Assembly: GCA_946415475.1 (NCBI GenBank)
Contig: CAMKSQ010000006.1
Span: 30,367-94,366 of the forward strand
Direction: 5' to 3'
DNA from: an uncultured Bacteroidales bacterium
Lineage (GTDB): Bacteria; Bacteroidota; Bacteroidia; Bacteroidales; UBA932
Length of the DNA: 64,000 nt
A program made the position numbers and the translations under genes. Below the pieces are notes generated by a model. The model ran no database searches and had not been told where the DNA came from. It saw nothing but the letters and a program-made list of their open reading frames with translations. The first letter of the stretch is position 1, and the number at the start of each line of letters is the position of its first letter. Of the stretch, positions 1 through 64,000 are shown piece after piece.

Positions 1-154
1 TCTGAAACTGGTCTACACTGTAGTAGCGGTACCCGGTATCCCGGTCCACGATCTCCGGCACGAGCAGGTCTATCTCCTCATAATGCCGGAGCGTCCGTAC
101 CGTAACGCGGCAAAGGCGTGAAAACTCCCCGATTTTTAATCTGTTTGTCTTCAT
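1..154 (-). CDS. MerR-family transcriptional regulator, N-terminal part (cut by window edge)
   Basis: Translating the minus strand from the ATG at 154 gives 51 residues beginning MKTNRLKIGEFSRLCRV and continuing through RTLRHYEEIDLL and a DRDTGYRYYS segment. This is the winged helix-turn-helix of the MerR family (helix-turn-helix about residues 6-27, wing about 28-45). MerR proteins bind between the promoter elements of their targets and untwist the DNA when ligand binds the C-terminal domain, which lies outside the window, so the ligand cannot be named. A TATCTTTG -7 box lies 28 bases upstream of the start. Confidence 0.9.
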   Translation of the reverse strand, partial: MKTNRLKIGEFSRLCRVTVRTLRHYEEIDLLVPEIVDRDTGYRYYSVDQFQ

Positions 155-182
155 AACAACTGTGCACTTTTGTTATTTGCCG

Positions 183-190
183 CAAAGATA
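183..190 (-). promoter_or_regulatory. -7 promoter box of the MerR gene
   Basis: The minus strand reads TATCTTTG, the Bacteroidota -7 consensus TAnnTTTG, followed by a leader of about 28 bases to the ATG at 154. A segment reading GTACCCTACGTCACG just upstream may be the MerR binding site, but its symmetry is weak. Confidence 0.55.
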
Positions 191-234
191 ATACGTGACG
201 TAGGGTACGAGTCAAGAGAAAAATGAAAAAAGTA

Positions 235-432
235 TCAGCAATTCAGGCTCAAGCTGCGAAAGAATGAATAATATGCTTTGCCGGGCTCAATAACCCTACC
301 CTGATACGACTTGCTGTTGTACCCTTCCGAGTAGATCCTGTCGAAATCCCCATCATACTTGTCATAGATTTGCTTATGTAATGGGAGGACATGATCCTTA
401 ACGCAATCTATAGCCTCTTTTTTATAACCCAT
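235..432 (-). CDS. Small hypothetical protein, 65 aa
   Basis: The reading frame starts 21 bases after the stop of the PNPOx-like gene and could be the last gene of that leftward operon. It encodes a Lys/Tyr/Asp-rich soluble peptide with no signal peptide or membrane segment. The sequence is clearly more AT-rich than its neighbours, which suggests either a recently acquired gene or a fragment of a longer one. I do not recognise the family. It does not overlap any better candidate, so it is kept with low confidence. Confidence 0.4.
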   Translation of the reverse strand: MGYKKEAIDCVKDHVLPLHKQIYDKYDGDFDRIYSEGYNSKSYQGRVIEPGKAYYSFFRSLSLNC

Positions 433-453
433 CTGATGAGATTGTTGCTGAAT

Positions 454-1176
454 CTAAAGAACGAAACTTCTCGGATAGAAATCGCTGTAGAAGCGGCCGT
501 CGGTGGCGGTGAATTTGAGGACACAGTAGTTGGGGTCGGTGACGCCGCCGGGGTAGTACTGCGTGTCACCCTTGCGCCAAATCATTTCCTTCGAAGCGGC
601 ATCAGTGAGCACCTCCATCGTGCCTCTGAGCATCATGCCCTTAAATCCTTTGGCATCGCAGAAATAGATGCAGGCTTTGGGGTTGGCCTTGTAGTGGGCT
701 ACCCGCAGTGAGAAGGTGTTGGTGGTAAAATAGAACACCTTGATGCCCTCACGCTTGCGCGGAGCCAGCATGGCCTTGGTGCAGGGATAACCCTCATTAT
801 CTACTGATGAGATGTAAGCAATGGGCAGCGTGTCGGACATCCGGGCGATGAGGTCCTTGACGCCAGCCAGGGCCGGATTTTCAGGTGTGTCCCCGCCGAT
901 GGCCAACGACTTTTGCCAACGCTTCAGGTGCGGGAAATACATCTTCATCTGGCCGATGTATTCTTCCTTCGTAATGGGCTGGGGAAGGCCTTTGTTCACC
1001 TCATCGACAAACTGGGCGCAGTGCTCTATCATTTCTTCCATGGTGCATTCCTGCAGGAATTTGCCATCTTTGTAGCAGTACATGCAGTAGTCTTCGTTCT
1101 TGCTGCCGTCGGCATTGGTGCCCAGCACCTGGTCGTTCAGCGGCATGCCGCAGCTCTGGCAAAATTTCATTTCCAT
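454..1176 (-). CDS. Zinc-ribbon / pyridoxamine 5'-phosphate oxidase-like fusion protein
   Basis: The 240-residue protein begins with a putative zinc ribbon: Cys6 and Cys9 (CQSCGMPL) pair with Cys31 and Cys34 (CMYC). A helical linker follows, and from about residue 98 there is a split-barrel domain of the PNPOx/general stress FMN-binding type (VDNEGYPCTKAML, FYFTTNTFSLRVAHYKANP, ACIYFCD). Such proteins bind FMN or F420-like cofactors and act as small-molecule oxidoreductases; the substrate is unknown. The gene begins 2 bases after the stop of the preceding flavoprotein gene, so the two are probably co-transcribed and may share redox partners. The zinc ribbon may mediate protein contacts. Confidence 0.8.
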   Translation of the reverse strand: MEMKFCQSCGMPLNDQVLGTNADGSKNEDYCMYCYKDGKFLQECTMEEMIEHCAQFVDEVNKGLPQPITKEEYIGQMKMYFPHLKRWQKSLAIGGDTPENPALAGVKDLIARMSDTLPIAYISSVDNEGYPCTKAMLAPRKREGIKVFYFTTNTFSLRVAHYKANPKACIYFCDAKGFKGMMLRGTMEVLTDAASKEMIWRKGDTQYYPGGVTDPNYCVLKFTATDGRFYSDFYPRSFVL

Positions 1177-1178
1177 AA

Positions 1179-2357
1179 TTATTGTACATAAGGTTTATCG
1201 TTCAGCGGACGGGTACAACCCCAGCCTTTAGCAAAGTTATCAAATTCTCCGTTCACTTTCTTCAAAAACAGCAGGCTTACCAGCTTGCGAAGGATCCATG
1301 GGTATTGCTCCGGGCCGATAAAGCGTTCGGCCTCCGGGGTAAGGAAAGTACCTTTTTGGGCAAACAACTTGCCCATGGGGGGCCACGGGGCTACCATCTT
1401 GGCCCGCTCTTCGTCCGTAGTGGTGCGGATACGGAAGCTGCCGCCCTTGATAAGCGTCCCTCCGTAGCTGCAGCCCAGCTGGGCGGGAAGCTTCTGGAGG
1501 AAGCGCTCCGCCAGGCGGAACTCGTTGCCTTCGTCCATGCCGCCATGCAGCAGGAAGGAAAGCTGGCCGGGCACTTTACGCTCTGCAGGCAGGGTGGACA
1601 GGAATTCCAGCATCAGGCTGGGGACACATTCTACATAGAGCGGAAAGGCTATAAGGATATGTTCGTGGGTAAGAAAGGCTTCACGAGCAGCATCCCATTC
1701 CTTACGATTGGAGAGATTGTGGAGTTCCCAGGTGATGCCAGTTTCTTCCAGCCCTTTGACGAATGAATGGATTATTTTGTCCGTGTTGCTGAACTTCGCC
1801 ACACGTGGGCTGCCATTGATGATAACGAGATGCTTGATCGGGCCGGGCATAACGGGAGATTTCCTGGCTTCGCTCGAAATGGCAGATTGGGGATCCAGGG
1901 CTATCGCGCCCAACGATTGTCCGCCAATATTCGCAGCCGTACGCTTGCACCAGTCCTCCATCATTGCCTGGTCGGCAGCACCTTTGTACAGCAATCCGAT
2001 ATTCAATGCGTGGTAACGTAGCTTATGGCGCATCCAGCCGTCCCGAAAACCGATAGTCATATTCAGCATGGGCATAATGCGATCCATCACCCGTTTGCCT
2101 TTGTAGTCCAAGAAACCAAAACGTGTATCGGAGACGATCCAAAGGTTTTCTGTCTCTACCAGTTTTTTTATGATTTTTTCATAATCGTCTTTGATGGCGC
2201 AAATGCCCGGAGTCTTCAGCCAGCACTGGTTACAACCCATGCAATGTGCGATCTTCATGTCTGAAGTATCGACAACCTCCACTTCTTTGTCTTTAATCAG
2301 AGCATTTACCTGATCAAGGGCTTCTTTACCTAATGTATTTAAAACCAATGTCTTCAT
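1179..2357 (-). CDS. Tandem flavodoxin-fold NADPH-dependent FMN reductase-like protein
   Basis: The protein has 392 residues, about twice the usual size, and contains two flavodoxin-like domains. The first (about 1-140) has the GCNQCWLKTPGICAIKDD segment typical of iron-sulfur-flavoprotein-like reductases. The second starts near residue 175 with LVIINGSPR, the FMN-phosphate loop. The linker between them contains a short repeat-derived segment (SSEARKSPVMPG, see 1843-1894). The expected role is NAD(P)H-dependent reduction of FMN, quinones or nitro compounds in the cytoplasm. It lies between a TonB receptor gene (12 bases upstream) and the PNPOx-like gene, forming a leftward operon. The C-terminal ~60 residues are not typical of the fold. 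Confidence 0.8.
   Translation of the reverse strand: MKTLVLNTLGKEALDQVNALIKDKEVEVVDTSDMKIAHCMGCNQCWLKTPGICAIKDDYEKIIKKLVETENLWIVSDTRFGFLDYKGKRVMDRIMPMLNMTIGFRDGWMRHKLRYHALNIGLLYKGAADQAMMEDWCKRTAANIGGQSLGAIALDPQSAISSEARKSPVMPGPIKHLVIINGSPRVAKFSNTDKIIHSFVKGLEETGITWELHNLSNRKEWDAAREAFLTHEHILIAFPLYVECVPSLMLEFLSTLPAERKVPGQLSFLLHGGMDEGNEFRLAERFLQKLPAQLGCSYGGTLIKGGSFRIRTTTDEERAKMVAPWPPMGKLFAQKGTFLTPEAERFIGPEQYPWILRKLVSLLFLKKVNGEFDNFAKGWGCTRPLNDKPYVQ
1843..1894. repeat. Short palindromic repeat element inside the flavoprotein gene
   Basis: The minus strand reads CATTTCGAGCGAAGCCAGG, then AAATCTCCCGTTATGCCCGG, a combination resembling the interspersed motifs at 47100, 48419, 49449 and 56065. It is in frame and encodes the linker between the two flavodoxin domains. 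The segment GCGAAGCCAGG next to a CTCC end matches the widespread small-repeat style in which 'gagcgaagc' cores sit next to 'aatct'. Origin as an inserted element is inferred from the similarity. Confidence 0.5.
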
Positions 2358-2369
2358 AATAAAAGTACA

Positions 2370-4760
2370 TTACATTCTGGCCTTGCTATCGGCGCCGGCG
2401 CCGCTACCGCGGTACTTGCTCTGGGCGGTGTTGAAGCTGTAACGGACGGAGAGTTTAACTTTCTGCATATCCAGCCGGTTGGTCTGCATGATGGTATGGC
2501 TGCCGAAGTCGGAATAGGGACTGAAAAAAGCGTTGCAGGTAAGGTCTGCTCCTTCCAGGCGCAAAACAAGCGAACCGTCACGGAGGAGCGTCTTCTGCAC
2601 GGCCACACTGAGGTTGACAAACCAGTTGGTCATATACAGGTTCCGGGAATAGCCGGAACTCATAAACACGCCTCCCAGTTCAAACTGCCATCCCCCCTTC
2701 ACGGTGAAGGTGTTGAAAAGCTGGGCAAAGAAGATGGGCTTACCGTTGAACGTGGTCACGCGTACGCCGGATGCTTCACGGGGATCCGGGGCATTGATGG
2801 TGAACCACTGAGGCAGCACGCCAACTGTATAATTCATATTCCAGGGACCCACGGTTGGAGTCAGATTGACATAGGCCGACATCATGCGGAATGGCGTTTC
2901 AATGTTACGGGGCTTTACCAGCACCACGCCCTCGTCCCCGTAAGGAGCCGACCAGGTGACAATGGCACGATCCGTACGGGAATAGTTGACCATTAGCGTA
3001 ACGAACTTCCACACGGCGGAAAGGCCGATATTATGGGACATCTCCGGCTGCAACTGGGCATTGCCACTCTGCCAGATGTATCGGCTGTTATAGCGTATCG
3101 CACTGGACAGATTCCCATAATGCGGCCGGCTGGTTTTGGCGCTGTAATTGAGCATAACCTGGACAGGGTTCTTCGTATTCTGGCCGATAACCGCCGCATA
3201 GGAAACGTTGGGGAACCAGTTTCCATAGTCTCTTGTGATGTTGTTTGCGGGCGTCACCGCATCTGCATAGGCATAACGTACCCACTCGTAGCGCGCCCCC
3301 GCGCTGAACTGTCCCACCTGCGGGATATAGAAACCGTAGGAGGCAAATCCGGCAATGTTGTCTTCCTTCACCGTGGCCTTCGAAGCCGGGATGTCGATCC
3401 CCTCGACCGAATAATTGTCCGTGCGGCGGGAGAAGGTATCCTCCGTTCCGGCCTGCAACTGTCCTTTCCAGATGGGATAGGAAAGCACCGCCTTGACAGC
3501 GTACATGCGCCCCGCGTTGTTACTGGCGCTGTTGATGGCGGCGTCGTGGGTCATTTCGCTGGCTTCTTTCGATGCAGACTTGGAACTGTCGTCGGTACCG
3601 TAGTAATCCAGGTTCACGTCTATCCCCAGTTTACCTTCCACAACGCCGTTATAGTAGATATTGGCGCCAAGATTATACGGGATTCTGTCGCCGATGATGT
3701 CCTCCGAGACCGTATTCAGCTTGTCTGTCAGCGTCCCGTTTTCAAAGACGTTGTCGTTCACTTCCGTACGGACGTTGTAGGTCAGGTGACGGCCCCACTC
3801 CACCTTGCCGCCGAGGAAATGGTTATCGGCCATCTGCCAGTTTACGCCGGCATTGCCATAGAGGGAGCTGCCGATGTACTCGTTCAGGAGTGTCCCCTTG
3901 TTCTCGAAGAGCCAGTCGTCCCCGCCGTCGGTGACGCCGAATGTCTTCTTCTCCAGCATGCTTTCCTGCCGGGATGTATTTCGGGCATAGTTAACCCCAC
4001 CGAAGAAGTCCCATCCTCCCGCGCGGTAGTTTACGTTGATGGCGCCGAAGGGATCGTTGCCCTTTGCCCATCTCAAAGACTGTGCGTCGGAAGCATTCAG
4101 ATTGAATCCGAATCCGTCTCCCTGACGCTTGATGGTCTTGATTCGCACTACAGCCCGTACCGTGGCATCGTATTGTGCTCCCGGATTGGTTATTACCTCG
4201 ACGCTCTGGATTTCATTACTTTGGAGGCGGTCGAGTTCCGTGCTGTCTGAGACTCTCCTTCCATTGATATATACCAGTGGCGCGCCTTTGCCAATCACTT
4301 CCAAACCGTTCTGCCCCTTGATAAGTCCCGGTGTTTTGGAAAGCACGTCCTTGGCGCTGCCCGCATTTTCCAGCACAGAGCCGCGTACATTTGTCTGCAA
4401 TCCTTCCCCCGTGAGTTTGGTCTTTGGCATAACGGCGCTCGCCACAGCGCCTTCCAGCATCTGCGCATCATCGGAGAGGGTAATCACGGCGCCATCGACA
4501 GGAGCGAGATACACTGTCCTGTAACCCAGCATGGCCACCATCATGATGCCGTCCGTCTCACTGGTCACTATATTGAAGGTGCCGTCCTCCTGGGTGACGA
4601 CACCGCACACGACCGTAGAATCGGCCGGAGAGAGGATTGCCACGTTGGCGTATGCTACAGGCTTGCCTTTTTCATCAATTACTTTCCCCTTCCAATCGTC
4701 CTTCGCCAGACAAGGAAACGATAGGGTTGCAATCGTTAACAGTATAATCAGTCGTTTCAT
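2370..4760 (-). CDS. TonB-dependent receptor-like outer-membrane beta-barrel protein
   Basis: I take the ATG at 4760 (MKRLIILLTIATLSFPCLA) because it opens a signal peptide and lies 24 bases after a TAACTTTG -7 box. The 796-residue product has a carboxypeptidase-regulatory-like domain at about 22-105 (GKVIDEKGKPVAYANVAIL), a plug domain at about 110-215 (DVLSKTPGLIKGQNGLEVIG, INGRRVSDSTELDRL) and then a long beta-barrel to the C-terminus. This is the architecture of the OMP_b-brl_3 family, which resembles TonB receptors. Substrate is unknown. It heads an operon with two flavin-binding proteins and is divergent from a TetR-like regulator, which is the obvious candidate controller. Confidence 0.85.
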   Translation of the reverse strand: MKRLIILLTIATLSFPCLAKDDWKGKVIDEKGKPVAYANVAILSPADSTVVCGVVTQEDGTFNIVTSETDGIMMVAMLGYRTVYLAPVDGAVITLSDDAQMLEGAVASAVMPKTKLTGEGLQTNVRGSVLENAGSAKDVLSKTPGLIKGQNGLEVIGKGAPLVYINGRRVSDSTELDRLQSNEIQSVEVITNPGAQYDATVRAVVRIKTIKRQGDGFGFNLNASDAQSLRWAKGNDPFGAINVNYRAGGWDFFGGVNYARNTSRQESMLEKKTFGVTDGGDDWLFENKGTLLNEYIGSSLYGNAGVNWQMADNHFLGGKVEWGRHLTYNVRTEVNDNVFENGTLTDKLNTVSEDIIGDRIPYNLGANIYYNGVVEGKLGIDVNLDYYGTDDSSKSASKEASEMTHDAAINSASNNAGRMYAVKAVLSYPIWKGQLQAGTEDTFSRRTDNYSVEGIDIPASKATVKEDNIAGFASYGFYIPQVGQFSAGARYEWVRYAYADAVTPANNITRDYGNWFPNVSYAAVIGQNTKNPVQVMLNYSAKTSRPHYGNLSSAIRYNSRYIWQSGNAQLQPEMSHNIGLSAVWKFVTLMVNYSRTDRAIVTWSAPYGDEGVVLVKPRNIETPFRMMSAYVNLTPTVGPWNMNYTVGVLPQWFTINAPDPREASGVRVTTFNGKPIFFAQLFNTFTVKGGWQFELGGVFMSSGYSRNLYMTNWFVNLSVAVQKTLLRDGSLVLRLEGADLTCNAFFSPYSDFGSHTIMQTNRLDMQKVKLSVRYSFNTAQSKYRGSGAGADSKARM

Positions 4761-4762
4761 CG

Positions 4763-4899
4763 TTTGTCCATATTTTTTCACTTGCAAAGTTAGTGTATCC
4801 GGCGTTCCGAAATAAAAAACGATATGGACAAATATGTGGACAATCCAGCCTTTTACATCTGGCAATCCTTGGACAATACTGCTGCGTTTTCTATCTTTG
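4763..4899. promoter_or_regulatory. Divergent promoter/operator region between TonB receptor and TetR-like genes
   Basis: Two -7 boxes are visible: TAACTTTG on the minus strand (4785-4792) for the receptor and TATCTTTG on the plus strand (4892-4899) for the regulator. TTTGTCCATAT (4763-4773) is repeated as a perfect inverted copy, ATATGGACAAA (4822-4832). Further GGACAA motifs occur at 4838-4843 and 4871-4876. These GGACAA half-sites are candidate binding sites for the adjacent regulator. Confidence 0.6.
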
Positions 4900-4924
4900 C
4901 ACCGAACTGTTTCGGAACACAATT

Positions 4925-5845
4925 ATGGCAAGACCGGTTACTGTAACAAAAGAAAGAATCCTTTCCGCAGCCCTTGATTTGGTGCGCTCCGGAGGGCCCT
5001 CGCTCCTGACGGCCAGAAACCTCTGCGCCCGCCTTGGCTGCGGCGCCAGTGCCATCTTCTCTTCTTTCGGATCCATCCAGGGTGTCCATGATGCCGTCCG
5101 GGAGGAAGCGAGGGAACTGTACAGGAAGCGCGTAGGAGAAGGCTTTGCCCTCAACCCTCCGTTCAAGGGCTTCGGGATAGCCCTTATCTGGTTCGCCATG
5201 GACGAGCCGCAGCTGTTCTCCATGATTATGGAATCGAAGATGCCACCCACTTCTTATAAAGAGTACATCGATGCCTATGTCGGCTTTAAGGCGGAGAGCC
5301 TTTCGGCCATCGGAGAGACCTTCGGCCTGCAAGTGGACGAGGCTGAAATGCTTTATTATCAACTCGTTCTGGTGGCTCTGGGGCTTGCCTCAACCTGCAC
5401 TTGCGGCGGGAGCCAGTTAACCATCCCGCAGGTGAGTGAAATCCTGGGTAAGAATGTCAGGGCCTTCCTGATGGTCATCCACGCCGGAAACGATGCGCGA
5501 GAAGGATTCGTCCCTAACGCCGGAGAGGGGCCTGCCGGTGAACTGGATTCCTATGTGATGATGCAGGCGCTCGTGGGGCAGAATCATCTGCTCCAGGGGC
5601 TTCGTGCCAAGCCCCGCTACATTCAGGATGAAGAATGGGCCGAATTGGAACGGATGCTCCGAAATTCATCAGACTTCAGGCCCGAATCGCTCCGGGAAAC
5701 ACATCACGATCTGACAAAGGGCGATATCCGCACCTATATTCTCTCGCACCTGCAGTTCTCCGTATCGGAGCAGGCCATCCTGCTGGGAATCTCCCCTGCC
5801 TCCGTTACCAAAGCGCGCCAGCGGCTCAAGGCAAAACTGTTATGA
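4925..5845 (+). CDS. TetR-like regulator with extra C-terminal helix-turn-helix
   Basis: The ATG at 4925 is preferred over an upstream in-frame ATG because the TetR fold starts at once (MARPVTVTKERILSAALDLV) and a TATCTTTG box lies 25 bases upstream. Residues 1-60 form the TetR helix-turn-helix, with FSSFGSIQGVHDAV as the recognition helix and following turn. Residues 65-180 are an all-helical ligand-binding domain. The protein runs to 306 residues, about 100 more than a usual TetR, and the end (SVSEQAILLGISPASVTKA) looks like a second helix-turn-helix of sigma-region-4 style. Likely controls the divergent receptor/flavoprotein operon; the ligand is unknown. Confidence 0.75.
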   Translation: MARPVTVTKERILSAALDLVRSGGPSLLTARNLCARLGCGASAIFSSFGSIQGVHDAVREEARELYRKRVGEGFALNPPFKGFGIALIWFAMDEPQLFSMIMESKMPPTSYKEYIDAYVGFKAESLSAIGETFGLQVDEAEMLYYQLVLVALGLASTCTCGGSQLTIPQVSEILGKNVRAFLMVIHAGNDAREGFVPNAGEGPAGELDSYVMMQALVGQNHLLQGLRAKPRYIQDEEWAELERMLRNSSDFRPESLRETHHDLTKGDIRTYILSHLQFSVSEQAILLGISPASVTKARQRLKAKLL

Positions 5846-5899
5846 GGTCTCACCTGTTCAATACATCATCTTTTCGCCAAGGTAAAACAATAACTAGGA

Positions 5900-6775
5900 T
5901 TACTTCAGATACTTTTCCTTCATCTTTTGCTGCTCCTCGGCGGTAAAGCCCAGGGCCTTTTCCAGGTAGGCGGGAAGGGAGCCGTACTGCGCATCAATCA
6001 TCTCCAGCGTGCGCTCGAAGTTCTCTACGCTCACGCCCACCATCGCGCGGATAAAAGCCAGCTCCGGCTCGCCGCCGCCTTTCTGGACGACCTGGGCCGA
6101 CAAAGCCTCAACGGCCTTTTCGTACGAGACATTGGACAGGGCAAAATCTTCCACGATGGTCTCGCGGCCGGCCCCCAGCGCAGCCAGGACAAAGGCCGAT
6201 CCCCATCCGCAGCGGTCCTTGCCCTGGGAGCAGTGCCAGAGGGCGCCGCCTTTGGCCTCCAGGACGCCGCGGAGGAATTCGCCGTAGCGCTTCTGCGAGG
6301 TGGTGTCCGTCACGATGGCGGGATAGAGCTTCTGCGCCATTTCCTGCGCCTGCGGATGGAAGGCATAGGAGGCCAGTGCCTCCAGAAGGCTGGCCGATTG
6401 CACGGTGGTGCTGTCGGCCCGGCCGGAAGCAAAGGCCGCCAGGAAAGCCTGCGGGAGGGTGGAAAGCCAGGTGTTCGTGACACCCTCCATTTCCCGGTCC
6501 GGTTTGCGGCTGCGCTCCAGCTCGAAGCGAAAATCGAAGACATCGGTCAAGGCAAAACGCTCTTTCAGGAGGGCGACGTCGGCATCGGAAGCCTTGGAGA
6601 GCTCTCCGGAGCGGACCAGGACGCCCTCTCGGATGGTCCGGCCGTCCTGCATCACAAGCCCGCCCAGTTCGCGGGCGTTTTCTATCCCGTCAAAGACAAG
6701 GGTCCTGTCCTTGGGTGCGGTTGAACAGGCCGACAAGACCATGACAGGAAGCAAGATTCGCGTTAAATAGTTCAT
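5900..6775 (-). CDS. Secreted lipoprotein tyrosine/phosphoinositide phosphatase
   Basis: The 291-residue protein starts with a lipoprotein signal peptide (MNYLTRILLPVMVLSAC, lipid-modified Cys17). Residues 33-39 (NARELGG) and the P-loop HCSQGKDRCG with nucleophile Cys182 identify the bacterial tyrosine-phosphatase family related to Iphp and triple-specificity phosphatases. The usual Thr after Asp-Arg in HCxxGKDRTG is Cys here. It would act in the periplasm or on the cell surface. The gene is convergent with the TetR-like gene and divergent from the HAD gene. Confidence 0.85.
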   Translation of the reverse strand: MNYLTRILLPVMVLSACSTAPKDRTLVFDGIENARELGGLVMQDGRTIREGVLVRSGELSKASDADVALLKERFALTDVFDFRFELERSRKPDREMEGVTNTWLSTLPQAFLAAFASGRADSTTVQSASLLEALASYAFHPQAQEMAQKLYPAIVTDTTSQKRYGEFLRGVLEAKGGALWHCSQGKDRCGWGSAFVLAALGAGRETIVEDFALSNVSYEKAVEALSAQVVQKGGGEPELAFIRAMVGVSVENFERTLEMIDAQYGSLPAYLEKALGFTAEEQQKMKEKYLK

Positions 6776-6800
6776 AGGCTGCTCATTTACTATTGTCCCT

Positions 6801-6850
6801 CAAAGATAATCATTATTCTACTGACTTTCACAAAAGAAGTGCTATCTTTG
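6801..6850. promoter_or_regulatory. Divergent -7 boxes of phosphatase and HAD genes
   Basis: The minus strand carries TATCTTTG at 6801-6808 for the phosphatase. The plus strand carries TATCTTTG at 6843-6850 for the HAD gene, only 5 bases before its ATG, so that transcript would be leaderless or nearly so. Confidence 0.6.
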
Positions 6851-6855
6851 CGGCC

Positions 6856-7500
6856 ATGAAAAAACTTGTCATTCTGGATTTTGACGGAACCCTGGCCGAT
6901 ACCCGGGCGCTCATTATCCGCACCAACCAGGAAGCCATGCGGCGCATGGGCTACCCCATCCAAGACGAAGAAACCATTGCCGCCACCATCGGCCTCATCC
7001 TGGAGGATGGGCTGCTGCAAATGTATCCGGACCTGCCCAAAGAAACCCTGCCGGAGTGGATAAAAACCTACCGGGCCATCTTTGAGGAGCTACGCACGCA
7101 GATTATTCCGGAGGTGTTCCCAGAGGTAAAAGAAACGCTGGCGGCACTCCATGAAAAAGGCTGCAAGCTCAGCGTGGCATCGTCCCGAAAATCCAACTCC
7201 CTGCACGGCTTCCTGGAGAGCATGGGCCTGAGCCGATACATCACCTATGTGCTTGGGGCCGATGACGTTACACACGCTAAACCTCATCCGGAACCGGTGC
7301 TCAAAACCCTGCAGGAACTGGGCATTCCGGCAAGCGAGGCGCTGGTGGTGGGCGACATGCCCGTGGACATTCAAATGGGCCTTGGCGCCGGCGCCCGGAC
7401 CTGCGGAGTCACCTACGGCAACTCCAGCCGCTTGGCCCTGGAAGCGGCCGGCGCAAACCATGTGATAGACCGGTTCGGCGAATTGCTTTCCCTGGTATAA
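6856..7500 (+). CDS. HAD-family phosphatase (phosphoglycolate phosphatase-like)
   Basis: The start at 6856 (MKKLVILDFDGTLADT) gives 214 residues. Motif I is DFDGTLADT with nucleophile Asp8. The Ser of motif II is in SVASSRKS, the motif III Lys in GADDVTHAKPHPEP, and motif IV is VVGDMPVDIQMGLGAGA. A helical cap between motifs I and II places it in HAD subfamily IA, like phosphoglycolate phosphatase or pyrophosphatase PpaX. It hydrolyses a small phosphate ester in the cytoplasm; the exact substrate cannot be read from sequence. The -7 box is so close that translation probably begins at the transcript end. Confidence 0.9.
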   Translation: MKKLVILDFDGTLADTRALIIRTNQEAMRRMGYPIQDEETIAATIGLILEDGLLQMYPDLPKETLPEWIKTYRAIFEELRTQIIPEVFPEVKETLAALHEKGCKLSVASSRKSNSLHGFLESMGLSRYITYVLGADDVTHAKPHPEPVLKTLQELGIPASEALVVGDMPVDIQMGLGAGARTCGVTYGNSSRLALEAAGANHVIDRFGELLSLV

Positions 7501-7544
7501 CCCCGCCTTATTTCTCCTCGCGGACCAGGTGAACTAGGCGCATT

Positions 7545-7643
7545 TGGCGCAGGTCAGTTTTTGTGTGGGTGACCGGCGCCGCAAATCGGCTTCTCAGGCA
7601 TTGTGATGGCGCAGGACGGGGCACTTTCAGCTGACCTGCGCCA
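7545..7643. repeat. 13-bp perfect inverted repeat in intergenic gap
   Basis: TGGCGCAGGTCAG (7545-7557) is repeated in inverted form as CTGACCTGCGCCA (7631-7643) with 73 bases between. The loop contains another ATGGCGCAGGA. The element lies between the convergent HAD and XRE genes. It may act as a transcript end structure or be a small repeat unit; no T-run follows it. Confidence 0.5.
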
Positions 7644-7674
7644 TGTAGCCGACAAAACCGAGAGGAAAGCTCTG

Positions 7675-7875
7675 TCACTCCCCCTCCTCCAGCTCAAAGA
7701 CGGACTCGACGGGTTTGCCGAAGTATTTGGCAATTTTCAGTACAAGCACTGCCGAAGGAATATAGCCTCCGGCCTCGATGGAGTTGATGGTCTGTCGGCT
7801 TACGCCAACGGCGTTGGCCAGTTCCTGCTGGGTAATGTCTTTGATTGCCCGCTCTACTTTGACGGTATTCTTCAT
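7675..7875 (-). CDS. XRE-family helix-turn-helix regulator, 66 aa
   Basis: The short protein is a single Cro/C1-type helix-turn-helix: ITQQELANAVGVSRQTINS followed by IEAGGYIPSAVLVLKIAKYF. Proteins of this size and type (YozG/HTH_26-like) usually sit next to a small membrane protein, as here. The ATG overlaps the stop of the upstream membrane-protein gene (ATGA type), so both are translated from one message. It probably autoregulates this pair. Confidence 0.9.
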   Translation of the reverse strand: MKNTVKVERAIKDITQQELANAVGVSRQTINSIEAGGYIPSAVLVLKIAKYFGKPVESVFELEEGE

Positions 7876-8318
7876 CGGCCTGCCCTCCTGATGGCTCTCA
7901 TCGTCAAATTGAACTTAAGGATATACACGAGGTAGTAAAGATAGAATGCCACCATCGCAAAGCTCAGGAAATCCAGTCCCATGATGAAAAGGATGCCAAA
8001 AGCCAGGATGGCCGATGTAAACCACAGGCTCCAGACAAAGGACTGCATCCGGATGTGGGCGGTCATTTCGTCCTCGTCCTTCTCACGGGACAAGGCAATG
8101 AAGCAAAGGGAGACCAGCAGACCCATCATGCCGACTTCCGTCAAAAGGTCTGCCGTTCCTTGATAGAAGAAGTCATCCCCTATGGCAATCCAGGGAATTT
8201 TAATAGCAGGAAGCTTCACATCAAAAAACAAACAGAAGCAGATGGCAGCAAAGGGAATAAACATCCACATCCCTACTTTCTTGTAGGTATAAGGCAGAAG
8301 ATATTTGCGTGTTTTCAT
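7872..8318 (-). CDS. Small integral membrane protein (XRE partner)
   Basis: The 148-residue protein has about four hydrophobic segments: near 18-30, 57-75, 90-112 and 115-135. A soluble acidic stretch EKDEDEMTAHIRMQS lies in the middle. I recognise no enzyme motif. Membrane proteins paired with a short XRE regulator are common in Bacteroidota and Firmicutes and are usually listed as hypothetical (DUF2975-like or similar). A TTGACA/TACTTTTG promoter precedes it. Confidence 0.8.
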   Translation of the reverse strand: MKTRKYLLPYTYKKVGMWMFIPFAAICFCLFFDVKLPAIKIPWIAIGDDFFYQGTADLLTEVGMMGLLVSLCFIALSREKDEDEMTAHIRMQSFVWSLWFTSAILAFGILFIMGLDFLSFAMVAFYLYYLVYILKFNLTMRAIRRAGR

Positions 8319-8351
8319 AAGGCCTTGACGTTAATGATTAGTTTTCCACCG

Positions 8352-8382
8352 CAAAAGTAAAAACAATTTTCCATTTTGTCAA
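8352..8382 (-). promoter_or_regulatory. Promoter of the membrane protein/XRE operon
   Basis: The minus strand shows TTGACA (8377-8382) and TACTTTTG (8352-8359) separated by 17 bases, a good fit to the Bacteroidota -33/-7 pattern. Confidence 0.6.
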
Positions 8383-8411
8383 GTTTATTTTACATTCTCC
8401 ACCCTAGGAGC

Positions 8412-8441
8412 AAAAAAGCAGCGACGGTCGCTGCTTTTTTT
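8412..8441. terminator. Bidirectional rho-independent terminator
   Basis: AAAAAAGCAGCGAC is followed almost at once by GTCGCTGCTTTTTT, giving a GC-rich hairpin with A- and T-runs on its two sides. It sits upstream of the 8318 gene and just downstream of the winged-helix gene, for which it is the likely terminator. Confidence 0.85.
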
Positions 8442-8482
8442 ACGTCTGTAGGGACAATTGTATTTTTAATTTACAATCGCCG

Positions 8483-8773
8483 TTAGGAGCCGGAAGACAA
8501 GTAGGATTTCAGGGCATCCACATACTCGGAGAAAGCCTTCTGGCCGACAGGTGTAATGCGGCAGGTAGTGCGGGGCATCTTGCCTTTAAAGCCCTTCTCC
8601 ACGGTAATGTAGCCGGCTGCGGTGAGCTTGTCGATTTGCACGCTCAGGTTTCCGGATGTGGCGCCTGTCTGCCCTTTAAGATAGGTGAAGTCGGCTTCAT
8701 CTACCCCAGCCAGGATGGACATTACAGCCAGCCGAAGTTCGGAATGCAGGAGCGGATCCAGTTTGGGAAACAT
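8483..8773 (-). CDS. Winged-helix transcriptional regulator (HTH_34/MarR-like)
   Basis: The ATG at 8773 (MFPKLDPLLHSELRLAVMS) is chosen over the one at 8797 because family members start with this segment and the minus strand has GGGGAG just upstream. The 96-residue protein is one winged helix: SILAGVDEADFTYLKGQTG, then ATSGNLSVQIDKLTAAGYI as recognition helix and turn, then a basic wing KGFKGKMPRTTCRIT. Members are small dimeric regulators, often of adjacent membrane or metabolic genes. It follows the aldehyde dehydrogenase gene by 24 bases in the same direction. Confidence 0.85.
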   Translation of the reverse strand: MFPKLDPLLHSELRLAVMSILAGVDEADFTYLKGQTGATSGNLSVQIDKLTAAGYITVEKGFKGKMPRTTCRITPVGQKAFSEYVDALKSYLSSGS

Positions 8774-8797
8774 AGAGCTTACTCCCCTACCGGGCAT

Positions 8798-10279
8798 CTA
8801 TCGCTCCATCAGCCGGAGGATTTTGAGCTTGGACTTTTCTTTGTCGCCGGCGTAGGGGTGTTCCCGGAGCGGGAGGTTGAAGAGGGTTTTGCCGGTGAGG
8901 ACGGTCTGCGGATGGGTAAATTCCCGGAAGCCCCAGACGCCATGGTAGGCGCCCATGCCGGAGTGGCCGGTGCCGTTGAAGGGAACGCCCTTAACCATCA
9001 TGTGGATACAGACCTCGTTGATGCAACCACCGCCGTACTGCTGGGTTTGCATCACACGGTTCGCCCATTTCTTATCTTTGGTGAACAGGTACATGGCCAG
9101 GGGGTGTTCGCGATCTGCTATGACATCCATAAGGGCGTCGATTTCCACATCCTTGAACGGGACCACGGGCAGCAGCGGACAGAAAAGTTCATGCTGCACG
9201 ATGTGCTCGTTGATATCGACAGGATAAATGACCGTGGGAGAATAGCGCTGCGTCTGCCTGTCTCCGGTGCCGCCGAAAACGATGCGGTCGCGGTATTCAT
9301 CGGCCAAAGCGGCGCAGCTGTCCCAGGCCCTGCCGGTGATGAGTTTGGGGTATTCGGGATTTTTCTCGGCATGCGGGCCGATTTGAGCGACAAATGCAGC
9401 CTTCAGCGCCTCCAGGAACGGTTCGGCCACTTCTTCGGCCACGGCTATCTGGTTCACGTTGATGCAGATTTGCCCGGCGTTGAGGAGCTTGAAGAAGGCA
9501 ATCTTGCGGGCGGCGTCCTGCAGGTTGGCATCCTTGCGCACCACGGCCCAGTTGCCGGTCTCGCCGCCCAGCTCCAGCGCCACAGGGGTGAGGTTTTTGG
9601 CAGCTTCGGCCATCACGTGCTTGCCGACGGCCGGCGAACCGGTGTAGAAGATCTTGTCGAAGCGCTGCGCCAGGCACCAGTCGGCCACGTCATGCCCGCC
9701 GTCGATGAGCGTGACGTATTCCGGCGGGAAGACATCGGCACAGAATTTCTTGAGCGCCGCCGTGCAGGCCGATGACTTGGAGCTGGACTTGATTACCACC
9801 GTGTTGCCGCCGCACATGGCCGCAGCCACTACGCCCAGGGTAAGCAGGATGGGGAAATTGAACGGACTGATAACCAGGGAAACGCCATAGGGCATCTTGT
9901 ATACCTTAGTAACCATGCTGGGGAAGCACATGAGGCCGCTCCAATGGTACTCCGGACGGGACCAGCGGCGAAGGCCGTGAATCATCTCGTTCACTTCCGT
10001 AATAATAGGGCCGATGTCACAGAGATAGGCCTCCACCTTGCTTCTGCCCAGGTCCTGCGCCAGGGCCGCCTCAAAATCGGCCTCATGCTCCTTGACAGCG
10101 TCCCGGAGCTTTTTGAGCTGCTGGATTCTCCATTTGACGGGAAGGGTGGTGCCGGTGCGGAAGAATTTGCGCTGGGCCTCCACGATGGCGCGGATACTAC
10201 CTTCGGTGAACTGGGCGGCATCTTCTGCCGCATTGGGCGTAACGGTCTCCAGGACCTGTTTGATCTGGTTTTCAGTCAT
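8798..10279 (-). CDS. Aldehyde dehydrogenase (NAD(P)+)
   Basis: The start at 10279 (MTENQIKQVLETVTP) gives 493 residues; an upstream in-frame ATG runs into repeat DNA and is rejected. The protein shows SPFNFPILLTLGVVAAAMCG near 138-157, the cofactor-binding FYTGSPAVGK near 211-220, the general base Glu236 in LELGGE and the nucleophile Cys272 in NAGQICINVNQ. The family is that of fatty/aromatic aldehyde dehydrogenases such as AlkH/CalB-like enzymes, which have a hydrophobic C-terminal tail; this tail is less hydrophobic. It oxidises an aldehyde to an acid in the cytoplasm. Confidence 0.95.
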   Translation of the reverse strand: MTENQIKQVLETVTPNAAEDAAQFTEGSIRAIVEAQRKFFRTGTTLPVKWRIQQLKKLRDAVKEHEADFEAALAQDLGRSKVEAYLCDIGPIITEVNEMIHGLRRWSRPEYHWSGLMCFPSMVTKVYKMPYGVSLVISPFNFPILLTLGVVAAAMCGGNTVVIKSSSKSSACTAALKKFCADVFPPEYVTLIDGGHDVADWCLAQRFDKIFYTGSPAVGKHVMAEAAKNLTPVALELGGETGNWAVVRKDANLQDAARKIAFFKLLNAGQICINVNQIAVAEEVAEPFLEALKAAFVAQIGPHAEKNPEYPKLITGRAWDSCAALADEYRDRIVFGGTGDRQTQRYSPTVIYPVDINEHIVQHELFCPLLPVVPFKDVEIDALMDVIADREHPLAMYLFTKDKKWANRVMQTQQYGGGCINEVCIHMMVKGVPFNGTGHSGMGAYHGVWGFREFTHPQTVLTGKTLFNLPLREHPYAGDKEKSKLKILRLMER

Positions 10280-10337
10280 GGTTATGGGAGAAGAATAACG
10301 TACAAATATACGCATTCTCGGGCAGAGTGTCAACCCC

Positions 10338-10471
10338 GAAGGTCCAGGGCGGGGACCTTCGCGCAAAGATTCCTGGGGGAAAGTGTACTGAAGGTCCAGG
10401 GCGTGGACCTTCGCGCAAAGAATCCTGGGGGAAAGTGTACTGAAGGTCCAGGGCGGGGACCTTCGCGCAAG
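10338..10471. repeat. Three tandem 52-bp units with internal hairpin
   Basis: Units begin at 10338, 10390 and 10442. Each opens with GAAGGTCCAGGGCGGGGACC and TTC, forming a hairpin with GAAGGTCC/GGACCTTC arms, followed by CGCGCAAAGATTCCTGGGGG and AAAGTGTACT. The third unit is cut after the hairpin. They fill most of the 310-base gap between the aldehyde dehydrogenase start and the MscS-like stop. The rest of that gap holds the elements at 10472 and 10550. The units are contiguous, so this is not a CRISPR array. Confidence 0.9.
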
Positions 10472-10502
10472 GAGATGCCCGGTCAGGGCCGGGCAGGACG
10501 GG
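10472..10502. repeat. Intergenic palindromic repeat of the GAGATGCCCGG type
   Basis: GAGATGCCCGGTCAGGGCCG and GGCAGGACGG form a hairpin (GCCCGG/CCGGGC). The same core occurs inside the sensor kinase gene at 48419 and, with base changes, at 47100. A truncated copy (GCCGGGCAGGACG) follows at about 10525. Confidence 0.7.
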
Positions 10503-10549
10503 AAGGGAGGGCTGGAGGGAGAAGGCCGGGCAGGACGTGGTTCGCGTCA

Positions 10550-10584
10550 AGGAACCGGCTGTAACTCCGGTTCCCCGCGACTAA
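10550..10584. repeat. Dispersed hairpin repeat, copy 1
   Basis: The segment contains GAACCGGCTGTAACTCCGGTTC, here described as GGAACCGG and CCGGTTCC arms, and ends CCGCGACTAA. A closely similar copy lies at 13406-13450. Both copies follow the stop codon of a leftward gene (the MscS-like gene here). Confidence 0.7.
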
Positions 10585-10589
10585 CACTA

Positions 10590-13289
10590 TTACTTCTCTT
10601 CGCTGATCAGGTGCACATCGCACTGCGGGAACGGGATGGTGATTCCATTGGCGTTCAGGGCATCGTAAATCACTTCCTTGGCACGGTCAATATAAGCGAT
10701 TCTTTCCGGAACCAGCACATGCTGCTTCACGGCAATATTCACCGAACTGTCTGCCATATCTGCCACAACTACCTTGACGCCATACTTGGGCTCCACGATA
10801 TCCCGGCCGTAATGGTCTTTGGTCTGCACCTGCTTCATGGCCTCCTGGAGCACCTCGCGCACTTTTTTGACATCGGTCCCGTAGGCCACGCCCGTAACAA
10901 TCTTGGTGAACTCGTAGGAGTTGTTGCGGGTGAGGTTGTTGAGGTTCTTGCCAAAGAGAGAGGCATTGAGGAAGGACATTTCCGTGCCGTCTATGGTTTC
11001 CACCACCACGCACTGGTAGTTGATGGCCACCACGCGTCCGCGCACGCCGTCGCACTCGATCCAGTCCCCTACCCGCAGGCGGCCGCCCATGAGCTGGATA
11101 CCGTAAATGAAGTTGTTGATGATATCCTTGAGGGCCAGACCGATACCGGCCGACAAACCGCCGGCCACCAGGCTCAGGGAGCCGGTTGGAATGCGTAAAA
11201 CAGCCACCACGGCCACCACATAGGACATCCAGATGAACACGCTGATGATGCTGTTGCCCAGGGACAGGTTAATCTCATTGTCGCGGATGGTGGTGCGCTT
11301 GTGCTTGCGCATGAAAGCGGCATATCGGATGTATTGCCACATGGCATGAATACCCCGGTTCATGTAGCGAAGTGTAACGAACAGGATAAGGAGGCCGATA
11401 ATGGCCCTGCCCGAAATCCGGAGCGTTTCTATGCCTTCGTTATCCGTAAGCTGGACGAAGGGGATGTTGAAGATTTTGTCGTACAGGTCGTTGAAGTCGA
11501 AGATGCTCAAGGACATGTGTACGCACAGCGGCAGGGAGACCAGCAGCAGGGCCGGAACAAGCACCTGACGGATAAAGTCGTAGAACCAGGTGGCGCCGAA
11601 CAGGAGACTCTCGCGGTCCTCGCCGCCCACATAGGTGATGCGGTTGCGCATGGCCTCCACGCGTTTATCCAGCCACCGCTCCTTGTATCGGCCCAGCAGG
11701 TCTATCAGACAGAGGATGGTGAGCAAAGCGGCCAGCTGGAAATACCACCACACCAGGATGAGCAGCGCCACAAAGGTGTAGCCCAGGAACGAGAACACAA
11801 ACGACACTAGATAGATGGCCAGCGAAGCCCAGCCCAGGATACTGTCTATGGGGGTGGCTTTTCCGCTTTCCCGGATACTGAAGAACAGCTGACGCAGCAC
11901 TACAAAAGCCAGGATGGGCGGGAACAGGAATGTCATCAGCCTGTCCGGGACAAAGATGATGCGGCAGACGATGATGATGATGGCAGTAATGAAGGTGGGG
12001 ATATAGAGTCTGAGGCTGGGATGGATTTGCTCCCGCTTTACGCGCAGCAGCAGGGAGCCGGTAATGGCCAGCAGCAGCCACAGGAAGGTATTGATGTGCC
12101 GGGCGCCCAGCTCGATGTACTCGTTCCCGTTCACGCCAAAGCCCAGTAACAGGAAGTAGATAACCGTTCCCACCAGCACCGAGAACAGGGGAAGCTGGTT
12201 CAGGGGAAGCAGGCTTCTGAGTTTGCGGATGCGGCTCAGGAGCAGCAGGATGAGCAGGGTGAGCACCCAGACTATCACCAAAGCGATCAGCTGAATGGCC
12301 GTCACCATAACCAGGATGGCATTGGCACCCTTACTGGAAAGGCCGTCAAAAAGGTCGCTCTCCTCTTTCTGCTCCGGGGTTTCCGGGACTTCCGGCGTCG
12401 CGGCGGCCACGGAATCGGCGGGCTGAGGGCCATCACTTACGGTTTCCAGAAAATCATACTGGTCGCGCATGGCGGCCTTCACTTTGTCCCAGTGCCCCCG
12501 GGGATCTGAAAGAATTTCCAGAAAAGGAGTCTGACCATCTAAAAAGACATATTTTTCCAGCTCGCGGTAGCGGGACTGGGCATAGGTGTACGAATCCTTT
12601 GTGCGCAAGAAGGCCGCCTGGTAGTGCGTGCTGTCTGCTATCCAGGTGGAGCGGATGGCGGCATAGTCCCTCAGGAAATAGGAGGCATACTTGATACAGG
12701 AATCCCGGTAAATCTCCCCCTGGCGGTCCAGGACAAAAGGCGACGAAAGCGAATCCTTGACGGCAATCCGGATCACTTCCCGCTCCAGGGAGGAGGCAAG
12801 CTCCGAGTACGTCTGGTCCAGGGAATCCACGTGGAAGCCCAGGCTGTCCGGAAGAATCTCCACTTCGATTTCCTTCATCACGGGTGGAAGCAGCCGGAGG
12901 GCATCAATAAGGCGGGCATAGCGGTCTATCTCGATGTCCAGTTCATGGATAACGCGGTCGTACGGCCTTTTCTCTTTGCTAAAACCTTTGTACGCCCTTG
13001 ACACCTTGTTCAGGGCATAGGCCAGGTCGAAGGTCATGGCCTGCTCCTGGGTATATAACAGAAGGGACAGTTCATTGGACTGTGCAATCACATCCACCAT
13101 CCGCTGGTGCTGCTTATCATATTCCCGGCCCAGGAGGTTTTGTGCCTCCAGTTTCTGCGCATAATTTCCTTTTAGCTCAGCCTGCAGGTCCCGAAGCACT
13201 TCCGTGATGGGGCGCCCGTTCACAATGGACAGCAGCGGGATACTAAATACTAGAATTGCAAAGGTTAACGTGAGCCACTTCTTCTTCAT
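10590..13289 (-). CDS. MscS-family mechanosensitive ion channel, large form (copy 1)
   Basis: The start at 13289 (MKKKWLTLTFAIL) opens a signal-like segment and gives 899 residues. About 330 residues form a periplasmic helical region (many Glu/Lys/Leu heptad-like stretches, residues 30-290). Eight to ten membrane segments follow (340-690). The MscS core then begins: pore helix GGLSAGIGLALKDIINNF near 720, then the beta domain (GRLRVGDWIECDGVRGRVV) and the C-terminal alpha-beta domain ending IPFPQCDVHL. This resembles MscK/YbiO-type channels that open when membrane tension rises. Its paralog at 35628 shares long identical DNA tracts in the pore region. Confidence 0.92.
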   Translation of the reverse strand: MKKKWLTLTFAILVFSIPLLSIVNGRPITEVLRDLQAELKGNYAQKLEAQNLLGREYDKQHQRMVDVIAQSNELSLLLYTQEQAMTFDLAYALNKVSRAYKGFSKEKRPYDRVIHELDIEIDRYARLIDALRLLPPVMKEIEVEILPDSLGFHVDSLDQTYSELASSLEREVIRIAVKDSLSSPFVLDRQGEIYRDSCIKYASYFLRDYAAIRSTWIADSTHYQAAFLRTKDSYTYAQSRYRELEKYVFLDGQTPFLEILSDPRGHWDKVKAAMRDQYDFLETVSDGPQPADSVAAATPEVPETPEQKEESDLFDGLSSKGANAILVMVTAIQLIALVIVWVLTLLILLLLSRIRKLRSLLPLNQLPLFSVLVGTVIYFLLLGFGVNGNEYIELGARHINTFLWLLLAITGSLLLRVKREQIHPSLRLYIPTFITAIIIIVCRIIFVPDRLMTFLFPPILAFVVLRQLFFSIRESGKATPIDSILGWASLAIYLVSFVFSFLGYTFVALLILVWWYFQLAALLTILCLIDLLGRYKERWLDKRVEAMRNRITYVGGEDRESLLFGATWFYDFIRQVLVPALLLVSLPLCVHMSLSIFDFNDLYDKIFNIPFVQLTDNEGIETLRISGRAIIGLLILFVTLRYMNRGIHAMWQYIRYAAFMRKHKRTTIRDNEINLSLGNSIISVFIWMSYVVAVVAVLRIPTGSLSLVAGGLSAGIGLALKDIINNFIYGIQLMGGRLRVGDWIECDGVRGRVVAINYQCVVVETIDGTEMSFLNASLFGKNLNNLTRNNSYEFTKIVTGVAYGTDVKKVREVLQEAMKQVQTKDHYGRDIVEPKYGVKVVVADMADSSVNIAVKQHVLVPERIAYIDRAKEVIYDALNANGITIPFPQCDVHLISEEK

Positions 13290-13316
13290 ATCGGGGAACA
13301 ATTGGGTTCAAAGGTT

Positions 13317-13324
13317 CAAAGATA
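13317..13324 (-). promoter_or_regulatory. -7 box of MscS-like copy 1
   Basis: The minus strand reads TATCTTTG, 27 bases before the ATG at 13289. The rest of the 13290-13495 gap contains only the hairpin repeat at 13406. Confidence 0.5.
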
Positions 13325-13405
13325 CTCATTTTTTGTGCACAACTAAAAATAAATCATTACATTTGACAAGGATGGAATAAAACAGAACGGGAGTCCCTTA
13401 GGGTA

Positions 13406-13450
13406 GTCCGCGTGAAAGAACCGGCCGTAACACCGGTTCCCCGCGACTAA
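13406..13450. repeat. Dispersed hairpin repeat, copy 2
   Basis: GTCCGCGTGAAAGAACCGGC, then CGTAACACCGGTTCCCCGCG and ACTAA. This copy matches 10550-10584 at most positions and keeps the GAACCGG/CCGGTTC arms although the loop differs. It lies downstream of the MATE gene stop. Confidence 0.7.
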
Positions 13451-13495
13451 TAGGTGTAGAACTCCGGTTCTACGAATTGAGTGTAATCATACGTT

Positions 13496-14863
13496 TTAAA
13501 TTTTCTTGCCTTGCCACTTTTTCCCGTGGATGTAGATAATTCCCTGAATCCAAATGCAAAGGGAATAGATGCCGTCCGCCGTCCAGCACACGGCTACGCT
13601 GGATTTGAGCATACCGATAATAACGGTGCAGTACACCGCATAGATGGCCAGGGCCACCACATCGAAGCGGAGGCACACCCGCGTGTCGCCCGTTCCCGCC
13701 ACAGACTGCAGATACACGTTCCAGGGCAACGTTAGCACCGTGGCCGCGCACATCACCCACAGGGTGGGCACGGACGCCTGTACCAGGGACGGGATATCGG
13801 TGAACAGGCCTATGATCAGGCGCGGGCACAGGGCGAAGAACACCAGCAGCGGCAGCATGGTGACCACACAGAGCACCACCACCCGTCGGATAATGGGAAT
13901 AACGCCCTCCGGATGCCCTTCCCCGATGATGTTACTCACCAGCGTAGCCGCCGTGGACGCAAAAGCCGCCGAGAAAACGAACGACACCTCGGAGATGCTC
14001 CGGACAATGTTGGCCACCGCCAGCTCTTCCTCACCCAAATGCTCGATGAACAGGAAGAAAAGCAGCCATACGGAAATGTTCAGCACATACTCCACCATTA
14101 CCCACGAGGCGGTGGAGAACAACTGCTTAAGCTCTTTCCAGATGGGTTTAACCACCTTCTGGAGGCCATAGACCTTATCTACGGTGGAGATAGACCAAAT
14201 CACAAAGAACAACAGGGAGATGCCCTCGGAGATGGTGGAGGCCAACGCCGCACCCTGAATGCCCAGGGCCGGCGCACCCCAGTGGCCAAAGATGAGCACC
14301 CAGTCCAGCAGGATATTGCTCCCCACCATCACAATGGAGTTCAGGGTGAGGCTGGCCGTTTCCCGCGTACCCACGTAGAACGCGCGGAAAAGCGCGGTCA
14401 TAAAGGCAAAAAAGAGCCCCGGGACGCGCCAGTTCACATACACGACGGCCGCATTAAAAATGTTTTCCGACTTGAGGATTCCCTTCAGAAGCGGCGGTGA
14501 CAAAAAGTACGACAGCACCATGGTCACCAGCGCCAGGGCGCTCAGGAACCAGACGCCCTGCCAGAAAACCCGCCCGATGGCGCCAAACCCCTTCCCGCTT
14601 TCACAGGCCTCTCCATTGCGGCGGCCGATAATGATTTGCACCCCGATGGAGAAGCCGAATCCCAGCATGTACAGGATGGTGAAATACACGCCGGCGATGG
14701 CCGATGCGCCCAGTTCTATCTCTCCCACACGGCCCAGGAAGGCCGTGTCCGTCATGCCCAACAGCTCTTCCATCACCAGCGCCACCAGAATAGGGAAGGT
14801 AATCCTCCAAATGGATTTGAAGGAATACCGTTCGGGAAGCAAGAAGTCCTTGCCTGTTTTCAT
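13496..14863 (-). CDS. MATE-family efflux transporter
   Basis: The 455-residue protein is hydrophobic throughout, with twelve predicted membrane helices. It shows the MATE-type start IWRITFPILVALVMEELLGM and TDTAFLGRVGEIELGASAIA, and a matching second-half repeat near 240-260. MATE proteins export cationic drugs or metabolites using Na+ or H+ gradients. It is the last gene of the leftward amidohydrolase/DUF3089 run, 3 bases after the DUF3089 stop, so it may export a product or substrate of those enzymes. Confidence 0.92.
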   Translation of the reverse strand: MKTGKDFLLPERYSFKSIWRITFPILVALVMEELLGMTDTAFLGRVGEIELGASAIAGVYFTILYMLGFGFSIGVQIIIGRRNGEACESGKGFGAIGRVFWQGVWFLSALALVTMVLSYFLSPPLLKGILKSENIFNAAVVYVNWRVPGLFFAFMTALFRAFYVGTRETASLTLNSIVMVGSNILLDWVLIFGHWGAPALGIQGAALASTISEGISLLFFVIWSISTVDKVYGLQKVVKPIWKELKQLFSTASWVMVEYVLNISVWLLFFLFIEHLGEEELAVANIVRSISEVSFVFSAAFASTAATLVSNIIGEGHPEGVIPIIRRVVVLCVVTMLPLLVFFALCPRLIIGLFTDIPSLVQASVPTLWVMCAATVLTLPWNVYLQSVAGTGDTRVCLRFDVVALAIYAVYCTVIIGMLKSSVAVCWTADGIYSLCIWIQGIIYIHGKKWQGKKI

Positions 14864-14866
14864 GCC

Positions 14867-15829
14867 TTACTTTTGACCGGCCAGATAGGCCGCAACGCGC
14901 TTGGCTACGTTGTCCTTGATGTTGCTGTAAAAGAGCACGTAGTCTTCCCCGTGGCGTCCGTCCGGGCCAAAGAAGAAGGAGGCCACCGCAGCCTTTTCTT
15001 CCGTCATTTCCTCGCCTTTGGCGTGCGTTACCACCACGCCGCGGTCCGGGAACACCTGGGCATCGGCCCCCAGGTCCACAATCTCCAGCTCGCCGGTTTT
15101 CTCGTTGGGCCAGAGCGAGCCCAGGTTCATGCTGGCAGGCGCATACGTATCGTCCAGTTTCCAGTTGAGCGGGTTAATGCTCATGGAGCCCGGCTGCAGC
15201 ACGCAGGTATTCGCATTCACTTCCCGGTTCTTGGGACCTTCCGTGTTCCAGGTGATGATGACGCCTGTGTCGCACTCGCCGGTGGCAAATTTCATGTGGG
15301 GATAGGCCTCGAATTCGGCCTTGGTAAAGGCATAGCCGATGGGGTACGCCGCCACCATGCGCCGGTAGTAGTCCGGGTGCTCCACAAAGTATTTTTTGAG
15401 CACCATCTTGACGATGGCCGATCCCTGGCTGTGGCCGGCGATGATGAACGGACGGCCATTATTGTAGTGCTCAAAGTAGTAATCCAGCGCAGCGACGATA
15501 TCGGCATAGGGCGTGTCTTCCAGGGCGGCGTCAAAGATACCGTCCCGCTTCCAGACCTCGCCGGCATAGCGCAGGCCTACCTGACGGTAGTAGGGCATGA
15601 ATACGTTGGTAGCATCTGCGTATGCCGATGCATGCAGAAGGTACTCGGCTTCTGCGCCCTCCAGCATCTCCTGATTGTTCATATCGGCATAATCCGGCGC
15701 ACCCTCCGCCATGCTGCCAAGGATGTACTCGGTGGCATAGACATAGAAGGTATCCACTTCCTTGGTGACCTGCGGAAGCTTGCACCAGTTGGCTTTCTGG
15801 GAATAATCGAGGGGGATAATCTTATTCAT
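14867..15829 (-). CDS. DUF3089 alpha/beta-hydrolase-like protein (copy A)
   Basis: The start at 15829 (MNKIIPLDYSQKANWCKLPQ) gives 320 residues; another ATG two codons upstream is possible. The nucleophile motif GHSQGS has Ser134 and lies after FIIA, as in lipases of the alpha/beta-hydrolase fold. Conserved family blocks are DVFY/DTFYVYATEY, NVFMPYYRQ, FATGECDTGVIITWN and LNWKLDDTYAPASMNLGS. There is no signal peptide, unlike copy B at 21208. It starts 11 bases after the amidohydrolase stop and ends next to the MATE gene. It likely hydrolyses an ester or related bond; the substrate is unknown. Confidence 0.85.
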   Translation of the reverse strand: MNKIIPLDYSQKANWCKLPQVTKEVDTFYVYATEYILGSMAEGAPDYADMNNQEMLEGAEAEYLLHASAYADATNVFMPYYRQVGLRYAGEVWKRDGIFDAALEDTPYADIVAALDYYFEHYNNGRPFIIAGHSQGSAIVKMVLKKYFVEHPDYYRRMVAAYPIGYAFTKAEFEAYPHMKFATGECDTGVIITWNTEGPKNREVNANTCVLQPGSMSINPLNWKLDDTYAPASMNLGSLWPNEKTGELEIVDLGADAQVFPDRGVVVTHAKGEEMTEEKAAVASFFFGPDGRHGEDYVLFYSNIKDNVAKRVAAYLAGQK

Positions 15830-15840
15830 ACACATGTTTT

Positions 15841-17496
15841 TTAATTCATTTTCTTGCCGTTGAAATACACGCCGCACGGCAGGTTGTAGCTGAAGCCTTC
15901 CTGCGGGGCGGTGAGGAGGTCTTTCTCGAACACCAGGAAGTCTGCGTCCTTGCCTGCCTCAATGGAGCCCTTGTGGGCTTCAATGCCCAGCTGTTTGGCG
16001 CCGTTGATGGTATAGCCGATGAGCATCTCCTCAATGTTCATTCGCTCGTTCTCCGGCGGGAATACCTGGGCGGCCCGGGTGTACGGGTAATCCCTGGTTT
16101 TTTCGGTAATCCAGCGGGTCATGCCCACCTCCATGCCCAGGTAGGGATTCCAAGTGGTGAAATCCATAAAGACAATGTTGTCGCTGGACCAAGATACGGT
16201 GGCGCCGCTGTCCCAAACCGTTTTGCAGCGGAACTGTTTGCGGGCACGTTCCATACCCAGCCAGGTAGCCGCAATCGCGGGGTCTCCGGAATGCCAGTGC
16301 GGGGTAAAGTTGGCGAACACGCCCAGCTTGGCAAAACGCTCCAGGTCATCGTCGCACTCAATTTCAAGATGGGCGCAGGTCACTCTCACATGGAAGGCAT
16401 CTCCCAGCTCCTTTTTGGCCATTTCCACGCCATCCAGTACGGTGCGTGACGCGCGCTCGCCCACCGTGTGAAGATGCAGGTCCAGGTTGGCCTCGTTGAG
16501 CTCCTTCAAAAGCTTTGCAATCCCCTCTGCGGAGAACGCGGTCGACCCTGTGGTATGGACATCCGCATAGGGCGTGACCATGGCCGCGGTATGAATCTTC
16601 TGGGTACCGTCCATGAAAATCTTCATGGTATGGACCTTCAGGTGCTCCGTGTTGTACTCACGCTGGATGCGCTTGAGCTCTTTCAGGCCTTCCTCTGCAT
16701 CCCGTTCCGCATTCACCACCAGGCTTCCGTCAATATAAATGGGCAGTTTTCCCTGCTTGTCCAGCTCTACCAGACGTTTATAGACCTTCTCATGGAACTT
16801 CATGTCGCCCGGAAGGCCGGCGTCAAATACGGCCGAAACGCCATACTCGACGGAAAAATCGATCCAACGCTGAAGCGCCGCATCCACCTGCTCATCGGTG
16901 AGGTCCATCCCGCTGTCCAGGATGATACGCACTTCCGTTGCGCCTTCATACATATTTCCGGTGACATGGCCGTCTTTACGAACGTAAAACGCAAGGCCCG
17001 GGATGGGGTCCGGCGTATCGTCCGTAATACCGTGCCGCTGAAGAATCTTGGAATTCACCCAGATGCTGTGCCCCTCCCCTTCCTGAATCTGCAGTTCCGC
17101 ATCCGGACAGATGGCGTCCAGCTCCTCCTTGACGATATCCTCTCCTTTCAGGAACCGTTTCTCCATGTAGAACCTGTACCGTTTCTCGCCGGGGTGCGTT
17201 TTGATATAATCCGCCATCAGCTCCAGCGCAGCCTGCTTGCCGTCCGGCTCGATCCGCTCTCCCATAGGTGCGTACTCAAAACCAACGGGAATGGTGACAT
17301 GCACATGGCTGTCGATAATGCCGGGCATGATGAATTTGCCGCCCAGGTCCTCTACCTCGCCTTCGTAGCCCTGCAGGCCGGATTCATCGCCCACATACAC
17401 AAATTTACCGTCCTTTACCACCAGGGCCGACGCCATGGGCTGGTTCTTATCCGCAGTAAAAATTTTTGCGTTTTTGATAATCTTGTCTGCTTTCAT
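15841..17496 (-). CDS. Amidohydrolase family 3 metal-dependent hydrolase (copy A)
   Basis: The start at 17496 (MKADKIIKNAKIFTADKNQP) gives 551 residues. It has the N-terminal beta-sandwich strand set (VKDGKFVYVGD), the metal-binding DSHVH (His64, His66), a metal-bridging Lys region KIFMDGT, then LHLHTVGERASR, TCAHLE and VSWSSDN. This is the YtcJ/N-substituted formamide deformylase branch (Amidohydro_3). It is cytoplasmic and hydrolyses an amide-type bond in a small molecule. It is paralogous to 19339 and 28329. A TATATTTG box lies at 17530-17537. Confidence 0.92.
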   Translation of the reverse strand: MKADKIIKNAKIFTADKNQPMASALVVKDGKFVYVGDESGLQGYEGEVEDLGGKFIMPGIIDSHVHVTIPVGFEYAPMGERIEPDGKQAALELMADYIKTHPGEKRYRFYMEKRFLKGEDIVKEELDAICPDAELQIQEGEGHSIWVNSKILQRHGITDDTPDPIPGLAFYVRKDGHVTGNMYEGATEVRIILDSGMDLTDEQVDAALQRWIDFSVEYGVSAVFDAGLPGDMKFHEKVYKRLVELDKQGKLPIYIDGSLVVNAERDAEEGLKELKRIQREYNTEHLKVHTMKIFMDGTQKIHTAAMVTPYADVHTTGSTAFSAEGIAKLLKELNEANLDLHLHTVGERASRTVLDGVEMAKKELGDAFHVRVTCAHLEIECDDDLERFAKLGVFANFTPHWHSGDPAIAATWLGMERARKQFRCKTVWDSGATVSWSSDNIVFMDFTTWNPYLGMEVGMTRWITEKTRDYPYTRAAQVFPPENERMNIEEMLIGYTINGAKQLGIEAHKGSIEAGKDADFLVFEKDLLTAPQEGFSYNLPCGVYFNGKKMN

Positions 17497-17529
17497 AGTT
17501 ATGCTTTTAATGTGTATTAAGTCTATCCA

Positions 17530-17537
17530 CAAATATA
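17530..17537 (-). promoter_or_regulatory. -7 box of amidohydrolase copy A
   Basis: The minus strand reads TTTTTCTATATTTGT around a TATATTTG -7 box. The same 15 bases occur at the promoter at 21132, showing the two promoters are duplicates. Confidence 0.6.
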
Positions 17538-17575
17538 GAAAAAATTCGGCAACCCCGCAACTGTCCAATACATGG

Positions 17576-17646
17576 TCTCGTCCTTAAAAAGGCTGAATAA
17601 CAAGGACGAGAGGGCTAAAATGACCGTCTCGTCCTTAAAATCAGGC
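17576..17646. repeat. TCTCGTCCTT repeats between esterase and amidohydrolase genes
   Basis: TCTCGTCCTT occurs at about 17576 and again near 17633 in direct orientation. An inverted copy, AAGGACGAGA, lies at about 17602. The first pair can form a hairpin of 10 bp. It lies just past the stop of the esterase gene and upstream of the next promoter, so it may serve as an insulator or transcript end. Confidence 0.5.
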
Positions 17647-17685
17647 CCCAATGAGGATGAGATCTCTCTGGCGCACAACCAACAG

Positions 17686-19317
17686 CTACTTGCGTGCAGC
17701 GACGATATCAAGAAGGTAACCGGGCGTGAAGAACTTGTCCATGAACTGGTAGTAGCCGAGCAAAGGGAGGACAGCCTTGTACTGGCTGGCCAGCAGGTCT
17801 TTTTTGATACGTATGTCCCCCGGGCCGGCTATGTCCAGGACGTTCCGGTCCTGGGCCGAGTAGGCCTTCCATTCCACCTTGTCCGTGGACGGATTGCCGC
17901 AGCGGGCGAAATTGGTCCACATCTGCTGAACGCTTGTAAAGATCTCGTCGGAGTTGTTGGTGCCGTTGAAAGTGCTGCTCGTCCCAAGGCCGCGAACGTT
18001 GAACACGAACATGAGTTCCACGGAATGGGCCGCGCCAACCTCCGCATTGCTGCTCGGGTAGGACCAGTAGTAAGAGAACGTCTTGTTGAAGGCGCTCTGC
18101 ACGCCCAGCTGCTGGAGCATAGGAACCCTGAACATGAGCTCATTGATGAACTCCGTCTCCACCAGTCCCGGCTCCTGGAACCGGCATACCCGCTTAAATT
18201 CCTCGTAATACTTCTTGTCCTCTTCCTTCAGGTAGGGAACGGCATCGCCTGCGGCGCGCTGGGCGTATAGCTTTTGCTCTTCAACGCTCAACATCGGACC
18301 CTCACCCATAAACAGCCTCATCTCGTCGGCCGTGCTGCCCGCCAGGATGGAGATGTGCTTTGCATAGCCTTTCTTATACAGCTCGATGGGCGCCTCGGGG
18401 AGCACCTCGGTCCCGTAGTACGGACAGGACGTGAATTTGCCGACCGCGTTGACATACGCCTCCTGGAGCTTCTCTTCGCTCAGCGCCATGATCTCGTCCA
18501 TGGTCTTGCAGCCGGTGTATTCCAGCAGCGCCTTGGTCTTTCCTTGCGCAGATTCGCATTCGACCGGGAAGGCCAGGGTGGTGGAGCCGCTTTGGGCGAT
18601 GACCTTCTGGAAATACCGGTTCGCCTCCTTCATGACCGGCAGGATGGAGACCGAGCCGCCGCCGGCGCTTTGCCCGAAGATGGTCACGTTGCCGGGGTCA
18701 CCGCCGAAAGCGGCGATGTTTTCGTGCACCCACCGGAGCGCCATCGCCTGGTCCAGCAGGCCGTTGCAGGGCGCCGTCTTGAAGTTTTCGCCGCCGGGCA
18801 CCGAGGAGAAGTCCATGAAACCGTACATGTTCAGGCGGTAGTTGATATTCACCATGATAATATCGCTCTGCGCCTGGACCAGGTTGGCTCCGCTGTAGGA
18901 AATCTGCGAGCCCGAGCCCATCACGTATGCGCCGCCGTGAATCCAGACCATCACCGGCTTCTTCGGAGTCTTGTCGTCCTCGTTGAGCCAGATATTCAGG
19001 AAGAGGCAGTCCTCGGACATCTGCTTCTGGATGCAGTCCGGGTAGCCCAGGGAGCCGTAAGCACCCTTTCCGTAGTACTTGGCCTCGAAGACTTTGTCGC
19101 TTGCGTCCACATACTCCGGCGCCTTGAAGCGGCGAGCACCCACGGGCGCCTTCGCGTAGGGGATACCCAGCCACGACGCAACCCCGTGATTCTCGGTGCC
19201 CACAAAAGTGCCGTTCACGCACTTCACGGCATGGGCCTTGTCGTAGTCTCCCGTGATTTCGCTGTTCAAGCAATCATACTGCTCTAAAATCATTAAATCC
19301 TTGAATTCCCTTTTCAT
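17686..19317 (-). CDS. Type-B carboxylesterase/lipase (copy A)
   Basis: The 543-residue protein has the type-B esterase signature SEDCLFLNIWL near 101-111, the oxyanion loop IHGGAYVMGS near 127-136 and the nucleophile Ser217 in FGQSAGGGSVS. The catalytic His is probably in GAAHSVELMF. There is no signal peptide, so it should be cytoplasmic, unlike most fungal and animal relatives. It is transcribed from the amidohydrolase gene 21 bases upstream. It splits carboxylic esters; the substrate is unknown. It is diverged from the two esterases at 30023 and 31561. Confidence 0.93.
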   Translation of the reverse strand: MKREFKDLMILEQYDCLNSEITGDYDKAHAVKCVNGTFVGTENHGVASWLGIPYAKAPVGARRFKAPEYVDASDKVFEAKYYGKGAYGSLGYPDCIQKQMSEDCLFLNIWLNEDDKTPKKPVMVWIHGGAYVMGSGSQISYSGANLVQAQSDIIMVNINYRLNMYGFMDFSSVPGGENFKTAPCNGLLDQAMALRWVHENIAAFGGDPGNVTIFGQSAGGGSVSILPVMKEANRYFQKVIAQSGSTTLAFPVECESAQGKTKALLEYTGCKTMDEIMALSEEKLQEAYVNAVGKFTSCPYYGTEVLPEAPIELYKKGYAKHISILAGSTADEMRLFMGEGPMLSVEEQKLYAQRAAGDAVPYLKEEDKKYYEEFKRVCRFQEPGLVETEFINELMFRVPMLQQLGVQSAFNKTFSYYWSYPSSNAEVGAAHSVELMFVFNVRGLGTSSTFNGTNNSDEIFTSVQQMWTNFARCGNPSTDKVEWKAYSAQDRNVLDIAGPGDIRIKKDLLASQYKAVLPLLGYYQFMDKFFTPGYLLDIVAARK

Positions 19318-19338
19318 ATCTGTGTCCGTATAAATGTT

Positions 19339-21006
19339 TTAATTCATCTTCTTTCCGCCAAAATACACCTGGCTGGGGCTGTTGAAGCTAAAACCTTCGG
19401 GCGCCGCCGTGAGAAGGTCTTGGTCGAACACCAGGAAATCGGCATCCTTGCCCACTTCGATGGAGCCTTTTTTCGCCTCGATACCCAGCTGTCTGGCACC
19501 GTTGATGGTATAGCCCAGCATCATTTCTTCGATGTTCATCCGCTCGCTCTCGGGAGGGAAAGCCGCTATGGTTCTGTTGGTCTCATCGAATCGCGTCTTC
19601 TCGTTGATCCAGCGCGTCATGCCGATTTCCATGGCAAGATAGGGGCTCCAGTTCTTGAAGTCGCCGTAGAAGACCTCGTCGCTGGACCAGGTCACCAGTG
19701 CGCCGGTGTTCCACATGGTCTTGCAGCGGAACATGGAATGGGCACGTTGCTCGCCGATAAAAGTGGGCCAGTACGCAATCGGATTGCCGCCCACGTTGCC
19801 GCCGTGCCACCAGGGGGTGAAATTGGCCGTTACGCCCAGCTTGGCAAAACGATCCAGGTCCGCATCATCCTGAACCCACAGATGGGCGCAGGTGACTTTC
19901 ACGCGGTACTTGTCTCCCAACGCCTTTCTGGCCATCTCCACACCGTCCAGCACCACGCGGGACGAGGCCTCGCCCACGGTGTGTACGTGCAGGTCCAGCC
20001 CGGCTTCATTGAGTTCTTTCAGGATCCCGGCGACCTGCCCGGCATTGAATGCGGTGGCTCCCGTCACACCGGTGTCCACATAGGGCGTCACCATGGCCGC
20101 GGTCTCAATCTTCAGGGTGCCGTCCATGAAGATCTTCAGCGTGTGTACCTTCATGTGCTCCGTGTTGAACTCCTCCCGAAAGCGCTTCACGCCCTCCAGG
20201 GCCTCTTTCATTTTCCGGGGCTGGGTAAGCACGTAGCACCCGTCCACATAGACCGGCAGCTTCCCCTGCCTGTCCAGCTCGCGCAGAAATGCGTAGCAGC
20301 GCTCATTGACATCGTTGTGCTCGGGGAAACCGGCATCGAAGACAGCGTTTACGCCATACTTGACAGAGCTGTCGAGCCAGCGCAGGATGGCCGTGCCGAT
20401 CTGCTCGTCCGTAAGGTCTTTCACGCTGTCGAAGAGCATGGGCCAGCTGGCAGTCTCGTACGAGTTTCCTGTCAGGTGCCCATCCTTGCGCACAAAATAG
20501 GCCAGTCCCGGCACGGGATCCGGCGTTTCATCGCTAATGCCATGTGCCGCCAGGATCTTGGAGTTGACCCAGTTGCTGTGTACTTCTCCCTCCAGAACCA
20601 GCATCTCCGCGTCCGGGCATATCGCATCAAGCTCTTCCTTCGAGAGATCTTCCCCGTTCAGGCAGGTCCGTTCCATCATGAAACGGTAACGCTTCAGACC
20701 CGGATTTTTCTGAATATAATCCGCCATGAAGTCCAAGCTTTCCTTTTTGGTGGAACACATGACAGGCACGCCCAGATCGGTGTATTCAAATCCAACGCCG
20801 GTGGTTATGTGGACATGGCTGTCGATGATGCCGGGCATGATGAACTTGCCGCCCAGGTCCGTCACCTCGCCTTCGTAGGCCTGCAGGCCGGCTTCGTCGC
20901 CCACATAGATGAATTTGCCGTCCTTGACGGCCAAGGCCGTGGCAAGGGGACGCTTGCTGTCCGACGTGAAGATTTTGGCGTTTTTGATAATTTTGTCTGC
21001 TTTCAT
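19339..21006 (-). CDS. Amidohydrolase family 3 metal-dependent hydrolase (copy B)
   Basis: The 555-residue protein is a clear paralog of copy A; the first ten residues (MKADKIIKNA) are the same. Metal-binding DSHVHITTG, LKIFMDGTLKIETAAM, LHVHTVGEASSR, TCAHLWVQ and VTWSSDEV are all kept. An insertion (GGNVGGNPIAYWPTF) lies in the region before the last metal Asp. The gene follows a broken DUF3089 start (21031-21110) and precedes an esterase, so it is likely driven from the promoter at 21132. Confidence 0.92.
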   Translation of the reverse strand: MKADKIIKNAKIFTSDSKRPLATALAVKDGKFIYVGDEAGLQAYEGEVTDLGGKFIMPGIIDSHVHITTGVGFEYTDLGVPVMCSTKKESLDFMADYIQKNPGLKRYRFMMERTCLNGEDLSKEELDAICPDAEMLVLEGEVHSNWVNSKILAAHGISDETPDPVPGLAYFVRKDGHLTGNSYETASWPMLFDSVKDLTDEQIGTAILRWLDSSVKYGVNAVFDAGFPEHNDVNERCYAFLRELDRQGKLPVYVDGCYVLTQPRKMKEALEGVKRFREEFNTEHMKVHTLKIFMDGTLKIETAAMVTPYVDTGVTGATAFNAGQVAGILKELNEAGLDLHVHTVGEASSRVVLDGVEMARKALGDKYRVKVTCAHLWVQDDADLDRFAKLGVTANFTPWWHGGNVGGNPIAYWPTFIGEQRAHSMFRCKTMWNTGALVTWSSDEVFYGDFKNWSPYLAMEIGMTRWINEKTRFDETNRTIAAFPPESERMNIEEMMLGYTINGARQLGIEAKKGSIEVGKDADFLVFDQDLLTAAPEGFSFNSPSQVYFGGKKMN

Positions 21007-21030
21007 GGTGGTGCGCTTTATTTGTTATTT

Positions 21031-21110
21031 GTGTCCACGTCCTTGGCGGCCTCAGGCAACTTTTACCAACTGGCCTTCTTGGAATAGTCGACGGGTATAA
21101 TCTTACTCAT
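21031..21110 (-). pseudogene. Truncated DUF3089 gene (5' remnant)
   Basis: From the ATG at 21110 the minus strand encodes MSKIIPVDYSKKASW, a stop, then KLPEAAKDVDT. This matches the start of DUF3089 copy A (MNKIIPLDYSQKANWCKLPQ and VTKEVDT): the Cys codon has become TAA, and similarity ends after about 27 codons, just before the amidohydrolase start at 21006. The rest of the gene is gone. The short reading frame may still be translated and couple ribosomes to the amidohydrolase. Confidence 0.85.
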
Positions 21111-21131
21111 AATGACTGAACAGGCATTTTA

Positions 21132-21139
21132 CAAATATA
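21132..21139 (-). promoter_or_regulatory. -7 box upstream of the DUF3089 remnant and amidohydrolase copy B
   Basis: The minus strand reads TTTTTCTATATTTGT, identical to that at 17530, with a 21-base leader to the ATG at 21110. Confidence 0.6.
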
Positions 21140-21159
21140 GAAAAATAACAGTGAATATG

Positions 21160-21190
21160 CAAAACCGCCAACCTGGAACGGGTTGGCGGC
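21160..21190 (-). terminator. Rho-independent terminator after DUF3089 copy B
   Basis: On the minus strand CCGCCAACC and GGTTGGCGG form a 9-bp stem with a 7-base loop followed by TTTTGC. It lies 18 bases after the stop codon at 21208. Confidence 0.75.
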
Positions 21191-21207
21191 AAACAAATGG
21201 AGCAAGC

Positions 21208-22209
21208 CTATTTGCGACTCAAATACGCAGCGACACGCGTGGCGACGTTGGCCTTGATGTTGTTGTAGAAAAGGCCGTAGTCCTCGTTGTGGAAGCTGGC
21301 GGCGCCAAAAATGTCCGTGTAGGGGTTGAAGATGCATTCTGCATTGGACACCACCACACCGCGACTGACGTTCACCTGTGCATCGGCGTTAATGTCGTAC
21401 CTGAACTCCTGTTCCAGGGTTTCCAGGCTCAAGATGTATGAGCCCAGGTTCAGGCTTGCGGGCGCGTAAGTGTCGTCCAGTTTCCAGTTCAACGGGTTGA
21501 TGCTGATGGCGCCGGGCATCCACACCATGTTCTTGGCGTTGGCGTTCCCGGGGCCCTCGGTGTTCCAGCTCACGATAACGCCTGTGTCACTCTCCCCCGT
21601 TGCAAACTTCAGGTGCGGATAGTTCTTCAGGTCGTCCTTGGTAACGGCAAAACCAATCACATACGCCGCAATCATGCGCTTGTAATAATCCGGGTGCTCC
21701 TTGAAGTACTTCATCAGGCAGAGCTTGGTCATGGCCGAGCCCTGGCTGTGACCGCCAATCATGAACGGACGACCGCCATTGTAGTTCTTGAAGTAGTAGT
21801 CCAGCGCCGCGCTGATGTCCGTATAGGGCGTTCCGGTAAGTGCCGTGAGCATGTCGCCGGTCTTTCTCCAGCAATCTTCCTCATATTTCAGGCTCGCCTG
21901 ACGATAATAGGGAACAAACACATTGGCGACGTCCGCATAAGCACTGGCATGTGCCTCGCACTCATTTGCTATGCCCGCCACCATCTCTTTATTGTCGATG
22001 GGGGCAAAATTCGGTGCACCGGCCTCCGAACCGTCATAATTGGTAGCCGGGATATAGAACATGTCCACATCCTTGGTGACAGCGGGAATCTTGCACCAGT
22101 TGGTCTTCACGGAATAGTCCGTCGCTTTCTCCCCATTGGCGTCCTTGTTACAGGCCGCCAGGACCAGAGCCATAACGCCCGTCAGGGTCCAAACAAAAAT
22201 TTTCTTCAT
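21208..22209 (-). CDS. DUF3089 alpha/beta-hydrolase-like lipoprotein (copy B)
   Basis: The start at 22209 (MKKIFVWTLTGVMALVLAAC) opens a lipoprotein signal peptide with Cys20; the product has 333 residues. The hydrolase nucleophile motif is GHSQGS after PFMIG. Conserved blocks (NVFVPYYRQ, FATGESDTGVIVSWN, LNWKLDDTYAPASLNLGS) match copies A and C. Unlike them it would be exported to the outer membrane or periplasm. It has its own promoter and its own terminator, so it is a separate unit inside the cluster. Confidence 0.87.
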   Translation of the reverse strand: MKKIFVWTLTGVMALVLAACNKDANGEKATDYSVKTNWCKIPAVTKDVDMFYIPATNYDGSEAGAPNFAPIDNKEMVAGIANECEAHASAYADVANVFVPYYRQASLKYEEDCWRKTGDMLTALTGTPYTDISAALDYYFKNYNGGRPFMIGGHSQGSAMTKLCLMKYFKEHPDYYKRMIAAYVIGFAVTKDDLKNYPHLKFATGESDTGVIVSWNTEGPGNANAKNMVWMPGAISINPLNWKLDDTYAPASLNLGSYILSLETLEQEFRYDINADAQVNVSRGVVVSNAECIFNPYTDIFGAASFHNEDYGLFYNNIKANVATRVAAYLSRK

Positions 22210-22256
22210 CGTGTATGTATTAAAGTTTATCTTATGCTGAGAATCCGTTGGCCGTA

Positions 22257-22264
22257 CAAAAGTA
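22257..22264 (-). promoter_or_regulatory. -7 box of DUF3089 copy B
   Basis: The minus strand reads TACTTTTG with a leader of about 47 bases to the ATG at 22209. Confidence 0.5.
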
Positions 22265-22336
22265 GCCACACCTCCCATAAAGCACAAGAAACCAAAGCCC
22301 CTGACAGGCAAGTTTTGACAATTCTGAAACTATTTT

Positions 22337-23425
22337 CTACGATTCTGAAAGCCGCATCCACGCCGTAGGGGTGGTTCCCACGCTCTGCTTGAAAGCCGCA
22401 CTGAAGGTGCTATAGCTCCGGAAGCCGCTTTGGTAGGCCAGTTCCTGGGCCGTTTTGGGCTGTTGTGAAGCGATGGACGCATGATAGAGCTTGATGAAGT
22501 GCTGAATGCGCAGGCCGTTGATGTAGGCATTGTATGTAGTGCCCTGCAGGGCAAAATGCTTGCTCAGGTAGGCCCGGTTCGTACCTATCTGACTGGCAAG
22601 TTTGGAAACGGAAATATCGTACTGCAAATACAACTGCGGTTCCTCGCAATATCGCTTCAGCAGCGCTCCTATATTGCTCACGCGGGATTGTGACAGGCTG
22701 TTGACGGGGGCGTCTGCCTGCAGCGACACGGGGGTGCTCAGGTCACTTAACGTCTCTACCCGCCAGACGAGATAAATAATAAGCACGACGCAAACCAACT
22801 GCATGGCATACTGGAAAGCCGGTCCCTTGCCGGAGAACGCATAGACGCCAAAAAACAGCATCATGATGAAGAGCACCACGAAACTCTGCCACACCTCCTT
22901 GTGCTCCAGGTCGGAAAAGTTGTCACGCAGCCATCGGCCATATTGCCGTAATGCATGTATCATGTAAATGATCAAGCCGATACTTACCAGCACAAAACAA
23001 ACATAGCCGACGGGCAGAACGGCATAACTGCGGGTGACAATACACCAGGCCCCTGCCAAAACGACGGGCAGCAGCACCACAATGACCGGCCACAGCGGAC
23101 GCCTGCGGTCTTGCAGCATGACGAGCATGACCATGATGGCCAGGGGAAACACACTCATGGTGTCCAGCAATCCGCCTATAAGGTCGGCCAATAAAACGGC
23201 GTCGCTTGACGTAAGGAAGAACAAGGGCATATACCACACGTGGTTCAGTGCGAGGGCGGCAAAGAACGCCGCAGACCAGCGACGCAGGCGGGCCGGCGGC
23301 GTAACATCGGGAGCGATGGCGTTGGCCTTACGGAACAGCAGGTAACAACAGGCCATGACAGCCATGGTCATCACCGCCGCATACAGCATGATATAGAGCG
23401 TATTCTCCCTGATTTGGTCGTACAT
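22337..23425 (-). CDS. Membrane-bound AraC-type transcriptional regulator
   Basis: The 362-residue protein has about seven membrane segments in residues 10-225, beginning IMLYAAVMTMAVMACCYLLF, followed by a cytoplasmic AraC double helix-turn-helix (residues 250-360). The DNA-binding part shows ISVSKLASQIGTNRAYLSKH and the end consensus GFRSYSTFSAAFKQSVGTTP. Such one-component membrane regulators are frequent in Bacteroidota. It probably senses a signal at the membrane and controls neighbours in the hydrolase cluster, being placed between the two hydrolase groups. Confidence 0.9.
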   Translation of the reverse strand: MYDQIRENTLYIMLYAAVMTMAVMACCYLLFRKANAIAPDVTPPARLRRWSAAFFAALALNHVWYMPLFFLTSSDAVLLADLIGGLLDTMSVFPLAIMVMLVMLQDRRRPLWPVIVVLLPVVLAGAWCIVTRSYAVLPVGYVCFVLVSIGLIIYMIHALRQYGRWLRDNFSDLEHKEVWQSFVVLFIMMLFFGVYAFSGKGPAFQYAMQLVCVVLIIYLVWRVETLSDLSTPVSLQADAPVNSLSQSRVSNIGALLKRYCEEPQLYLQYDISVSKLASQIGTNRAYLSKHFALQGTTYNAYINGLRIQHFIKLYHASIASQQPKTAQELAYQSGFRSYSTFSAAFKQSVGTTPTAWMRLSES

Positions 23426-23455
23426 GATTGATAAGCCCGTACTATCCTGTTTTCT

Positions 23456-23536
23456 TCAAAGGTGGCATTTTTTGTCTTTCACCAGGCCGAAGCGGCAGTC
23501 TTCGTTCCCCTCAATCTCGGCCACGCAGAATCCCAT
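23456..23536 (-). CDS. Possible 26-aa Cys-containing peptide
   Basis: A short frame (MGFCVAEIEGNEDCRFGLVK and so on, ending CHL) follows the beta-helix lipoprotein by 24 bases, with GGGAGCCC just upstream of its ATG. It has three Cys residues and no recognisable domain. It may be a real small gene or chance; there is no independent support. Confidence 0.2.
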   Translation of the reverse strand: MGFCVAEIEGNEDCRFGLVKDKKCHL

Positions 23537-23560
23537 AAGGGCTCCCTGTTCAATTTGTTT

Positions 23561-24754
23561 TCACGGTTGGTACACAAACGGGCTTTCGATGACGGGGCCC
23601 TCTTTTCCGCCGATGGTGACTTTGCCGATGCGTTTATAATCGGTTCCGCCGCCGATGCAGTGTGTATCTTCTCCCATGGAAGTCTTTTCGGCCGTTACCT
23701 TCGTCACTCCGTCCGTGATGGTGATATCACCGACGCTTGACTGCTCGCTGGTTCCAATCCCGGCAGCGTCAGAACCGCCTTTGGTATATACCGTACCGCC
23801 GCTTATCAGGATGTTTCCGCACACGGCGTTGTCATTGCCGGAGCCGATGCCGGCGGCGAACGTATTGCCGTCACCGGCGGCCGCCGCCGTAACCGTGCCG
23901 CCGCTGATGGTAATGTTTCCGCAGACGGAAGGGTCAAAGCTTGTTTCAAGTTCTTTGTCGCAGCCGGCGCCGCTGCCAATACAGGCGGCATTTGTCCCTC
24001 CGTGGGCCGTGACCGTACCTCCGCTGATGGTAATGTTGCCGCATATTGACTCGTAGGATGAGCCGATGCCGGCAGACAAATCCCCGGCTTCGGCCACCAC
24101 GTTCCCTCCGCTGATGGTGATATCCCCGCATCGGGAACGCTTGCGCCCGGTGCCGATACCTGCGGCAGAGTCACTGTTGTAAGGCACCGCCGTAACAAAG
24201 CCGCCGCTGATGGTGATGCTGCCGCACTCCGACAGGCCGCCAGCGCCGATTGCGGCGCTGTTCATACCGGAGACAGCACGGATGGTACCCTCCAGGATTT
24301 CAATATTGCCACAGTTTATTTGCTCATAATTCGCACCGCCTATTCCGGCCCCCCGTCCGCTACTGCCTGCTTCCAGTTTGCCGTTCCCTTTAATGCGGAG
24401 CGTCTTGCCTTCGGGCACAAAGATGCCGGGATAATTCTCATGGAAGCCCCTGACAATATTGGATGCCACCAATACGATGGTTGCGTCCCCTGTCGCCGTA
24501 ATGCCGGCCCACTTGTAAGCCTCGTTGTTTTCTCCGTAAATCACTGCGTTTTTCAGCGTGACAACGGCCCCGTCGGCTATGGTAATTTTATAGTTGCCTC
24601 CGAGGATTCCCGAAAGCGTTTCGCCGTCTTTTGCCTCATAATCGGCCGTAAGTTTGGCAAGGTCCACCACCTTGACGGCGCTTTCCTTGTTGCAAGACAG
24701 CGCCGGAAGCATGGCGAAAACGATGGCGGCAAAAGGATAAAGTAACTTTTTCAT
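23561..24754 (-). CDS. Lipoprotein with right-handed beta-helix-like glycine/serine repeats
   Basis: The start at 24754 (MKKLLYPFAAIVFAMLPALSC) gives a lipoprotein signal; an upstream in-frame ATG at 24793 is discussed in the findings. After about residue 135 there are about eight repeats of roughly 28 residues of the form CGNITISGGTVTA, then AAGIGSG. Six of them carry a Cys before Gly (NCGNIEI, ECGSITI, RCGDITI, ICGNITI, VCGNITI, VCGNILI), which would stack in a ladder. Similar repeats occur in carbohydrate-binding beta-helix domains (Cthe_2159-like). It probably sits on the cell surface and binds a polymer; no catalytic site is visible. Confidence 0.75.
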   Translation of the reverse strand: MKKLLYPFAAIVFAMLPALSCNKESAVKVVDLAKLTADYEAKDGETLSGILGGNYKITIADGAVVTLKNAVIYGENNEAYKWAGITATGDATIVLVASNIVRGFHENYPGIFVPEGKTLRIKGNGKLEAGSSGRGAGIGGANYEQINCGNIEILEGTIRAVSGMNSAAIGAGGLSECGSITISGGFVTAVPYNSDSAAGIGTGRKRSRCGDITISGGNVVAEAGDLSAGIGSSYESICGNITISGGTVTAHGGTNAACIGSGAGCDKELETSFDPSVCGNITISGGTVTAAAAGDGNTFAAGIGSGNDNAVCGNILISGGTVYTKGGSDAAGIGTSEQSSVGDITITDGVTKVTAEKTSMGEDTHCIGGGTDYKRIGKVTIGGKEGPVIESPFVYQP

Positions 24755-24795
24755 AAAGATGACATTCCCAAGAATAATGGTCTGAGCTTTCATAC

Positions 24796-25449
24796 TTATT
24801 TTTTTAATGTTCCTTTTACGTCTTTTTCAATCTCGGAATACAGGTTGTCTATTTCTGACTGGGTATAATCGGACTCGTCAAAAGTCTTGGAAAAAGTCAC
24901 TTTGACGCTCGCAAGCTGTCCGGCCGCCCTGCGGTCCCGCCGGAGGTCGTGCCCGGTAAGGAGGATATAGTCACAGATGGTGTCCCCCATGAACCAGAAC
25001 AGAACGAAGAACAACTCACGCGAAATCTCGTCCAGCCCTTCCGAGAGCCACAGCAAAAAGGCGGCTGCCACCAGGCCCACGGACATGATGACAAAACGCT
25101 TGGTATGCCGGCTCTCCTCCTTTTCCACCAGGCCCAGCTTGTAGGCATAATACTCGCTGATGAGGTTCTTGACAATCATTCTCTCCTCGTCCGTCAGACA
25201 GTCCTCGATAATGTTCACCACGATGGGGCACTCGGGAGGAACCACCGACGCTCCCAGTTCAAGGAAGTCGGCAAAGTCCTGATTCAGCGTCTCGTAGCGC
25301 CGGACGCTGAAGGGGTGGACAATATCGTAAAAGGAAGAAATCTTGCACGGGAAGGTGACAATGCCGTTATCGATGAAATCCCGGTGCAGCAGATAATCCA
25401 TCCGTCCCTTTCGGGACTCGAACAAGTCGCCAATTCTTTTTTTCATCAT
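24796..25449 (-). CDS. Hypothetical two-helix membrane protein
   Basis: The 217-residue protein has a soluble N-terminal part (MDYLLHRDFIDNGIVTFPCK) rich in acidic residues. Two hydrophobic segments follow, near 123-138 and 145-165, and then a charged tail ending in a Lys-rich helix. No family recognised. Two ATG codons (25449 and 25446) are possible; the first overlaps the stop of a vestigial leader frame (25446-25493). It lies where the membrane protein of the other lipoprotein module (33132) would be, but the two proteins are not obviously similar. Confidence 0.75.
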   Translation of the reverse strand: MMKKRIGDLFESRKGRMDYLLHRDFIDNGIVTFPCKISSFYDIVHPFSVRRYETLNQDFADFLELGASVVPPECPIVVNIIEDCLTDEERMIVKNLISEYYAYKLGLVEKEESRHTKRFVIMSVGLVAAAFLLWLSEGLDEISRELFFVLFWFMGDTICDYILLTGHDLRRDRRAAGQLASVKVTFSKTFDESDYTQSEIDNLYSEIEKDVKGTLKK

Positions 25450-25493
25450 TGTTCAGCGAAGATGATTCCTTTGTCTTTAAAACGTATTTCCAT
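25446..25493 (-). pseudogene. 5' remnant of the 33132-type membrane-protein gene
   Basis: The minus strand from 25493 encodes MEIRFKDKGIIFAEQ and a stop. The intact gene at 33692 starts MELRFKDKGTIFNVAV. Only the first 12 codons are retained, directly ahead of the 25449 ATG. In both modules this start follows the large lipoprotein gene, so the remnant is in its ancestral position. Confidence 0.8.
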
Positions 25494-25495
25494 GA

Positions 25496-27352
25496 TTAGC
25501 TTTTTAGTTCGTCTGCATCAAGGGTAGATATGGACACGGTGGCCGATTTTTCATCGGCACCCTGATGCACCCTGATGTCCTTATAGACAAAAGATCCATA
25601 TTTCTGCCGCGTGGTGCCGTCAATGAGATCGAAATGAATAGAGTAGGTGCCTACCGGAAGGGAAAACTTGACCACCTGGTCCTTACTGAAGGATTCGGTA
25701 GATACATCCGCCTGCTTGCCATTGCTGTCGTACACCGTAACGTGTGCCATCTCGTAGGTGGAGGCATTTTTCAGGGCAATGACCCCCCAGGGAACACGGT
25801 TGGGGGCATCCAGGAACCAACTGAACGAGGGCACGTCAATACTAAAGGTTTTTTTGTTGGAATCGTATTCTAATGCGCAACGCCAGTGATGCCAGGCAGC
25901 GTAGGAGATATCTATCTTGGTCTTGAGCATGTATGTCTGGGTGTCATAGTCTTTGGCGGAACCCACATGCCAGGCCCAGTTGGTATTGGCATAGAAATCG
26001 CTGCGGACTGTTTTGGGGAAGTTCGCGTCCATTTTGTCCTTATTGTCCCAGTAGTCCGTCATCTTCACGTTCTTGGTAGTATAATAATTGTAATGGACAG
26101 CGGAAGGCGAAGAAGAGTCCACCGTGAATTCAATGGTACTGAGTTCATAATTGGTAGAACTGCTCCAGCCGCCGCCAATGGTGAGGCTGGGCATGAGTGA
26201 CCACTGGCCGGTATCCCCCATAAAACCGCCGCCGCCGCTTATCGTGCCGCCGACATTGAAGCTTTTCCCTTCGGAATACTGCCTGGACTGGTTCTTGTTT
26301 TCGGGGATGGGGCGCTCGAAATAATCTATGTCACGGATGGCAGAACCGTCAGTGTTGACCAAACTGGTAACCACATCCATTCCGTTGAACCAATAGCCAT
26401 ACAAACGGTTCGCGGACCAGCCATGTTTATGTTCTGCAGGATGCCACATTTCTTTGTTATGCGGGGTGATGCGGGAGACGACAATATAGTAATCGCCGGC
26501 AGCATTATTGCCATTGGAACTTTGCTTAAAGATGGGGTAAACACGGATGTCCACATCTATGGAACCGGTTCCCGCAAGCATATCAGGGGGAAAGATGATA
26601 CCTTTGTCAATCTGTTTATTCAGACCGAAATTAAAGGAGTTGGGGCAGCGCTGGCCCAGCTGCTCCAGGTTGCCTTTCATGTTGGTCACAAAATCCGCCT
26701 TGGTCTGTGCCTGCTCGGCAACAGCGCCCTCCAACCATTCGACAAAAGCGGCGAGACAGCTCTCATAGTAGGTTAGGACATATGTCTCGAGTTCTGTTTC
26801 TTCTACTTCCCCCAACGCCTTGTTGGCCTCCATCATAGCATCCCATTCGGCCTGACTCCAGGTGGACTCAAACTCCTCCGGATCAGAGTCTTCGCCTGCC
26901 GCCCACAGGGTATAGGTAAATCCCTGAGCATAGCCATTGTAACAGTGAAGCAGCGGATAATATTCGTCACTCTCTATGGAAGCGTAGTTCAGGTCCACGC
27001 CCATCTGCGCAAAATCTTCGTCCATGCCCTCATAGTGCGGGAACACGATGAAAGCATCATTGGCAATGGCTTTCAGGAGGGACGGCGATTTTGCCTTAAT
27101 CTCCGATTCGCCCACAAACACAACCTGGGCGCGGGCCATGTCAGTAGAGAGCGGGAAGAGTTCCTTGATGGCTTCCTGCATTTCGCTCTCATAGGAAAGG
27201 ATATCACCCACATAGACGGAACCGCGGAAATAATGCCACCAGAACTCCTGGGAGCTGTCTTGAGCCGGCGTCTCCGGATTGAGCGTCTTGTCACAGGCGG
27301 TCATCAGCACCATAGCGGCAATGACCGAGAGAAAGGAAAATACTCTTTTCAT
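25496..27352 (-). CDS. Large lipoprotein with tentative leukocidin-like pore-forming core (copy 1)
   Basis: The start at 27352 (MKRVFSFLSVIAAMVLMTAC) gives a lipoprotein with Cys20 and 618 residues; a longer in-frame start at 27385 is a scar of another gene. Residues 50-130 are a conserved N-domain shared with copy 2. The middle contains YYIVVSRITPHNKEMW, a glycine-rich stretch GGTISGGGGFMGD and then SSSTNYELSTIEFTVDSS and RSDFYANTNWAWHV. That order (glycine-rich stem, Ser/Thr-rich strand, then SR-x-F/Y block) resembles leukocidin/hemolysin beta-pore-forming toxins. The C-terminal 100 residues form a separate beta-domain. This family call is by eye and tentative. If right, it would be a surface-anchored relative of a secreted toxin. 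Confidence 0.6.
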   Translation of the reverse strand: MKRVFSFLSVIAAMVLMTACDKTLNPETPAQDSSQEFWWHYFRGSVYVGDILSYESEMQEAIKELFPLSTDMARAQVVFVGESEIKAKSPSLLKAIANDAFIVFPHYEGMDEDFAQMGVDLNYASIESDEYYPLLHCYNGYAQGFTYTLWAAGEDSDPEEFESTWSQAEWDAMMEANKALGEVEETELETYVLTYYESCLAAFVEWLEGAVAEQAQTKADFVTNMKGNLEQLGQRCPNSFNFGLNKQIDKGIIFPPDMLAGTGSIDVDIRVYPIFKQSSNGNNAAGDYYIVVSRITPHNKEMWHPAEHKHGWSANRLYGYWFNGMDVVTSLVNTDGSAIRDIDYFERPIPENKNQSRQYSEGKSFNVGGTISGGGGFMGDTGQWSLMPSLTIGGGWSSSTNYELSTIEFTVDSSSPSAVHYNYYTTKNVKMTDYWDNKDKMDANFPKTVRSDFYANTNWAWHVGSAKDYDTQTYMLKTKIDISYAAWHHWRCALEYDSNKKTFSIDVPSFSWFLDAPNRVPWGVIALKNASTYEMAHVTVYDSNGKQADVSTESFSKDQVVKFSLPVGTYSIHFDLIDGTTRQKYGSFVYKDIRVHQGADEKSATVSISTLDADELKS

Positions 27353-27385
27353 TTTTGCGTATTTTATGATTTTGTCTGCTTTCAT
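27353..27385 (-). pseudogene. 5' remnant of an amidohydrolase gene fused in frame ahead of lipoprotein copy 1
   Basis: From 27385 the minus strand encodes MKADKIIKYAK and then runs in frame into the Met of the lipoprotein. Both amidohydrolases at 15841 and 19339 begin MKADKIIKNAKIF. Here the first 11 codons are kept and the rest of the gene is missing. It lies just after a DUF3089 gene, so it marks a lost amidohydrolase. Confidence 0.85.
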
Positions 27386-27405
27386 GGTTATGCTTGTCGT
27401 TAAAT

Positions 27406-28329
27406 TTACTTTGCCTTATACGCAGCGATGCGCTTGGCAACGTTCTCCTTGATGTTGTTGTAGAAGATGGAGTAGTCGTCCTGGTGGTAGCTCTGCGGGC
27501 CGGCAAAGTCCACCATTTCATTGGCTACGGCGCGGGCATGGGTAACCACCGTACCGCGGGAGAGGCACACCTGGGCATCGCCGCCAATATCCTGGATGGA
27601 GGTAGTCATGGTCTTTTCGTCGGCCACCATCGAGCCCAGGTTCATGCTGGCGGGCGCATAGGTCTCGTCGCGCTTCCAGTTGAGCGGGTTAATGCTGATT
27701 CCGCCGGGCAGCAGCGCGCAGTTGGGCCTATTGGCCTCCACGTTTTTGGGACCTTCCGCGTGCCAACTGATGATAACACCCGTGTCGGTCTCGCCGGTGG
27801 CGAACTTCAGGTACGGATAGGCCTCCAGGTCTTCCTGGGTGATGGAGTAGCCTATAGCGTAGGCCGCCACCATGCGCTTGTAGTAATCCTGATGCTCCTT
27901 GAAGTAGCGTTTCAGGGCCAGCCGGAGGATGGCCGATCCCTGGCTGTGCCCGGCAATGACAAAGGGACGGCCGCCATTGCAGTGTTCAAAGTAGTAATCC
28001 AGCGCATCGACAATATCCCCATACGGCGTGCCATTGACCAGCGGTCCGTCAATGTTCCCGGTCTTGAGCCAAGCCTCCGCCTCTATCCGCATGCCGGCCT
28101 GGCGGTAGTACGGAATGAATACGTTGGTGGATTCCTCGAACACACTGGACTTGATGGCATGCTCTACAGCTATGCCGGCGAGCATCTCCGCGTTGTCCAT
28201 CGTAGCATAATCCGGGTCTCCCTCATTGCCGAAATACACGGTAGAGTAGATGTAGAACGTATCCACGTCCTTGGTAATTTCCGGGAACTTGTACCAGTTT
28301 CCCTTCTTGGCGTAATCAATCGGATTCAT
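27406..28329 (-). CDS. DUF3089 alpha/beta-hydrolase-like protein (copy C)
   Basis: The start at 28329 (MNPIDYAKKGNWYKFPEITK) overlaps the stop of the upstream amidohydrolase (TAATG), implying coupled translation; the product has 307 residues. The nucleophile motif GHSQGS follows FVIA. NVFIPYYRQAGM, FATGETDTGVIISWH and LNWKRDETYAPASMNLGS are the family blocks. No signal peptide. It is downstream of an amidohydrolase as in the copy A pair, so amidohydrolase-DUF3089 is a repeated unit. Longer in-frame extensions upstream run through the amidohydrolase and are not used. Confidence 0.87.
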   Translation of the reverse strand: MNPIDYAKKGNWYKFPEITKDVDTFYIYSTVYFGNEGDPDYATMDNAEMLAGIAVEHAIKSSVFEESTNVFIPYYRQAGMRIEAEAWLKTGNIDGPLVNGTPYGDIVDALDYYFEHCNGGRPFVIAGHSQGSAILRLALKRYFKEHQDYYKRMVAAYAIGYSITQEDLEAYPYLKFATGETDTGVIISWHAEGPKNVEANRPNCALLPGGISINPLNWKRDETYAPASMNLGSMVADEKTMTTSIQDIGGDAQVCLSRGTVVTHARAVANEMVDFAGPQSYHQDDYSIFYNNIKENVAKRIAAYKAK

Positions 28330-30002
28330 TATTTTGTCATTTTGTATACTTGCTTTCCCTCGAAGTACGTGGCTTCGGGCTTGGCTTCGTGAATCTCTGT
28401 CACGGGGCAGGACAGCACATCCTTGTTCACCAGGAGGAAGTCGGCGTATTTGCCTTCGCAGATGCTGCCTCTTTCCTTTTCGAGGAATAGCTGCCGGGCC
28501 ACGTTGATGGTCAGGGAGGCGAGGGCCTGCTCCCGGGTCAGGAGCTCTTCCGGCCACCAGGGCTTGCCGTCCTCCCCGTGAAGCACGCCCGTCACGGCAA
28601 TTTCCATGATGCCGAACGGGTCGTCGGGGCTGCCGCTGAGTGCCGGGAAATCCGAGTGGGAGCTCACGTTGATACCATGGTCGAAGTAGGATTTCATGGG
28701 ATAAGACTTGTCCTCCACGCCGGCAGGAGCCAGGTTGTGTTCCCGGATATATTCAGGCGCATTGGTGGGACAATGGTGCCAGTGCATGCCGGCGACGGCA
28801 TACATGTTATGGCCGGCCATGCGTTTGTAATCCTCGGGGTTGACGTTGCGGACATGTACCAGCGTATTGCGCAGCTCGTCCTTTCCGCCGTTCGCATACG
28901 CGCTCACCACATAATTGACGGCCTTGTTGCCCATGGTATGGACGTGCATGGTGAGGCCGCTGGCGTTGACCTTGCGCGTAATCTCGGTCAGTTCCTCTTC
29001 CGTCCAGTTGGCCAGGCCCTGGTGCCCGTCCGGATAGAGCGGGTCCACAAATCCGGTCCGGCCTTCCACGGTGCCGTCCATAAAGAGCTTGAACCAATTG
29101 GTTTTCAGGTGCTTGGTAGCGTATTTCTGGACTTCAACGGCTTTGGACAAGGCCTCATCCACGTTCCCCCAGCTGTCCGTCTCATAGGTCAGGGCCAGAA
29201 TCATGTTCATCTCGCCGGCTTTGTCCGCCTCATGGGCCGCCTTGAAGAAATTGATATTGTTGAAATAGTTTCCCCAGCCGTCGATATACATGATGTACCC
29301 TTCCGACAACAACTGCTCCTGGATTTTTTTCACAACTACCTTAGCCACATCCAGGGGGTAGAGGTGCTCGGTGTCCAGGGAGAAACGCACGAACGTACCG
29401 GCCTGTTCTTTCAGGAAACCGGTAGGGGTGCCGTCGGGCCCCATCACAATTTCTCCGCCGCGGATATCCTTGTCCCGCTTGAGTACGGTGCCGTCGGCCT
29501 TCATGATGCCGGCCCGGACCAGGCAAAGCGTATTGGCCAGGCCCTTGTGGCCTTCGTCATCGGCAAAGTAAATGGGCAGATCACTGCAGATGGCATCCAG
29601 CTGCTGCCGGGTGGGCATGTTGTCCATGAAGGTGATGTAATTCCAGCCAAAGCCGAAGACGCTTGTGGCCCCGGTTTCCCGGGCCTTCTTGACCGCGGCG
29701 GGAACCACCTCCTTCAGAAATTCTTCCGGGGTTTTTCCAAAAGCCACCGTCCCCACCATGGGCAGGGCGACGCCAATGGAATAATGGGCGTGGCCGTTGC
29801 CGCAGGCGGGCATCACAAGCCCCTTCCCGGTATAGTCCAACACCTGGGTCTTTCCCGGGTCGATAAAGGCTTCTGCGCCCTTTTTGTCACCCACATAGAC
29901 GAACTTGCCGTCTTTCACGGCAAAAGCTTCCGCAAGCTGATTGTTTTCGGAAGTAAAAATCTTCCCATAGACCACAAGGTCCGCACGCTTATTGTTGCTC
30001 AT
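28329..30002 (-). CDS. Amidohydrolase family 3 metal-dependent hydrolase (copy C, diverged)
   Basis: The 557-residue protein has the same fold as copies A and B but is more distant. The metal site reads GNGHAHYSIG instead of DSHVH, followed by FKLFMDGTVEGRT, MHVHTMGNKA, LVHVRNVN and VSSHSDFPALSGSPDDPFG. The HAH motif keeps both His ligands. The start MSNNKRADLVVYGKIFTSEN lacks the MKADKII leader. It is 20 bases after the esterase stop and overlaps the DUF3089 start. Substrate probably differs from that of the other two. Confidence 0.92.
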   Translation of the reverse strand: MSNNKRADLVVYGKIFTSENNQLAEAFAVKDGKFVYVGDKKGAEAFIDPGKTQVLDYTGKGLVMPACGNGHAHYSIGVALPMVGTVAFGKTPEEFLKEVVPAAVKKARETGATSVFGFGWNYITFMDNMPTRQQLDAICSDLPIYFADDEGHKGLANTLCLVRAGIMKADGTVLKRDKDIRGGEIVMGPDGTPTGFLKEQAGTFVRFSLDTEHLYPLDVAKVVVKKIQEQLLSEGYIMYIDGWGNYFNNINFFKAAHEADKAGEMNMILALTYETDSWGNVDEALSKAVEVQKYATKHLKTNWFKLFMDGTVEGRTGFVDPLYPDGHQGLANWTEEELTEITRKVNASGLTMHVHTMGNKAVNYVVSAYANGGKDELRNTLVHVRNVNPEDYKRMAGHNMYAVAGMHWHHCPTNAPEYIREHNLAPAGVEDKSYPMKSYFDHGINVSSHSDFPALSGSPDDPFGIMEIAVTGVLHGEDGKPWWPEELLTREQALASLTINVARQLFLEKERGSICEGKYADFLLVNKDVLSCPVTEIHEAKPEATYFEGKQVYKMTK

Positions 30003-30022
30003 TATTCAAATAATTATTATCG

Positions 30023-31564
30023 TTAAGGCATGTAGTAATTGGTAAGGAAGTAGCTCTTCTCCCAATCTACAATGTTAAGTTCGGATTCCGTTGCGGGATG
30101 GATGTCTTTCTCGTCCAGCACCATCACCGGTTTGTCCTGGAGGTTATACGGCGGCCACTCCGGGGAAGGCGTGCCGGTGCGGGCAAACTGTATCCAAAGC
30201 TCTCGCATGGCGCGACAGAACGCCTCATCGTAGGCCCGTCCCGTAAAATCCTGGAATTCAGGGTGGTTAAACACAACGGAGAGCTCCGACGCATGCCCGC
30301 TTTTAATCAGGGGCAGGGCCGATTCTACCGTGTAGTAGTAGGTATACGACTTGCCGCCGGCCTGGGTTTGTGCTTCCGACAGGCGGATTTGCGGGGCGAT
30401 GAACATGATTTGGCTGAACAGGCGCACCGTGGCTTCGTGGCGTTCTCCCGGGATGGCGTCCATGTAGCGCTGCACCAGCACCTTCTCCGTGTCTGTCAGC
30501 TGCGCGCGTTTTTCCTCCAGGCGACTATCGGCCCAGGCATTCCAGACATCTACGCCCACAACGCCCAGGAAGGTGTTCATCTCGTCCTTGTTGCAGCCCT
30601 GCAGGAGCACGATATCCTTGGCAGCACCTTCTTCGTAGGCCTTCCAGGTGTCCAGGGGCAGATACTTCCCGTCCCTTTCCGGGAATGTGCGAATACCCAG
30701 CTTCTGGAAAAAGCCGTAGAGATTGGTCCATACCTCCGCCAGTTTTTCGGCGCTCACCTGCTTAAAGTCTGCTACCGTCTTGCAGCCCAGCGCCTCCATC
30801 ACCTTGTCCGTGCAGGCAATCGCCTGCTCCGGGGTGCGGGTCTGCGTGGGAGAGCCGCTCTGGATAATGGCCCGCCGGAAATACCGGTGGGAGCCTTTTA
30901 CCAAAGGAAGCAGGGAGCAACTGGCGCCGCCGGCAGACTCGCCCCAGATGGTCACATTTTCCGGGTCTCCGCCAAAAGCGGCAATGTTCTCATGCACCCA
31001 CTTGAGGGCCATGATCTGGTCCATGAGGCCCAGATTGGGGGCATCCTGGTAATCTGCTCCATCGGCCAGGTGGGCCAGGTGGAAAAAGCCCATGAAGCTC
31101 ACCCGGTAGTTGACGGTGACAAAGACGATGTCCGGATTCTCCTTCACCAGATTCACACAGTCGTACTGCGGGTCCGTGGTGCCGCCTACCTCGAAGGCGC
31201 CGCCGTAAATCCACACCATGACCGGCCTTCCGGCAGCAGGGCCTTCCGCCTTCCAGATGTTCAGGGACAGGCAGTCCTCCCCCATCGGGTAAAGGGCCGC
31301 GGGATCCCCGGGCGACTGGACGGGGCTTTTGCCATAGTAGAAGGCCTCGAACACGCCGTCGCAAGGCGTCACGTCCACCGGGGCTTTCCAGCGAAAGTCC
31401 CCCACGGGCTGCGCGCCCACGTAGGGAATGCCCTTGAAGGAAAGGACGTTCTCCTGCTTTTGGCCCACGAAGGTGCCGTTTATACACTTGACTGCCAGCG
31501 ACTTGTCATACTTGCCGTCTGTAATGGGACGATTCTCGCCGTATTTAGGGATGACTGCACTCAT
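30023..31564 (-). CDS. Type-B carboxylesterase (copy B)
   Basis: The 513-residue protein shows GEDCLSLNIWK near 99-109, the oxyanion segment IYGGAFEVGG, the nucleophile in IWGESAGGASCSLL and a His in SGHASELSVVFNHPEF. No signal peptide is present. The ATG overlaps the stop of copy C (4 bases), so the two esterases are translationally coupled tandem duplicates. The usual HGG oxyanion motif is YGG here, a substitution at a residue that helps hold the oxyanion. Confidence 0.93.
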   Translation of the reverse strand: MSAVIPKYGENRPITDGKYDKSLAVKCINGTFVGQKQENVLSFKGIPYVGAQPVGDFRWKAPVDVTPCDGVFEAFYYGKSPVQSPGDPAALYPMGEDCLSLNIWKAEGPAAGRPVMVWIYGGAFEVGGTTDPQYDCVNLVKENPDIVFVTVNYRVSFMGFFHLAHLADGADYQDAPNLGLMDQIMALKWVHENIAAFGGDPENVTIWGESAGGASCSLLPLVKGSHRYFRRAIIQSGSPTQTRTPEQAIACTDKVMEALGCKTVADFKQVSAEKLAEVWTNLYGFFQKLGIRTFPERDGKYLPLDTWKAYEEGAAKDIVLLQGCNKDEMNTFLGVVGVDVWNAWADSRLEEKRAQLTDTEKVLVQRYMDAIPGERHEATVRLFSQIMFIAPQIRLSEAQTQAGGKSYTYYYTVESALPLIKSGHASELSVVFNHPEFQDFTGRAYDEAFCRAMRELWIQFARTGTPSPEWPPYNLQDKPVMVLDEKDIHPATESELNIVDWEKSYFLTNYYMP

Positions 31565-33108
31565 AACGCGTAATACTTGGTAAGGAAATAGGTTCTCTCC
31601 CAGTCCACAATCTGCCGCTCCGCCTCTTTCTCCGGGTGAATGTCAAACTCGTCCAGGACCATCACCCGCTTGTCCTGCGGGTTATACAGCGGCCACGCCG
31701 CCGACGGGACACCCGTCACGGCAAACTGTACCCACATCTCTCGCATGGCCCGGCAGAAGTCTGCGTCAAAGGCGCGTCCCAGGTCCGAGCTGTATTCCGG
31801 ATGATGGAACACGATGGAAAGCTCTATGGCATGGCCGCATTTCATGATAGGATCCGGCGACTCCGGCGTAAAATAATACACATACGCCTTGCCGCCAGCT
31901 TTGGTCTGCTCCTCAGCGAGCCGGAAGATGGGGGCGTTGAACCAACTCTGGCTAAGCAGGCTGGCGCCCGGCTGGAAGTAGTCCCCCTTCACATCCTTCA
32001 TATAGCTGTCCACCAGCGCCTTTTCCTCCGGAAGCAGCCGGGCGAACTTCTCCTTCAGGCGGCCCTCCACCCAGGCGTCCCAGCCTTCCAGGCCGAAGCT
32101 GGACACAAAGAAATTCATCTCGTCCTTGTTGCAGCCAATCAGAATGTCAATATCCTTGGCTGCACCGGCGGCATAGGCCGCGAACGTGTCGGTGGGCAGG
32201 TGCTTTCCGTCCCGCTCCGGGAACTGGTGCAGGAAAAGCACCGCCGTAGCGGTTTCCAGCAGCTTCTCGCCGTCCACCTTCAGGAGATCGGCCACCGTCC
32301 GGCAGCCCAGGGCATCCATCAGCTTCTCCGTGCACGCGATGGCCTCTTCCGGGGAACGGGTCAGGTTCACGGAACCGCTCTGGGCGATGAGCCGGTGGAA
32401 GTACTGCTGGGAACCCGGAATCAGGGGCAGCAGGGTGCAGCTGCCAGCTCCGGCGGATTCACCCCAGATGGTCACGTTGTCCGGGTCCCCGCCAAAGGCT
32501 GCAATGTTCTCGTGCACCCACTTGAGCGCCTTTACCTGGTCCAGCAGGCCCAGGTTCTGGGAATCCGGGTACTCGCCGCCGTCCGGCAGATGGGACAGGT
32601 GCAGGAAGCCCATGACGCCCAGGCGGTACGCAATGGTAACCACGATGACGTCCGGATTCTCCTGCACAAAATTGTGGCAGTCAAACACCGGGTCGATGGT
32701 TCCACCGGCCTCGAAGCCGCCGCCATGAATCCAGACCATGACCGGTTTCTTCCCGGCGGCATCGTCCTGCTTGAACACATTCAGATACAGGCAGTCCTCG
32801 TCCATATAGTACAGGGAACCCGTTTCCATCTGTCCGTTTCCAAAGGCGCTCTTGGCATTGTAAAAGGCCTCATACACACCGTCGCGGGGCGTCACATCCA
32901 CAGGGGCTTTCCAGCGGAGGTCGCCTACCGGCTGCTTCCCTACATACGGGATGCCCCGGTAGGCAATGATGTTTTCTTTCTTCCTGCCCACAAACGTGCC
33001 GTTGATGCACTTGACAGCAAGCGATTTGTCATAATTTCCGTCGGTGATGGGATGGTTCTCCCCGCCATACATGGCTTTCAGGGCCTCTCTGATTTCAGCT
33101 AATTCCAT
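31561..33108 (-). CDS. Type-B carboxylesterase (copy C)
   Basis: The 515-residue protein has DEDCLYLNVFK, IHGGGFEAGGT (oxyanion loop), the nucleophile in IWGESAGAGSCTLL and a likely His in CGHAIELSIVFHHPEY. It is close to copy B along its whole length (for example PITDGNYDKSLAVKCINGTF versus the matching segment in copy B). The two form a recent tandem pair. It starts 23 bases after the membrane-protein gene stop. It is cytoplasmic with unknown ester substrate. Confidence 0.93.
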   Translation of the reverse strand: MELAEIREALKAMYGGENHPITDGNYDKSLAVKCINGTFVGRKKENIIAYRGIPYVGKQPVGDLRWKAPVDVTPRDGVYEAFYNAKSAFGNGQMETGSLYYMDEDCLYLNVFKQDDAAGKKPVMVWIHGGGFEAGGTIDPVFDCHNFVQENPDVIVVTIAYRLGVMGFLHLSHLPDGGEYPDSQNLGLLDQVKALKWVHENIAAFGGDPDNVTIWGESAGAGSCTLLPLIPGSQQYFHRLIAQSGSVNLTRSPEEAIACTEKLMDALGCRTVADLLKVDGEKLLETATAVLFLHQFPERDGKHLPTDTFAAYAAGAAKDIDILIGCNKDEMNFFVSSFGLEGWDAWVEGRLKEKFARLLPEEKALVDSYMKDVKGDYFQPGASLLSQSWFNAPIFRLAEEQTKAGGKAYVYYFTPESPDPIMKCGHAIELSIVFHHPEYSSDLGRAFDADFCRAMREMWVQFAVTGVPSAAWPLYNPQDKRVMVLDEFDIHPEKEAERQIVDWERTYFLTKYYAL

Positions 33109-33131
33109 GTCATCGTGTCGTTATATTAAGT

Positions 33132-33692
33132 TCATTCTTCTTTCTTTCCTTTCACAAAGCAGGCCACCAAGCCGTAGGTAATGGTGGGCCGGATCCAGAT
33201 TTCCACCATCATGTAGGTACTGATTTCGTCTGCAGGCTCCAGGAAAATATCAATGTTATACAGCGTGGCTATCAGGATGTCAATGATGCAAATGAGCCAC
33301 AGGTTGCTCTTGGAGTAGGTTTCCCAGTCCTTGCGGGCATAGAAGTACGTCAGAAGGACAAGCATGGCCACCGACAGGGTGAGGCAGGCAAGCCGGAGAC
33401 TGTAAAACGGCAGCTGGGGTGCAAACAGGATATCCCTCAGCAGCACCGTTATGCCCACACACACGGAGCACCAGTAGTTGAACTGCTGCGAGGTGATTTT
33501 GTAGTTGAAAAAGTACATCCACATCATCACCAGGCAGGCAATGTAGAATACGTTGAGTACCAGCTCCGGCCAGGTTTCCTGCAGGCCGAAGTGCCACACG
33601 CCGTAGAGCATCATCCCCACGGACACAACCGCGGCGAAGATGGTCACCGCCACGTTAAAGATGGTTCCTTTGTCTTTAAATCTGAGCTCCAT
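33132..33692 (-). CDS. Hypothetical six-helix membrane protein
   Basis: The 186-residue protein starts MELRFKDKGTIFNVAVTIFA and has about six hydrophobic helices (12-32, 40-62, 70-90, 95-118, 128-146, 160-178). The loops carry charged residues such as ARKDWETYSKSN. No family recognised. A remnant of the same start occurs at 25446-25493, so it was once duplicated. It lies between lipoprotein copy 2 and the esterases. Confidence 0.8.
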   Translation of the reverse strand: MELRFKDKGTIFNVAVTIFAAVVSVGMMLYGVWHFGLQETWPELVLNVFYIACLVMMWMYFFNYKITSQQFNYWCSVCVGITVLLRDILFAPQLPFYSLRLACLTLSVAMLVLLTYFYARKDWETYSKSNLWLICIIDILIATLYNIDIFLEPADEISTYMMVEIWIRPTITYGLVACFVKGKKEE

Positions 33693-33702
33693 AGTGAAAT
33701 TC

Positions 33703-33734
33703 GCGGAAAGGGCCGGTTCCCCAGTCCTTTCCGC
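33703..33734 (-). promoter_or_regulatory. Intercistronic hairpin between lipoprotein copy 2 and membrane-protein genes
   Basis: GCGGAAAGG (33703-33711) and CCTTTCCGC (33726-33734) form a perfect 9-bp stem. No T-run follows, so it more likely affects mRNA stability or partial termination than full termination. Confidence 0.5.
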
Positions 33735-33745
33735 ATAGGTAAAGA

Positions 33746-35602
33746 TTATTGTTTAACAGCGTCAATCGTGGAAATTTCCACAGAGGCCGACTTTTCGTCG
33801 GCACCCTGATGCACCGTCACATTGTTGTAAACGTAGGAACCGAACTTCCGCTGCGAATTGCCGTCAATGAGGTCGAACTTGACACTATATTTGCCAACGG
33901 GGAGGGAAACCTTGGCCACCTGATCCTTGCTGAAAGAGTTGGAAAGGACGTCCACCACCTTGTTGTTCTGGTCATAAACCGTCACATGAGCCATCTCGTA
34001 ATTGGAGGCATTCTTGAGGGCGATGATACCCCAGGCCACGCGGCTGGGAGCACCCACAGTCCACTCCACGGCAGGCAAGTCTTTCTTGTACGTCTTCTTG
34101 TTGGAGTCGTATTCCGAAGCTGCACGCCAGTGATACCAGGAAGCAAAGGTGATGTCAATCTTGGTCCTGAGCTTGAACTTGGTGCTGGTGTCGTTGTCCT
34201 TGACGGAACCCACGTGCCAGGTCCAGTTGGAATTGGCATAGAAGTCGCTTCTGGCTGTCGGCGGGAAGTTCTCATTAATCTTAGTCTGATTGTCCCAGTC
34301 GTCCTTCAGCTTAATGTTGTTGGTGTAATAACGATATTTGACGGTGGAAGGCGAGGAAGAGTTGGCCGTATATTCAATGGTGCTAAGTTCATAGCTGGTG
34401 GAACTGCTCCAGGTAGCGCCAACACTAAAACCGGCACCTGCGCTGAGTCCGGCGACATCGCCGACTCCGGCATTCAACGAGCCGCCCAGCGAAATGCTCT
34501 TTCCATTGGAATATTGCTTTGACTGATTCTTGTTCTCGGGAATAGGACGTTCAAAGTAGTCAATCTCGCTGATGCTGCTTCCATCGCGGTTTAACAGACT
34601 GGTGGCCACATTCATCTCCTCGAACCAGAAGCCGTACAAACGGTTACAGCAAGCGCCATGATAATTAGCCCTGGGCTGCCACATTTCCTGGTTGTGCGGA
34701 ATAATCTTGGAAACAATGATGTAGTAGTCTCCGGATTGGTCGCCATTGGAGCTTTGCTTGTAAACAGGGAAAACGCGGATATCCACATCCAGGGAAGAGG
34801 ATGCCTTCAGATAGTCCGGGTCGCAGAGGGTACCCTTGTCAATCTTTTCATCCAGGCTGTAGGTGAAAGACTGCGTATAGCGCTTGCCCAGATTCTCCAG
34901 TTTGCCTTTAATCTCTGTAGCATAGGCCGACTTGGTCACCATTTGCTCCTGGATAACGTCTTCCAGCCATCCGACAAAGGCAGACATCCGGGATTCAAAG
35001 TAATTCAGGTCGTCATCCTCTAATTCATCCAGGGCGCCATCTTCGTCTGCATATTGCTTGTTGGCCTCCACCAGCTTGTTCCACTCTTCCTCGGTCCAGG
35101 AGCTCTTACCATCATCTTCCGGCTCCAGCATATCTGCCTCCGAGGCCCACATGGTGTAGGTAAAGCCCTGGCCAAAGCCACAATAGCAGTAGAACAACGG
35201 GGCATATTCATCTCCCTCAATGGTTGCAATATCCAGATCTACGCCCAGTTGCGCAAAATCATCGGCAACGCCTTCATAGGCAGGGAACACAATGAAAGCA
35301 TCGTTGCCGATGGCCTTCAGGAGGGCCGGAGATTTGGCCTTAATGTCATTTTCACCGACAAACAGTATCTGGGCTTCACCCATGCCGGCGCCCAGCGGGA
35401 AGAAATCTTTGATGGCATCTTCCAGGTCATCGTCCATGGCGGAGATGTCGCCTTGATAGGCGGAGCCACGGAAATAGCTTCTGATGCCGACATCGGCGGT
35501 TTTTTCAGAATCACCTCCGTCTTTTGGATCCACCGGCACGGGAGTCCGGTTACAAGCGGCCATGAGCACAACGGCCAGAATAAGATAGAATAACTTTTTC
35601 AT
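33746..35602 (-). CDS. Large lipoprotein with tentative leukocidin-like pore-forming core (copy 2)
   Basis: A 618-residue lipoprotein (MKKLFYLILAVVLMAAC, Cys17), the same length as copy 1 and alignable from end to end. Shared blocks include YFRGSAYQGDISAMDDDLED near the N-terminus, FIVFPAYEGVADDFAQLGVD, YYIIVSKIIPHNQEMW, YFERPIPENKNQSKQYSNGK and VAWGIIALKNASNYEMAHVT. The glycine-rich stem is LGGSLNAGVGDVAGLSAGAG, followed by SSSTSYELSTIEYTANSS and ARSDFYANSNWTWHVGS. The toxin-fold reading is tentative, as for copy 1. It follows the second MscS-like gene by 25 bases and is probably in the same operon. Confidence 0.6.
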   Translation of the reverse strand: MKKLFYLILAVVLMAACNRTPVPVDPKDGGDSEKTADVGIRSYFRGSAYQGDISAMDDDLEDAIKDFFPLGAGMGEAQILFVGENDIKAKSPALLKAIGNDAFIVFPAYEGVADDFAQLGVDLDIATIEGDEYAPLFYCYCGFGQGFTYTMWASEADMLEPEDDGKSSWTEEEWNKLVEANKQYADEDGALDELEDDDLNYFESRMSAFVGWLEDVIQEQMVTKSAYATEIKGKLENLGKRYTQSFTYSLDEKIDKGTLCDPDYLKASSSLDVDIRVFPVYKQSSNGDQSGDYYIIVSKIIPHNQEMWQPRANYHGACCNRLYGFWFEEMNVATSLLNRDGSSISEIDYFERPIPENKNQSKQYSNGKSISLGGSLNAGVGDVAGLSAGAGFSVGATWSSSTSYELSTIEYTANSSSPSTVKYRYYTNNIKLKDDWDNQTKINENFPPTARSDFYANSNWTWHVGSVKDNDTSTKFKLRTKIDITFASWYHWRAASEYDSNKKTYKKDLPAVEWTVGAPSRVAWGIIALKNASNYEMAHVTVYDQNNKVVDVLSNSFSKDQVAKVSLPVGKYSVKFDLIDGNSQRKFGSYVYNNVTVHQGADEKSASVEISTIDAVKQ

Positions 35603-35627
35603 ACTAACTTACAATTTTAATTTGATT

Positions 35628-38378
35628 TTATTTGTCGTCGTCTTTAATCATATGTACATCGCACTGCGGGAACGGGATGGTGATGCCGCCCTCTTTCAGG
35701 AGCTTGTAGACCAGTTCTTTGCACCGGTCCACATAGCCGATGCGCTCCGGCACCAGTACAAACGCTTTCACGGCCACCTCCACGGCGCTGTCCGCAAAGT
35801 CGCCAAAGCGGATGTAAATGCCGTAGGCGGGATCCACTACGTCGCGGCCGTACCGGTCTTTGGTCTTCAGGGCCTCCAGGCCACTTTCCAGAAGTTCCCG
35901 CACCCGCTGGAAATCCGTACCGTAGGCCACACCCACCGTCACCTTGGTGAATTCGTACGCGTTGTTCCGCGTGAGGTTGGTGAAGTTCTTGCCAAACAGC
36001 GAAGAGTTCAGGAAGGCCACCTGGGTGCCGTTGATGGTTTCCACCAGGGTGGTCTGGTAGTTGATGTCCGTCACCTTGCCGCGAACGCCGTCGCACTCGA
36101 TCCAGTCCCCTACCCGCAGGCGGCCGCCCATGAGCTGGATACCGTAAATGAAGTTGTTCAGGATATCCTTGAGGGCCAGACCGATACCGGCCGACAAACC
36201 GCCGGCAATCAGGCCCAGCGAGCCGGTAGGGATGTTGAGCGTAATGATGAACAGGTCTGTATATACGAACCAGACAAACACGCTGATGAGGCTGTTCCCC
36301 AGCGAGAGGTTAATCTCATTGCTGCGGATGGTTTTCCGGTTGTACTTGCGCAGGAAACGGCGGTACTGGAAGCTTTGCCAGATGGTATGGACGGCCTTGT
36401 TCACATAACGGAACACAAAGAACATTTCCGTGAGGAACAACACGCTGTACATGGAAACGCGCATCTCTCCCTGGCGGAAGAACGGCTCCTCGAACAGGGT
36501 CCGGTACAGGTCGTTGAATTCGAAGATGTCCAGCGCCCAACACAGGCAGGTAGGAATGGAGCCCAGGGCCAGCAGCGGGAAAATCACTTCCTTAACCAGG
36601 TCGTAGAACCAGGTGGCGGAGAACAACAGCTGTTCCCGGGCCGAGCCGGACACATAGGTAATCCGGGCTTTATACTCCTCCAGGCGCTTGTCCAGGCGTT
36701 CTTCCTTGTACCAGAGCGTCAGGTGCCACACAGAGGCGATGGCCAGCACAAACGCCAGCTGGAAGTACCACCATACCAGGATGATGAGCGAAAGGAACAC
36801 GTAGCCTGTCCAGCCACAAACGGTAGCAATGGTGGTAATGCCCAGGGAGATCCAGCCGATGATGGTATCGGTCCGGTCCGCTTTTCCGCCCCGGAGCAAA
36901 TTGACAGCCAGCTGCCACAGCACCATCACCAGGAGGATTGGCGGCAGGAAGAAATTCAGGAAGGCATTGGGCACAAACAGCATCCGGCAGGTAATCACGA
37001 ACAGCGCCGTGAAAATGGTGGGCAGATAGATGCGCATGCTGTTTTTGAGCTTGGGAGGATCCAGGCGGATGAGAAGGGCCGTGGTGATGGCCATCAAGAG
37101 CCACACGAACGTGTGCATGATGCTAATCCCTTTTCGGATCATGTCGTCATCCGTACTCTCGAAGCTGAGCGCCATAAAGAGGATACAGGCCAGCAGCAAG
37201 GCCAGGTAACTCTTCTGCTCCTTGGCCACCCGCTCCTTCACCGGCTTTACGAAGCGATAGAGCGGGAGCAGCAGCAGGGCGGCAAGGCCCCACAAGACCA
37301 GGAAGGCCACAAGATAAATGACCAGCCAGAAAATCTTTGCCGAGTTAACCAGCTGATTGTCATTGGAAATCTCTTCTTGGGTATACCCCAGTTCCTCATC
37401 CACGAACGCGCTCTTGAGGAAGGAGAACGAGAATTTTTCTCCCATGGCTCTCCGGGCCTCCTGCCAATAATACCCGGGATTCTTCAGGACCTCTATCCAG
37501 GGGGTTTGCCCCTCTACAAAAACTTTGTTTTGCAGCAGGCTGTAATAGTTCCTGGCGTAGGCATAGGATTCATCCATCCGCAGGCGGGCTTCCCGGTAAT
37601 GGGTGCTGTCCGCCATCACCTGCTCCCGCGTCTGGGCATACATTTTCAGGAGCTCCGAGGCATACAGGATACAGGAATCGCGATCTGCCTGGCCGGTCTC
37701 GCTCAGGATAAACGCAGGGGTCGTCCCTTTTTCCTTAGCCTCTATCGTCTCTTTTACTTCTGAGAGCGCCTGCTGTTCCTGTTCCAGGCTCACCTCTCCC
37801 AGATTTTCCGGATCCTCCAGCGCCAGCCGTTCGTTCAGGGCGATAATGGCATCTACCTGTTCCTGGAGTTCCTGCTGCAGGAGGCTCTCATTGCGCATCA
37901 GATGCACATCCAGGGAGTCGTTGTGGTAGGCCAGGCTGTCCGGCACCACTTCCAGGTCCCGGAGCTCCGGAGGAAGACGGCGCAGGGACTCGATGAGGCG
38001 GGCATAGCGGTCTATCTCCACATCCAGGGTGGCCACAATGCGGTCGTACGGGGTGCGGGTTTTGTTGAAGTCCCGGAATTCCTGGGACACCTTTTCCAGG
38101 GCATAGCTGATATCAAAGGTGTAGTCCTGCTTCTGGGAATACAGCATCAGGGACAGGTCGTTGCACTTTTTGACGATGCCCACCATGCGCTTGCGCTGAA
38201 CGGCGTACTTGCTTTCCATCCGCGCCTGGGTTTTTCCCATCTGCCGATAGTCGTGATACAGTTCCCGGCGCAGGTTGGACAGCGTTGCATCCAGATCCAT
38301 GCCCGTAAACACGGCCATGGCCGGCACTGCCACGGCAAACAACCCTATTAGAAAGCCTAGAAGTTTACGTTTTTTCAT
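35628..38378 (-). CDS. MscS-family mechanosensitive ion channel, large form (copy 2)
   Basis: The 916-residue protein starts MKKRKLLGFLIGLFAVAVPA with a signal segment. The periplasmic helical part (residues 25-300) includes a Glu-rich coiled region not in copy 1. About eight membrane helices (360-700) are followed by the pore GGLSAGIGLALKDILNNFIY and the beta domain GRLRVGDWIECDGVRGKVTD, ending IPFPQCDVHMI. DNA identity with copy 1 is perfect over a 74-base tract in this region, while the N-terminal halves diverge. It heads the leftward operon of the hydrolase cluster, downstream of a palindrome overlapping its promoter. Confidence 0.93.
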   Translation of the reverse strand: MKKRKLLGFLIGLFAVAVPAMAVFTGMDLDATLSNLRRELYHDYRQMGKTQARMESKYAVQRKRMVGIVKKCNDLSLMLYSQKQDYTFDISYALEKVSQEFRDFNKTRTPYDRIVATLDVEIDRYARLIESLRRLPPELRDLEVVPDSLAYHNDSLDVHLMRNESLLQQELQEQVDAIIALNERLALEDPENLGEVSLEQEQQALSEVKETIEAKEKGTTPAFILSETGQADRDSCILYASELLKMYAQTREQVMADSTHYREARLRMDESYAYARNYYSLLQNKVFVEGQTPWIEVLKNPGYYWQEARRAMGEKFSFSFLKSAFVDEELGYTQEEISNDNQLVNSAKIFWLVIYLVAFLVLWGLAALLLLPLYRFVKPVKERVAKEQKSYLALLLACILFMALSFESTDDDMIRKGISIMHTFVWLLMAITTALLIRLDPPKLKNSMRIYLPTIFTALFVITCRMLFVPNAFLNFFLPPILLVMVLWQLAVNLLRGGKADRTDTIIGWISLGITTIATVCGWTGYVFLSLIILVWWYFQLAFVLAIASVWHLTLWYKEERLDKRLEEYKARITYVSGSAREQLLFSATWFYDLVKEVIFPLLALGSIPTCLCWALDIFEFNDLYRTLFEEPFFRQGEMRVSMYSVLFLTEMFFVFRYVNKAVHTIWQSFQYRRFLRKYNRKTIRSNEINLSLGNSLISVFVWFVYTDLFIITLNIPTGSLGLIAGGLSAGIGLALKDILNNFIYGIQLMGGRLRVGDWIECDGVRGKVTDINYQTTLVETINGTQVAFLNSSLFGKNFTNLTRNNAYEFTKVTVGVAYGTDFQRVRELLESGLEALKTKDRYGRDVVDPAYGIYIRFGDFADSAVEVAVKAFVLVPERIGYVDRCKELVYKLLKEGGITIPFPQCDVHMIKDDDK

Positions 38379-38403
38379 ACCTTAGGTAAGTTACAAACCC
38401 CCG

Positions 38404-38431
38404 CTTTGACAATGCGGATTTGTCAAAGGTA
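38404..38431 (-). promoter_or_regulatory. Promoter with overlapping 9-bp palindrome upstream of MscS-like copy 2
   Basis: The minus strand has TACCTTTG (38424-38431) as -7 box. CTTTGACAA (38404-38412) and TTGTCAAAG (38420-38428) are perfect inverted arms with a 7-base loop and overlap that box. A repressor bound here would block the start of the cluster operon. Confidence 0.6.
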
Positions 38432-38456
38432 TAAAAAAACTGGCAGAAAACAAAGA

Positions 38457-38472
38457 CCGCCCTAACGGGCGG
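38457..38472 (-). terminator. Rho-independent terminator of the 40315-38479 operon
   Basis: CCGCCC and GGGCGG form a compact hairpin with a 4-base loop, followed on the minus strand by TCTTTGTTTT. It lies 6 bases past the stop of the gene at 38479. Confidence 0.75.
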
Positions 38473-38478
38473 ACCGAA

Positions 38479-38934
38479 TCAACTGTCTCCTTTTTTTCGA
38501 AGCATATAGATGCTGCCGGCAATGAGCGCCGCCACTATCAAAAAGGCCAGGGTGGTATTAAAGCCGTCGCCGTATTTGAGCTTCAGGTACAGGACGCCAT
38601 AATTGAGGCCGAAGAGGACCACGCCCCCGGCCAGGGACGCTCCCAGCGCCAAGGCTGTGCCGCCAGGGTTGTCCTTCCATGTCTTTTCCCGAAGGACCCT
38701 TCGCCCTGTCACCACAACCGGAATCAGGCCGATAAGCACCGCCACGGCCAGCATGAGCGTCTTACGGGCTCTGGCAGCCGCCTCAGCCGCCTGGACTTCC
38801 CGCTCCGCCTGCTCAAAACGTTCCAGGACGGCCCGCGTGTCCGGGGTGATGTATTCCTCGTACAGCTCTTCCGGGGACTGCGCACCGGCAGACCAGCCCA
38901 GCAGCAGCGTCAGAAGGAATAAAAACCGTCTCAT
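38479..38934 (-). CDS. Hypothetical exported membrane protein, 151 aa
   Basis: A signal-like segment (MRRFLFLLTLLLGWSAGAQ) precedes an acidic, Ala/Glu-rich helix (residues 25-58) and three hydrophobic helices at about 60-80, 92-112 and 128-146. No family recognised. The start overlaps the end of the 38931 gene (ATGA), so it is translated with it. It is the last gene of operon A of the palindrome regulon. Confidence 0.75.
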   Translation of the reverse strand: MRRFLFLLTLLLGWSAGAQSPEELYEEYITPDTRAVLERFEQAEREVQAAEAAARARKTLMLAVAVLIGLIPVVVTGRRVLREKTWKDNPGGTALALGASLAGGVVLFGLNYGVLYLKLKYGDGFNTTLAFLIVAALIAGSIYMLRKKGDS

Positions 38935-39428
38935 TCGAAATCGTAATAAGCGGCTGTCTCGAAATCAAAATCAGCAGCGGTGAGAATGTTCCTGCTGTCT
39001 CCCGGCAGGTCGGCATCGTGCTCCTTGAGGAAGTGCTCGGCCAGGAGAATGTCCGGAATGGCAGTCCATTCGCTGTAGGCCACCAGGACCACGATCATAT
39101 TGCCTTCTTTCAAAGCGTCCTCGGCCACGGGCACCCCCTGATAGGCCTGCCAGGCGGGCCCATCACAGGGAACATACCGGTCCAGGAAAATCGGGTAGCT
39201 GTCGTCCCAGCCTTCCGGCATGTAGAAGACCATCTTATAGCGGGACGATGTATCCTCTCCGGCATACAGGACGTCTGCCGTCACGACATAGTCCTTGAAG
39301 CTCTCGTCCTCAAAGACCAAGCGGCAAAGCCAGGATTCGCCAATTTCCACATTGGAGAAACTGCCTTTTTCCTTGCAGCCGGCAAGGAGCAGCAAGGCAA
39401 GGGGAAGCAGATAAAGCAAGCGTTTCAT
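38931..39428 (-). CDS. Hypothetical lipoprotein, 165 aa
   Basis: The signal peptide ends LALLLLAGC with lipidation at Cys18. The mature part is acidic and Tyr-rich (YAGEDTSSRYKMVFYMPEGW, PIFLDRYVPCDGPAWQAYQG) with no membrane segment. No family recognised. It lies between the DUF1566-like gene (4 bases) and the membrane protein gene. Confidence 0.75.
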   Translation of the reverse strand: MKRLLYLLPLALLLLAGCKEKGSFSNVEIGESWLCRLVFEDESFKDYVVTADVLYAGEDTSSRYKMVFYMPEGWDDSYPIFLDRYVPCDGPAWQAYQGVPVAEDALKEGNMIVVLVAYSEWTAIPDILLAEHFLKEHDADLPGDSRNILTAADFDFETAAYYDFE

Positions 39429-39432
39429 AGGG

Positions 39433-39888
39433 CTATTCTTTGACTAAACGTACAGGGTACCTTCTTTGGCCCAGGCTGGTCTCGCCCAGTTCCTCCCAGG
39501 TGTAATAACCATCCCGATTGGGGGCCTTTAACAGGGGGTTCAGGATAATCACTTTGAGATAGCAGCCATCCGAACCCGCTATGCCGAATTCCCTTGCCGA
39601 GCGGCTGCCAATGGGATAAAGGAAGCACACGCTGTTGCCGTTTTTCCCGGTAAAGACCACCCACTCTTCCCCGTCTTTGTCCTGGGCAGACTGCGTGCAG
39701 TTTTCACGGAGCTCCTTGATTTCCGCCAGCGTGGGCATTCTCCACCCTTCAGGGATGTCCACTTCCGGACCGATGTCTTCAGCAGCCCACTTAACGCTGA
39801 GCCCAAGGTCCACTGCCTTGGGTGCCTCCTGGGCGCAAGCGTACACCGCGCCCAGAAGCATGATAAGTATTAAATATAGTTTTTTCAT
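39433..39888 (-). CDS. Secreted protein with VDLGLSVKWA-type (DUF1566/Fib_succ_major-like) domain
   Basis: The start at 39888 (MKKLYLILIMLLGAVYACA) opens a signal peptide; 151 residues. The mature part starts KAVDLGLSVKWAAEDIG and continues IPEGWRMPTLAEIKELRENC. This is typical of Bacteroidota surface proteins of the Fibrobacter-succinogenes-paralog/DUF1566 group. The domain is usually longer, so this is a short version. The gene at 44599 carries the same kind of domain. It is part of operon A after the Cys-rich protein gene, with a gap of 4 bases. Confidence 0.8.
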   Translation of the reverse strand: MKKLYLILIMLLGAVYACAQEAPKAVDLGLSVKWAAEDIGPEVDIPEGWRMPTLAEIKELRENCTQSAQDKDGEEWVVFTGKNGNSVCFLYPIGSRSAREFGIAGSDGCYLKVIILNPLLKAPNRDGYYTWEELGETSLGQRRYPVRLVKE

Positions 39889-39892
39889 AGGC

Positions 39893-40315
39893 TTAATCAT
39901 CTACTTTGCCCGTTCCGCGACAGTCGGGGCAGTTCCACTCCTTGATACCTGTCTGGCCACACTGGCTGCAGGGCTGATTGCCGGCGCCACCGCAACTGGT
40001 GCAATTGATGGAACCGGTCCCGGAACAGCGGTCGCATTTGATGGTGCCATTACCGCCACAATACCGGCATTCATCATTCCGTCCGTGGCATTGGGGGCAG
40101 ACATAGCTCCCTTCCCCACCGCAGACCGTGCAGCGCAGACTCTTATGTCCGTTGCAAAGAGAACAGTCCCTCCAGCCACGTCCGCTGCAGAAGGAGCAAT
40201 TGTCAGCAATCTTTCCCGTGCCGCCGCAGCGGGAGCAATCCCGGTCGCCCGAGACCATACCGGTGAGCAGGGCAAGACCTGCCAAAACCAAAACAAGCGA
40301 TAGAATCTTTTTCAT
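39893..40315 (-). CDS. Secreted Cys-rich protein with DnaJ-type CxxCxGxG zinc motifs
   Basis: The ATG at 40315 (MKKILSLVLVLAGLALLTG) opens a signal peptide; a GTG 9 bases upstream is less likely. After it comes a dense series of zinc-binding CxxC motifs: CSRCGGTGK, CSFCSGRGW, CSLCNGHKS, CTVCGGEGS, CPQCHGR, CRYCGGNGT, CDRCSGTGS, CTSCGGAGN, CSQCGQTG and CPDCRGTG. That is the DnaJ cysteine-rich domain pattern repeated beyond its usual four motifs, without a J domain. Being exported, it is not a DnaJ. It opens operon A behind a palindromic operator. Confidence 0.85.
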   Translation of the reverse strand: MKKILSLVLVLAGLALLTGMVSGDRDCSRCGGTGKIADNCSFCSGRGWRDCSLCNGHKSLRCTVCGGEGSYVCPQCHGRNDECRYCGGNGTIKCDRCSGTGSINCTSCGGAGNQPCSQCGQTGIKEWNCPDCRGTGKVDD

Positions 40316-40334
40316 AGGTTTCACTGTTTTTCTA

Positions 40335-40380
40335 CAAAGGTACGTCTTAGTGTCAACTCTTTTGTGGCGGAATCCGCCAC
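40335..40380 (-). promoter_or_regulatory. Promoter with 17-bp palindromic operator, copy 1
   Basis: The -7 box TACCTTTG is at 40335-40342 (minus strand). Twenty-one bases upstream lies GTGGCGGATTCCGCCAC (40364-40380), 8-bp arms around one base. The leader to the ATG at 40315 matches that of the gene at 43029 (AAAACAGTGAAACC versus AAAACACTGAACC). Confidence 0.8.
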
Positions 40381-40399
40381 GCCGCGCGCAATTTTGCGC

Positions 40400-41071
40400 T
40401 TAGTCCAGCAGGCTGCCATCCATGGGGTCCAGATGGTGCCAGGTGCCGTCTTCCAGCTGGATGTACAGGCTGGGTTCTTCCTTGAACTTCCAATCCTTCA
40501 GGTCGTTGTACAGACGCTCACCGTCCAGGTTAAAAACGGAGTAGGCTTTTTTGTCCTTTTCACGGAAAACGCCGATGATGAGGGCATGACCAGGGACAAA
40601 TTTGAAAAAGCCGTACCGGGCCTCCCAGGCATAGGCCCGTTCCAGTGAATTTCCGGATTCGATGATGGGAACCAGTTTGTCATCTACAATCCTGTACACG
40701 CCGCACTCTCCGTTGCAGAGCCACTTTTGCTTGGGATTCTCCAGGCCCTTTGCCCAGCAGAAGGCCCAGTCAATGTTCACCAGCCCCTGAGCTTCGGCAG
40801 GATAATCCTCTCCCTCGATGAACTCCACATCGGTAGTGGGCAGGAAGAACATCGCCCCATTCTTTTTGTCGATGATGGGAGAGGTAACCCACACCTTGGT
40901 CTCGTTGTTCCAGATGGCCGTAACGGGCGCATCTTTCATGTATTTCCCCTTGCCGATTTTCACCTCATAGGGGCCATACTTCTTCCCCAGATTATCATTT
41001 TTTCTCTGTGCATTCACGGAAATAGGCACGAGAAGGAGCGCTGCCAGCGCCAGAATAGCTAAACGTTTCAT
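40400..41071 (-). CDS. Hypothetical exported protein, 223 aa (paralog of 45689)
   Basis: The start at 41071 (MKRLAILALAALLLVPISVNA) opens a signal peptide. The mature protein has NLGKKYGPYEVKIGKGKY, a Trp-rich middle (AIWNNETKVWVTSP) and ends with LYNDLKDWKFKEEPSLYIQL and EDGTWHHLDP. Its paralog at 45689 on the other strand matches throughout, with 69 identical bases near the 3' end. No family recognised; the Trp/Tyr/acidic repeats and link with a WG-repeat gene suggest a similar beta-rich fold. It starts 2 bases after the WG-repeat stop. Confidence 0.75.
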   Translation of the reverse strand: MKRLAILALAALLLVPISVNAQRKNDNLGKKYGPYEVKIGKGKYMKDAPVTAIWNNETKVWVTSPIIDKKNGAMFFLPTTDVEFIEGEDYPAEAQGLVNIDWAFCWAKGLENPKQKWLCNGECGVYRIVDDKLVPIIESGNSLERAYAWEARYGFFKFVPGHALIIGVFREKDKKAYSVFNLDGERLYNDLKDWKFKEEPSLYIQLEDGTWHHLDPMDGSLLD

Positions 41072-41073
41072 AA

Positions 41074-43029
41074 TCAATACAAATCTGAGTATTTAACAAT
41101 GGGGCCGGTATAGCCTGCCAAGCCCGGGTTTACATAATGATAGACCTTGCCGGAAGGCAGGGTAATATCCATCTCGGCAATCTGCGCAAAGTGCTGATAA
41201 ACCATAAAGCTGGCCGACTGGATCATATCCTTGGTACGGATGTCGGAGAGCGCCTGGCGGAAGGCCGGGCCGTCCGCAATGGGCACGGGCAGATAATAGA
41301 TGGGAATGGCCGACAGGTTGCTGGAGAACGGGAACGCGCCCTTTTCGGCGTCATAGTTGTGCCAGGTGATGTCAATGGCGCCGTTGTTGTTCACCGTCAG
41401 TTTGATTTGGCCCTTGAGGAAGGTGGCGGGAAAATCGGCCATCTTCTTGTTCACGTAGGCCTCATTGGCAGCGGGATCCGCCTTCCGGGCCTGGAACTGT
41501 GCCTCCGTCTCGAATTCATCCTTGTTGTGCTGGTAATGATCCCGCCAGTTCCTTTCTGCCATATAATAGTCTGTCCATTGCAGCGACTTCCCAAGGTAGG
41601 TCATCACCTTGTCTTTGTCCAGGATGAGCGGTTCTATGATGTAACTACCGTTCCCCAGGTGCGCCACGCCCCAGAGGCCGTTTTTCTTCACATACAGGAC
41701 TTTTTTGCCCACGTACGGGTTATTGGTGGCCCCCAGGTCCGGGTCGTAATTCACCAGCAGGATACTCTCGAACTGCGGGTCCAGCACCTTCTTTCCCTTG
41801 GGCGTGGCAAAGCCGTACAGGCCGTCCACACAGTACACATAACCGTCTTTGGTGAAGGTGACATCGTCATAGATGGCCGGGGTTTTGGTGCCGTCGTCCA
41901 GGAGCACATAGTACTTGTCCTCTCCGTCCCGACGGGCCGATACGCCGTATTCGTCCACGTGGATACTGGCGTTATCAAAGGGCAGAATCACTTGTCCCTT
42001 GGTGTTCACCAGGCCGGCGTTGCCGTCATCGGCCACAGCCCAGGCCCATTTGTTCTTGCCGATGATGGTGCCCACATCCTTGTATTTCACGGGAATGAGC
42101 TCCTTGCCGTTGTCGTCGATAATGCCGGCGTGGCCCGCCTGCCATACAATGTTCTGGTTGTTATAGAACTGGATGCTGTCATACTGCGCGGTTGTCAGCG
42201 GCTTTAGCATGATGGGGTGCTTTTTGATTTCCTTCGGGTCCGCCCGGTCCACCTTGTACAGGCTCCAGACGTTGTCCTTCTGCAGCATGATTTTGCCGGA
42301 CTTGAAGGAGAATTCCACATCGGATGCCGTGAAGGGAGAAATCACCGTGGCGTGGCCCCTGTAGCACATGTTGCCCAAGCCGAACTCATAGACCACCCAT
42401 TCGGGCTGCACCTTGCCTTTCTTGGTCACCTTTTGGAGGGTAATAGCGTAGGCCTTGCTCATCTGAAGGCCCATATAGATCTGGTCGAATACGGGTTGGA
42501 GGATCCAGAAGCCGGAAGTGGGCTGCGGGTCATTCTTATGGTTGAAGACATAGGCATTGTGCCAGATGCCCTTCTTGCCCGTCTTGGGGTCCGTCAGCAC
42601 CACGCAGGTGTGGTCGTCGTCGCTGTAATAATCTGTCTTGAAGGAGATTTGGCCGCCGAAGGCGTCGTTCTGGTAATAATTGTTGTCTCCGTGGCTGTGG
42701 TCCAGGGCGCTGGTAATGAGGCTGGAGATAGCGCTCCCCAGCACCGCGGCGCCGGCCCCAATGGCCGCACCGGTTAGCGAAGAGGAAACGGACGACGACG
42801 AGGAGGAACTGCTGCCGGAGCTTTGGCTCCTGTAGTACGGGCACCAGGACTCGTGCTGCCAGGGATAGGTGATATTGCCCTTGGTGATGCCGCAGTGCGG
42901 ACAATGCTTTTTGGCTTGCTGGGGATTGGCGGTAGGGTTTGCAACGGCCTCCCCCTGGCTAAGCCCGGCCTGGGCAAAAAGGCTCCATGTGGTTAGTAGA
43001 GCGAGAAAAGAGAGCAGAATCTTTTTCAT
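41074..43029 (-). CDS. Exported WG-repeat protein, 651 aa
   Basis: The start at 43029 (MKKILLSFLALLTTWSLFAQ) opens a signal peptide. Residues 40-60 hold a small zinc-like motif (HCPHCGITKGN). A Ser-rich and then Gly/Ala segment (residues 70-110) follows. Residues 130-470 carry WG/KWG-type repeats (GIIDDNGKELIPVKYKD, GLVNTKGQVILPFDNASI, GFATPKGKKVLDPQFESI). The C-terminus ends YHYVNPGLAGYTGP and LVKYSDLY-like residues. WG-repeat proteins form beta-rich surface modules. A remnant of the same C-terminus lies at 45612-45686. It has the palindromic operator upstream. Confidence 0.85.
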   Translation of the reverse strand: MKKILLSFLALLTTWSLFAQAGLSQGEAVANPTANPQQAKKHCPHCGITKGNITYPWQHESWCPYYRSQSSGSSSSSSSSVSSSLTGAAIGAGAAVLGSAISSLITSALDHSHGDNNYYQNDAFGGQISFKTDYYSDDDHTCVVLTDPKTGKKGIWHNAYVFNHKNDPQPTSGFWILQPVFDQIYMGLQMSKAYAITLQKVTKKGKVQPEWVVYEFGLGNMCYRGHATVISPFTASDVEFSFKSGKIMLQKDNVWSLYKVDRADPKEIKKHPIMLKPLTTAQYDSIQFYNNQNIVWQAGHAGIIDDNGKELIPVKYKDVGTIIGKNKWAWAVADDGNAGLVNTKGQVILPFDNASIHVDEYGVSARRDGEDKYYVLLDDGTKTPAIYDDVTFTKDGYVYCVDGLYGFATPKGKKVLDPQFESILLVNYDPDLGATNNPYVGKKVLYVKKNGLWGVAHLGNGSYIIEPLILDKDKVMTYLGKSLQWTDYYMAERNWRDHYQHNKDEFETEAQFQARKADPAANEAYVNKKMADFPATFLKGQIKLTVNNNGAIDITWHNYDAEKGAFPFSSNLSAIPIYYLPVPIADGPAFRQALSDIRTKDMIQSASFMVYQHFAQIAEMDITLPSGKVYHYVNPGLAGYTGPIVKYSDLY

Positions 43030-43046
43030 AGGTTCAGTGTTTTTCG

Positions 43047-43121
43047 CAAAGGTACGCTCTCGGGCCGATAGTCTTGTGGCGGAATCCGCCACAAGAGAGT
43101 GTGGCGGAAGGCTTACCTTTG
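43047..43121. promoter_or_regulatory. Divergent promoter with shared palindromic operator (copies 2 and 3)
   Basis: The minus-strand -7 box TACCTTTG (43047-43054) serves the WG-repeat gene. The plus-strand TACCTTTG (43114-43121) serves the 43140 gene. Between them lies CTTGTGGCGGAATCCGCCAC (43073-43092), extended to a 23-bp palindrome by AAG. The palindrome core at 43076-43092 is 21 bases from both boxes. A half-site GTGGCGGA follows at 43101-43108. Confidence 0.85.
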
Positions 43122-43139
43122 CAGAAAACACTAAGATTA

Positions 43140-43775
43140 ATGAGAAAGGTTATTATTTCCGGACTTCTACTTCTGTGTGTATGCGCTGCCACCGCATCGG
43201 CACGCGGAAGGGTGGGCGCGGGGTATATGGTGGGCGGAACCACGCGCTGGGATGCCATGGGGAAGCAAAGCTATATCGCGCATGGTCCACTAGTCTATGC
43301 CCGCTGGAGCGTTGACCTGTCCTATTATCTGGACTTGGACTTCGGGGCGGAGTGGAGGCATCAATTCATGCCGTTCCCTGCGGCACGCATCCATCCGGTT
43401 TCTGGCCTTCCTGCCGGAGAAATCTTCAATGAAGAATACATCACCGTGCCGCTGAATCTCAATTTCATCATTTCTACAGCGGACATGGGGGCCTTGCGGT
43501 TCCTCGATTATGTAGGCGTGTACGCGGGCCCCAGGCTGGACTGGTGCATTCTTTCCCACAACGGCAGCGACCGCTCCTTCTCTTATATGAAGCAGAATTA
43601 CGGGTATCGGCCGCTGAACCTCGTTGCCGGCCTGGGCATCTATGTCATCAAAGGGAAGTGGAGTTTTACCTTAACCGCCGATCACGGCTTTCTTGACAGA
43701 TGCGCAAGGGACGATGTCAAGATAAAGAATGACTGGTTTGTATCATTTAGAATAGGATTTGAATTCGGACGATGA
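43140..43775 (+). CDS. Exported outer-membrane beta-barrel-like protein, 211 aa
   Basis: The start at 43140 (MRKVIISGLLLLCVCAATA) follows the TACCTTTG box by 18 bases and opens a signal peptide. The mature part has alternating hydrophobic strands (VGAGYMVGGTTRW, LSYYLDLDFGAEWRH, LNLVAGLGIYVIKGKWSF) and ends with an aromatic C-terminal strand (WFVSFRIGFEFGR). That fits a small 8-stranded barrel of the PorT/OmpW-like kind. The terminal residue is Arg rather than the usual Phe. It is the first gene of operon C. Confidence 0.75.
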   Translation: MRKVIISGLLLLCVCAATASARGRVGAGYMVGGTTRWDAMGKQSYIAHGPLVYARWSVDLSYYLDLDFGAEWRHQFMPFPAARIHPVSGLPAGEIFNEEYITVPLNLNFIISTADMGALRFLDYVGVYAGPRLDWCILSHNGSDRSFSYMKQNYGYRPLNLVAGLGIYVIKGKWSFTLTADHGFLDRCARDDVKIKNDWFVSFRIGFEFGR

Positions 43776-44602
43776 AACGATGGACCCTACTGGTATGCCT
43801 GCTGCTGCCCCTGGCGGGATGGGCGCAGGTGAATACGGATTTGTTCGACACGGGCTTTCATTCAAGCACGGCGATTGGCCAACTGGAGGAAATGAGTGGC
43901 CAAAGCATCAGTCGTCCTTCGTATAGCTCAGGTAGTTACAGCACCTCCTCCGGCAGCTCTTACTCCAACTCCGGAACCACCGGAGCGGAGGCTATCAGGA
44001 ATGCCAAAAGCAAATTCAAAAAGCCGTCGTCGACGGCCCGCACGCCCAAATACCGCCCGCCACGGCCCACCAAGGCCCAGAAGGCGTATGCCCGCAAATT
44101 GCGGAAGTGGAATGCGCGGTACCGGAAAACCCGGGAAAATGCCCAGCGTTATGCGCGCACCAGTCATTTCAAGTTGAAGGATATCAAGCCTCTAGCGGAG
44201 AATCCTTCGGGCACCGCTATTCCCCGGATGGTCATCCGCAACAACATCCCCAGACACATCACCCTGGACTATCCCGTATATAGGGATACGGTCTGGACCA
44301 AACTGCCGGACGGGACCCTGGAAGGCAAGGTGCAGGAAAGCAAATACTTCGCTTTCGGGGCCATTCCCGGTGAAGAGGGCTGGTTCAACGAGTTCCGCTT
44401 TACCAACCCTACAAGCAAGGAGATCTCCATCCGGGTGGAATACGAGGTCAAATACGGCAAGGACGGTGCAACCCGGCAGGAGCATAAGATTGTCCACATG
44501 CCCCCGGCAAGAATCAATGAGCCAAGCATTTACAACAACAGCCTTGGCGTCTATACCGACAACAGCATCCGCTACCGCGTTCTAAATGTTACCAGGCTAT
44601 GA
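43772..44602 (+). CDS. Hypothetical exported protein with Ser-rich and basic regions
   Basis: The ATG overlaps the previous stop (ATGA). A signal peptide (MKRWTLLVCLLLPLAGWAQ) is followed by a Ser/Tyr-rich linker (residues 48-70) and a strongly basic Lys/Arg segment (about 75-130). A beta-rich C-terminal part (LDYPVYRDTVWTKLPDGTLE, FRFTNPTSKEISIRVEYEVK) follows. The Ser-rich-then-basic region may bind nucleic acid or a polyanion at the cell surface. No family recognised; it is coupled by overlap to the next gene. Confidence 0.75.
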   Translation: MKRWTLLVCLLLPLAGWAQVNTDLFDTGFHSSTAIGQLEEMSGQSISRPSYSSGSYSTSSGSSYSNSGTTGAEAIRNAKSKFKKPSSTARTPKYRPPRPTKAQKAYARKLRKWNARYRKTRENAQRYARTSHFKLKDIKPLAENPSGTAIPRMVIRNNIPRHITLDYPVYRDTVWTKLPDGTLEGKVQESKYFAFGAIPGEEGWFNEFRFTNPTSKEISIRVEYEVKYGKDGATRQEHKIVHMPPARINEPSIYNNSLGVYTDNSIRYRVLNVTRL

Positions 44603-45630
44603 AAAAGTGCTTCCTGATTGTTCTGATGGTGCTTGGCGCACAGCTGGTTTGTGCCGCCGACACCTGGTCCGATCTTCTTCGGGCCTATAAAATGGACCTG
44701 AACACCCTGGCGCGCGGAAACGGATACCAGATTTTCCGTTCGGAGGCAGGCGGACTGGGTATCGCCTACTCTGAAACAGACGCAGCGGGGCAGTGCCATT
44801 TTTCCCTGGCCATGTTTCCCGTGGAGGCACGCGGGCTGCGATGGCTGCCCCATGCCGGCGCCAATTATCTGGAAATCCGTGTCGATGACGCCATCTCCGG
44901 GGTATTGGCCCTTCAAGAGGTGAAAGGGCCGGATACGGACCCCAAGCTGGGCAGTTTCTGCTATGTGGTAGAGCCCCGTATCTTTGTGGGCCCCGATGGC
45001 CGGATTCTGAATCTGGGGTACTACGGCGACAAACTGTTACTCCTCGTCCAGAGAGACTCCGGCGTTTTCTGGGTGGGAGAAGACGGCAAGCGGGTCGATA
45101 TCCCGGCCGTGAATCCTCCCGCAAGCATTGCCGCCCCTACGCTTCGCATCGCGGATACGCGCGTCGTAGACCTGGGTCTCAGCGTATTCTGGGCGGACCG
45201 GAATGTCGGGGCCGATGTCCCCCAGGCATACGGCGATTACGTTCCCTTCGGGTTCGAGGTCCCTTGGGGCGGGGGCTGGCGCACACCGTCCTACAGGGAG
45301 ATGGAAGAACTGGTCCTCAAATGCTCCTGGGAGCTTACCGCCTGCGACGGCGTGAAAGGATATAAGGTGACCGGCCCCAACGGGAACGCCATTTTCCTCC
45401 CGTTTGGAGGCGCTGTCTGCAGCGACGGAGAGCTGGACCGCGATGGCGAAAACGGCGCTATCTGGTCCTCGACGCGCGACCCCGAGAAATACTATTTGGA
45501 GAACAACTACATCATTTTCCTCCAGATGACCCAAAGCACCACGGAGAAGTATCGACACTATATCCGGTCTTATAATTTGTACACAAAATTGAACCTTCGG
45601 CCCGTTTTGCCAAAACCTATCATTATGTAA
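44599..45630 (+). CDS. Exported protein with C-terminal VDLGLSV-type domain, 343 aa
   Basis: The protein has a signal peptide (MKKCFLIVLMVLGAQLVCA), a beta-rich middle of about 140 residues, and from residue 190 a domain starting RVVDLGLSVFWADRNVGADV. GWRTPSYREMEELVLKC and IWSSTRDPEKYYLENNYIIF follow. That is the same domain type as the 39433 gene. The final codons (LPKPIIM) are read from DNA that in another frame encodes the end of the WG-repeat protein (45612-45686), so the stop is accidental and the C-terminus has been altered by rearrangement. Confidence 0.8.
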   Translation: MKKCFLIVLMVLGAQLVCAADTWSDLLRAYKMDLNTLARGNGYQIFRSEAGGLGIAYSETDAAGQCHFSLAMFPVEARGLRWLPHAGANYLEIRVDDAISGVLALQEVKGPDTDPKLGSFCYVVEPRIFVGPDGRILNLGYYGDKLLLLVQRDSGVFWVGEDGKRVDIPAVNPPASIAAPTLRIADTRVVDLGLSVFWADRNVGADVPQAYGDYVPFGFEVPWGGGWRTPSYREMEELVLKCSWELTACDGVKGYKVTGPNGNAIFLPFGGAVCSDGELDRDGENGAIWSSTRDPEKYYLENNYIIFLQMTQSTTEKYRHYIRSYNLYTKLNLRPVLPKPIIM

Positions 45631-45686
45631 ACCCGGGCCTGGAAGGCTATACCGGACCCCTTGTTAAATATTCAGATTTATATTGA
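45612..45686 (+). pseudogene. 3' remnant of a WG-repeat gene
   Basis: This frame encodes YHYVNPGLEGYTGP and PLVKYSDLY with its own stop, matching the last 24 codons of the WG-repeat gene at 41074 (YHYVNPGLAGYTGP and IVKYSDLY) apart from two residues. It overlaps the end of the 44599 gene in another frame. As on the minus strand, a 223-residue paralog gene follows within a few bases, so the WG-repeat gene here was deleted except for its end. Confidence 0.88.
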
Positions 45687-45688
45687 TT

Positions 45689-46351
45689 ATGAAACGTTTA
45701 GCTATTCTTTTGCTGGCCGTGCTCGTTTCGGTTCCCGCGTTTGCCCAGATGAAAAATGAAAACCTGGGGAAAAAGTACGGCAATTATGAAATCAAACTGA
45801 CCAAAGACAAATGGACCAGTGAGGCAGTTGTGTCGGCTATCTGGGATAATGCTACCAGTGTCTGGGTTACCGCTCCCAAGCTCAAGAACAAGGAAGGTTC
45901 ACTGGTCTTCCTTCCCAATACTGACGTAGATTTTATCCAGGGAGAAGACTATGTCCCGGAGGCGCAGGGACTGGTGGTTGTGGGGAACGGCTACCGATAT
46001 GACAAGGGAGTGGAGAATCCCAAGCAAAAATGGCTCATCCGGGGAGCCGGCGTATTCAGAATAGAAGATGATAAACTTGTCCCGGTAGTGGTCTCGGGCG
46101 ATGCGCTCGATGTGGCCTACCTCTGGGAAGCCCGTTACACTATTTTCAGGGTTATCCCCGGCCATAAGCTCATACTTGGTGCATTCCACCCCAAAGATAA
46201 AGAAGGTTATTCCATCTTTAACTTAGAAGGAGAACGCCTGTACAACGACCTGAAGGATTGGAAGTTCAAGGAAGAACCCAGCCTGTACATCCAGCTGGAA
46301 GACGGCTCCTGGCATCACCTGGACCCCGCCGACGGCAGCATGCTGGACTAG
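45689..46351 (+). CDS. Hypothetical exported protein, 220 aa (paralog of 40400)
   Basis: The start at 45689 (MKRLAILLLAVLVSVPAFA) opens a signal peptide; a TTG six bases upstream is less likely. The mature part reads KNENLGKKYGNYEIKLTKDK, AIWDNATSVWVTAP and ends EDGSWHHLDPADGS. It is collinear with the minus-strand paralog and shares 69 identical bases (46238-46306 with 40445-40513). It ends operon C; a terminator follows at 46408. Confidence 0.75.
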   Translation: MKRLAILLLAVLVSVPAFAQMKNENLGKKYGNYEIKLTKDKWTSEAVVSAIWDNATSVWVTAPKLKNKEGSLVFLPNTDVDFIQGEDYVPEAQGLVVVGNGYRYDKGVENPKQKWLIRGAGVFRIEDDKLVPVVVSGDALDVAYLWEARYTIFRVIPGHKLILGAFHPKDKEGYSIFNLEGERLYNDLKDWKFKEEPSLYIQLEDGSWHHLDPADGSMLD

Positions 46352-46407
46352 CCCGGCCCTATTTTTGCGCTGATCGGTAAAGTATTGATACACAGCAAGA
46401 TACTCAT

Positions 46408-46440
46408 AATCCTCGGCCCCATTTGCGCCGAGGATTTTGC
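46408..46440 (+). terminator. Rho-independent terminator of operon C
   Basis: AATCCTCGG (46408-46416) pairs with CCGAGGATT (46428-46436), followed by TTGC. The stem is 9 bp with an 11-base loop. It lies 57 bases past the stop at 46351. Confidence 0.75.
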
Positions 46441-46520
46441 ATAAGTAACTGATACTCTGCGTATTATTGACCAGCCCGGATTTAGCCATGGGGACGATTA
46501 AAGCACGCGAGATGGCACTA

Positions 46521-46704
46521 GAGAGTGTTCTGATTGGGGTGGGTGTGCTTTAACGGGGTGTGTGAGGAGTGCTTAAAGCACAGGGTGTAGCCTTGGAAGT
46601 GGTTCTGGAAGGGATGGGTGTGCTTTAACGGGGTGTGTGAGGAGTGGCTAAAGCACAGGGTGCAGCCCTGGAAGTGGTTCTGGAAGGGATGGGTGTGCTT
46701 TAAG
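46521..46704. repeat. 75-bp tandem repeat upstream of the sensor kinase gene
   Basis: Full units start at 46541 and 46616 (period 75), and a third begins at 46691 but is cut. Each contains TGTGCTTTAACGGGGTGTGT and later TTAAAGCACA, which are inverted arms (TGTGCTTTAA/TTAAAGCACA). The region 46352-46793 holds these, the terminator at 46408 and the operator at 46723; I see nothing else in it. The 75-base period is a multiple of 3, so all frames stay open across the units. Confidence 0.9.
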
Positions 46705-46722
46705 CAGAGGGGGGAATGTCTT

Positions 46723-46786
46723 GTGGTGGATTCCGCCACGGGGAAACCGATTCGCAAGGTTTTTTCGGGAGGAAATGGTATCTTTG
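46723..46786 (+). promoter_or_regulatory. Promoter with palindromic operator, copy 4, of the sensor kinase gene
   Basis: GTGGTGGATTCCGCCAC (46723-46739) differs at one arm base from copies 1 and 2/3. The -7 box TATCTTTG is at 46779-46786, 39 bases further on, instead of 21. The ATG at 46794 follows the box by 7 bases, so the transcript would be almost leaderless. Confidence 0.7.
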
Positions 46787-46793
46787 TGTCACT

Positions 46794-49655
46794 ATGCGCC
46801 GTCTCGCCGTCATATTGTGGTTGGCCCTGGTTCTGCCGGGTTGGACCCTCTTCGCCCAGAATTTCCCAGCGCCCCGCTTTGTGAACTACAGCGCGGCGGA
46901 CGGGCTGCCGTCCAACACGGTCTATGCCATTACACAGGATGCCGATGGCGTCCTGTGGGTGGGAACCCGGAATGGCCTGGCCAGTTTTGACGGGGTGCGT
47001 TTCAGAAGCTGGAAGGAGTACGGTCGTGTGAACGCTCTGGCCTTGGACACGGGGAACCGCCTATGGGTGGGGACGACGGAGGGGGTCGCTGTGGTGAAGG
47101 AGATGCCCGATCAGGTCGGGCATGACGGAGCGGTCGGGCACGGCACCGTCAGTGCCGGCTCCGACCGGCAATCTTTCGGCGGGCCGGTACGGGCGCTGCA
47201 CACGGACGCGGAGGGCTGCGTCTGGGCCACCGTGGACGATACGCTGCTGCTGAAGTTGTCCTACCAGGACGGCATCCGGGAAGAAGCCCGCTGCCGCTAC
47301 GAGAAGCGGGACTCGGAAGGCGATTACCCCTATTTCCAGATCTACGAGGCCTCCGACGGCAAACTCTGGCTGGCAGGCCGGTTGGTCAACAACCAGTATA
47401 TCACAGACAAAACGGATCCGCACGTCACGCTCCCCCGCTGGGAAGGCATGTTCAATAACGGAAGCTATGCCGAAAGCGCCGGAAAACTCTACTCCTTTGT
47501 AGACCACACCTCCATCCTGTATACTTACCAGGACCTTCAACCCCTCCCCCTGGGCCGCATACCCATTGCCCATGCAAGGCTGCTGACAGACAGCAAAGGC
47601 CGCCTCTGGGCAGCGGGCTCCTACGGCCTGGGCATCGTGGATACCCTCCATCCGGAAAACACGCAGGTGTTCCGCCATCAGGCAGATACCCCCTCCAGCA
47701 TATCCTCCGGTGAACTCTTCTGCCTCTTCGAGGACCGCCAGGGCAACCTCTGGGCGGGCGGCGACAACGGCCTTTCCGTCCTCTGCCCCGCCCTGCAGCA
47801 GGTTCGCACCCTCTCCGAGGACAATGTCACGGCCATCCTGGAGGACAGTCACGGAAAAATCTGGATAGGAAGGGCCGATGACCGTGTCTCCAGCCTCTAC
47901 GAAGACCGCACCGGCACCGTGTACGTGGGCCTGTGGAACAACACCGGCTGGGAGGTCTGGAAGGATGGGCACATGCACAAGGAACGCCTCCACGGCCCTC
48001 TTCCCAAAGAGCAGCGGGAAGCCCAGTACCTGGACGGCGCCAACTGGATTTCGGACTTTTTGGAGGACAGTCAGGGTCGATTCTGGGTAGTGAGCTGGGA
48101 AGGCGTAGGCCTCAACGAATGGGACCGCCAGGCCCGCCGCAGCCTCCCGCCCCATTGGCTCAGCCCCTTCCGCTATCCCACCCCGCAGGTGGATTCCAAC
48201 ATCTACGTGAGCTCCCGCCTGGGCAGCCGCCTCATCGAGGATGCGCAGGGCAACCTGGTGTATGCCACCACCGAGGCCGGCATCAATGTCATCGACAAGG
48301 ATACAGAACTGGTAACCAAATACTTCCGGGGGAATTCAAGCATTCCGGACGACTACGTCACAGACCTTTGCCTCTCCCCGGACGGCAGCGTCTGGGCCGC
48401 CACCCGCAGCGGCCTGTGGAGATGCCCGGTCGGAGCCGGGCATGACGGGGCGGCCGTCGGGGGTAACGCCCCCGTCATTGCCGGCTCCGACCGGCAATCT
48501 CTCCTCCCCGGTATGCTGGTACAATCGGTGGAGGCCGATGAGAAAGGCCGCCTTTGGGCCGGTACGGAGGACGGGCTGTATTTCATTGACACAGACGGCA
48601 GCACGGGCCGGGTGCCCCAAGCGCTGGGCTTCCCCTCGGACATCTACGGGGAGCATGTCTCTTGCCGCTTACGGGACGGTTCCCTGGCCTTTGGCGGGGC
48701 GGCCGGCGCGGTGGCCTTCCATCCGGACAGCCTGCTGGCCGTGTCGGCCCGGGGAAACCTGCCGCTGGAAAAACTGATCCGCCACCGTTACCGCCTGGGC
48801 GACGGCGAATGGACGGACGGACGCTTTACGGGTCTGCCGGACAACCTCCGCCCCGGGCGCTATACCCTCCAGGAGCAAAGCGCCGATCTTTTTGGCCGAT
48901 GGGAGCACGGCACCACCGCCGTCCGCACACTCCGCGTCCCGCCTCCGCTCTGGCTCCGCTGGCCCTTCCTGGTGCTGTACCTGGGCCTGCTCGTGGCCAC
49001 CGCGTGGATTGTCATCCGCCTGCGGGAGCGCCGCCTCCTGGAGAAGGAACTGGACATGCGCAACCGCCTGTTCTCCATCATCTCCCATGACCTGAGAAAC
49101 CCCGTTTCGGGGAACGCCCTGCTCAGCCGCCAGCTCCTGGAGCGCTTCCGGGACCTGAGCCCCGCGCAGCTTCAGGAGGGCCTGGAAGAGCTCGCGCAAT
49201 CGGCCCAAAATACCTCCGCACTGCTGGAGAACCTGCTCCTGTGGTCGCTGAACCAAAAAGGCATGCTGGAGCCGGTAATGCGGGAAGAAAATCTCCTGAG
49301 CCTGGCCAAGGAGGCCGTAGAAAGCGTTCAGGGACAGGCGGTTATCCGGATCGATATTCCCGAGGACCTGACGGTCCGCACCGACCGCAACATGCTCCTC
49401 ACCGTCCTTCGGAACCTCCTGGACAATGCCCTCAAGGCTTCGCCCACTTCTGTCATCCTGAGGAGCGGAGCGACGAAGGATCTCACCCGTACCATCACCA
49501 TCCTGGACAACGGCCCCGGACTCCGGGAAGGCGCCACCGCCTGGGGCCACGGCCTGGGCCTGGTGATTACCCGCGAACTCGTGGACAAACTGGGCGCCAC
49601 CCTCCATATGCAAAACCGCCCCTCAGGGGGCCTTGAAATAACCATCAACCTATGA
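46794..49655 (+). CDS. Propeller-type sensor histidine kinase with in-frame repeat insertions
   Basis: The ATG at 46794 (MRRLAVILWLALVLPGWTLF) opens a signal peptide; the frame upstream is rejected. Residues 25-600 hold beta-propeller blades (GVLWVGTRNGLASFD, GRLWAAGSYGLGIVD, GNLWAGGDNGLSVL, GRLWAGTEDGLYFID). Then come a Y_Y_Y-like domain, a membrane helix near 720-745, HisKA with phospho-acceptor His765 (IISHDLRNP), and HATPase_c (NLLDNALKASP, DNGPGLREGA, GHGLGLVITRELV). Two composite palindromic elements lie in the propeller (103-127 and about 542-570) and one motif in the ATPase domain (about 886-898). Partner regulator is the next gene (overlap 4 bases). Confidence 0.9.
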   Translation: MRRLAVILWLALVLPGWTLFAQNFPAPRFVNYSAADGLPSNTVYAITQDADGVLWVGTRNGLASFDGVRFRSWKEYGRVNALALDTGNRLWVGTTEGVAVVKEMPDQVGHDGAVGHGTVSAGSDRQSFGGPVRALHTDAEGCVWATVDDTLLLKLSYQDGIREEARCRYEKRDSEGDYPYFQIYEASDGKLWLAGRLVNNQYITDKTDPHVTLPRWEGMFNNGSYAESAGKLYSFVDHTSILYTYQDLQPLPLGRIPIAHARLLTDSKGRLWAAGSYGLGIVDTLHPENTQVFRHQADTPSSISSGELFCLFEDRQGNLWAGGDNGLSVLCPALQQVRTLSEDNVTAILEDSHGKIWIGRADDRVSSLYEDRTGTVYVGLWNNTGWEVWKDGHMHKERLHGPLPKEQREAQYLDGANWISDFLEDSQGRFWVVSWEGVGLNEWDRQARRSLPPHWLSPFRYPTPQVDSNIYVSSRLGSRLIEDAQGNLVYATTEAGINVIDKDTELVTKYFRGNSSIPDDYVTDLCLSPDGSVWAATRSGLWRCPVGAGHDGAAVGGNAPVIAGSDRQSLLPGMLVQSVEADEKGRLWAGTEDGLYFIDTDGSTGRVPQALGFPSDIYGEHVSCRLRDGSLAFGGAAGAVAFHPDSLLAVSARGNLPLEKLIRHRYRLGDGEWTDGRFTGLPDNLRPGRYTLQEQSADLFGRWEHGTTAVRTLRVPPPLWLRWPFLVLYLGLLVATAWIVIRLRERRLLEKELDMRNRLFSIISHDLRNPVSGNALLSRQLLERFRDLSPAQLQEGLEELAQSAQNTSALLENLLLWSLNQKGMLEPVMREENLLSLAKEAVESVQGQAVIRIDIPEDLTVRTDRNMLLTVLRNLLDNALKASPTSVILRSGATKDLTRTITILDNGPGLREGATAWGHGLGLVITRELVDKLGATLHMQNRPSGGLEITINL
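47100..47174. repeat. In-frame composite palindromic element in the sensor kinase (1)
   Basis: The 75-base segment starts GAGATGCCCGATCAGGTCGG and ends GACCGGCAATCT. ATGCCCGA/TCGGGCAT and TGCCGG/CCGGCA form two hairpins, and GACGG/CCGTC with AGAT/ATCT give outer symmetry. It encodes EMPDQVGHDGAVG and, after HGTVS, AGSDRQS. Length is a multiple of 3. Confidence 0.8.
48419..48502. repeat. In-frame composite palindromic element in the sensor kinase (2)
   Basis: It starts GAGATGCCCGGTCGGAGCCG and ends GACCGGCAATCTCT. The first half encodes PVGAGHDG in the same frame as GHDG in element 1; the second half encodes VIAGSDRQSL in the same frame as AGSDRQS. The middle is longer, with an extra CCGTCGGGGGTAACGCCCCC hairpin. 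Confidence 0.82.
49449..49487. repeat. In-frame short interspersed motif in the kinase ATPase domain
   Basis: TGTCATCCTGAGGAGCGGAG and CGACGAAGGATCTCACCC encode VILRSGATKDL. The shape GTCATCCTGA, a GAGCGGAGCGACGA core and GGATCTC is that of a known type of small dispersed repeat. It lies between the N-box and the DNGPG motif, where such loops tolerate insertion. Confidence 0.6.
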
Positions 49656-50305
49656 TACACGTCCTTCTCATCGAAGATTCCGCCGTTTTTGTGATGGGGC
49701 TCAAGCTGGCGCTGGGAGCAGAGAAATCCATCGGCCCGATTGACGCCGTCACCACCCCGGGCGCGGCCGTAGCCTACCTTAACGCCCATCCCGAGACCGA
49801 CCTTGCCGTGGTGGACATCACCCTGGAATCCGAAACCGACGGCCTTACGCTGCTGGGTATCATCCGGGCGGCCTTCCCTACCGTGCGCACGCTGGTGCTG
49901 TCCCACTACAAGAACCCGGCCTATATCCTCCGGGCCATCACCTCCGGCGCCAATGCCTATCTGGCCAAAGATTCCGCACCGGAGTCCATCGTACAGGCCA
50001 TTATGGACGTGGCTGAAGGTCGATGTCTCTTCTTTGGCGAGACCATCGACGCAGATAAAATTACGCGAATCTTTGGCGGAGAGGAAAAACTGGTAGCGCG
50101 GAAGCCCCAGGGACTCACGCCCCGCGAGCTGGAGGTCCTGCAACTGACCACTTCCGGCTACAGCAACGCCCAGATAGCCTCGGCGCTGGAAATCTCCCTG
50201 AACACCGTAGACAGCTACAAGGAGCGTATCAAAGGGAAATTCGGCCTGGACAGCATTGTGGAATGCGTCGCCCATGCCGTAGCCAAGGGCATCGTCACGG
50301 TTTAA
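49652..50305 (+). CDS. NarL/FixJ-family response regulator
   Basis: The 217-residue protein has a receiver (LLIEDSAVF with acidic pocket, phospho-acceptor Asp55 in AVVDITLES, a Ser in VLSHYKNPAYI and Lys in AYLAKDSAPES). The C-terminal LuxR helix-turn-helix follows (LTPRELEVLQLTTSGYSNAQ, IASALEISLNTVDSYKERIK). The start codon overlaps the kinase stop. It is the best candidate for the protein that binds the shared GTGGCGGATTCCGCCAC sites, since LuxR-type dimers bind palindromes of this size, but this is inference. Confidence 0.93.
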   Translation: MIHVLLIEDSAVFVMGLKLALGAEKSIGPIDAVTTPGAAVAYLNAHPETDLAVVDITLESETDGLTLLGIIRAAFPTVRTLVLSHYKNPAYILRAITSGANAYLAKDSAPESIVQAIMDVAEGRCLFFGETIDADKITRIFGGEEKLVARKPQGLTPRELEVLQLTTSGYSNAQIASALEISLNTVDSYKERIKGKFGLDSIVECVAHAVAKGIVTV

Positions 50306-51146
50306 TCTGCGCGGGGGTGGAGGTATCCAGGAGCTTGGGCTTGTCTGTGCCATAGCCTATCCAGTAGCCGGAGGCGCCTTGCATCATGTTGTCCAGGACG
50401 TAGCGGGAATTGGGGGTGTTGAGCATGTTGCCGGTCAGCGTCGCCTCAAAATTGTTCCAGTAGTCGTAGGCCTTCCGGTCCATGGTGCACAGCTTGACCC
50501 ACAGGCTGTCTCCCTGGTGGATATTGGTCTGGAAGATGTTGTCCATCAGCCGCTGGGTGCTGTAGAGGAATATTTCCGTATAGCCGTTCAGGGTTTCGTC
50601 CGTAGCCATGGCCAGGGCCGACGGATGGTAGTGCTTGTCCTTGCTTTCGGTCCGGGTAAACACCTTGTAGCAGTTCCCGGAAGCCGGCGGATCCGTGAAA
50701 GCGCAGACCGCCGTTACCATGCTGTCCTTGACCTCCCTTACGAATACCCTGTCGATGGGAACCGGTGCGGGAATGGTGGTAGTGGCCGTGGCCCTGTAAT
50801 CCTTATATTCCACCGTCAGGGTATAAGTCTTCCCCACCTCCCCTTTCATCGTGCCGGACGTGTATATATACGGCGGGAAGTAGTCGGAATCCGCCATACC
50901 TGTCAGCACCTCCGTACGGGTCCCGTCACTGACGGTCACCTTGGCCCATTTGGCCACGTTGTTCACCAGGTCGCGGGGCACGATTTCCTGTTGGTCCAGC
51001 ACGGGAACCGATTCCGACAGCAGCACCACGGGCGCGGCACCGCTCTCGATCCAGCCCTCCACCACCAGGATGGGGCTCTTGGGGGTCTCCACCCTTGAAC
51101 AGGCGAGCAGCAATACAGGCAATATGAGCAAATAACACTTTCTCAT
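50295..51146 (-). CDS. DUF4249 lipoprotein
   Basis: The signal peptide ends LPVLLLAC with lipidation at Cys16. Next come PILVVEGWIESGAAPVVLLS and the beta-sandwich strands of DUF4249, with KTYTLTVEYKDYRATATTTI and RYVLDNMMQGASGYWIGYG. DUF4249 lipoproteins accompany TonB receptors, like the SusD partner of SusC. Its tail overlaps the response regulator by 11 bases (convergent). It starts 2 bases after the receptor stop. Confidence 0.88.
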   Translation of the reverse strand: MRKCYLLILPVLLLACSRVETPKSPILVVEGWIESGAAPVVLLSESVPVLDQQEIVPRDLVNNVAKWAKVTVSDGTRTEVLTGMADSDYFPPYIYTSGTMKGEVGKTYTLTVEYKDYRATATTTIPAPVPIDRVFVREVKDSMVTAVCAFTDPPASGNCYKVFTRTESKDKHYHPSALAMATDETLNGYTEIFLYSTQRLMDNIFQTNIHQGDSLWVKLCTMDRKAYDYWNNFEATLTGNMLNTPNSRYVLDNMMQGASGYWIGYGTDKPKLLDTSTPAQIKP

Positions 51147-51148
51147 CG

Positions 51149-53167
51149 TCAGAAGGTATGGAAAAACGCCAGAGAAGGCAGGAAACGCAGATTCAGGGAG
51201 AAGGGACCAAAGGTATAGGCCGATTTATCCTTGTTCATGTGGATGCCATACCCCAGGGCATTCTTGCTTCCCAGGGCATTGTACAAGGAGAAATTGAGAC
51301 CCGTCTTGCCCTTGGCCGTCCGGCGGAAATACCAGTTCACGGACAGGTCCAGTTTGTAGTAGGTCGGCAGCCGGTTCCCATTATACGGACCGTAGTCGCA
51401 CACCAGGCGGCTGCCCAGCACGTAGAGGGCCTCCGGGCGGGTATAGGGGGTTCCCGTGGCCAGCGCGAAGGTAGCACCCACGTCCACCTTGCCAAAGTCG
51501 TAGGTGGCCACCACGTCCACTTCGTGCAGGCGTTCGTGCTTGCTGGGGTATTCGCCGCCGTCATAATCGCCGTCGAAGGTACGGAGACTGCGGGAGAACG
51601 CGTAACTGATCCAGCCGGTAAACTTGCCCATCGACTTCTGCGCCATCAGGTTCACGCCATAGGCCCGTCCCTTTCCCCTCCGGGTATTGCTTTCCAGCGA
51701 GTACATGCCGTTGAAGATATCCATGATGGAGCCGGTGTACTCCAGCTGGTTGCGCAGGAGCTTGTAATAGACTTCTACCGAGAAATCGACACCCAGCCAT
51801 TTCACATTGTACGCCAGGGAGAAGTTGTGGGCCCACTGCGGCGCCTGGATGTCGCCGGCCATCACCCAGAATTCACAAGGAAGGCCGATATCGGTCATCC
51901 CCAGATTAAACAGGTTCTGCCGCTTGATGGCGTAAGTGAAATCCAGCTTGCCGGCGTCCATGAAGTTGGCGATGAGTTTCACCTCCGGGCTCAGCCCCCA
52001 CCAGCTCCTCTTTTCCGGACTCAGGTACCAGCTGCCGCTCAGGCCGACCTTCCCCTGCAGATAATAGCCCAGGTTGCGGGAGTAATACGCACTCAGGATG
52101 GTTTCAAACGCATTCTGCACGGGCACGGCGCCATTGTTGACCGAATCGTTCTGATGCCCCTCGGTATAAGGATTCTGCGGCTGCACGCGGTAGTACGAGA
52201 AATGCGCCCCGAACTCCCAGTCCTTCCACAGCAGTTCTCCACGATAGCCATAGTCCTGGATATAGGAGTTCATCGTCCCGTAAATATTGAACGCATTGAT
52301 ATGGGGATACAGGCCGAAAGCCGTCCCGTACACGCTTTGTTTGAGGGTTGCCTCCGGGAAGTAATGGTTCCAGTGGACCGCCCCCAGGGCATTGAACCAC
52401 TTAGCCTTGAACTCCTGCACGATGCCTCCCTTTGCGGTGACATCGTCCAGGGAGCCAAAGGCATCGACCCAAATGCGGTCTCTCCGCGTGGGCCGCCACT
52501 GCCAGGTGAGATTGGCGTCCGTGAAGCCGTAAAAAATGGGATAGCCGTAGAATTGAAGCCAACGCCCGTAAAGCAGGTTCACATACGTCCGGCGGGCGCT
52601 CACGATGAGGTTGGAATTGGGACCGGTGGGTATCCGCAGCGTACCCTGCGCATTCAACAGCCCCACGGAGACATCCCCGCCAAAGCGGCGGGCCAGGGTA
52701 TCCTGGATTTGCATGTCGATAATGCCGCCTATCCGCGGCTCCTTCCCGGCCGAGGTATCATACCGCATCCCCGTGAAATGCGGGGTGTTAAAGACGGAGA
52801 ACAGCCCCAGCAGATGGGTAGCGCCGTAGATGGGAATGCCGTGCTGGGAAATCAGGGTATGCGAGTGGTCGCTTCCCTGCATGTACAGGCCGCCCTCTAT
52901 TTCCGTGTTCAGCGACACGCTGGGCAGCAGACGCACAAAGCGGATCGGGTCCGCATTGCCCAGGAAAGAAGGGATGGCGGCGATTTTGCTCACGTTCACT
53001 TCCCCGCTCACGCCACGGCTGTTAATGGCTATGGGCCGCTGCAACTGTTCGGTAATCACCGACTTTTCCAGCGACAGCTGCGCCACCGTGTCACGCTCCT
53101 GCGCCACGGCCAGCGGGCCCAGCAAAACCAGCAAAACCACCAATATGCTATTCCGTAGAGAGCACAT
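51149..53167 (-). CDS. TonB-dependent receptor plug-domain outer-membrane protein
   Basis: The ATG at 53167 (MCSLRNSILVVLLVLLGPLA) is chosen over a TTG at 53173. The product (672 residues) lacks a carboxypeptidase-like N-domain. A plug starts near residue 55 (VSGEVNVSKIAAIPSFLGNA, ADPIRFVRLLPSVSLNTEIE) and a 22-strand-type barrel ends in FHTF, a typical terminal Phe. It overlaps the preceding lipoprotein gene by 20 bases. With the DUF4249 gene it forms an uptake pair for an unknown ligand. Confidence 0.9.
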   Translation of the reverse strand: MCSLRNSILVVLLVLLGPLAVAQERDTVAQLSLEKSVITEQLQRPIAINSRGVSGEVNVSKIAAIPSFLGNADPIRFVRLLPSVSLNTEIEGGLYMQGSDHSHTLISQHGIPIYGATHLLGLFSVFNTPHFTGMRYDTSAGKEPRIGGIIDMQIQDTLARRFGGDVSVGLLNAQGTLRIPTGPNSNLIVSARRTYVNLLYGRWLQFYGYPIFYGFTDANLTWQWRPTRRDRIWVDAFGSLDDVTAKGGIVQEFKAKWFNALGAVHWNHYFPEATLKQSVYGTAFGLYPHINAFNIYGTMNSYIQDYGYRGELLWKDWEFGAHFSYYRVQPQNPYTEGHQNDSVNNGAVPVQNAFETILSAYYSRNLGYYLQGKVGLSGSWYLSPEKRSWWGLSPEVKLIANFMDAGKLDFTYAIKRQNLFNLGMTDIGLPCEFWVMAGDIQAPQWAHNFSLAYNVKWLGVDFSVEVYYKLLRNQLEYTGSIMDIFNGMYSLESNTRRGKGRAYGVNLMAQKSMGKFTGWISYAFSRSLRTFDGDYDGGEYPSKHERLHEVDVVATYDFGKVDVGATFALATGTPYTRPEALYVLGSRLVCDYGPYNGNRLPTYYKLDLSVNWYFRRTAKGKTGLNFSLYNALGSKNALGYGIHMNKDKSAYTFGPFSLNLRFLPSLAFFHTF

Positions 53168-53687
53168 TTTCAATCAGGAAGTCGATGAGCGCCTCAGAGA
53201 TAAGTAATGAATTCAACGCATAGGCCGTCCCGTCGGGGAAACGGAACACCAGACAGGAAAGCCCCCTGTCAAATTCCAGTTTGGCCACGTCCTTGTCCAT
53301 GTCGTACACGTGCAAGTCCGCAGGCGGAGGCAGGATGGTACCTTTGATGGCAATTCCGCCATAAAGCGAGGCCAACACCTCTCCGCTCAACACATAGTAG
53401 CGAACCAGCAGTACCGCCCTACCGTGCCTTTTAAGCTGATAGGTAATTGCTCCATTGTCCGCCCAGTCGGCAGATATGCTGCTGTTTTCCAAAAGGAACT
53501 TTTCCGGCTGCTTCACCACCGTGGAATCCAGGTCCAGCGCCGTGATGAACGCAGAGAAGGACTCGTCCAGGTGCGCTTTTACCAGTTCCTCCTGCGTATA
53601 AGGGTGCTTGGGAACCTCTACCGGCGTCTTCTTACAAGCCACCAGCAAGGCCCCCAGGCAGGCAATACACAGGCACCACTTTCTCAC
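53148..53687 (-). CDS. Hypothetical lipoprotein, 179 aa
   Basis: Signal peptide MRKWCLCIACLGALLVAC (lipidation at Cys18) is followed by KKTPVEVPKHPYTQEEL. The mature part is a mix of helix and beta strands with an FLLENSSISADWADNGAITY segment. No family recognised. Its start overlaps the LolA-like gene stop and its end overlaps the receptor start, so it belongs to this operon and may help receptor biogenesis or act as another surface partner. Confidence 0.75.
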   Translation of the reverse strand: MRKWCLCIACLGALLVACKKTPVEVPKHPYTQEELVKAHLDESFSAFITALDLDSTVVKQPEKFLLENSSISADWADNGAITYQLKRHGRAVLLVRYYVLSGEVLASLYGGIAIKGTILPPPADLHVYDMDKDVAKLEFDRGLSCLVFRFPDGTAYALNSLLISEALIDFLIENVLSTE

Positions 53688-54301
53688 TTGCGAATAATCT
53701 TGACACCGGGGTACTTGGCTATATCGAAGGTGACATCGGCCTCGGTGACGTCAAAGGAAATGTCGCGCATGGTCATGGTCATGCCGGACATGGATGCCTT
53801 GAGACTCAGCGGATAATAGTTCTTCTTGGACACCACCAGGTCCATGGTCTTGGGGTCGTCCTCGTCCTTGTTGCCCCTGGACTTCTTGCACAGGAGATGC
53901 CAGGCGTCGGCGGTTTCCTTCTTCATCGACACGTCGTAGCCGTCGGTGATGCCCATGAACAGTTCCGTGTCGCCGGTGTTGGCCTTTTTATGGCCGGCAG
54001 ATTGGATGGTAAGGGAGTTGTCCTTGGAAACATAGGTCCAGGACGTCTCGCCGTCGCTCCAGGTCACTACCTGGACGCCCATCATCTTCATTTCCACGCG
54101 GAGCTTGCTGCCATACACATAACTGCGGCTGGTGGACGTTCCCAGGATGGGAATTTTGATATCCACCGTCATGGCAATGCCTTCGCTTGCATGGCTGTTC
54201 ATTTCCGCCTCCATGCGGCTGACAATTTCTTCGGGAGTCTGCGCAACGGCAGCCACAACGGCAGCCCAAACGGCCATAAAGGCAAGTACTAACTTCTTCA
54301 T
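53684..54301 (-). CDS. LolA-like outer-membrane lipoprotein carrier protein
   Basis: The start at 54301 (MKKLVLAFMAVWAAVVAAVA) or the ATG two codons upstream opens a signal peptide. The mature 185 residues start TPEEIVSRMEAEMNSHASEG and show the alternating beta-strand pattern of the LolA/LolB half-barrel (VYGSKLRVEMKMMGVQVVTW, NSLTIQSAGHKKANT, PLSLKASMSGMTMTMRDISF). LolA carries lipoproteins through the periplasm; a paralog placed with lipoprotein genes may serve specific cargo. Start and stop overlap the neighbours. Confidence 0.75.
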   Translation of the reverse strand: MKKLVLAFMAVWAAVVAAVAQTPEEIVSRMEAEMNSHASEGIAMTVDIKIPILGTSTSRSYVYGSKLRVEMKMMGVQVVTWSDGETSWTYVSKDNSLTIQSAGHKKANTGDTELFMGITDGYDVSMKKETADAWHLLCKKSRGNKDEDDPKTMDLVVSKKNYYPLSLKASMSGMTMTMRDISFDVTEADVTFDIAKYPGVKIIRK

Positions 54302-55647
54302 TTGCATAACATTATATCCAGAATCATCCGGTCCGTGGCTTTCATGCCGGCACTGCCGATGGTGCCAATGTTGCGGATGGTCTTTTCCACATCGTCCTCA
54401 ATAATGCCGTCCGTGGAGGGGATGCAGGTGCCGCGAAGGGCCAGCACGGCCGATTGCACCGCGCAGGATACGCCGGAGGCCACCTTCATGGCGCAGCCCA
54501 CCTTGGCGCCGTCGCACACCATGCCGGTAATGTTGCCGGCCATGTTCTTGATGGCGGCGCACACCTGCTCGTAGCCGCCGCCTTCCAGGTACACAATGCC
54601 GCAGGCGCTGCCGGTCGATGCCACCACGCACCCGCACAGGGCGCTCAGCTTACCCAGGTAGTGCTTGATATGAATGGCCACCAGGTTGCTCAGGATGAGC
54701 GCGCGGGCAAGTTTTTCATCGTTCACCTTGTATTTGAGCGCATAGGTGATTACGGGCATGCTCACGGTGATGCCCTGGTTGCCGCTGCCGCTGTTGGACA
54801 TGGCGGGAAGGGTGCTGCCGGCCATACGGGCATCCGAGGCTGCGGCGGTCATGCCCATGGCGTAACTCATGAAATCGTCCCCGAACACCTCTTTCTGGTT
54901 TTCGCGGATGGCTTTGCCCACCTGCAGGCCGTAGTTGCCGCGGAGACCTTCCTGGGCCAGGGCCAGGTTGAGCGTACGGTCTTCCAGGATGAAGGCGATA
55001 TCCTCATACGGGGCCTCATGGGCGAAGTCCCAGATTTGCCGGACGGTAAGGTCGTAGGCCTGTTCTTCCTTCGGCGCGGCAGACGAACCTGCGACGCCAA
55101 GGGCGGCGGCGGATTCCGAACTCATCAGGATTTTGTCCGCAAAGCTGGTTTCCACGATGCGGTCGTGGTCGTCCTCGACGACGGCGTATGCATGCGGATC
55201 CACTTCTGCACTGGCCACCGTGTGGTCATCAACCGTAACTGTGGCTTTTACATAGAGCAGGTGCTCGGTATCGGCCACGGAAATGTGCACAAACCCCTTG
55301 GCTACCAGCTCTTTTGCGCGGGCCACCGCCTCCGGCGTGAGGCCTTTGAGCACCTCCAGTCCCAGGCTGGAGTCCCCGCAGACCGCACCCAGGGCGGCAG
55401 CTACGGGCAGGCCCACCATGCCGGTGCCGGGAATACCCACGCCCATACCGTTTTTAAGGATGTTGCCGCTGACGGCCACATCCAGCTTGAAGTCCGACTG
55501 CATGCGCCACGGGCCACAGCCGGGGCAGTTTTCGGAAATAATTTCCGCAGCCTTGGCGACGGCCAAAGCCACGGCAATGGGTTCGGTACACCCCAGGGCA
55601 GGTTTTACCTCCTGCTTGATGAGGCCGATGATTTCCGCTTGCGTCAT
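54298..55647 (-). CDS. L-cysteine desulfidase / UPF0597-family enzyme
   Basis: The 449-residue protein starts MTQAEIIGLIKQEVKPALGC and TEPIAVALA, the hallmark of the UPF0597/L-cysteine desulfidase family. SGNQGITVSMPVITYALKYK and VASTGSACGIVYLEGGGYEQ and GMVCDGAKVGCAMKVASG are kept, with the Cys residues (Cys19 and later ones) proposed to bind an iron-sulfur cluster as in serine dehydratase-like enzymes. It would release sulfide, ammonia and pyruvate from cysteine, in the cytoplasm. The start overlaps the DsbD stop, giving a sulfur/redox neighbourhood. Confidence 0.88.
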   Translation of the reverse strand: MTQAEIIGLIKQEVKPALGCTEPIAVALAVAKAAEIISENCPGCGPWRMQSDFKLDVAVSGNILKNGMGVGIPGTGMVGLPVAAALGAVCGDSSLGLEVLKGLTPEAVARAKELVAKGFVHISVADTEHLLYVKATVTVDDHTVASAEVDPHAYAVVEDDHDRIVETSFADKILMSSESAAALGVAGSSAAPKEEQAYDLTVRQIWDFAHEAPYEDIAFILEDRTLNLALAQEGLRGNYGLQVGKAIRENQKEVFGDDFMSYAMGMTAAASDARMAGSTLPAMSNSGSGNQGITVSMPVITYALKYKVNDEKLARALILSNLVAIHIKHYLGKLSALCGCVVASTGSACGIVYLEGGGYEQVCAAIKNMAGNITGMVCDGAKVGCAMKVASGVSCAVQSAVLALRGTCIPSTDGIIEDDVEKTIRNIGTIGSAGMKATDRMILDIMLCK

Positions 55648-57512
55648 AAGGTCAAGAAGTTCACAAACGCGTCTGTATCCAGGTTATAACCCCGCGGACC
55701 CCGGAGCGTATTCCCCTCCCCGTCCAGCAGGAAATAGTTGGGCTGGGAGTTCACGCCAAAGCGCTCCAGCACCAGGTGGGAGTTCACGCGGCCCACGTCT
55801 TTGAGTACCTTGCCTTTGTCGGTGGTCACCCACTCGCTTTCAGGCAGTTTGGTTTTATCGTCCACGTAAAGGGACACTATCACGTAGTCGCGCTGCAGCA
55901 GTTGCAGCACGCGAGGGTCGCTCCATACACGGGCTTCCATTTCCCGGCAGTTCACGCAGCCGTGGCCGGTAATGTCCACAAAGACCTTTTTCCCCTGTTC
56001 CTTGGCCGCCTTGATACCCTCTTCCAGCTTGTTGTAACCTTTAAGGCCGTGCGGCAGGGACACCAGAGATTGCCGGTCGGGGCCGGCAATGACGGACGTC
56101 CCGTCATACCCGGCTTGACCGGGTATCTCTCTTATCACAAAATCCTGCGTCTCCAACGGCGGCAGATAGCCGCTGAGGGCCTTCAGGGGCGCACCCCACA
56201 TGCCCGGCAGGAGGTAAATGACGAAGGCAAAATCGGCAATAATAAGGGCCAGGCGGCCTACGCCGATGTACTCCAGCGGAGAGTCGTGCTTGAAGCGGAT
56301 TTTGCCCAGCAGGTACAGGCCCAGGAGGGCGAAGCACACAATCCAGATGGCCAGATACACCTCACGGTCCAGCAGGTGCCAATGGTACGTCTGGTCCGCC
56401 GTGCTCAGGAATTTGAGGCCCAGGGCCACTTCGATGAAGCCCAGCACCACCTTTACGCTATTGAGCCAGCCGCCGCTCTTGGGCAGCTTTTTGAGGACCG
56501 ACGGGAAGAACGCCAGCAGGGCGAACGGCAGGGCGAAGGCGATGCTGAAGGCCAGCATGGTCACCATGGGGGTCCAGAACTCGCCCTGGGTACTCTTGAT
56601 AAGGACCGTACCCACGATGGGACCGGTGCAGCTGAAGCTCACCAACACCAGCGTCAGCGCCAGGAAAAATACACCCAGAAGGCCGCCACGGTCGCTTTTT
56701 GCATCGGCCTTGGTGGTCCAGCTGGCCGGCAGGGTGATTTCGAAAGCGCCAAAGAACGATGCCGCAAACAGCATGAAAATCACAAAGAACAGGATGTTCG
56801 GGAGCCAGTGCGTGCTGAGCCAGTTGAAGATATCCGCCGTCACCGCTTCTCCACCCAGGAGCCAGGTAAGACCGATGATGATGGAGATGGGCACCGTATA
56901 AAGCAGGACGATGAAAATGCCATACATGAGGGCCTTGAAGCGACCGCCCTTCTCCTGCTTGATGAAGAAGGACACCGTCATGGGCACCATCGGGAACACG
57001 CAAGGCGTCAGCAGCATCAGGAATCCCCAAAGGATCGCCTCCAGAATCAGGCTCCAAAGGTTGCCAGCCGTGGCTTGACCCTCCTCATCCCGGGCTTGAC
57101 CCGGGATCTCCACCGGCACGGAGAATTCATACTCCTCCGGCATCTGGCAATAATCCCCACTACAAGCACTCCAGGTAACGCTTCCCTCCACCTTCAACTT
57201 CCCGGATCCGGCAAGCTGCAACTCCTGCTTGAGCACATACGTCCCCACTACCACTTGGGCCCCCTTATACTCCGAGGGCGTAAATTCCTCCACCGGCTTC
57301 CCTTCCAGGAAAACCCGGTCCGTGGTATTCACCTCCAGTTCCGTCCCCACATGCGGGTCACTCATGGGGTGCACATAATAATTTTTTCCGATTTGTCCCG
57401 TTACAACCAACTGGTAGCGGTCTCCTTCCGTATGATTGACTGTAGCCTTCCACACCACGCTGGGATTCAGCTGGAGCAGAAGGGCGATGAGGGTCGAAAA
57501 AAGCAATGACAT
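55644..57512 (-). CDS. dsbD: DsbD-like thiol:disulfide interchange protein with in-frame repeat insertions
   Basis: The 622-residue protein has a signal peptide and an N-terminal DsbD-alpha-like domain (residues 20-125, with CSGDYCQMPEEYEFSVPVEI). An eight-helix transmembrane domain follows (150-420; TPCVFPMVPMTVSFFIKQEK and SFSCTGPIVGTVLIKSTQGE carry the membrane Cys pair). The periplasmic thioredoxin-like domain has CVNC (DITGHGCVNCREME). It passes electrons from cytoplasmic thioredoxin to periplasmic proteins. Repeat-derived peptides lie in two linkers: EIPGQARDEE at about 134-144 and IREIPGQAGYDGTSVIAGPD at about 459-480. The start has MSLLFSTLIALLLQLNPS. Confidence 0.92.
   Translation of the reverse strand: MSLLFSTLIALLLQLNPSVVWKATVNHTEGDRYQLVVTGQIGKNYYVHPMSDPHVGTELEVNTTDRVFLEGKPVEEFTPSEYKGAQVVVGTYVLKQELQLAGSGKLKVEGSVTWSACSGDYCQMPEEYEFSVPVEIPGQARDEEGQATAGNLWSLILEAILWGFLMLLTPCVFPMVPMTVSFFIKQEKGGRFKALMYGIFIVLLYTVPISIIIGLTWLLGGEAVTADIFNWLSTHWLPNILFFVIFMLFAASFFGAFEITLPASWTTKADAKSDRGGLLGVFFLALTLVLVSFSCTGPIVGTVLIKSTQGEFWTPMVTMLAFSIAFALPFALLAFFPSVLKKLPKSGGWLNSVKVVLGFIEVALGLKFLSTADQTYHWHLLDREVYLAIWIVCFALLGLYLLGKIRFKHDSPLEYIGVGRLALIIADFAFVIYLLPGMWGAPLKALSGYLPPLETQDFVIREIPGQAGYDGTSVIAGPDRQSLVSLPHGLKGYNKLEEGIKAAKEQGKKVFVDITGHGCVNCREMEARVWSDPRVLQLLQRDYVIVSLYVDDKTKLPESEWVTTDKGKVLKDVGRVNSHLVLERFGVNSQPNYFLLDGEGNTLRGPRGYNLDTDAFVNFLTL
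56065..56130. repeat. In-frame composite palindromic element in dsbD
   Basis: The 66-base segment is a large palindrome. Plus-strand AGAGATTGCCGGTCGGGGCC and GGCAATGACGGACG are followed by a mirrored CCGTCATACCCGG, CTTGACCGGG and TATCTCT. The minus strand encodes EIPGQAGYDG and then VIAGPDRQSL, the same peptides and frame as in the sensor kinase (VIAGSDRQSL). It lies in the linker before the thioredoxin domain. Confidence 0.85.
57082..57111. repeat. In-frame single palindromic element in dsbD
   Basis: CTCATCCCGGGCTTGACCCG and GGATCTCC; arms ATCCCGGG/CCCGGGAT. The minus strand reads EIPGQARDEE, matching the EIPGQAGYDG half of the element at 56065 in the same frame. It sits in the linker between the N-domain and the first membrane helix. 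Confidence 0.82.
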
Positions 57513-57558
57513 GTCAAATTCCTTTTAAGCCCTGCAAGTTACTACAAATTCCGATTTT

Positions 57559-58464
57559 TTACAAGTCCGGTTCCACCGGAGCCCGCTGGGTAAGATAGAT
57601 TCCCACCATCGCGATAGCCAGCCCGATCCACTGCAAGCCGGTGGCGGTTTCCTCCCCCACCAGGAAGGCCAGCACCGCCGTCACCAGCGGCACCACGGCC
57701 AGGAAAACGCTGGTTTTGGCAACGCCCAGCACCTTGATGGCATAGGCCCAGGAAGTAAAAGCCGTCGCTGAGCAGAACAGCGCCAGCGACAACGTGGGAT
57801 ACAGGACATCCCAGCTCAGATACAGGCCCGCATCAAAGTTCCGGAGGCCCTTGGTAAACAGCAACGGAAGAAAATACACGGTGCCCAGCAGAAACTGGTA
57901 CATCACAATGACGGACGGGGCATAATGGGCCGATAAGGACTTGGTGAAGCCAATCTGGCTCACCTCCGCAACCACGGCGATAAACAGGATACCCACGCCC
58001 ACCCAGAACAGGGCGCTGGTCTGGGAACGGGTGAACGATACCAACCAAAGGCCCGCCAGGGTAATGAAAACCCCCACGATATTGATCGGACCAAACTTTT
58101 CCTTGAACATGACGATGCCCGACACCATAGCCAGGATGGGGTTGGTGGCAATGACCAGCGACGTAATGGTAGGAGACTCCGTGAATTCCAGGCCGTAGGT
58201 CTCTGCCACAAAGTAAATGAAGGGCATGCACAGGGCTAGGAACACGAACTTGAACAGGTCCCGGCGGCTTTGGATGCGCATGGGAACGCCCGTGACTTTG
58301 TTCAGGAGCCACAATAAAACCCCGGCCAGAAAAGTTCTCACCGGGACAAAAAACTCTACGGGAATATTCAACGCCAGCAAACGGTCCGCCCATATATAGG
58401 ACATGGCCCACAGGCCCACCGTGAGCATGGCCGCCGCATACGCACGTACAGGAAGTTTTCTCAT
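57559..58464 (-). CDS. EamA/DMT-family transporter
   Basis: The 301-residue protein has ten predicted membrane helices as two EamA repeats. The first ends around SLVIATNPILAMVSGIVMFK with EKFGPINIVGVFITLAGLWL. The second has LGVAKTSVFLAVVPLVTAVL and AFLVGEETATGLQWIGLAIA. EamA proteins export amino acids, purines or other metabolites; the substrate is unknown. It stands alone between the DsbD gene (upstream in transcription terms, on the same strand) and the nitroreductase gene. Confidence 0.93.
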   Translation of the reverse strand: MRKLPVRAYAAAMLTVGLWAMSYIWADRLLALNIPVEFFVPVRTFLAGVLLWLLNKVTGVPMRIQSRRDLFKFVFLALCMPFIYFVAETYGLEFTESPTITSLVIATNPILAMVSGIVMFKEKFGPINIVGVFITLAGLWLVSFTRSQTSALFWVGVGILFIAVVAEVSQIGFTKSLSAHYAPSVIVMYQFLLGTVYFLPLLFTKGLRNFDAGLYLSWDVLYPTLSLALFCSATAFTSWAYAIKVLGVAKTSVFLAVVPLVTAVLAFLVGEETATGLQWIGLAIAMVGIYLTQRAPVEPDL

Positions 58465-58480
58465 AGTTAAGTGTTAAAAG

Positions 58481-59080
58481 CTAAATCTCCGAGGCAAACT
58501 CCTTCATTTCCTGGCGCTTGTCGTGATTGGTGCTGGTGTCCACGGCGGCATGGCCCACCGGGAACATACAAACCACCTCATACCCGGCCGTTTCCGGGAA
58601 ATCCGCCTTGATTTTTGCCGGGTCGAAGGAGCCCACCCACACATTGCCCAGGCCCAGGGCGCTGGCTTCCAGCATGATGTGCGTACCCACGATGGCGGCG
58701 TCTATCTCCGCGCCGTTTTTGCCGTCGTACTTGCGTACCCAGGCGGCCTCCGGCTTGGCGCCTACCATGAACACCACAGGAGCGCCATAGGTGTAGTCCG
58801 TTGCGCCTTTCAGTTTCTCCAAGCCTTCCGGACTTTTGACCACCCATACGTGTACCGGCTGCTTGTTGGCAGCGGTGGGGGCCAGGCGTGCCGCTTCCAG
58901 AATGTGGTTGATTTGTACGTCTGTCAGGGGTGTATCCTTGAATTTGCGGCAGGAATACCGCTCTTTAGCCAATGCCTGGAAAGTGCTCTCCTTAGCCGGC
59001 AGACGCTCGGGAAGATCCGAGAAAGCTGCCCGCCTGTGGATATTGGAAATATCGGAAAGTTTTTTCAGGAAATTACTCAT
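58481..59080 (-). CDS. Nitroreductase-family FMN oxidoreductase
   Basis: The 199-residue protein starts MSNFLKKLSDISNIHRRAAF and has the FMN-binding ERYSCRKFKDTPLTDVQINH with ILEAARLAPTAANKQPVHVW, then VFMVGAKPEAAW, GTHIMLEASALGLGNVWVGS and VVCMFPVGHA near the C-terminus. These are dimeric NAD(P)H-dependent flavin reductases that act on nitro compounds, quinones or iodotyrosine-like substrates. The N-terminal segment of about 20 residues before the fold is longer than usual. A -7 box lies at 59128-59135. Confidence 0.92.
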   Translation of the reverse strand: MSNFLKKLSDISNIHRRAAFSDLPERLPAKESTFQALAKERYSCRKFKDTPLTDVQINHILEAARLAPTAANKQPVHVWVVKSPEGLEKLKGATDYTYGAPVVFMVGAKPEAAWVRKYDGKNGAEIDAAIVGTHIMLEASALGLGNVWVGSFDPAKIKADFPETAGYEVVCMFPVGHAAVDTSTNHDKRQEMKEFASEI

Positions 59081-59127
59081 GGCACATCGGTTTTAGTGTT
59101 TAATGCTGCAAGTTACGATTTTTCCGC

Positions 59128-59135
59128 CAAAAGTA
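59128..59135 (-). promoter_or_regulatory. -7 box of the nitroreductase gene
   Basis: The minus strand reads TACTTTTG with a leader of about 48 bases to the ATG at 59080. Confidence 0.5.
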
Positions 59136-59155
59136 CAAATTCCCTTGCTAAGCAC

Positions 59156-60616
59156 CTAATCGTGAGGGACAAACTCCACGTCCAGGTCCCGGCACACGTA
59201 CTGGGCCGTGAGACGGGCACTTTGGGCCGACGGCGGCAGGCCGCCGGAATAAGCGGTGCGCTGGCCCGTGAAATACAGGCCGTGCTCATAGCGGTACGGT
59301 GCGCGGAAAAGCGGCTGGAAAGGCGGCCAATCGCTCATGTAACTGCCCTCGAAGGTGCTGCAATAGCGCTCATAGGTGAGCGGCGTGGCCACGTCCGTGA
59401 CATCGGCCTGCTCCTCTATGACGGGAATTACCTTGCCGATGGCCTTGAGGAAAGCCGCCATGAGTTCCTTCTTTTTGGCCTCGTAAGTCCCCTCCTCCTT
59501 GGCGGCCTTCCACCAGGCATAGGTAGGGCCATGCAGCAGGCAGGTAATCACGCTGCAACCCTCCGGGGCGTACTCCTTGACATCGGCATAATTGTTTACG
59601 ACGATGGTCTTGTACGTCTGGCCGGCGGCGTGCAGCGGTTCCGGCAGTACGATTTGCATGGAGCGGGGCCAGGCGCTTAAATCGGCCTTGACGCCCACCC
59701 CCAGGAAAATGCACTGGGTGGTACGCAGGCCTTTGCGCATTTTCTGCGCCCATTTGTCCTGGATAGGGGTTTTGAAGAGCTTGTCGATAGCGGTGCGCGC
59801 GTCCATGGAGATGACGACGGCATCGGCCTGGAACACTTCCCCACCCACCCGGACGGACCAGCCTGCATCCGTGCGGAAAACCTCCTCCACCGACGTCCGG
59901 TAGCGGATTTGGCCGCCGCGGCTCTCGAAGCGGGATGCCATGTTGCGGGCCATCTGCAGCGAGCCGCCTTTGGGATACCCGCTGTCACCCATGGCGAAGG
60001 TGCTCAAGGTATAGATCAAGGAAAGCGCATTGATGGAAGGCTCCACCACCGCTCCCAGCAGGGCCCGGATGCGGGGATTCTTGAAACGCCTGGCGTAGCA
60101 GCGCGCGCTGTGCATCACCAGGGAAGGAGAGATCATGGCCGCTCCGCCCATTTTGATATACTCCCACAGGGAATACGGACGCGGATATTTGGTTTTGACG
60201 CCTTTGATGTCTTTGATGGGTTGATGGAAACCATCGAAGCACAGCAGGTGGAATTTCAGGATGCGCAGGGCCAGGCGGTCCCGCCAGCCGGTAAGTTCCA
60301 GGCCGTGAAGGTCCCGGTAAAGCGGCATCTGGCCTTTATCGTCCACCAGCGTATAAATGGGGTCTTTGAAATAGACCGGATTGTTTTCCTGCAAGGCGCC
60401 TGTCTCTATCCATATATCGTGCAGAGGTATGCTCTCTTTTGCGCCGATAAGCCAGTGAATGCCACCCTCGAAAGTGTATCCCTTGCGCTTCCAGCTGGTG
60501 GATACGCCACCCGGTGCAGCCGCCTGCTCCAAAATCAGGGTTTGGATGCCAGAGTTCTGCAGATAGTTGGCGCAAGTTAAGCCGGAAATGCCGGCACCGA
60601 TGACAATAACCTTCAT
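59156..60616 (-). CDS. Carotenoid/phytoene-desaturase-type FAD-dependent oxidoreductase
   Basis: The start at 60616 (MKVIVIGAGISGLTCANYLQ) gives 486 residues; a TTG nine bases upstream is rejected. The FAD/NAD(P) Rossmann motif GAGISGLTCANYL is at residues 7-19, followed by LEQAAAPGGVSTSWKRKGY and FEGGIHWLIG. The C-terminal GLYFTGQRTAYSGGLPPSAQ and SARLTAQYVC match the second FAD contact. The family covers phytoene desaturase, carotenoid isomerase and retinol saturase-like enzymes. No other carotenoid genes are in view, so the substrate may be a different polyene or lipid. Confidence 0.9.
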   Translation of the reverse strand: MKVIVIGAGISGLTCANYLQNSGIQTLILEQAAAPGGVSTSWKRKGYTFEGGIHWLIGAKESIPLHDIWIETGALQENNPVYFKDPIYTLVDDKGQMPLYRDLHGLELTGWRDRLALRILKFHLLCFDGFHQPIKDIKGVKTKYPRPYSLWEYIKMGGAAMISPSLVMHSARCYARRFKNPRIRALLGAVVEPSINALSLIYTLSTFAMGDSGYPKGGSLQMARNMASRFESRGGQIRYRTSVEEVFRTDAGWSVRVGGEVFQADAVVISMDARTAIDKLFKTPIQDKWAQKMRKGLRTTQCIFLGVGVKADLSAWPRSMQIVLPEPLHAAGQTYKTIVVNNYADVKEYAPEGCSVITCLLHGPTYAWWKAAKEEGTYEAKKKELMAAFLKAIGKVIPVIEEQADVTDVATPLTYERYCSTFEGSYMSDWPPFQPLFRAPYRYEHGLYFTGQRTAYSGGLPPSAQSARLTAQYVCRDLDVEFVPHD

Positions 60617-60633
60617 AGTTTCCAATCAGACTA

Positions 60634-60680
60634 CAAAGTTACTGCTTTTTTGCCTAATTCCCGAAAGTTTATTACCTTTG
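60634..60680. promoter_or_regulatory. Divergent -7 boxes of the FAD oxidoreductase and tRNA genes
   Basis: Minus strand TAACTTTG (60634-60641) precedes the oxidoreductase. Plus strand TACCTTTG (60673-60680) lies 20 bases before the tRNA. Confidence 0.6.
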
Positions 60681-60700
60681 CAATCCTGATTTTATCAGAA

Positions 60701-60773
<73 letters not shown>

Positions 60774-60782
60774 CTCGGCCAC

Positions 60783-60813
60783 AAAAAAAGACAGCATCTC
60801 GCTGTCTTTTTTT
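60783..60813 (+). terminator. Rho-independent terminator after the tRNA
   Basis: AAAAAAAGACAGC and GCTGTCTTTTTTT form a strong hairpin with a 5-base loop and T-run. It also ends the leftward gene at 60830. Confidence 0.85.
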
Positions 60814-60829
60814 GCTTTCTGGATGTGTT

Positions 60830-61204
60830 TTATTTTTTTGTGTTGATGGCTTCTTTGAAATCGGAGGGGGAAAAACCGTAGCGCTGTTTAAACTGGATGC
60901 GCAGGTTGGGCATGGACAGACCCACAGCCTGTGCCACGGAAGAAATGGAGAGCTTGGGATTATCCTTCATCAGGCGCTCTGCCTCATGCAGGCGCATACT
61001 ATTTACATATTGCGGAAAAGATTGCCCGTACGCATACCGGGAAAGAATAACGTTCAAATGCTGTCTCCGCAGGCCGAAGCGTTGCAAAATATCCTGACGC
61101 TGCAAAGACGGATTTGCATAGAGTTTTTCTTTGCGGACAGCTGCGTCAATTTGGCGGAACCATTCGTAATCCGATACTTTTGTCTTTTTTTGTTCGTTTT
61201 GCAT
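60830..61204 (-). CDS. Stand-alone AraC-type DNA-binding protein, 124 aa
   Basis: The protein is only the AraC C-terminal double helix-turn-helix. The first helix set has NPSLQRQDILQRFGLRRQHL and NVILSRYAYGQSFPQYVNSM. The second has LSISSVAQAVGLSMPNLRIQ and FKQRYGFSPSDFKEA. It is strongly similar to the last ~105 residues of the neighbour at 61288 (FRQIDTAIREERLYANPSFQ), so it looks like a domain copied away from its sensor. The -7 box is 4 bases before the ATG. Confidence 0.88.
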   Translation of the reverse strand: MQNEQKKTKVSDYEWFRQIDAAVRKEKLYANPSLQRQDILQRFGLRRQHLNVILSRYAYGQSFPQYVNSMRLHEAERLMKDNPKLSISSVAQAVGLSMPNLRIQFKQRYGFSPSDFKEAINTKK

Positions 61205-61208
61205 AATA

Positions 61209-61216
61209 CAAAGTTA
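61209..61216 (-). promoter_or_regulatory. -7 box of the stand-alone AraC-type gene
   Basis: The minus strand reads TAACTTTG and the ATG lies 4 bases downstream, so the message is probably leaderless. Confidence 0.5.
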
Positions 61217-61287
61217 AAACACAGAACCCCAATTTTAAGTAATTCTATGGCATAACTTTGGTCCAACGAACCAAAAATGTTGCAAAA

Positions 61288-62994
61288 TTATAGGTTTTCG
61301 CGGTATTCCTGCGGCGTCATGCCATACTTTTGCTTGAATTGCAGACGGAAATTCGCCGGCGTAAAGCCGATGGATTCAGAAATGGACGCGATGGTCCGCT
61401 CCGGATTATCGCGAAGTTGATGCATCGCCTCCTCCAGGCGGATGCTGTTGATATAGGCCGGGAAAGAATCGCCCTCGGCGTACGCCGACAACAGTTCATT
61501 GAGGGTTTGTCGGCGCAAAGACCATCGATCCAAAACAACCTGGCGCTGAAAACTGGGATTGGCGTACAGGCGTTCCTCACGGATGGCCGTATCTATCTGG
61601 CGGAACAAGGCTTCATCGGGCCCATCCGTCTTTACGCATTTTTCACTCTGCTCCTTTTCATTGATCAGACGCACCAGAGCCTGGTTTTTCTGGGCAATCA
61701 GTTTCCGCATAAGCGCCATGAACACGTATCCGGTAATAACCAGGAGCAGGAATAAAATGAAAATAATGAGATAAATCCGCAAGCGTTGGGCCTGCGCCTT
61801 GGCATCGGCGATTTCCCGTTCTTTTTCCCGCTGAAGATAGGACTCCGCATACTCCTGGGCCTGGCTTTCCAACAACTGCTTGTCCATGGTTTTCTGTACG
61901 TCGGCATAGCGGGTGAGCCATGCCAGGGCCTCCTTGTGGTTTCCCCGTGCCCGGGCCGCTTCCGAACGGTCGTGCAGGATGAGCGCATAGTTGGCGTTCA
62001 AGGTATCCGTTCCAAGGCGCGCCTCAATGGCATCGTCAATGGCCATCAGCTTATCCCACTCCCCCAGCCGTTTCCACACCCGGGAAATCATGCGCTTGCC
62101 GGCATAACTGCGACTGTATGCATACGTGTCGAAGATGGCCAGCTCCGCCTTCGCCTCCGTCAGATTGTCCAAGGAGGCATAGGCCAGCGCCTTGAAGGCA
62201 TGCGCCTGGCTGCGATAATAATCGCACCAGCGGGCCCGGTCTTCCGGGATGGGAGGCAGGCGGTAGCTGTCCTCGGCATAAAGCTCGGCATGTGCCTGAT
62301 AATAATCTAATTTGTCGATAATCTCCTGTGCAATCGGAATCACTTCCTGGTGCCGGGACTTCTCGGTGAGCATGTTGATCTTCCGTTTGGCCGAAACAAT
62401 CCAGGCATCCAGCCGGTCCACGCTCGGGTCACCCTTTGACAAGGTTGCCAGAACCTCATCCAATTTCTGGAAGCCCAGTTCCTCCTGCCCCAAAAAGAAA
62501 AGGGCAATCCCCATTTCCGCCTGCAGTCGGAGCGCATCCGTTTCCTGACCCCAGGTACGGTTCAGGTCGATGGCCTCTACGATGTATTTGGTCCAGTTTT
62601 CCGTATCTCTCCGCACACGGTAGATATCCGTGACGAGGGACAGGACATCCAGGCGGTGTTTGGCCGTGCTCGCGGTATTGGCTTTGGTGGAATCCGACTG
62701 CAGGAGCTCCATGCAGATTTCCAGCGACTTGTCCCGCTGCGGATTATTTAACGAACGGCCGTAAATGGTTGCGCGCGTAAAGTCACGCTCGTAGGCACTT
62801 GCGTTGCCAACCAGGTAGGCGGAATCGGCAATAACCAGCGCCCGCTCCGGATTGGTCGAATACAGCAAACGGGCGTTCAGAATGGTATAGAGTGTATCCG
62901 AAGGGGCGGCCACCCGTTCCGCCGGTTTTTGACGGCCCGTGCAGGCAGCACACAGTACTGCCATTAGGACAAATAATGCCAACTTCTTCTTCAT
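61288..62994 (-). CDS. TPR-like sensor with membrane helix and AraC-type DNA-binding domain
   Basis: The start at 62994 (MKKKLALFVLMAVLCAAC) gives 568 residues with a lipoprotein-like or membrane-anchoring signal (LCAAC). Residues 30-370 are helical repeats resembling TPRs (RALVIADSAYLVGNA, RWCDYYRSQAHAFKALAYAS, ARGNHKEALAWLTRY). A coiled stretch and one membrane helix (LIIFILFLLLVITGYVFM, about 412-430) follow, then a linker and the AraC domain (470-568; IASISESIGFTPANFRLQFK). The type joins outside sensing to DNA binding. The stand-alone copy at 60830 is derived from its end. Confidence 0.88.
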   Translation of the reverse strand: MKKKLALFVLMAVLCAACTGRQKPAERVAAPSDTLYTILNARLLYSTNPERALVIADSAYLVGNASAYERDFTRATIYGRSLNNPQRDKSLEICMELLQSDSTKANTASTAKHRLDVLSLVTDIYRVRRDTENWTKYIVEAIDLNRTWGQETDALRLQAEMGIALFFLGQEELGFQKLDEVLATLSKGDPSVDRLDAWIVSAKRKINMLTEKSRHQEVIPIAQEIIDKLDYYQAHAELYAEDSYRLPPIPEDRARWCDYYRSQAHAFKALAYASLDNLTEAKAELAIFDTYAYSRSYAGKRMISRVWKRLGEWDKLMAIDDAIEARLGTDTLNANYALILHDRSEAARARGNHKEALAWLTRYADVQKTMDKQLLESQAQEYAESYLQREKEREIADAKAQAQRLRIYLIIFILFLLLVITGYVFMALMRKLIAQKNQALVRLINEKEQSEKCVKTDGPDEALFRQIDTAIREERLYANPSFQRQVVLDRWSLRRQTLNELLSAYAEGDSFPAYINSIRLEEAMHQLRDNPERTIASISESIGFTPANFRLQFKQKYGMTPQEYRENL

Positions 62995-63085
62995 TTTGAT
63001 ACACAATTAGGTACGAAGTTACTAAATCCCTATGAAATTTGCGGAAAATTTAGGGGGCAAATTTGGTCCACGTCCGCTTTGAGAC

Positions 63086-63117
63086 AAAAAAAAGCGCCCC
63101 GCGAACGGGACGCTTTT
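63086..63117 (-). terminator. Rho-independent terminator of the fusA-rpsJ end
   Basis: On the minus strand AAAAGCGTCCCG and CGGGGCGCTTTT pair with one mismatch and a 4-base loop, followed by a run of eight T. It lies 20 bases past the rpsJ stop. Confidence 0.85.
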
Positions 63118-63136
63118 ATGCATGCAAGGGCTATCC

Positions 63137-63442
63137 TCACACTTTGATTTCCACCTCAACGCCGGAAGGAAGCTCGAGCTTCATGAGGGCGTCTACGGTT
63201 TTGGCGTTGGACTCGTCAATGTCGATCAGGCGAACATAGGAGTCCAGCTCGAACTGCTCGCGGCTCTTCTTGTTTACGAAGGTGGAGCGGTTCACAGTGA
63301 AGATTTTCTTGTTGGTGGGAAGAGGAATGGGACCTACAACCTTTGCACCCGTTGCCTTCACTGTATCGACGATCTTGGCAGCGGATTTGTCCACCAGCAT
63401 GTGATCGAAGGATTTCAGCTTGATTCTGATTTTCTGGCTCAT
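63137..63442 (-). CDS. rpsJ: 30S ribosomal protein S10
   Basis: The 101-residue protein [20 protein letters not shown] ends with [16 protein letters not shown] and matches ribosomal S10 at every conserved block ([35 protein letters not shown]). It is part of the small-subunit head and also acts in NusA/NusB antitermination. Here it follows fusA by 28 bases as in the str/S10 gene order of Bacteroidota. A terminator comes right after, so the operon stops here. Confidence 0.98.
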
Positions 63443-63470
63443 ATTCTTTACTTTTTAACTTTGCTAAATT

Positions 63471-64000
63471 TTACTCGTCGTCATTCACTCTGTAACCGCT
63501 CTTCTCGATGATGTCCTTGGCCAGGTTGGCGGGGACCTCAGCGTAGTGGTCGAAGGTCATGGTGCTGGTAGCACGTCCGGAGGACAGGGTACGCAGCACG
63601 GTAACATAACCGAACTGTTCTCCAAGCGGAACATAAGCTTTGACGATGCGTGCTCCATTGGCGGTGGAGTCCATAGCCACAATTTGGCCGCGGCGGCGGT
63701 TCAGGTCGCCCACGATGTCACCCATGTAGTCTTCCGGAGTAACAACCTCCAGGCTCATGATGGGTTCCAACAGTACCGGATGGCACTTGGGGCAGGCGTG
63801 ACGGAAAGCCATGCGGGCAGCCAGCTCGAAGGAGAGCTGGTCGGAGTCTACCGGGTGGTAGCTGCCGTCGATGACTTCCACCTTCAAGGCAGGCACCTCG
63901 TAACCGGCGAGAACGCCGTTGGCCATCGCGGACTGGAAGCCCTTCTCGATGGACGGGATGAATTCCTTGGGGATGTTGCCACCCTTGACCGAATTGATGA
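63471..64000 (-). CDS. fusA: Elongation factor G, C-terminal part (cut by window edge)
   Basis: The minus-strand frame runs off the right edge. It covers EF-G domains IV and [21 protein letters not shown] (near the domain IV loop), [60 protein letters not shown] and the C-terminus ending [13 protein letters not shown] pair in [15 protein letters not shown] replaces a usual KK-containing helix start. EF-G uses GTP to translocate the ribosome. It precedes rpsJ in the same direction. Confidence 0.98.

What the first reader, a model, noticed from the sequence alone, without database searches (positions are those of the whole stretch)
47100..57111. Palindromic repeat elements inserted in frame inside protein genes, giving a recurring peptide
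Composite palindromes at 47100-47174 and 48419-48502 (sensor kinase) and 56065-56130 (dsbD) share the layout GAGAT..GGGCATGACGG..CCGTCATTGCCGGC..GACCGGCAATCT. A single half lies at 57082-57111 and an intergenic relative at 10472-10502. The coding copies are read in the same frame in two unrelated genes, producing GHDG or GYDG, then VIAGSDRQSL or VIAGPDRQSL, and EIPGQA. Lengths of 75 and 66 bases keep the frame. This resembles the Rickettsia palindromic elements (RPE) and REP/BIME structures, but the window is from a Bacteroidota. The copies sit in linkers or propeller loops, consistent with tolerance of insertions. Insertion as the cause is inferred; homologs without the segment are not visible here.
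Basis: partly seen in the sequence, partly recalled or inferred. Interest (0 to 1): 0.8.

Follow-up and report, generated by a model that had tools for sequence, protein, structure and literature searches.

The report
Palindromic repeats inserted in frame in genes
This gut Bacteroidales genome carries dozens of short palindromic DNA repeats, many of them in frame inside ordinary protein genes (including DNA repair genes) where they encode a recurring peptide; they resemble elements known from Rickettsia, and they probably spread as mobile hairpins and were likely kept where the added peptide is harmless.

Summary
The window holds three inverted pairs and one single copy of a 28-29 nt hairpin (CGTCAT-stem/loop-ATCTC) in frame in a sensor kinase and dsbD, plus an intergenic copy; a second, tag-sharing repeat in the kinase (49452-49484) was missed. 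Genome-wide there are 97 pattern hits against 1 in the reversed control. After dropping 8 chance rows, 28 of 66 elements lie in genes, in 23 ORFs (UvrA twice, UvrD, MutL, DnaG, DnaX, IspG, a PBP1C and others). Frame use is biased beyond stop avoidance (21 of 27; 14.2 expected; P about 0.005). Orthologs show that the segments are additions: 87 of 99 DsbD orthologs have no detectable copy, and in two cases a sister species has a different repeat family at the same linker. Tag, stem and dimer type match the described CGTC REP superfamily; the behaviour matches Rickettsia RPE-4/6/7. The tail (CTC, not CCA) and the many tandem pairs differ. None of four IS200-like genes in the genome is flanked by the units; one is flanked by another palindrome whose arrays are joined to intergenic units. 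Verdict: a new, well-supported lineage of a known kind; how it moves is unproven.

The parts
47100..47174 (+). Inverted (tag-to-tag) pair: 17-base-core unit plus 18-base-core unit, 75 nt, in frame in the sensor kinase (EMPDQVGHDGAVGHGTVSAGSDRQS)
   Evidence: no such pair in 3 of 3 same-genus orthologs that cover the site, one of which has a second-family-like segment there
48419..48502 (+). Inverted pair of two 18-base-core units, 84 nt, in frame in the sensor kinase (RCPVGAGHDG...VIAGSDRQS)
   Evidence: of 4 covering orthologs 3 lack the pair and G005 has it shortened
49452..49484 (+). Second-family repeat with the same GTCAT/ATCTC ends, in frame in the kinase ATPase domain (VILRSGATKDL)
   Evidence: shared with G005, absent in 4 other orthologs
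56065..56130 (-). Inverted pair, 66 nt, in frame in dsbD between the membrane and thioredoxin domains (EIPGQAGYDGTSVIAGPDRQS)
   Evidence: residues 462-482 overlap the least confident stretch of the predicted model (441-478)
57082..57111 (-). Single unit (tag variant CCTC) in frame in dsbD before the first membrane helix (EIPGQARDE)
   Evidence: overlaps a model stretch below pLDDT 50 (139-149)
10472..10502 (-). Intergenic unit 5 nt after a 52-nt-period palindromic array
10338..10470 (+). Tandem array, period 52, 2.6 copies, of a GGTCCA...TGGACC palindrome; other copies lie beside a RAYT-like gene on contig C57
46716..49655 (+). Host gene: Reg_prop sensor histidine kinase, 979 aa
55644..57512 (-). 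Host gene: dsbD, 622 aa

Best explanation
These are copies of a short hairpin repeat of the CGTC REP type that sit in frame inside protein genes; they were likely spread as mobile single-stranded hairpins, and selection probably kept the copies whose peptide lands harmlessly in a linker. Shown: the repeat family, its hairpin with compensatory stem changes, the in-frame positions, the frame bias, absence of the segments from most DsbD orthologs examined, and a different tag-sharing repeat at the same linker in a sister species (two sites). Inferred: that an enzyme acting on the CGTC/ATCTC ends of a single-stranded hairpin mobilises them in trans (an IS200-like Y1/HUH enzyme is the best candidate by analogy with REP/RAYT), that head-to-head dimers are the unit that enters genes, and that the recurring peptide reflects a filter on what proteins tolerate rather than a peptide function. 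Some insertions are older than species splits, since close relatives share them.
For: Copy number and structure. Location: of 66 elements kept (8 of 74 rows dropped as chance), 25 have coding sequence on both sides and 3 lie at gene 3' ends. Frame: 17-base-core units in GAGAT sense use phase 0 in 17 of 19; 18-base-core units in CGTC sense use phase 2 in 11 of 14; 21 of 27 elements use the canonical frame, 14.2 expected by choice among stop-free frames, P about 0.005; of 11 pairs in genes, all 8 made of a 17- and an 18-base-core unit with tags facing have the 17 first in the gene's sense. Insertion: of 99 DsbD orthologs 12 carry a repeat of either family, 11 of them at the same two linkers; in the linkers 12 of 12 GAGAT-sense units are phase 0 and 7 of 8 CGTC-sense units phase 2. 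DnaG and MutL segments are shared with G005 (MutL also G019) and absent from the other orthologs aligned. UvrA has 17 extra residues against T. maritima UvrA 3PIH at its first copy. Turnover: G005 has second-family sequence where G000 has a pair, in DsbD linker 1 and kinase site 1. Orthologous DsbD units differ on both stem sides: outermost pair C-G, G-C or T-A at linker 2. Linker: the two DsbD copies each overlap a stretch of the model below pLDDT 50.
Against: No transposase is flanked by the units: 0 of 4 Y1 genes in this genome. Having a Y1 match is only weakly linked to carrying 10 or more units (23 of 28 against 143 of 221 genomes, counted by hand; Fisher P 0.088), and 5 unit-rich genomes show none, though these are incomplete assemblies. 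No clean empty site or target duplication was resolved: linkers are divergent, and some copies replaced rather than merely lengthened sequence (UvrA second copy +3 residues; kinase third copy +3 to +5). In-gene status rests on a codon-usage model trained on this window. The canonical frames were named, and the null assumes two canonical frames per element; the five true 17-base-core units in CGTC sense show no preference (2, 1 and 2 in phases 0, 1, 2), and six of 27 elements use another frame. The unit scan requires a stem, so pairing is partly built in; one search is the independent test. Tandem pairs equal inverted pairs (10 each).
Confidence: 0.83

Rival explanations
1. The segments are exchanged by recombination between repeat copies (gene conversion at shared GTCAT/ATCTC ends) rather than by new transposition, so linkers act as exchange cassettes.
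For: Different families at the same linker in sister species; orthologous units differ on both stem sides yet stay paired.
Against: First entry into a gene still needs insertion. The shared ends are only 5-6 nt, short for homologous recombination (general knowledge). Not tested with strains.
Confidence: 0.25
2. The recurring peptide (EMPxQxGHDG...VIAGxDRQSL) has a cellular function, such as a binding or targeting signal, and was selected in many proteins.
For: Strong frame bias and consistent orientation of heterodimers.
Against: Hosts are unrelated, cytoplasmic and membrane. Six of 27 elements use other frames. Orthologs lack, shorten or swap the segment. Two families give different peptides at one site.
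Confidence: 0.06
3. The copies in genes act as RNA or DNA hairpins, for example slowing translation, attenuating transcription or binding gyrase, and the peptide is a by-product.
For: Stable hairpins and compensatory changes.
Against: Frame and orientation bias point to an effect at protein level; hosts are of many kinds; no Rfam match at E up to 0.5 in 46000-58000.
Confidence: 0.08
4. Chance low-complexity GC-rich coding sequence that looks palindromic.
For: GC-rich sequence; 8 of 74 rows of the scan were judged chance matches.
Against: 97 hits against 1 control; 74 of 84 against 28.5 expected pairs; absence from orthologs.
Confidence: 0.01

Closest known systems
CGTC-tagged REP superfamily (Di Nocera et al. 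2013, PMC3733652; read: abstract, sections on CGTC families, dimers, genome distribution and discussion, and passages)
   Same: CGTC tag (CCTC variants too), 8-bp stem starting with AT pairs, 5-nt loop in 17-base-core units, head-to-head heterodimers, copies inside genes including DNA repair genes, no transposase flanked by units; Bacteroidetes listed among host phyla.
   Different: Tail CTC rather than CCA; loop 6 in most 18-base-core units; head-to-tail tandems, negligible in that survey, are as common as head-to-head pairs here (10 and 10), none of them with coding sequence on both sides.
Rickettsia palindromic elements RPE-4, RPE-6, RPE-7 (PMC3767692; read: the section on these elements, and passages)
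   Same: ATGAC motif, in-frame location in genes (there PBP1C, excinuclease subunit C, DNA polymerase III alpha; here PBP1C, UvrA, UvrD, DnaX, DnaG), different groups at the same site in orthologs, exposed or linker positions.
   Different: Gut Bacteroidales rather than intracellular alphaproteobacteria; sequence kinship to RPE not tested; orthologs without any insertion are found here, whereas that paper reports insertions in all Rickettsia orthologs it aligned.
GTAG REP / RAYT system (TnpA-REP, IS200/IS605-like; PMC6006769, passages only)
   Same: Tagged hairpins, dimers, high copy, proposed single-strand mobilisation.
   Different: Tag is CGTC not GTAG; no Y1 gene flanked by the units in this genome.

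Membership tests
CGTC REP superfamily | unpaired CGTC (or TGTC/CCTC) at one end | tested here: met
   84 of 97 hits of a pattern that does not include the tag are followed by ATGAC with up to 1 mismatch; CCTC variants occur
CGTC REP superfamily | 8-9 bp stem whose first two pairs are AT | tested here: met
   AT + 6 bp in the common cores (the AT was part of the scan); outermost core pair tested independently, 74 of 84
CGTC REP superfamily | loop of 4-5 | tested here: inconclusive
   5 in 17-base-core units (60 of 96 rows), 6 in most 18-base-core units (31 of 96) unless a weak inner pair forms
CGTC REP superfamily | tail mostly CCA | tested here: not met
   the copies of the finding have CTC or, once, CTT; both search patterns required the CTC side, so CCA-tailed relatives were not sought; the source says 'most', so this is not absolute
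CGTC REP superfamily | head-to-head dimers predominate, head-to-tail negligible | tested here: inconclusive
   10 head-to-head, 10 head-to-tail, 2 tail-to-tail
CGTC REP superfamily | no transposase gene flanked by units | tested here: met
   0 of 4 Y1 genes in this genome; of 44 Y1 matches in 16 genomes 32 loci were scanned and 2 have real units nearby, one of them on both sides
Rickettsia RPE-4/6/7 | ATGAC-bearing palindromes in frame in genes, different groups at one site in orthologs | tested here: met
Rickettsia RPE-4/6/7 | sequence descent from Rickettsia elements | not tested
   no Rickettsia sequence was compared
GTAG REP with RAYT | GTAG tag and units flanking a RAYT gene | tested here: not met
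   tag CGTC

The most novel reading that the evidence does not exclude
Different hairpin repeats bounded by the same GTCAT/ATCTC ends swap in and out of fixed linker sites of essential proteins across species, a tag-bounded linker-exchange system, and it is driven in trans by a RAYT-like enzyme whose own palindromic arrays are physically joined to the CGTC units. That would give CGTC REPs, said to lack a dedicated transposase, their first candidate machinery.
Probability: 0.15. Interest if true: 0.78.

Novelty: new member of a known kind. Interest (0 to 1): 0.5.

Why it matters
Protein-coding palindromes are best known from Rickettsia and Wolbachia. A gut lineage with many species, genomes with 0 to 76 strict copies and many orthologs per gene makes their origin, turnover and filtering by reading frame testable by comparison. 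It also bears on what moves CGTC REPs, which the 2013 survey left open, and echoes that survey's remark about DNA replication and repair genes: 5 of the 23 host ORFs here are DnaG, DnaX, UvrA, UvrD and MutL (no genome baseline was measured).

Tried and rejected
RAYT as the mover: PF01797 in this genome (4 genes), in 18 other unit-rich genomes and across 249 genomes of the family. No flanking units at home; association with unit number weak (P 0.088). Of 44 Y1 matches, 32 loci were scanned (30 returned there, plus L033 and L034): L243 (genome G097) has units on both sides of the Y1 gene and L253 on one side; hits in L234 and L240 were judged chance. At the density of unit-rich genomes I do not find this striking, but I computed no expectation. 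Rfam: no match in 46000-58000. The second-family copy at 49452 as a hairpin: it does not fold better than shuffles (z +1.08), so it is grouped with the others by its ends, position and copy number, not by a shown structure.

Intergenic relatives: 11 of 38 non-genic elements and 0 of 28 genic ones lie 5 nt from a 52-nt GGTCCA array (Fisher P 0.0016; the 81 matches were reduced by hand to 58 palindromes, since each is often matched on both strands). I treat these as a different arrangement, not as the source of the gene copies. The share of repair genes is reported without a baseline.

Rows dropped: of 74 elements, 8 were dropped by eye as chance because the core does not have the family's CCGG/CCGA-type stem (window 39556 and 51902, L072 2801, L073 31, L083 912 and 1174, L104 1059, which is native UvrA sequence, and L117 3349). 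The frame test also left out L091. Only places hit by the pattern were fetched, so all counts for this genome are lower bounds.

Papers: the searches (55, 68 and 69 aimed at Bacteroidales, Bacteroidetes and Cryptobacteroides) listed no paper whose title or abstract reports in-frame palindromes in Bacteroidales; apart from the three papers cited, the hits were seen as listings only, subscription papers are not held, and the supplementary list of intragenic copies in PMC3733652 was not read, so it may hold Bacteroidetes cases.
Full report
Setting. The window is part of a 2.25 Mb, 65-contig genome (contig C6). The closest named DsbD relative is a Bacteroidales assembly (UBA3764, 87%); most of the 80 loci kept (of 579 confirmed) are rumen and gut Bacteroidales, and four at 59-65% are labelled Candidatus Cryptobacteroides, so the organism is a gut Bacteroidales close to that group.

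The unit. Read from its tag, the repeat is CGTCAT - 17 or 18 bases that close into a stem - ATCTC. In the window it occurs as three inverted pairs with tags facing each other (47100, 48419, 56065), one single copy (57082) and one intergenic copy (10472). A genome search found 97 hits against 1 in the reversed control. A tag-and-stem scan of the window and 60 fetched stretches found 96 units against 5 and 3 in controls. Because that scan demands a stem, pairing was tested separately on hits at positions outside the search pattern: 74 of 84 outermost core pairs are Watson-Crick with four pair types, where 28.5 are expected, and no shuffle exceeded 44.

Genes and frames. With a codon-usage model trained on the window, 74 elements were sorted; 8 chance rows were dropped by eye. 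Of 66, 25 have coding sequence on both sides, 3 lie at gene 3' ends and 38 are outside or unclear. The 28 fall in 23 ORFs. Pfam and NCBIfam hits name 21 of them: IspG, a LolC/E-like permease, two MFS transporters, a GH88, a ketoacyl synthase (two elements), DnaG, DnaX, a PBP1C-like protein, DapF, YfhO, UvrD, UvrA (two), carbamate kinase, MutL, an RsmE-like methyltransferase, an MBOAT, urocanase, a PG_1098-like protein (two), the kinase (two of this family) and DsbD (two); two ORFs had no hit. Frame use is skewed: 17 of 19 17-base-core units in GAGAT sense read (E/Q)-(I/M/T)-(P/A)-x-Q-x-x-x-(D/E), and 11 of 14 18-base-core units in CGTC sense read V-(I/M/S)-x-x-x-D-R-x-S; the five true 17-base-core units in CGTC sense show no preference. 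Among stop-free frames in both orientations, 21 of 27 elements use the canonical one against 14.2 expected, P about 0.005; the canonical frames were named. All 8 tag-facing heterodimers of a 17 and an 18 core have the 17 first in the gene's sense. The simplest reading is a filter on the peptide.

Two arrangements. All 10 tag-to-tag pairs have coding sequence on both sides; none of 10 tandem pairs does (three of these have it on one side only) (Fisher P 1.1e-5 on those counts). Of two tail-to-tail pairs, one is in a gene and one is unclear. Many intergenic units are tandem arrays whose tag reads ATGAGG, and 11 of 38 non-genic elements sit exactly 5 nt from a 52-nt-period GGTCCA palindrome array, against 0 of 28 in genes.

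Insertion and turnover. Kinase site 1 has no such pair in 3 of 3 covering orthologs; at site 2, 3 of 4 lack the pair and G005 has it shortened; the second-family copy is shared with G005 and absent in 4. Of 99 DsbD loci, 87 have no detectable repeat, 11 carry one or more of either family at the two linkers and one has a unit elsewhere; some are near-duplicates (L142/L143, L050/L149). Within linkers, 12 of 12 GAGAT-sense units and 7 of 8 CGTC-sense units keep the canonical frame. At linker 1, G005, L129 and L146 carry a second-family repeat (VILSEAKNL) instead of the pair, and at kinase site 1 G005 has a second-family-like segment. DnaG and MutL copies sit in variable linkers; they are shared with G005 (MutL also with G019) and absent from the other orthologs aligned. 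UvrA gains 17 residues against 3PIH at its first copy and 3 at its second. Orthologous DsbD units differ on both stem sides at the outermost pair (stems were required for detection). In a predicted DsbD model (40 sequences, mean pLDDT 72.9, pTM 0.40) the copies (residues about 135-143 and 462-482) overlap stretches below pLDDT 50 (139-149, 441-478), the second of which starts some 20 residues before the copy; two other such stretches (273-276, 344-357) hold no copy.

Second family. GTCAT(C/T)CTGAG...GAAG(A/G)ATCT gives 21 matches, 19 distinct places, with none in the reversed control, and has the same ends as the first. Four places are internal to genes by the same model. Its window copy does not fold better than shuffles.

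Spread. A strict pattern hits 90 of 249 genomes of the family, from 0 to 76 copies and patchy within genera, and 91 of 295 of the order, often with other cores between the same ends. Single hits there include chance sequences.

Movement. Four IS200-like Y1 genes exist here and none has units nearby. Of 28 genomes with 10 or more units, 23 have a Y1 match, against 143 of 221 others (P 0.088). One Y1 gene, on contig C57 and weakly similar to the REP-associated transposase model (48.6 bits, cut-off 80), is preceded by two GGTCCA palindromes and has three more about 0.6 kb beyond its end. Since GGTCCA arrays are joined to intergenic CGTC units, this is a lead to the machinery, not evidence of it.

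Comparison. Di Nocera et al. 2013 (PMC3733652, parts read) describe CGTC repeats with this tag, stem and dimer type, intragenic copies, many of them in repair genes, presence in Bacteroidetes, and no dedicated transposase. The R. japonica paper (PMC3767692) describes ATGAC-bearing RPE-4/6/7 with different groups at the same gene site. The present case is a new lineage of that kind, with a different tail, abundant intergenic tandems, orthologs without insertions, and a measured frame and orientation bias.

Noticed in passing
window 10338-10470; contigs C57, C33, C20, C44 and others: A 52-nt-period palindromic tandem repeat (GGTCCA N5 TGGACCTTCGCG; 58 palindromes in 28 clusters) that directly precedes a RAYT-like gene on contig C57 and is joined at a fixed 5-nt spacing to 11 intergenic CGTC elements.
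   Followed up: partly
window 49452-49484: Second-family repeat (VILRSGATKDL) lies inside the kinase ATPase domain where an ortholog reads VVLQARGKQ.
   Followed up: partly
L104 921-3788: UvrA carries two separate single units, echoing uvrA and uvrB cases described in PMC3733652.
   Followed up: partly
L243 (genome G097): A Y1 transposase gene with CGTC units within about 1 kb on both sides, the only such case among the 32 Y1 loci scanned.
   Followed up: no
L084, DnaG: The inserted segment contains a triplicated GHDG-type stretch (VGHDGTQVGHDGTQVGHDG), suggesting internal tandem duplication after insertion.
   Followed up: no
window 14885-36424: Several direct repeats of about 100-300 nt, 70-81% alike, at spacings of 1.5-25 kb, possibly paralogous gene arrays.
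   Followed up: no
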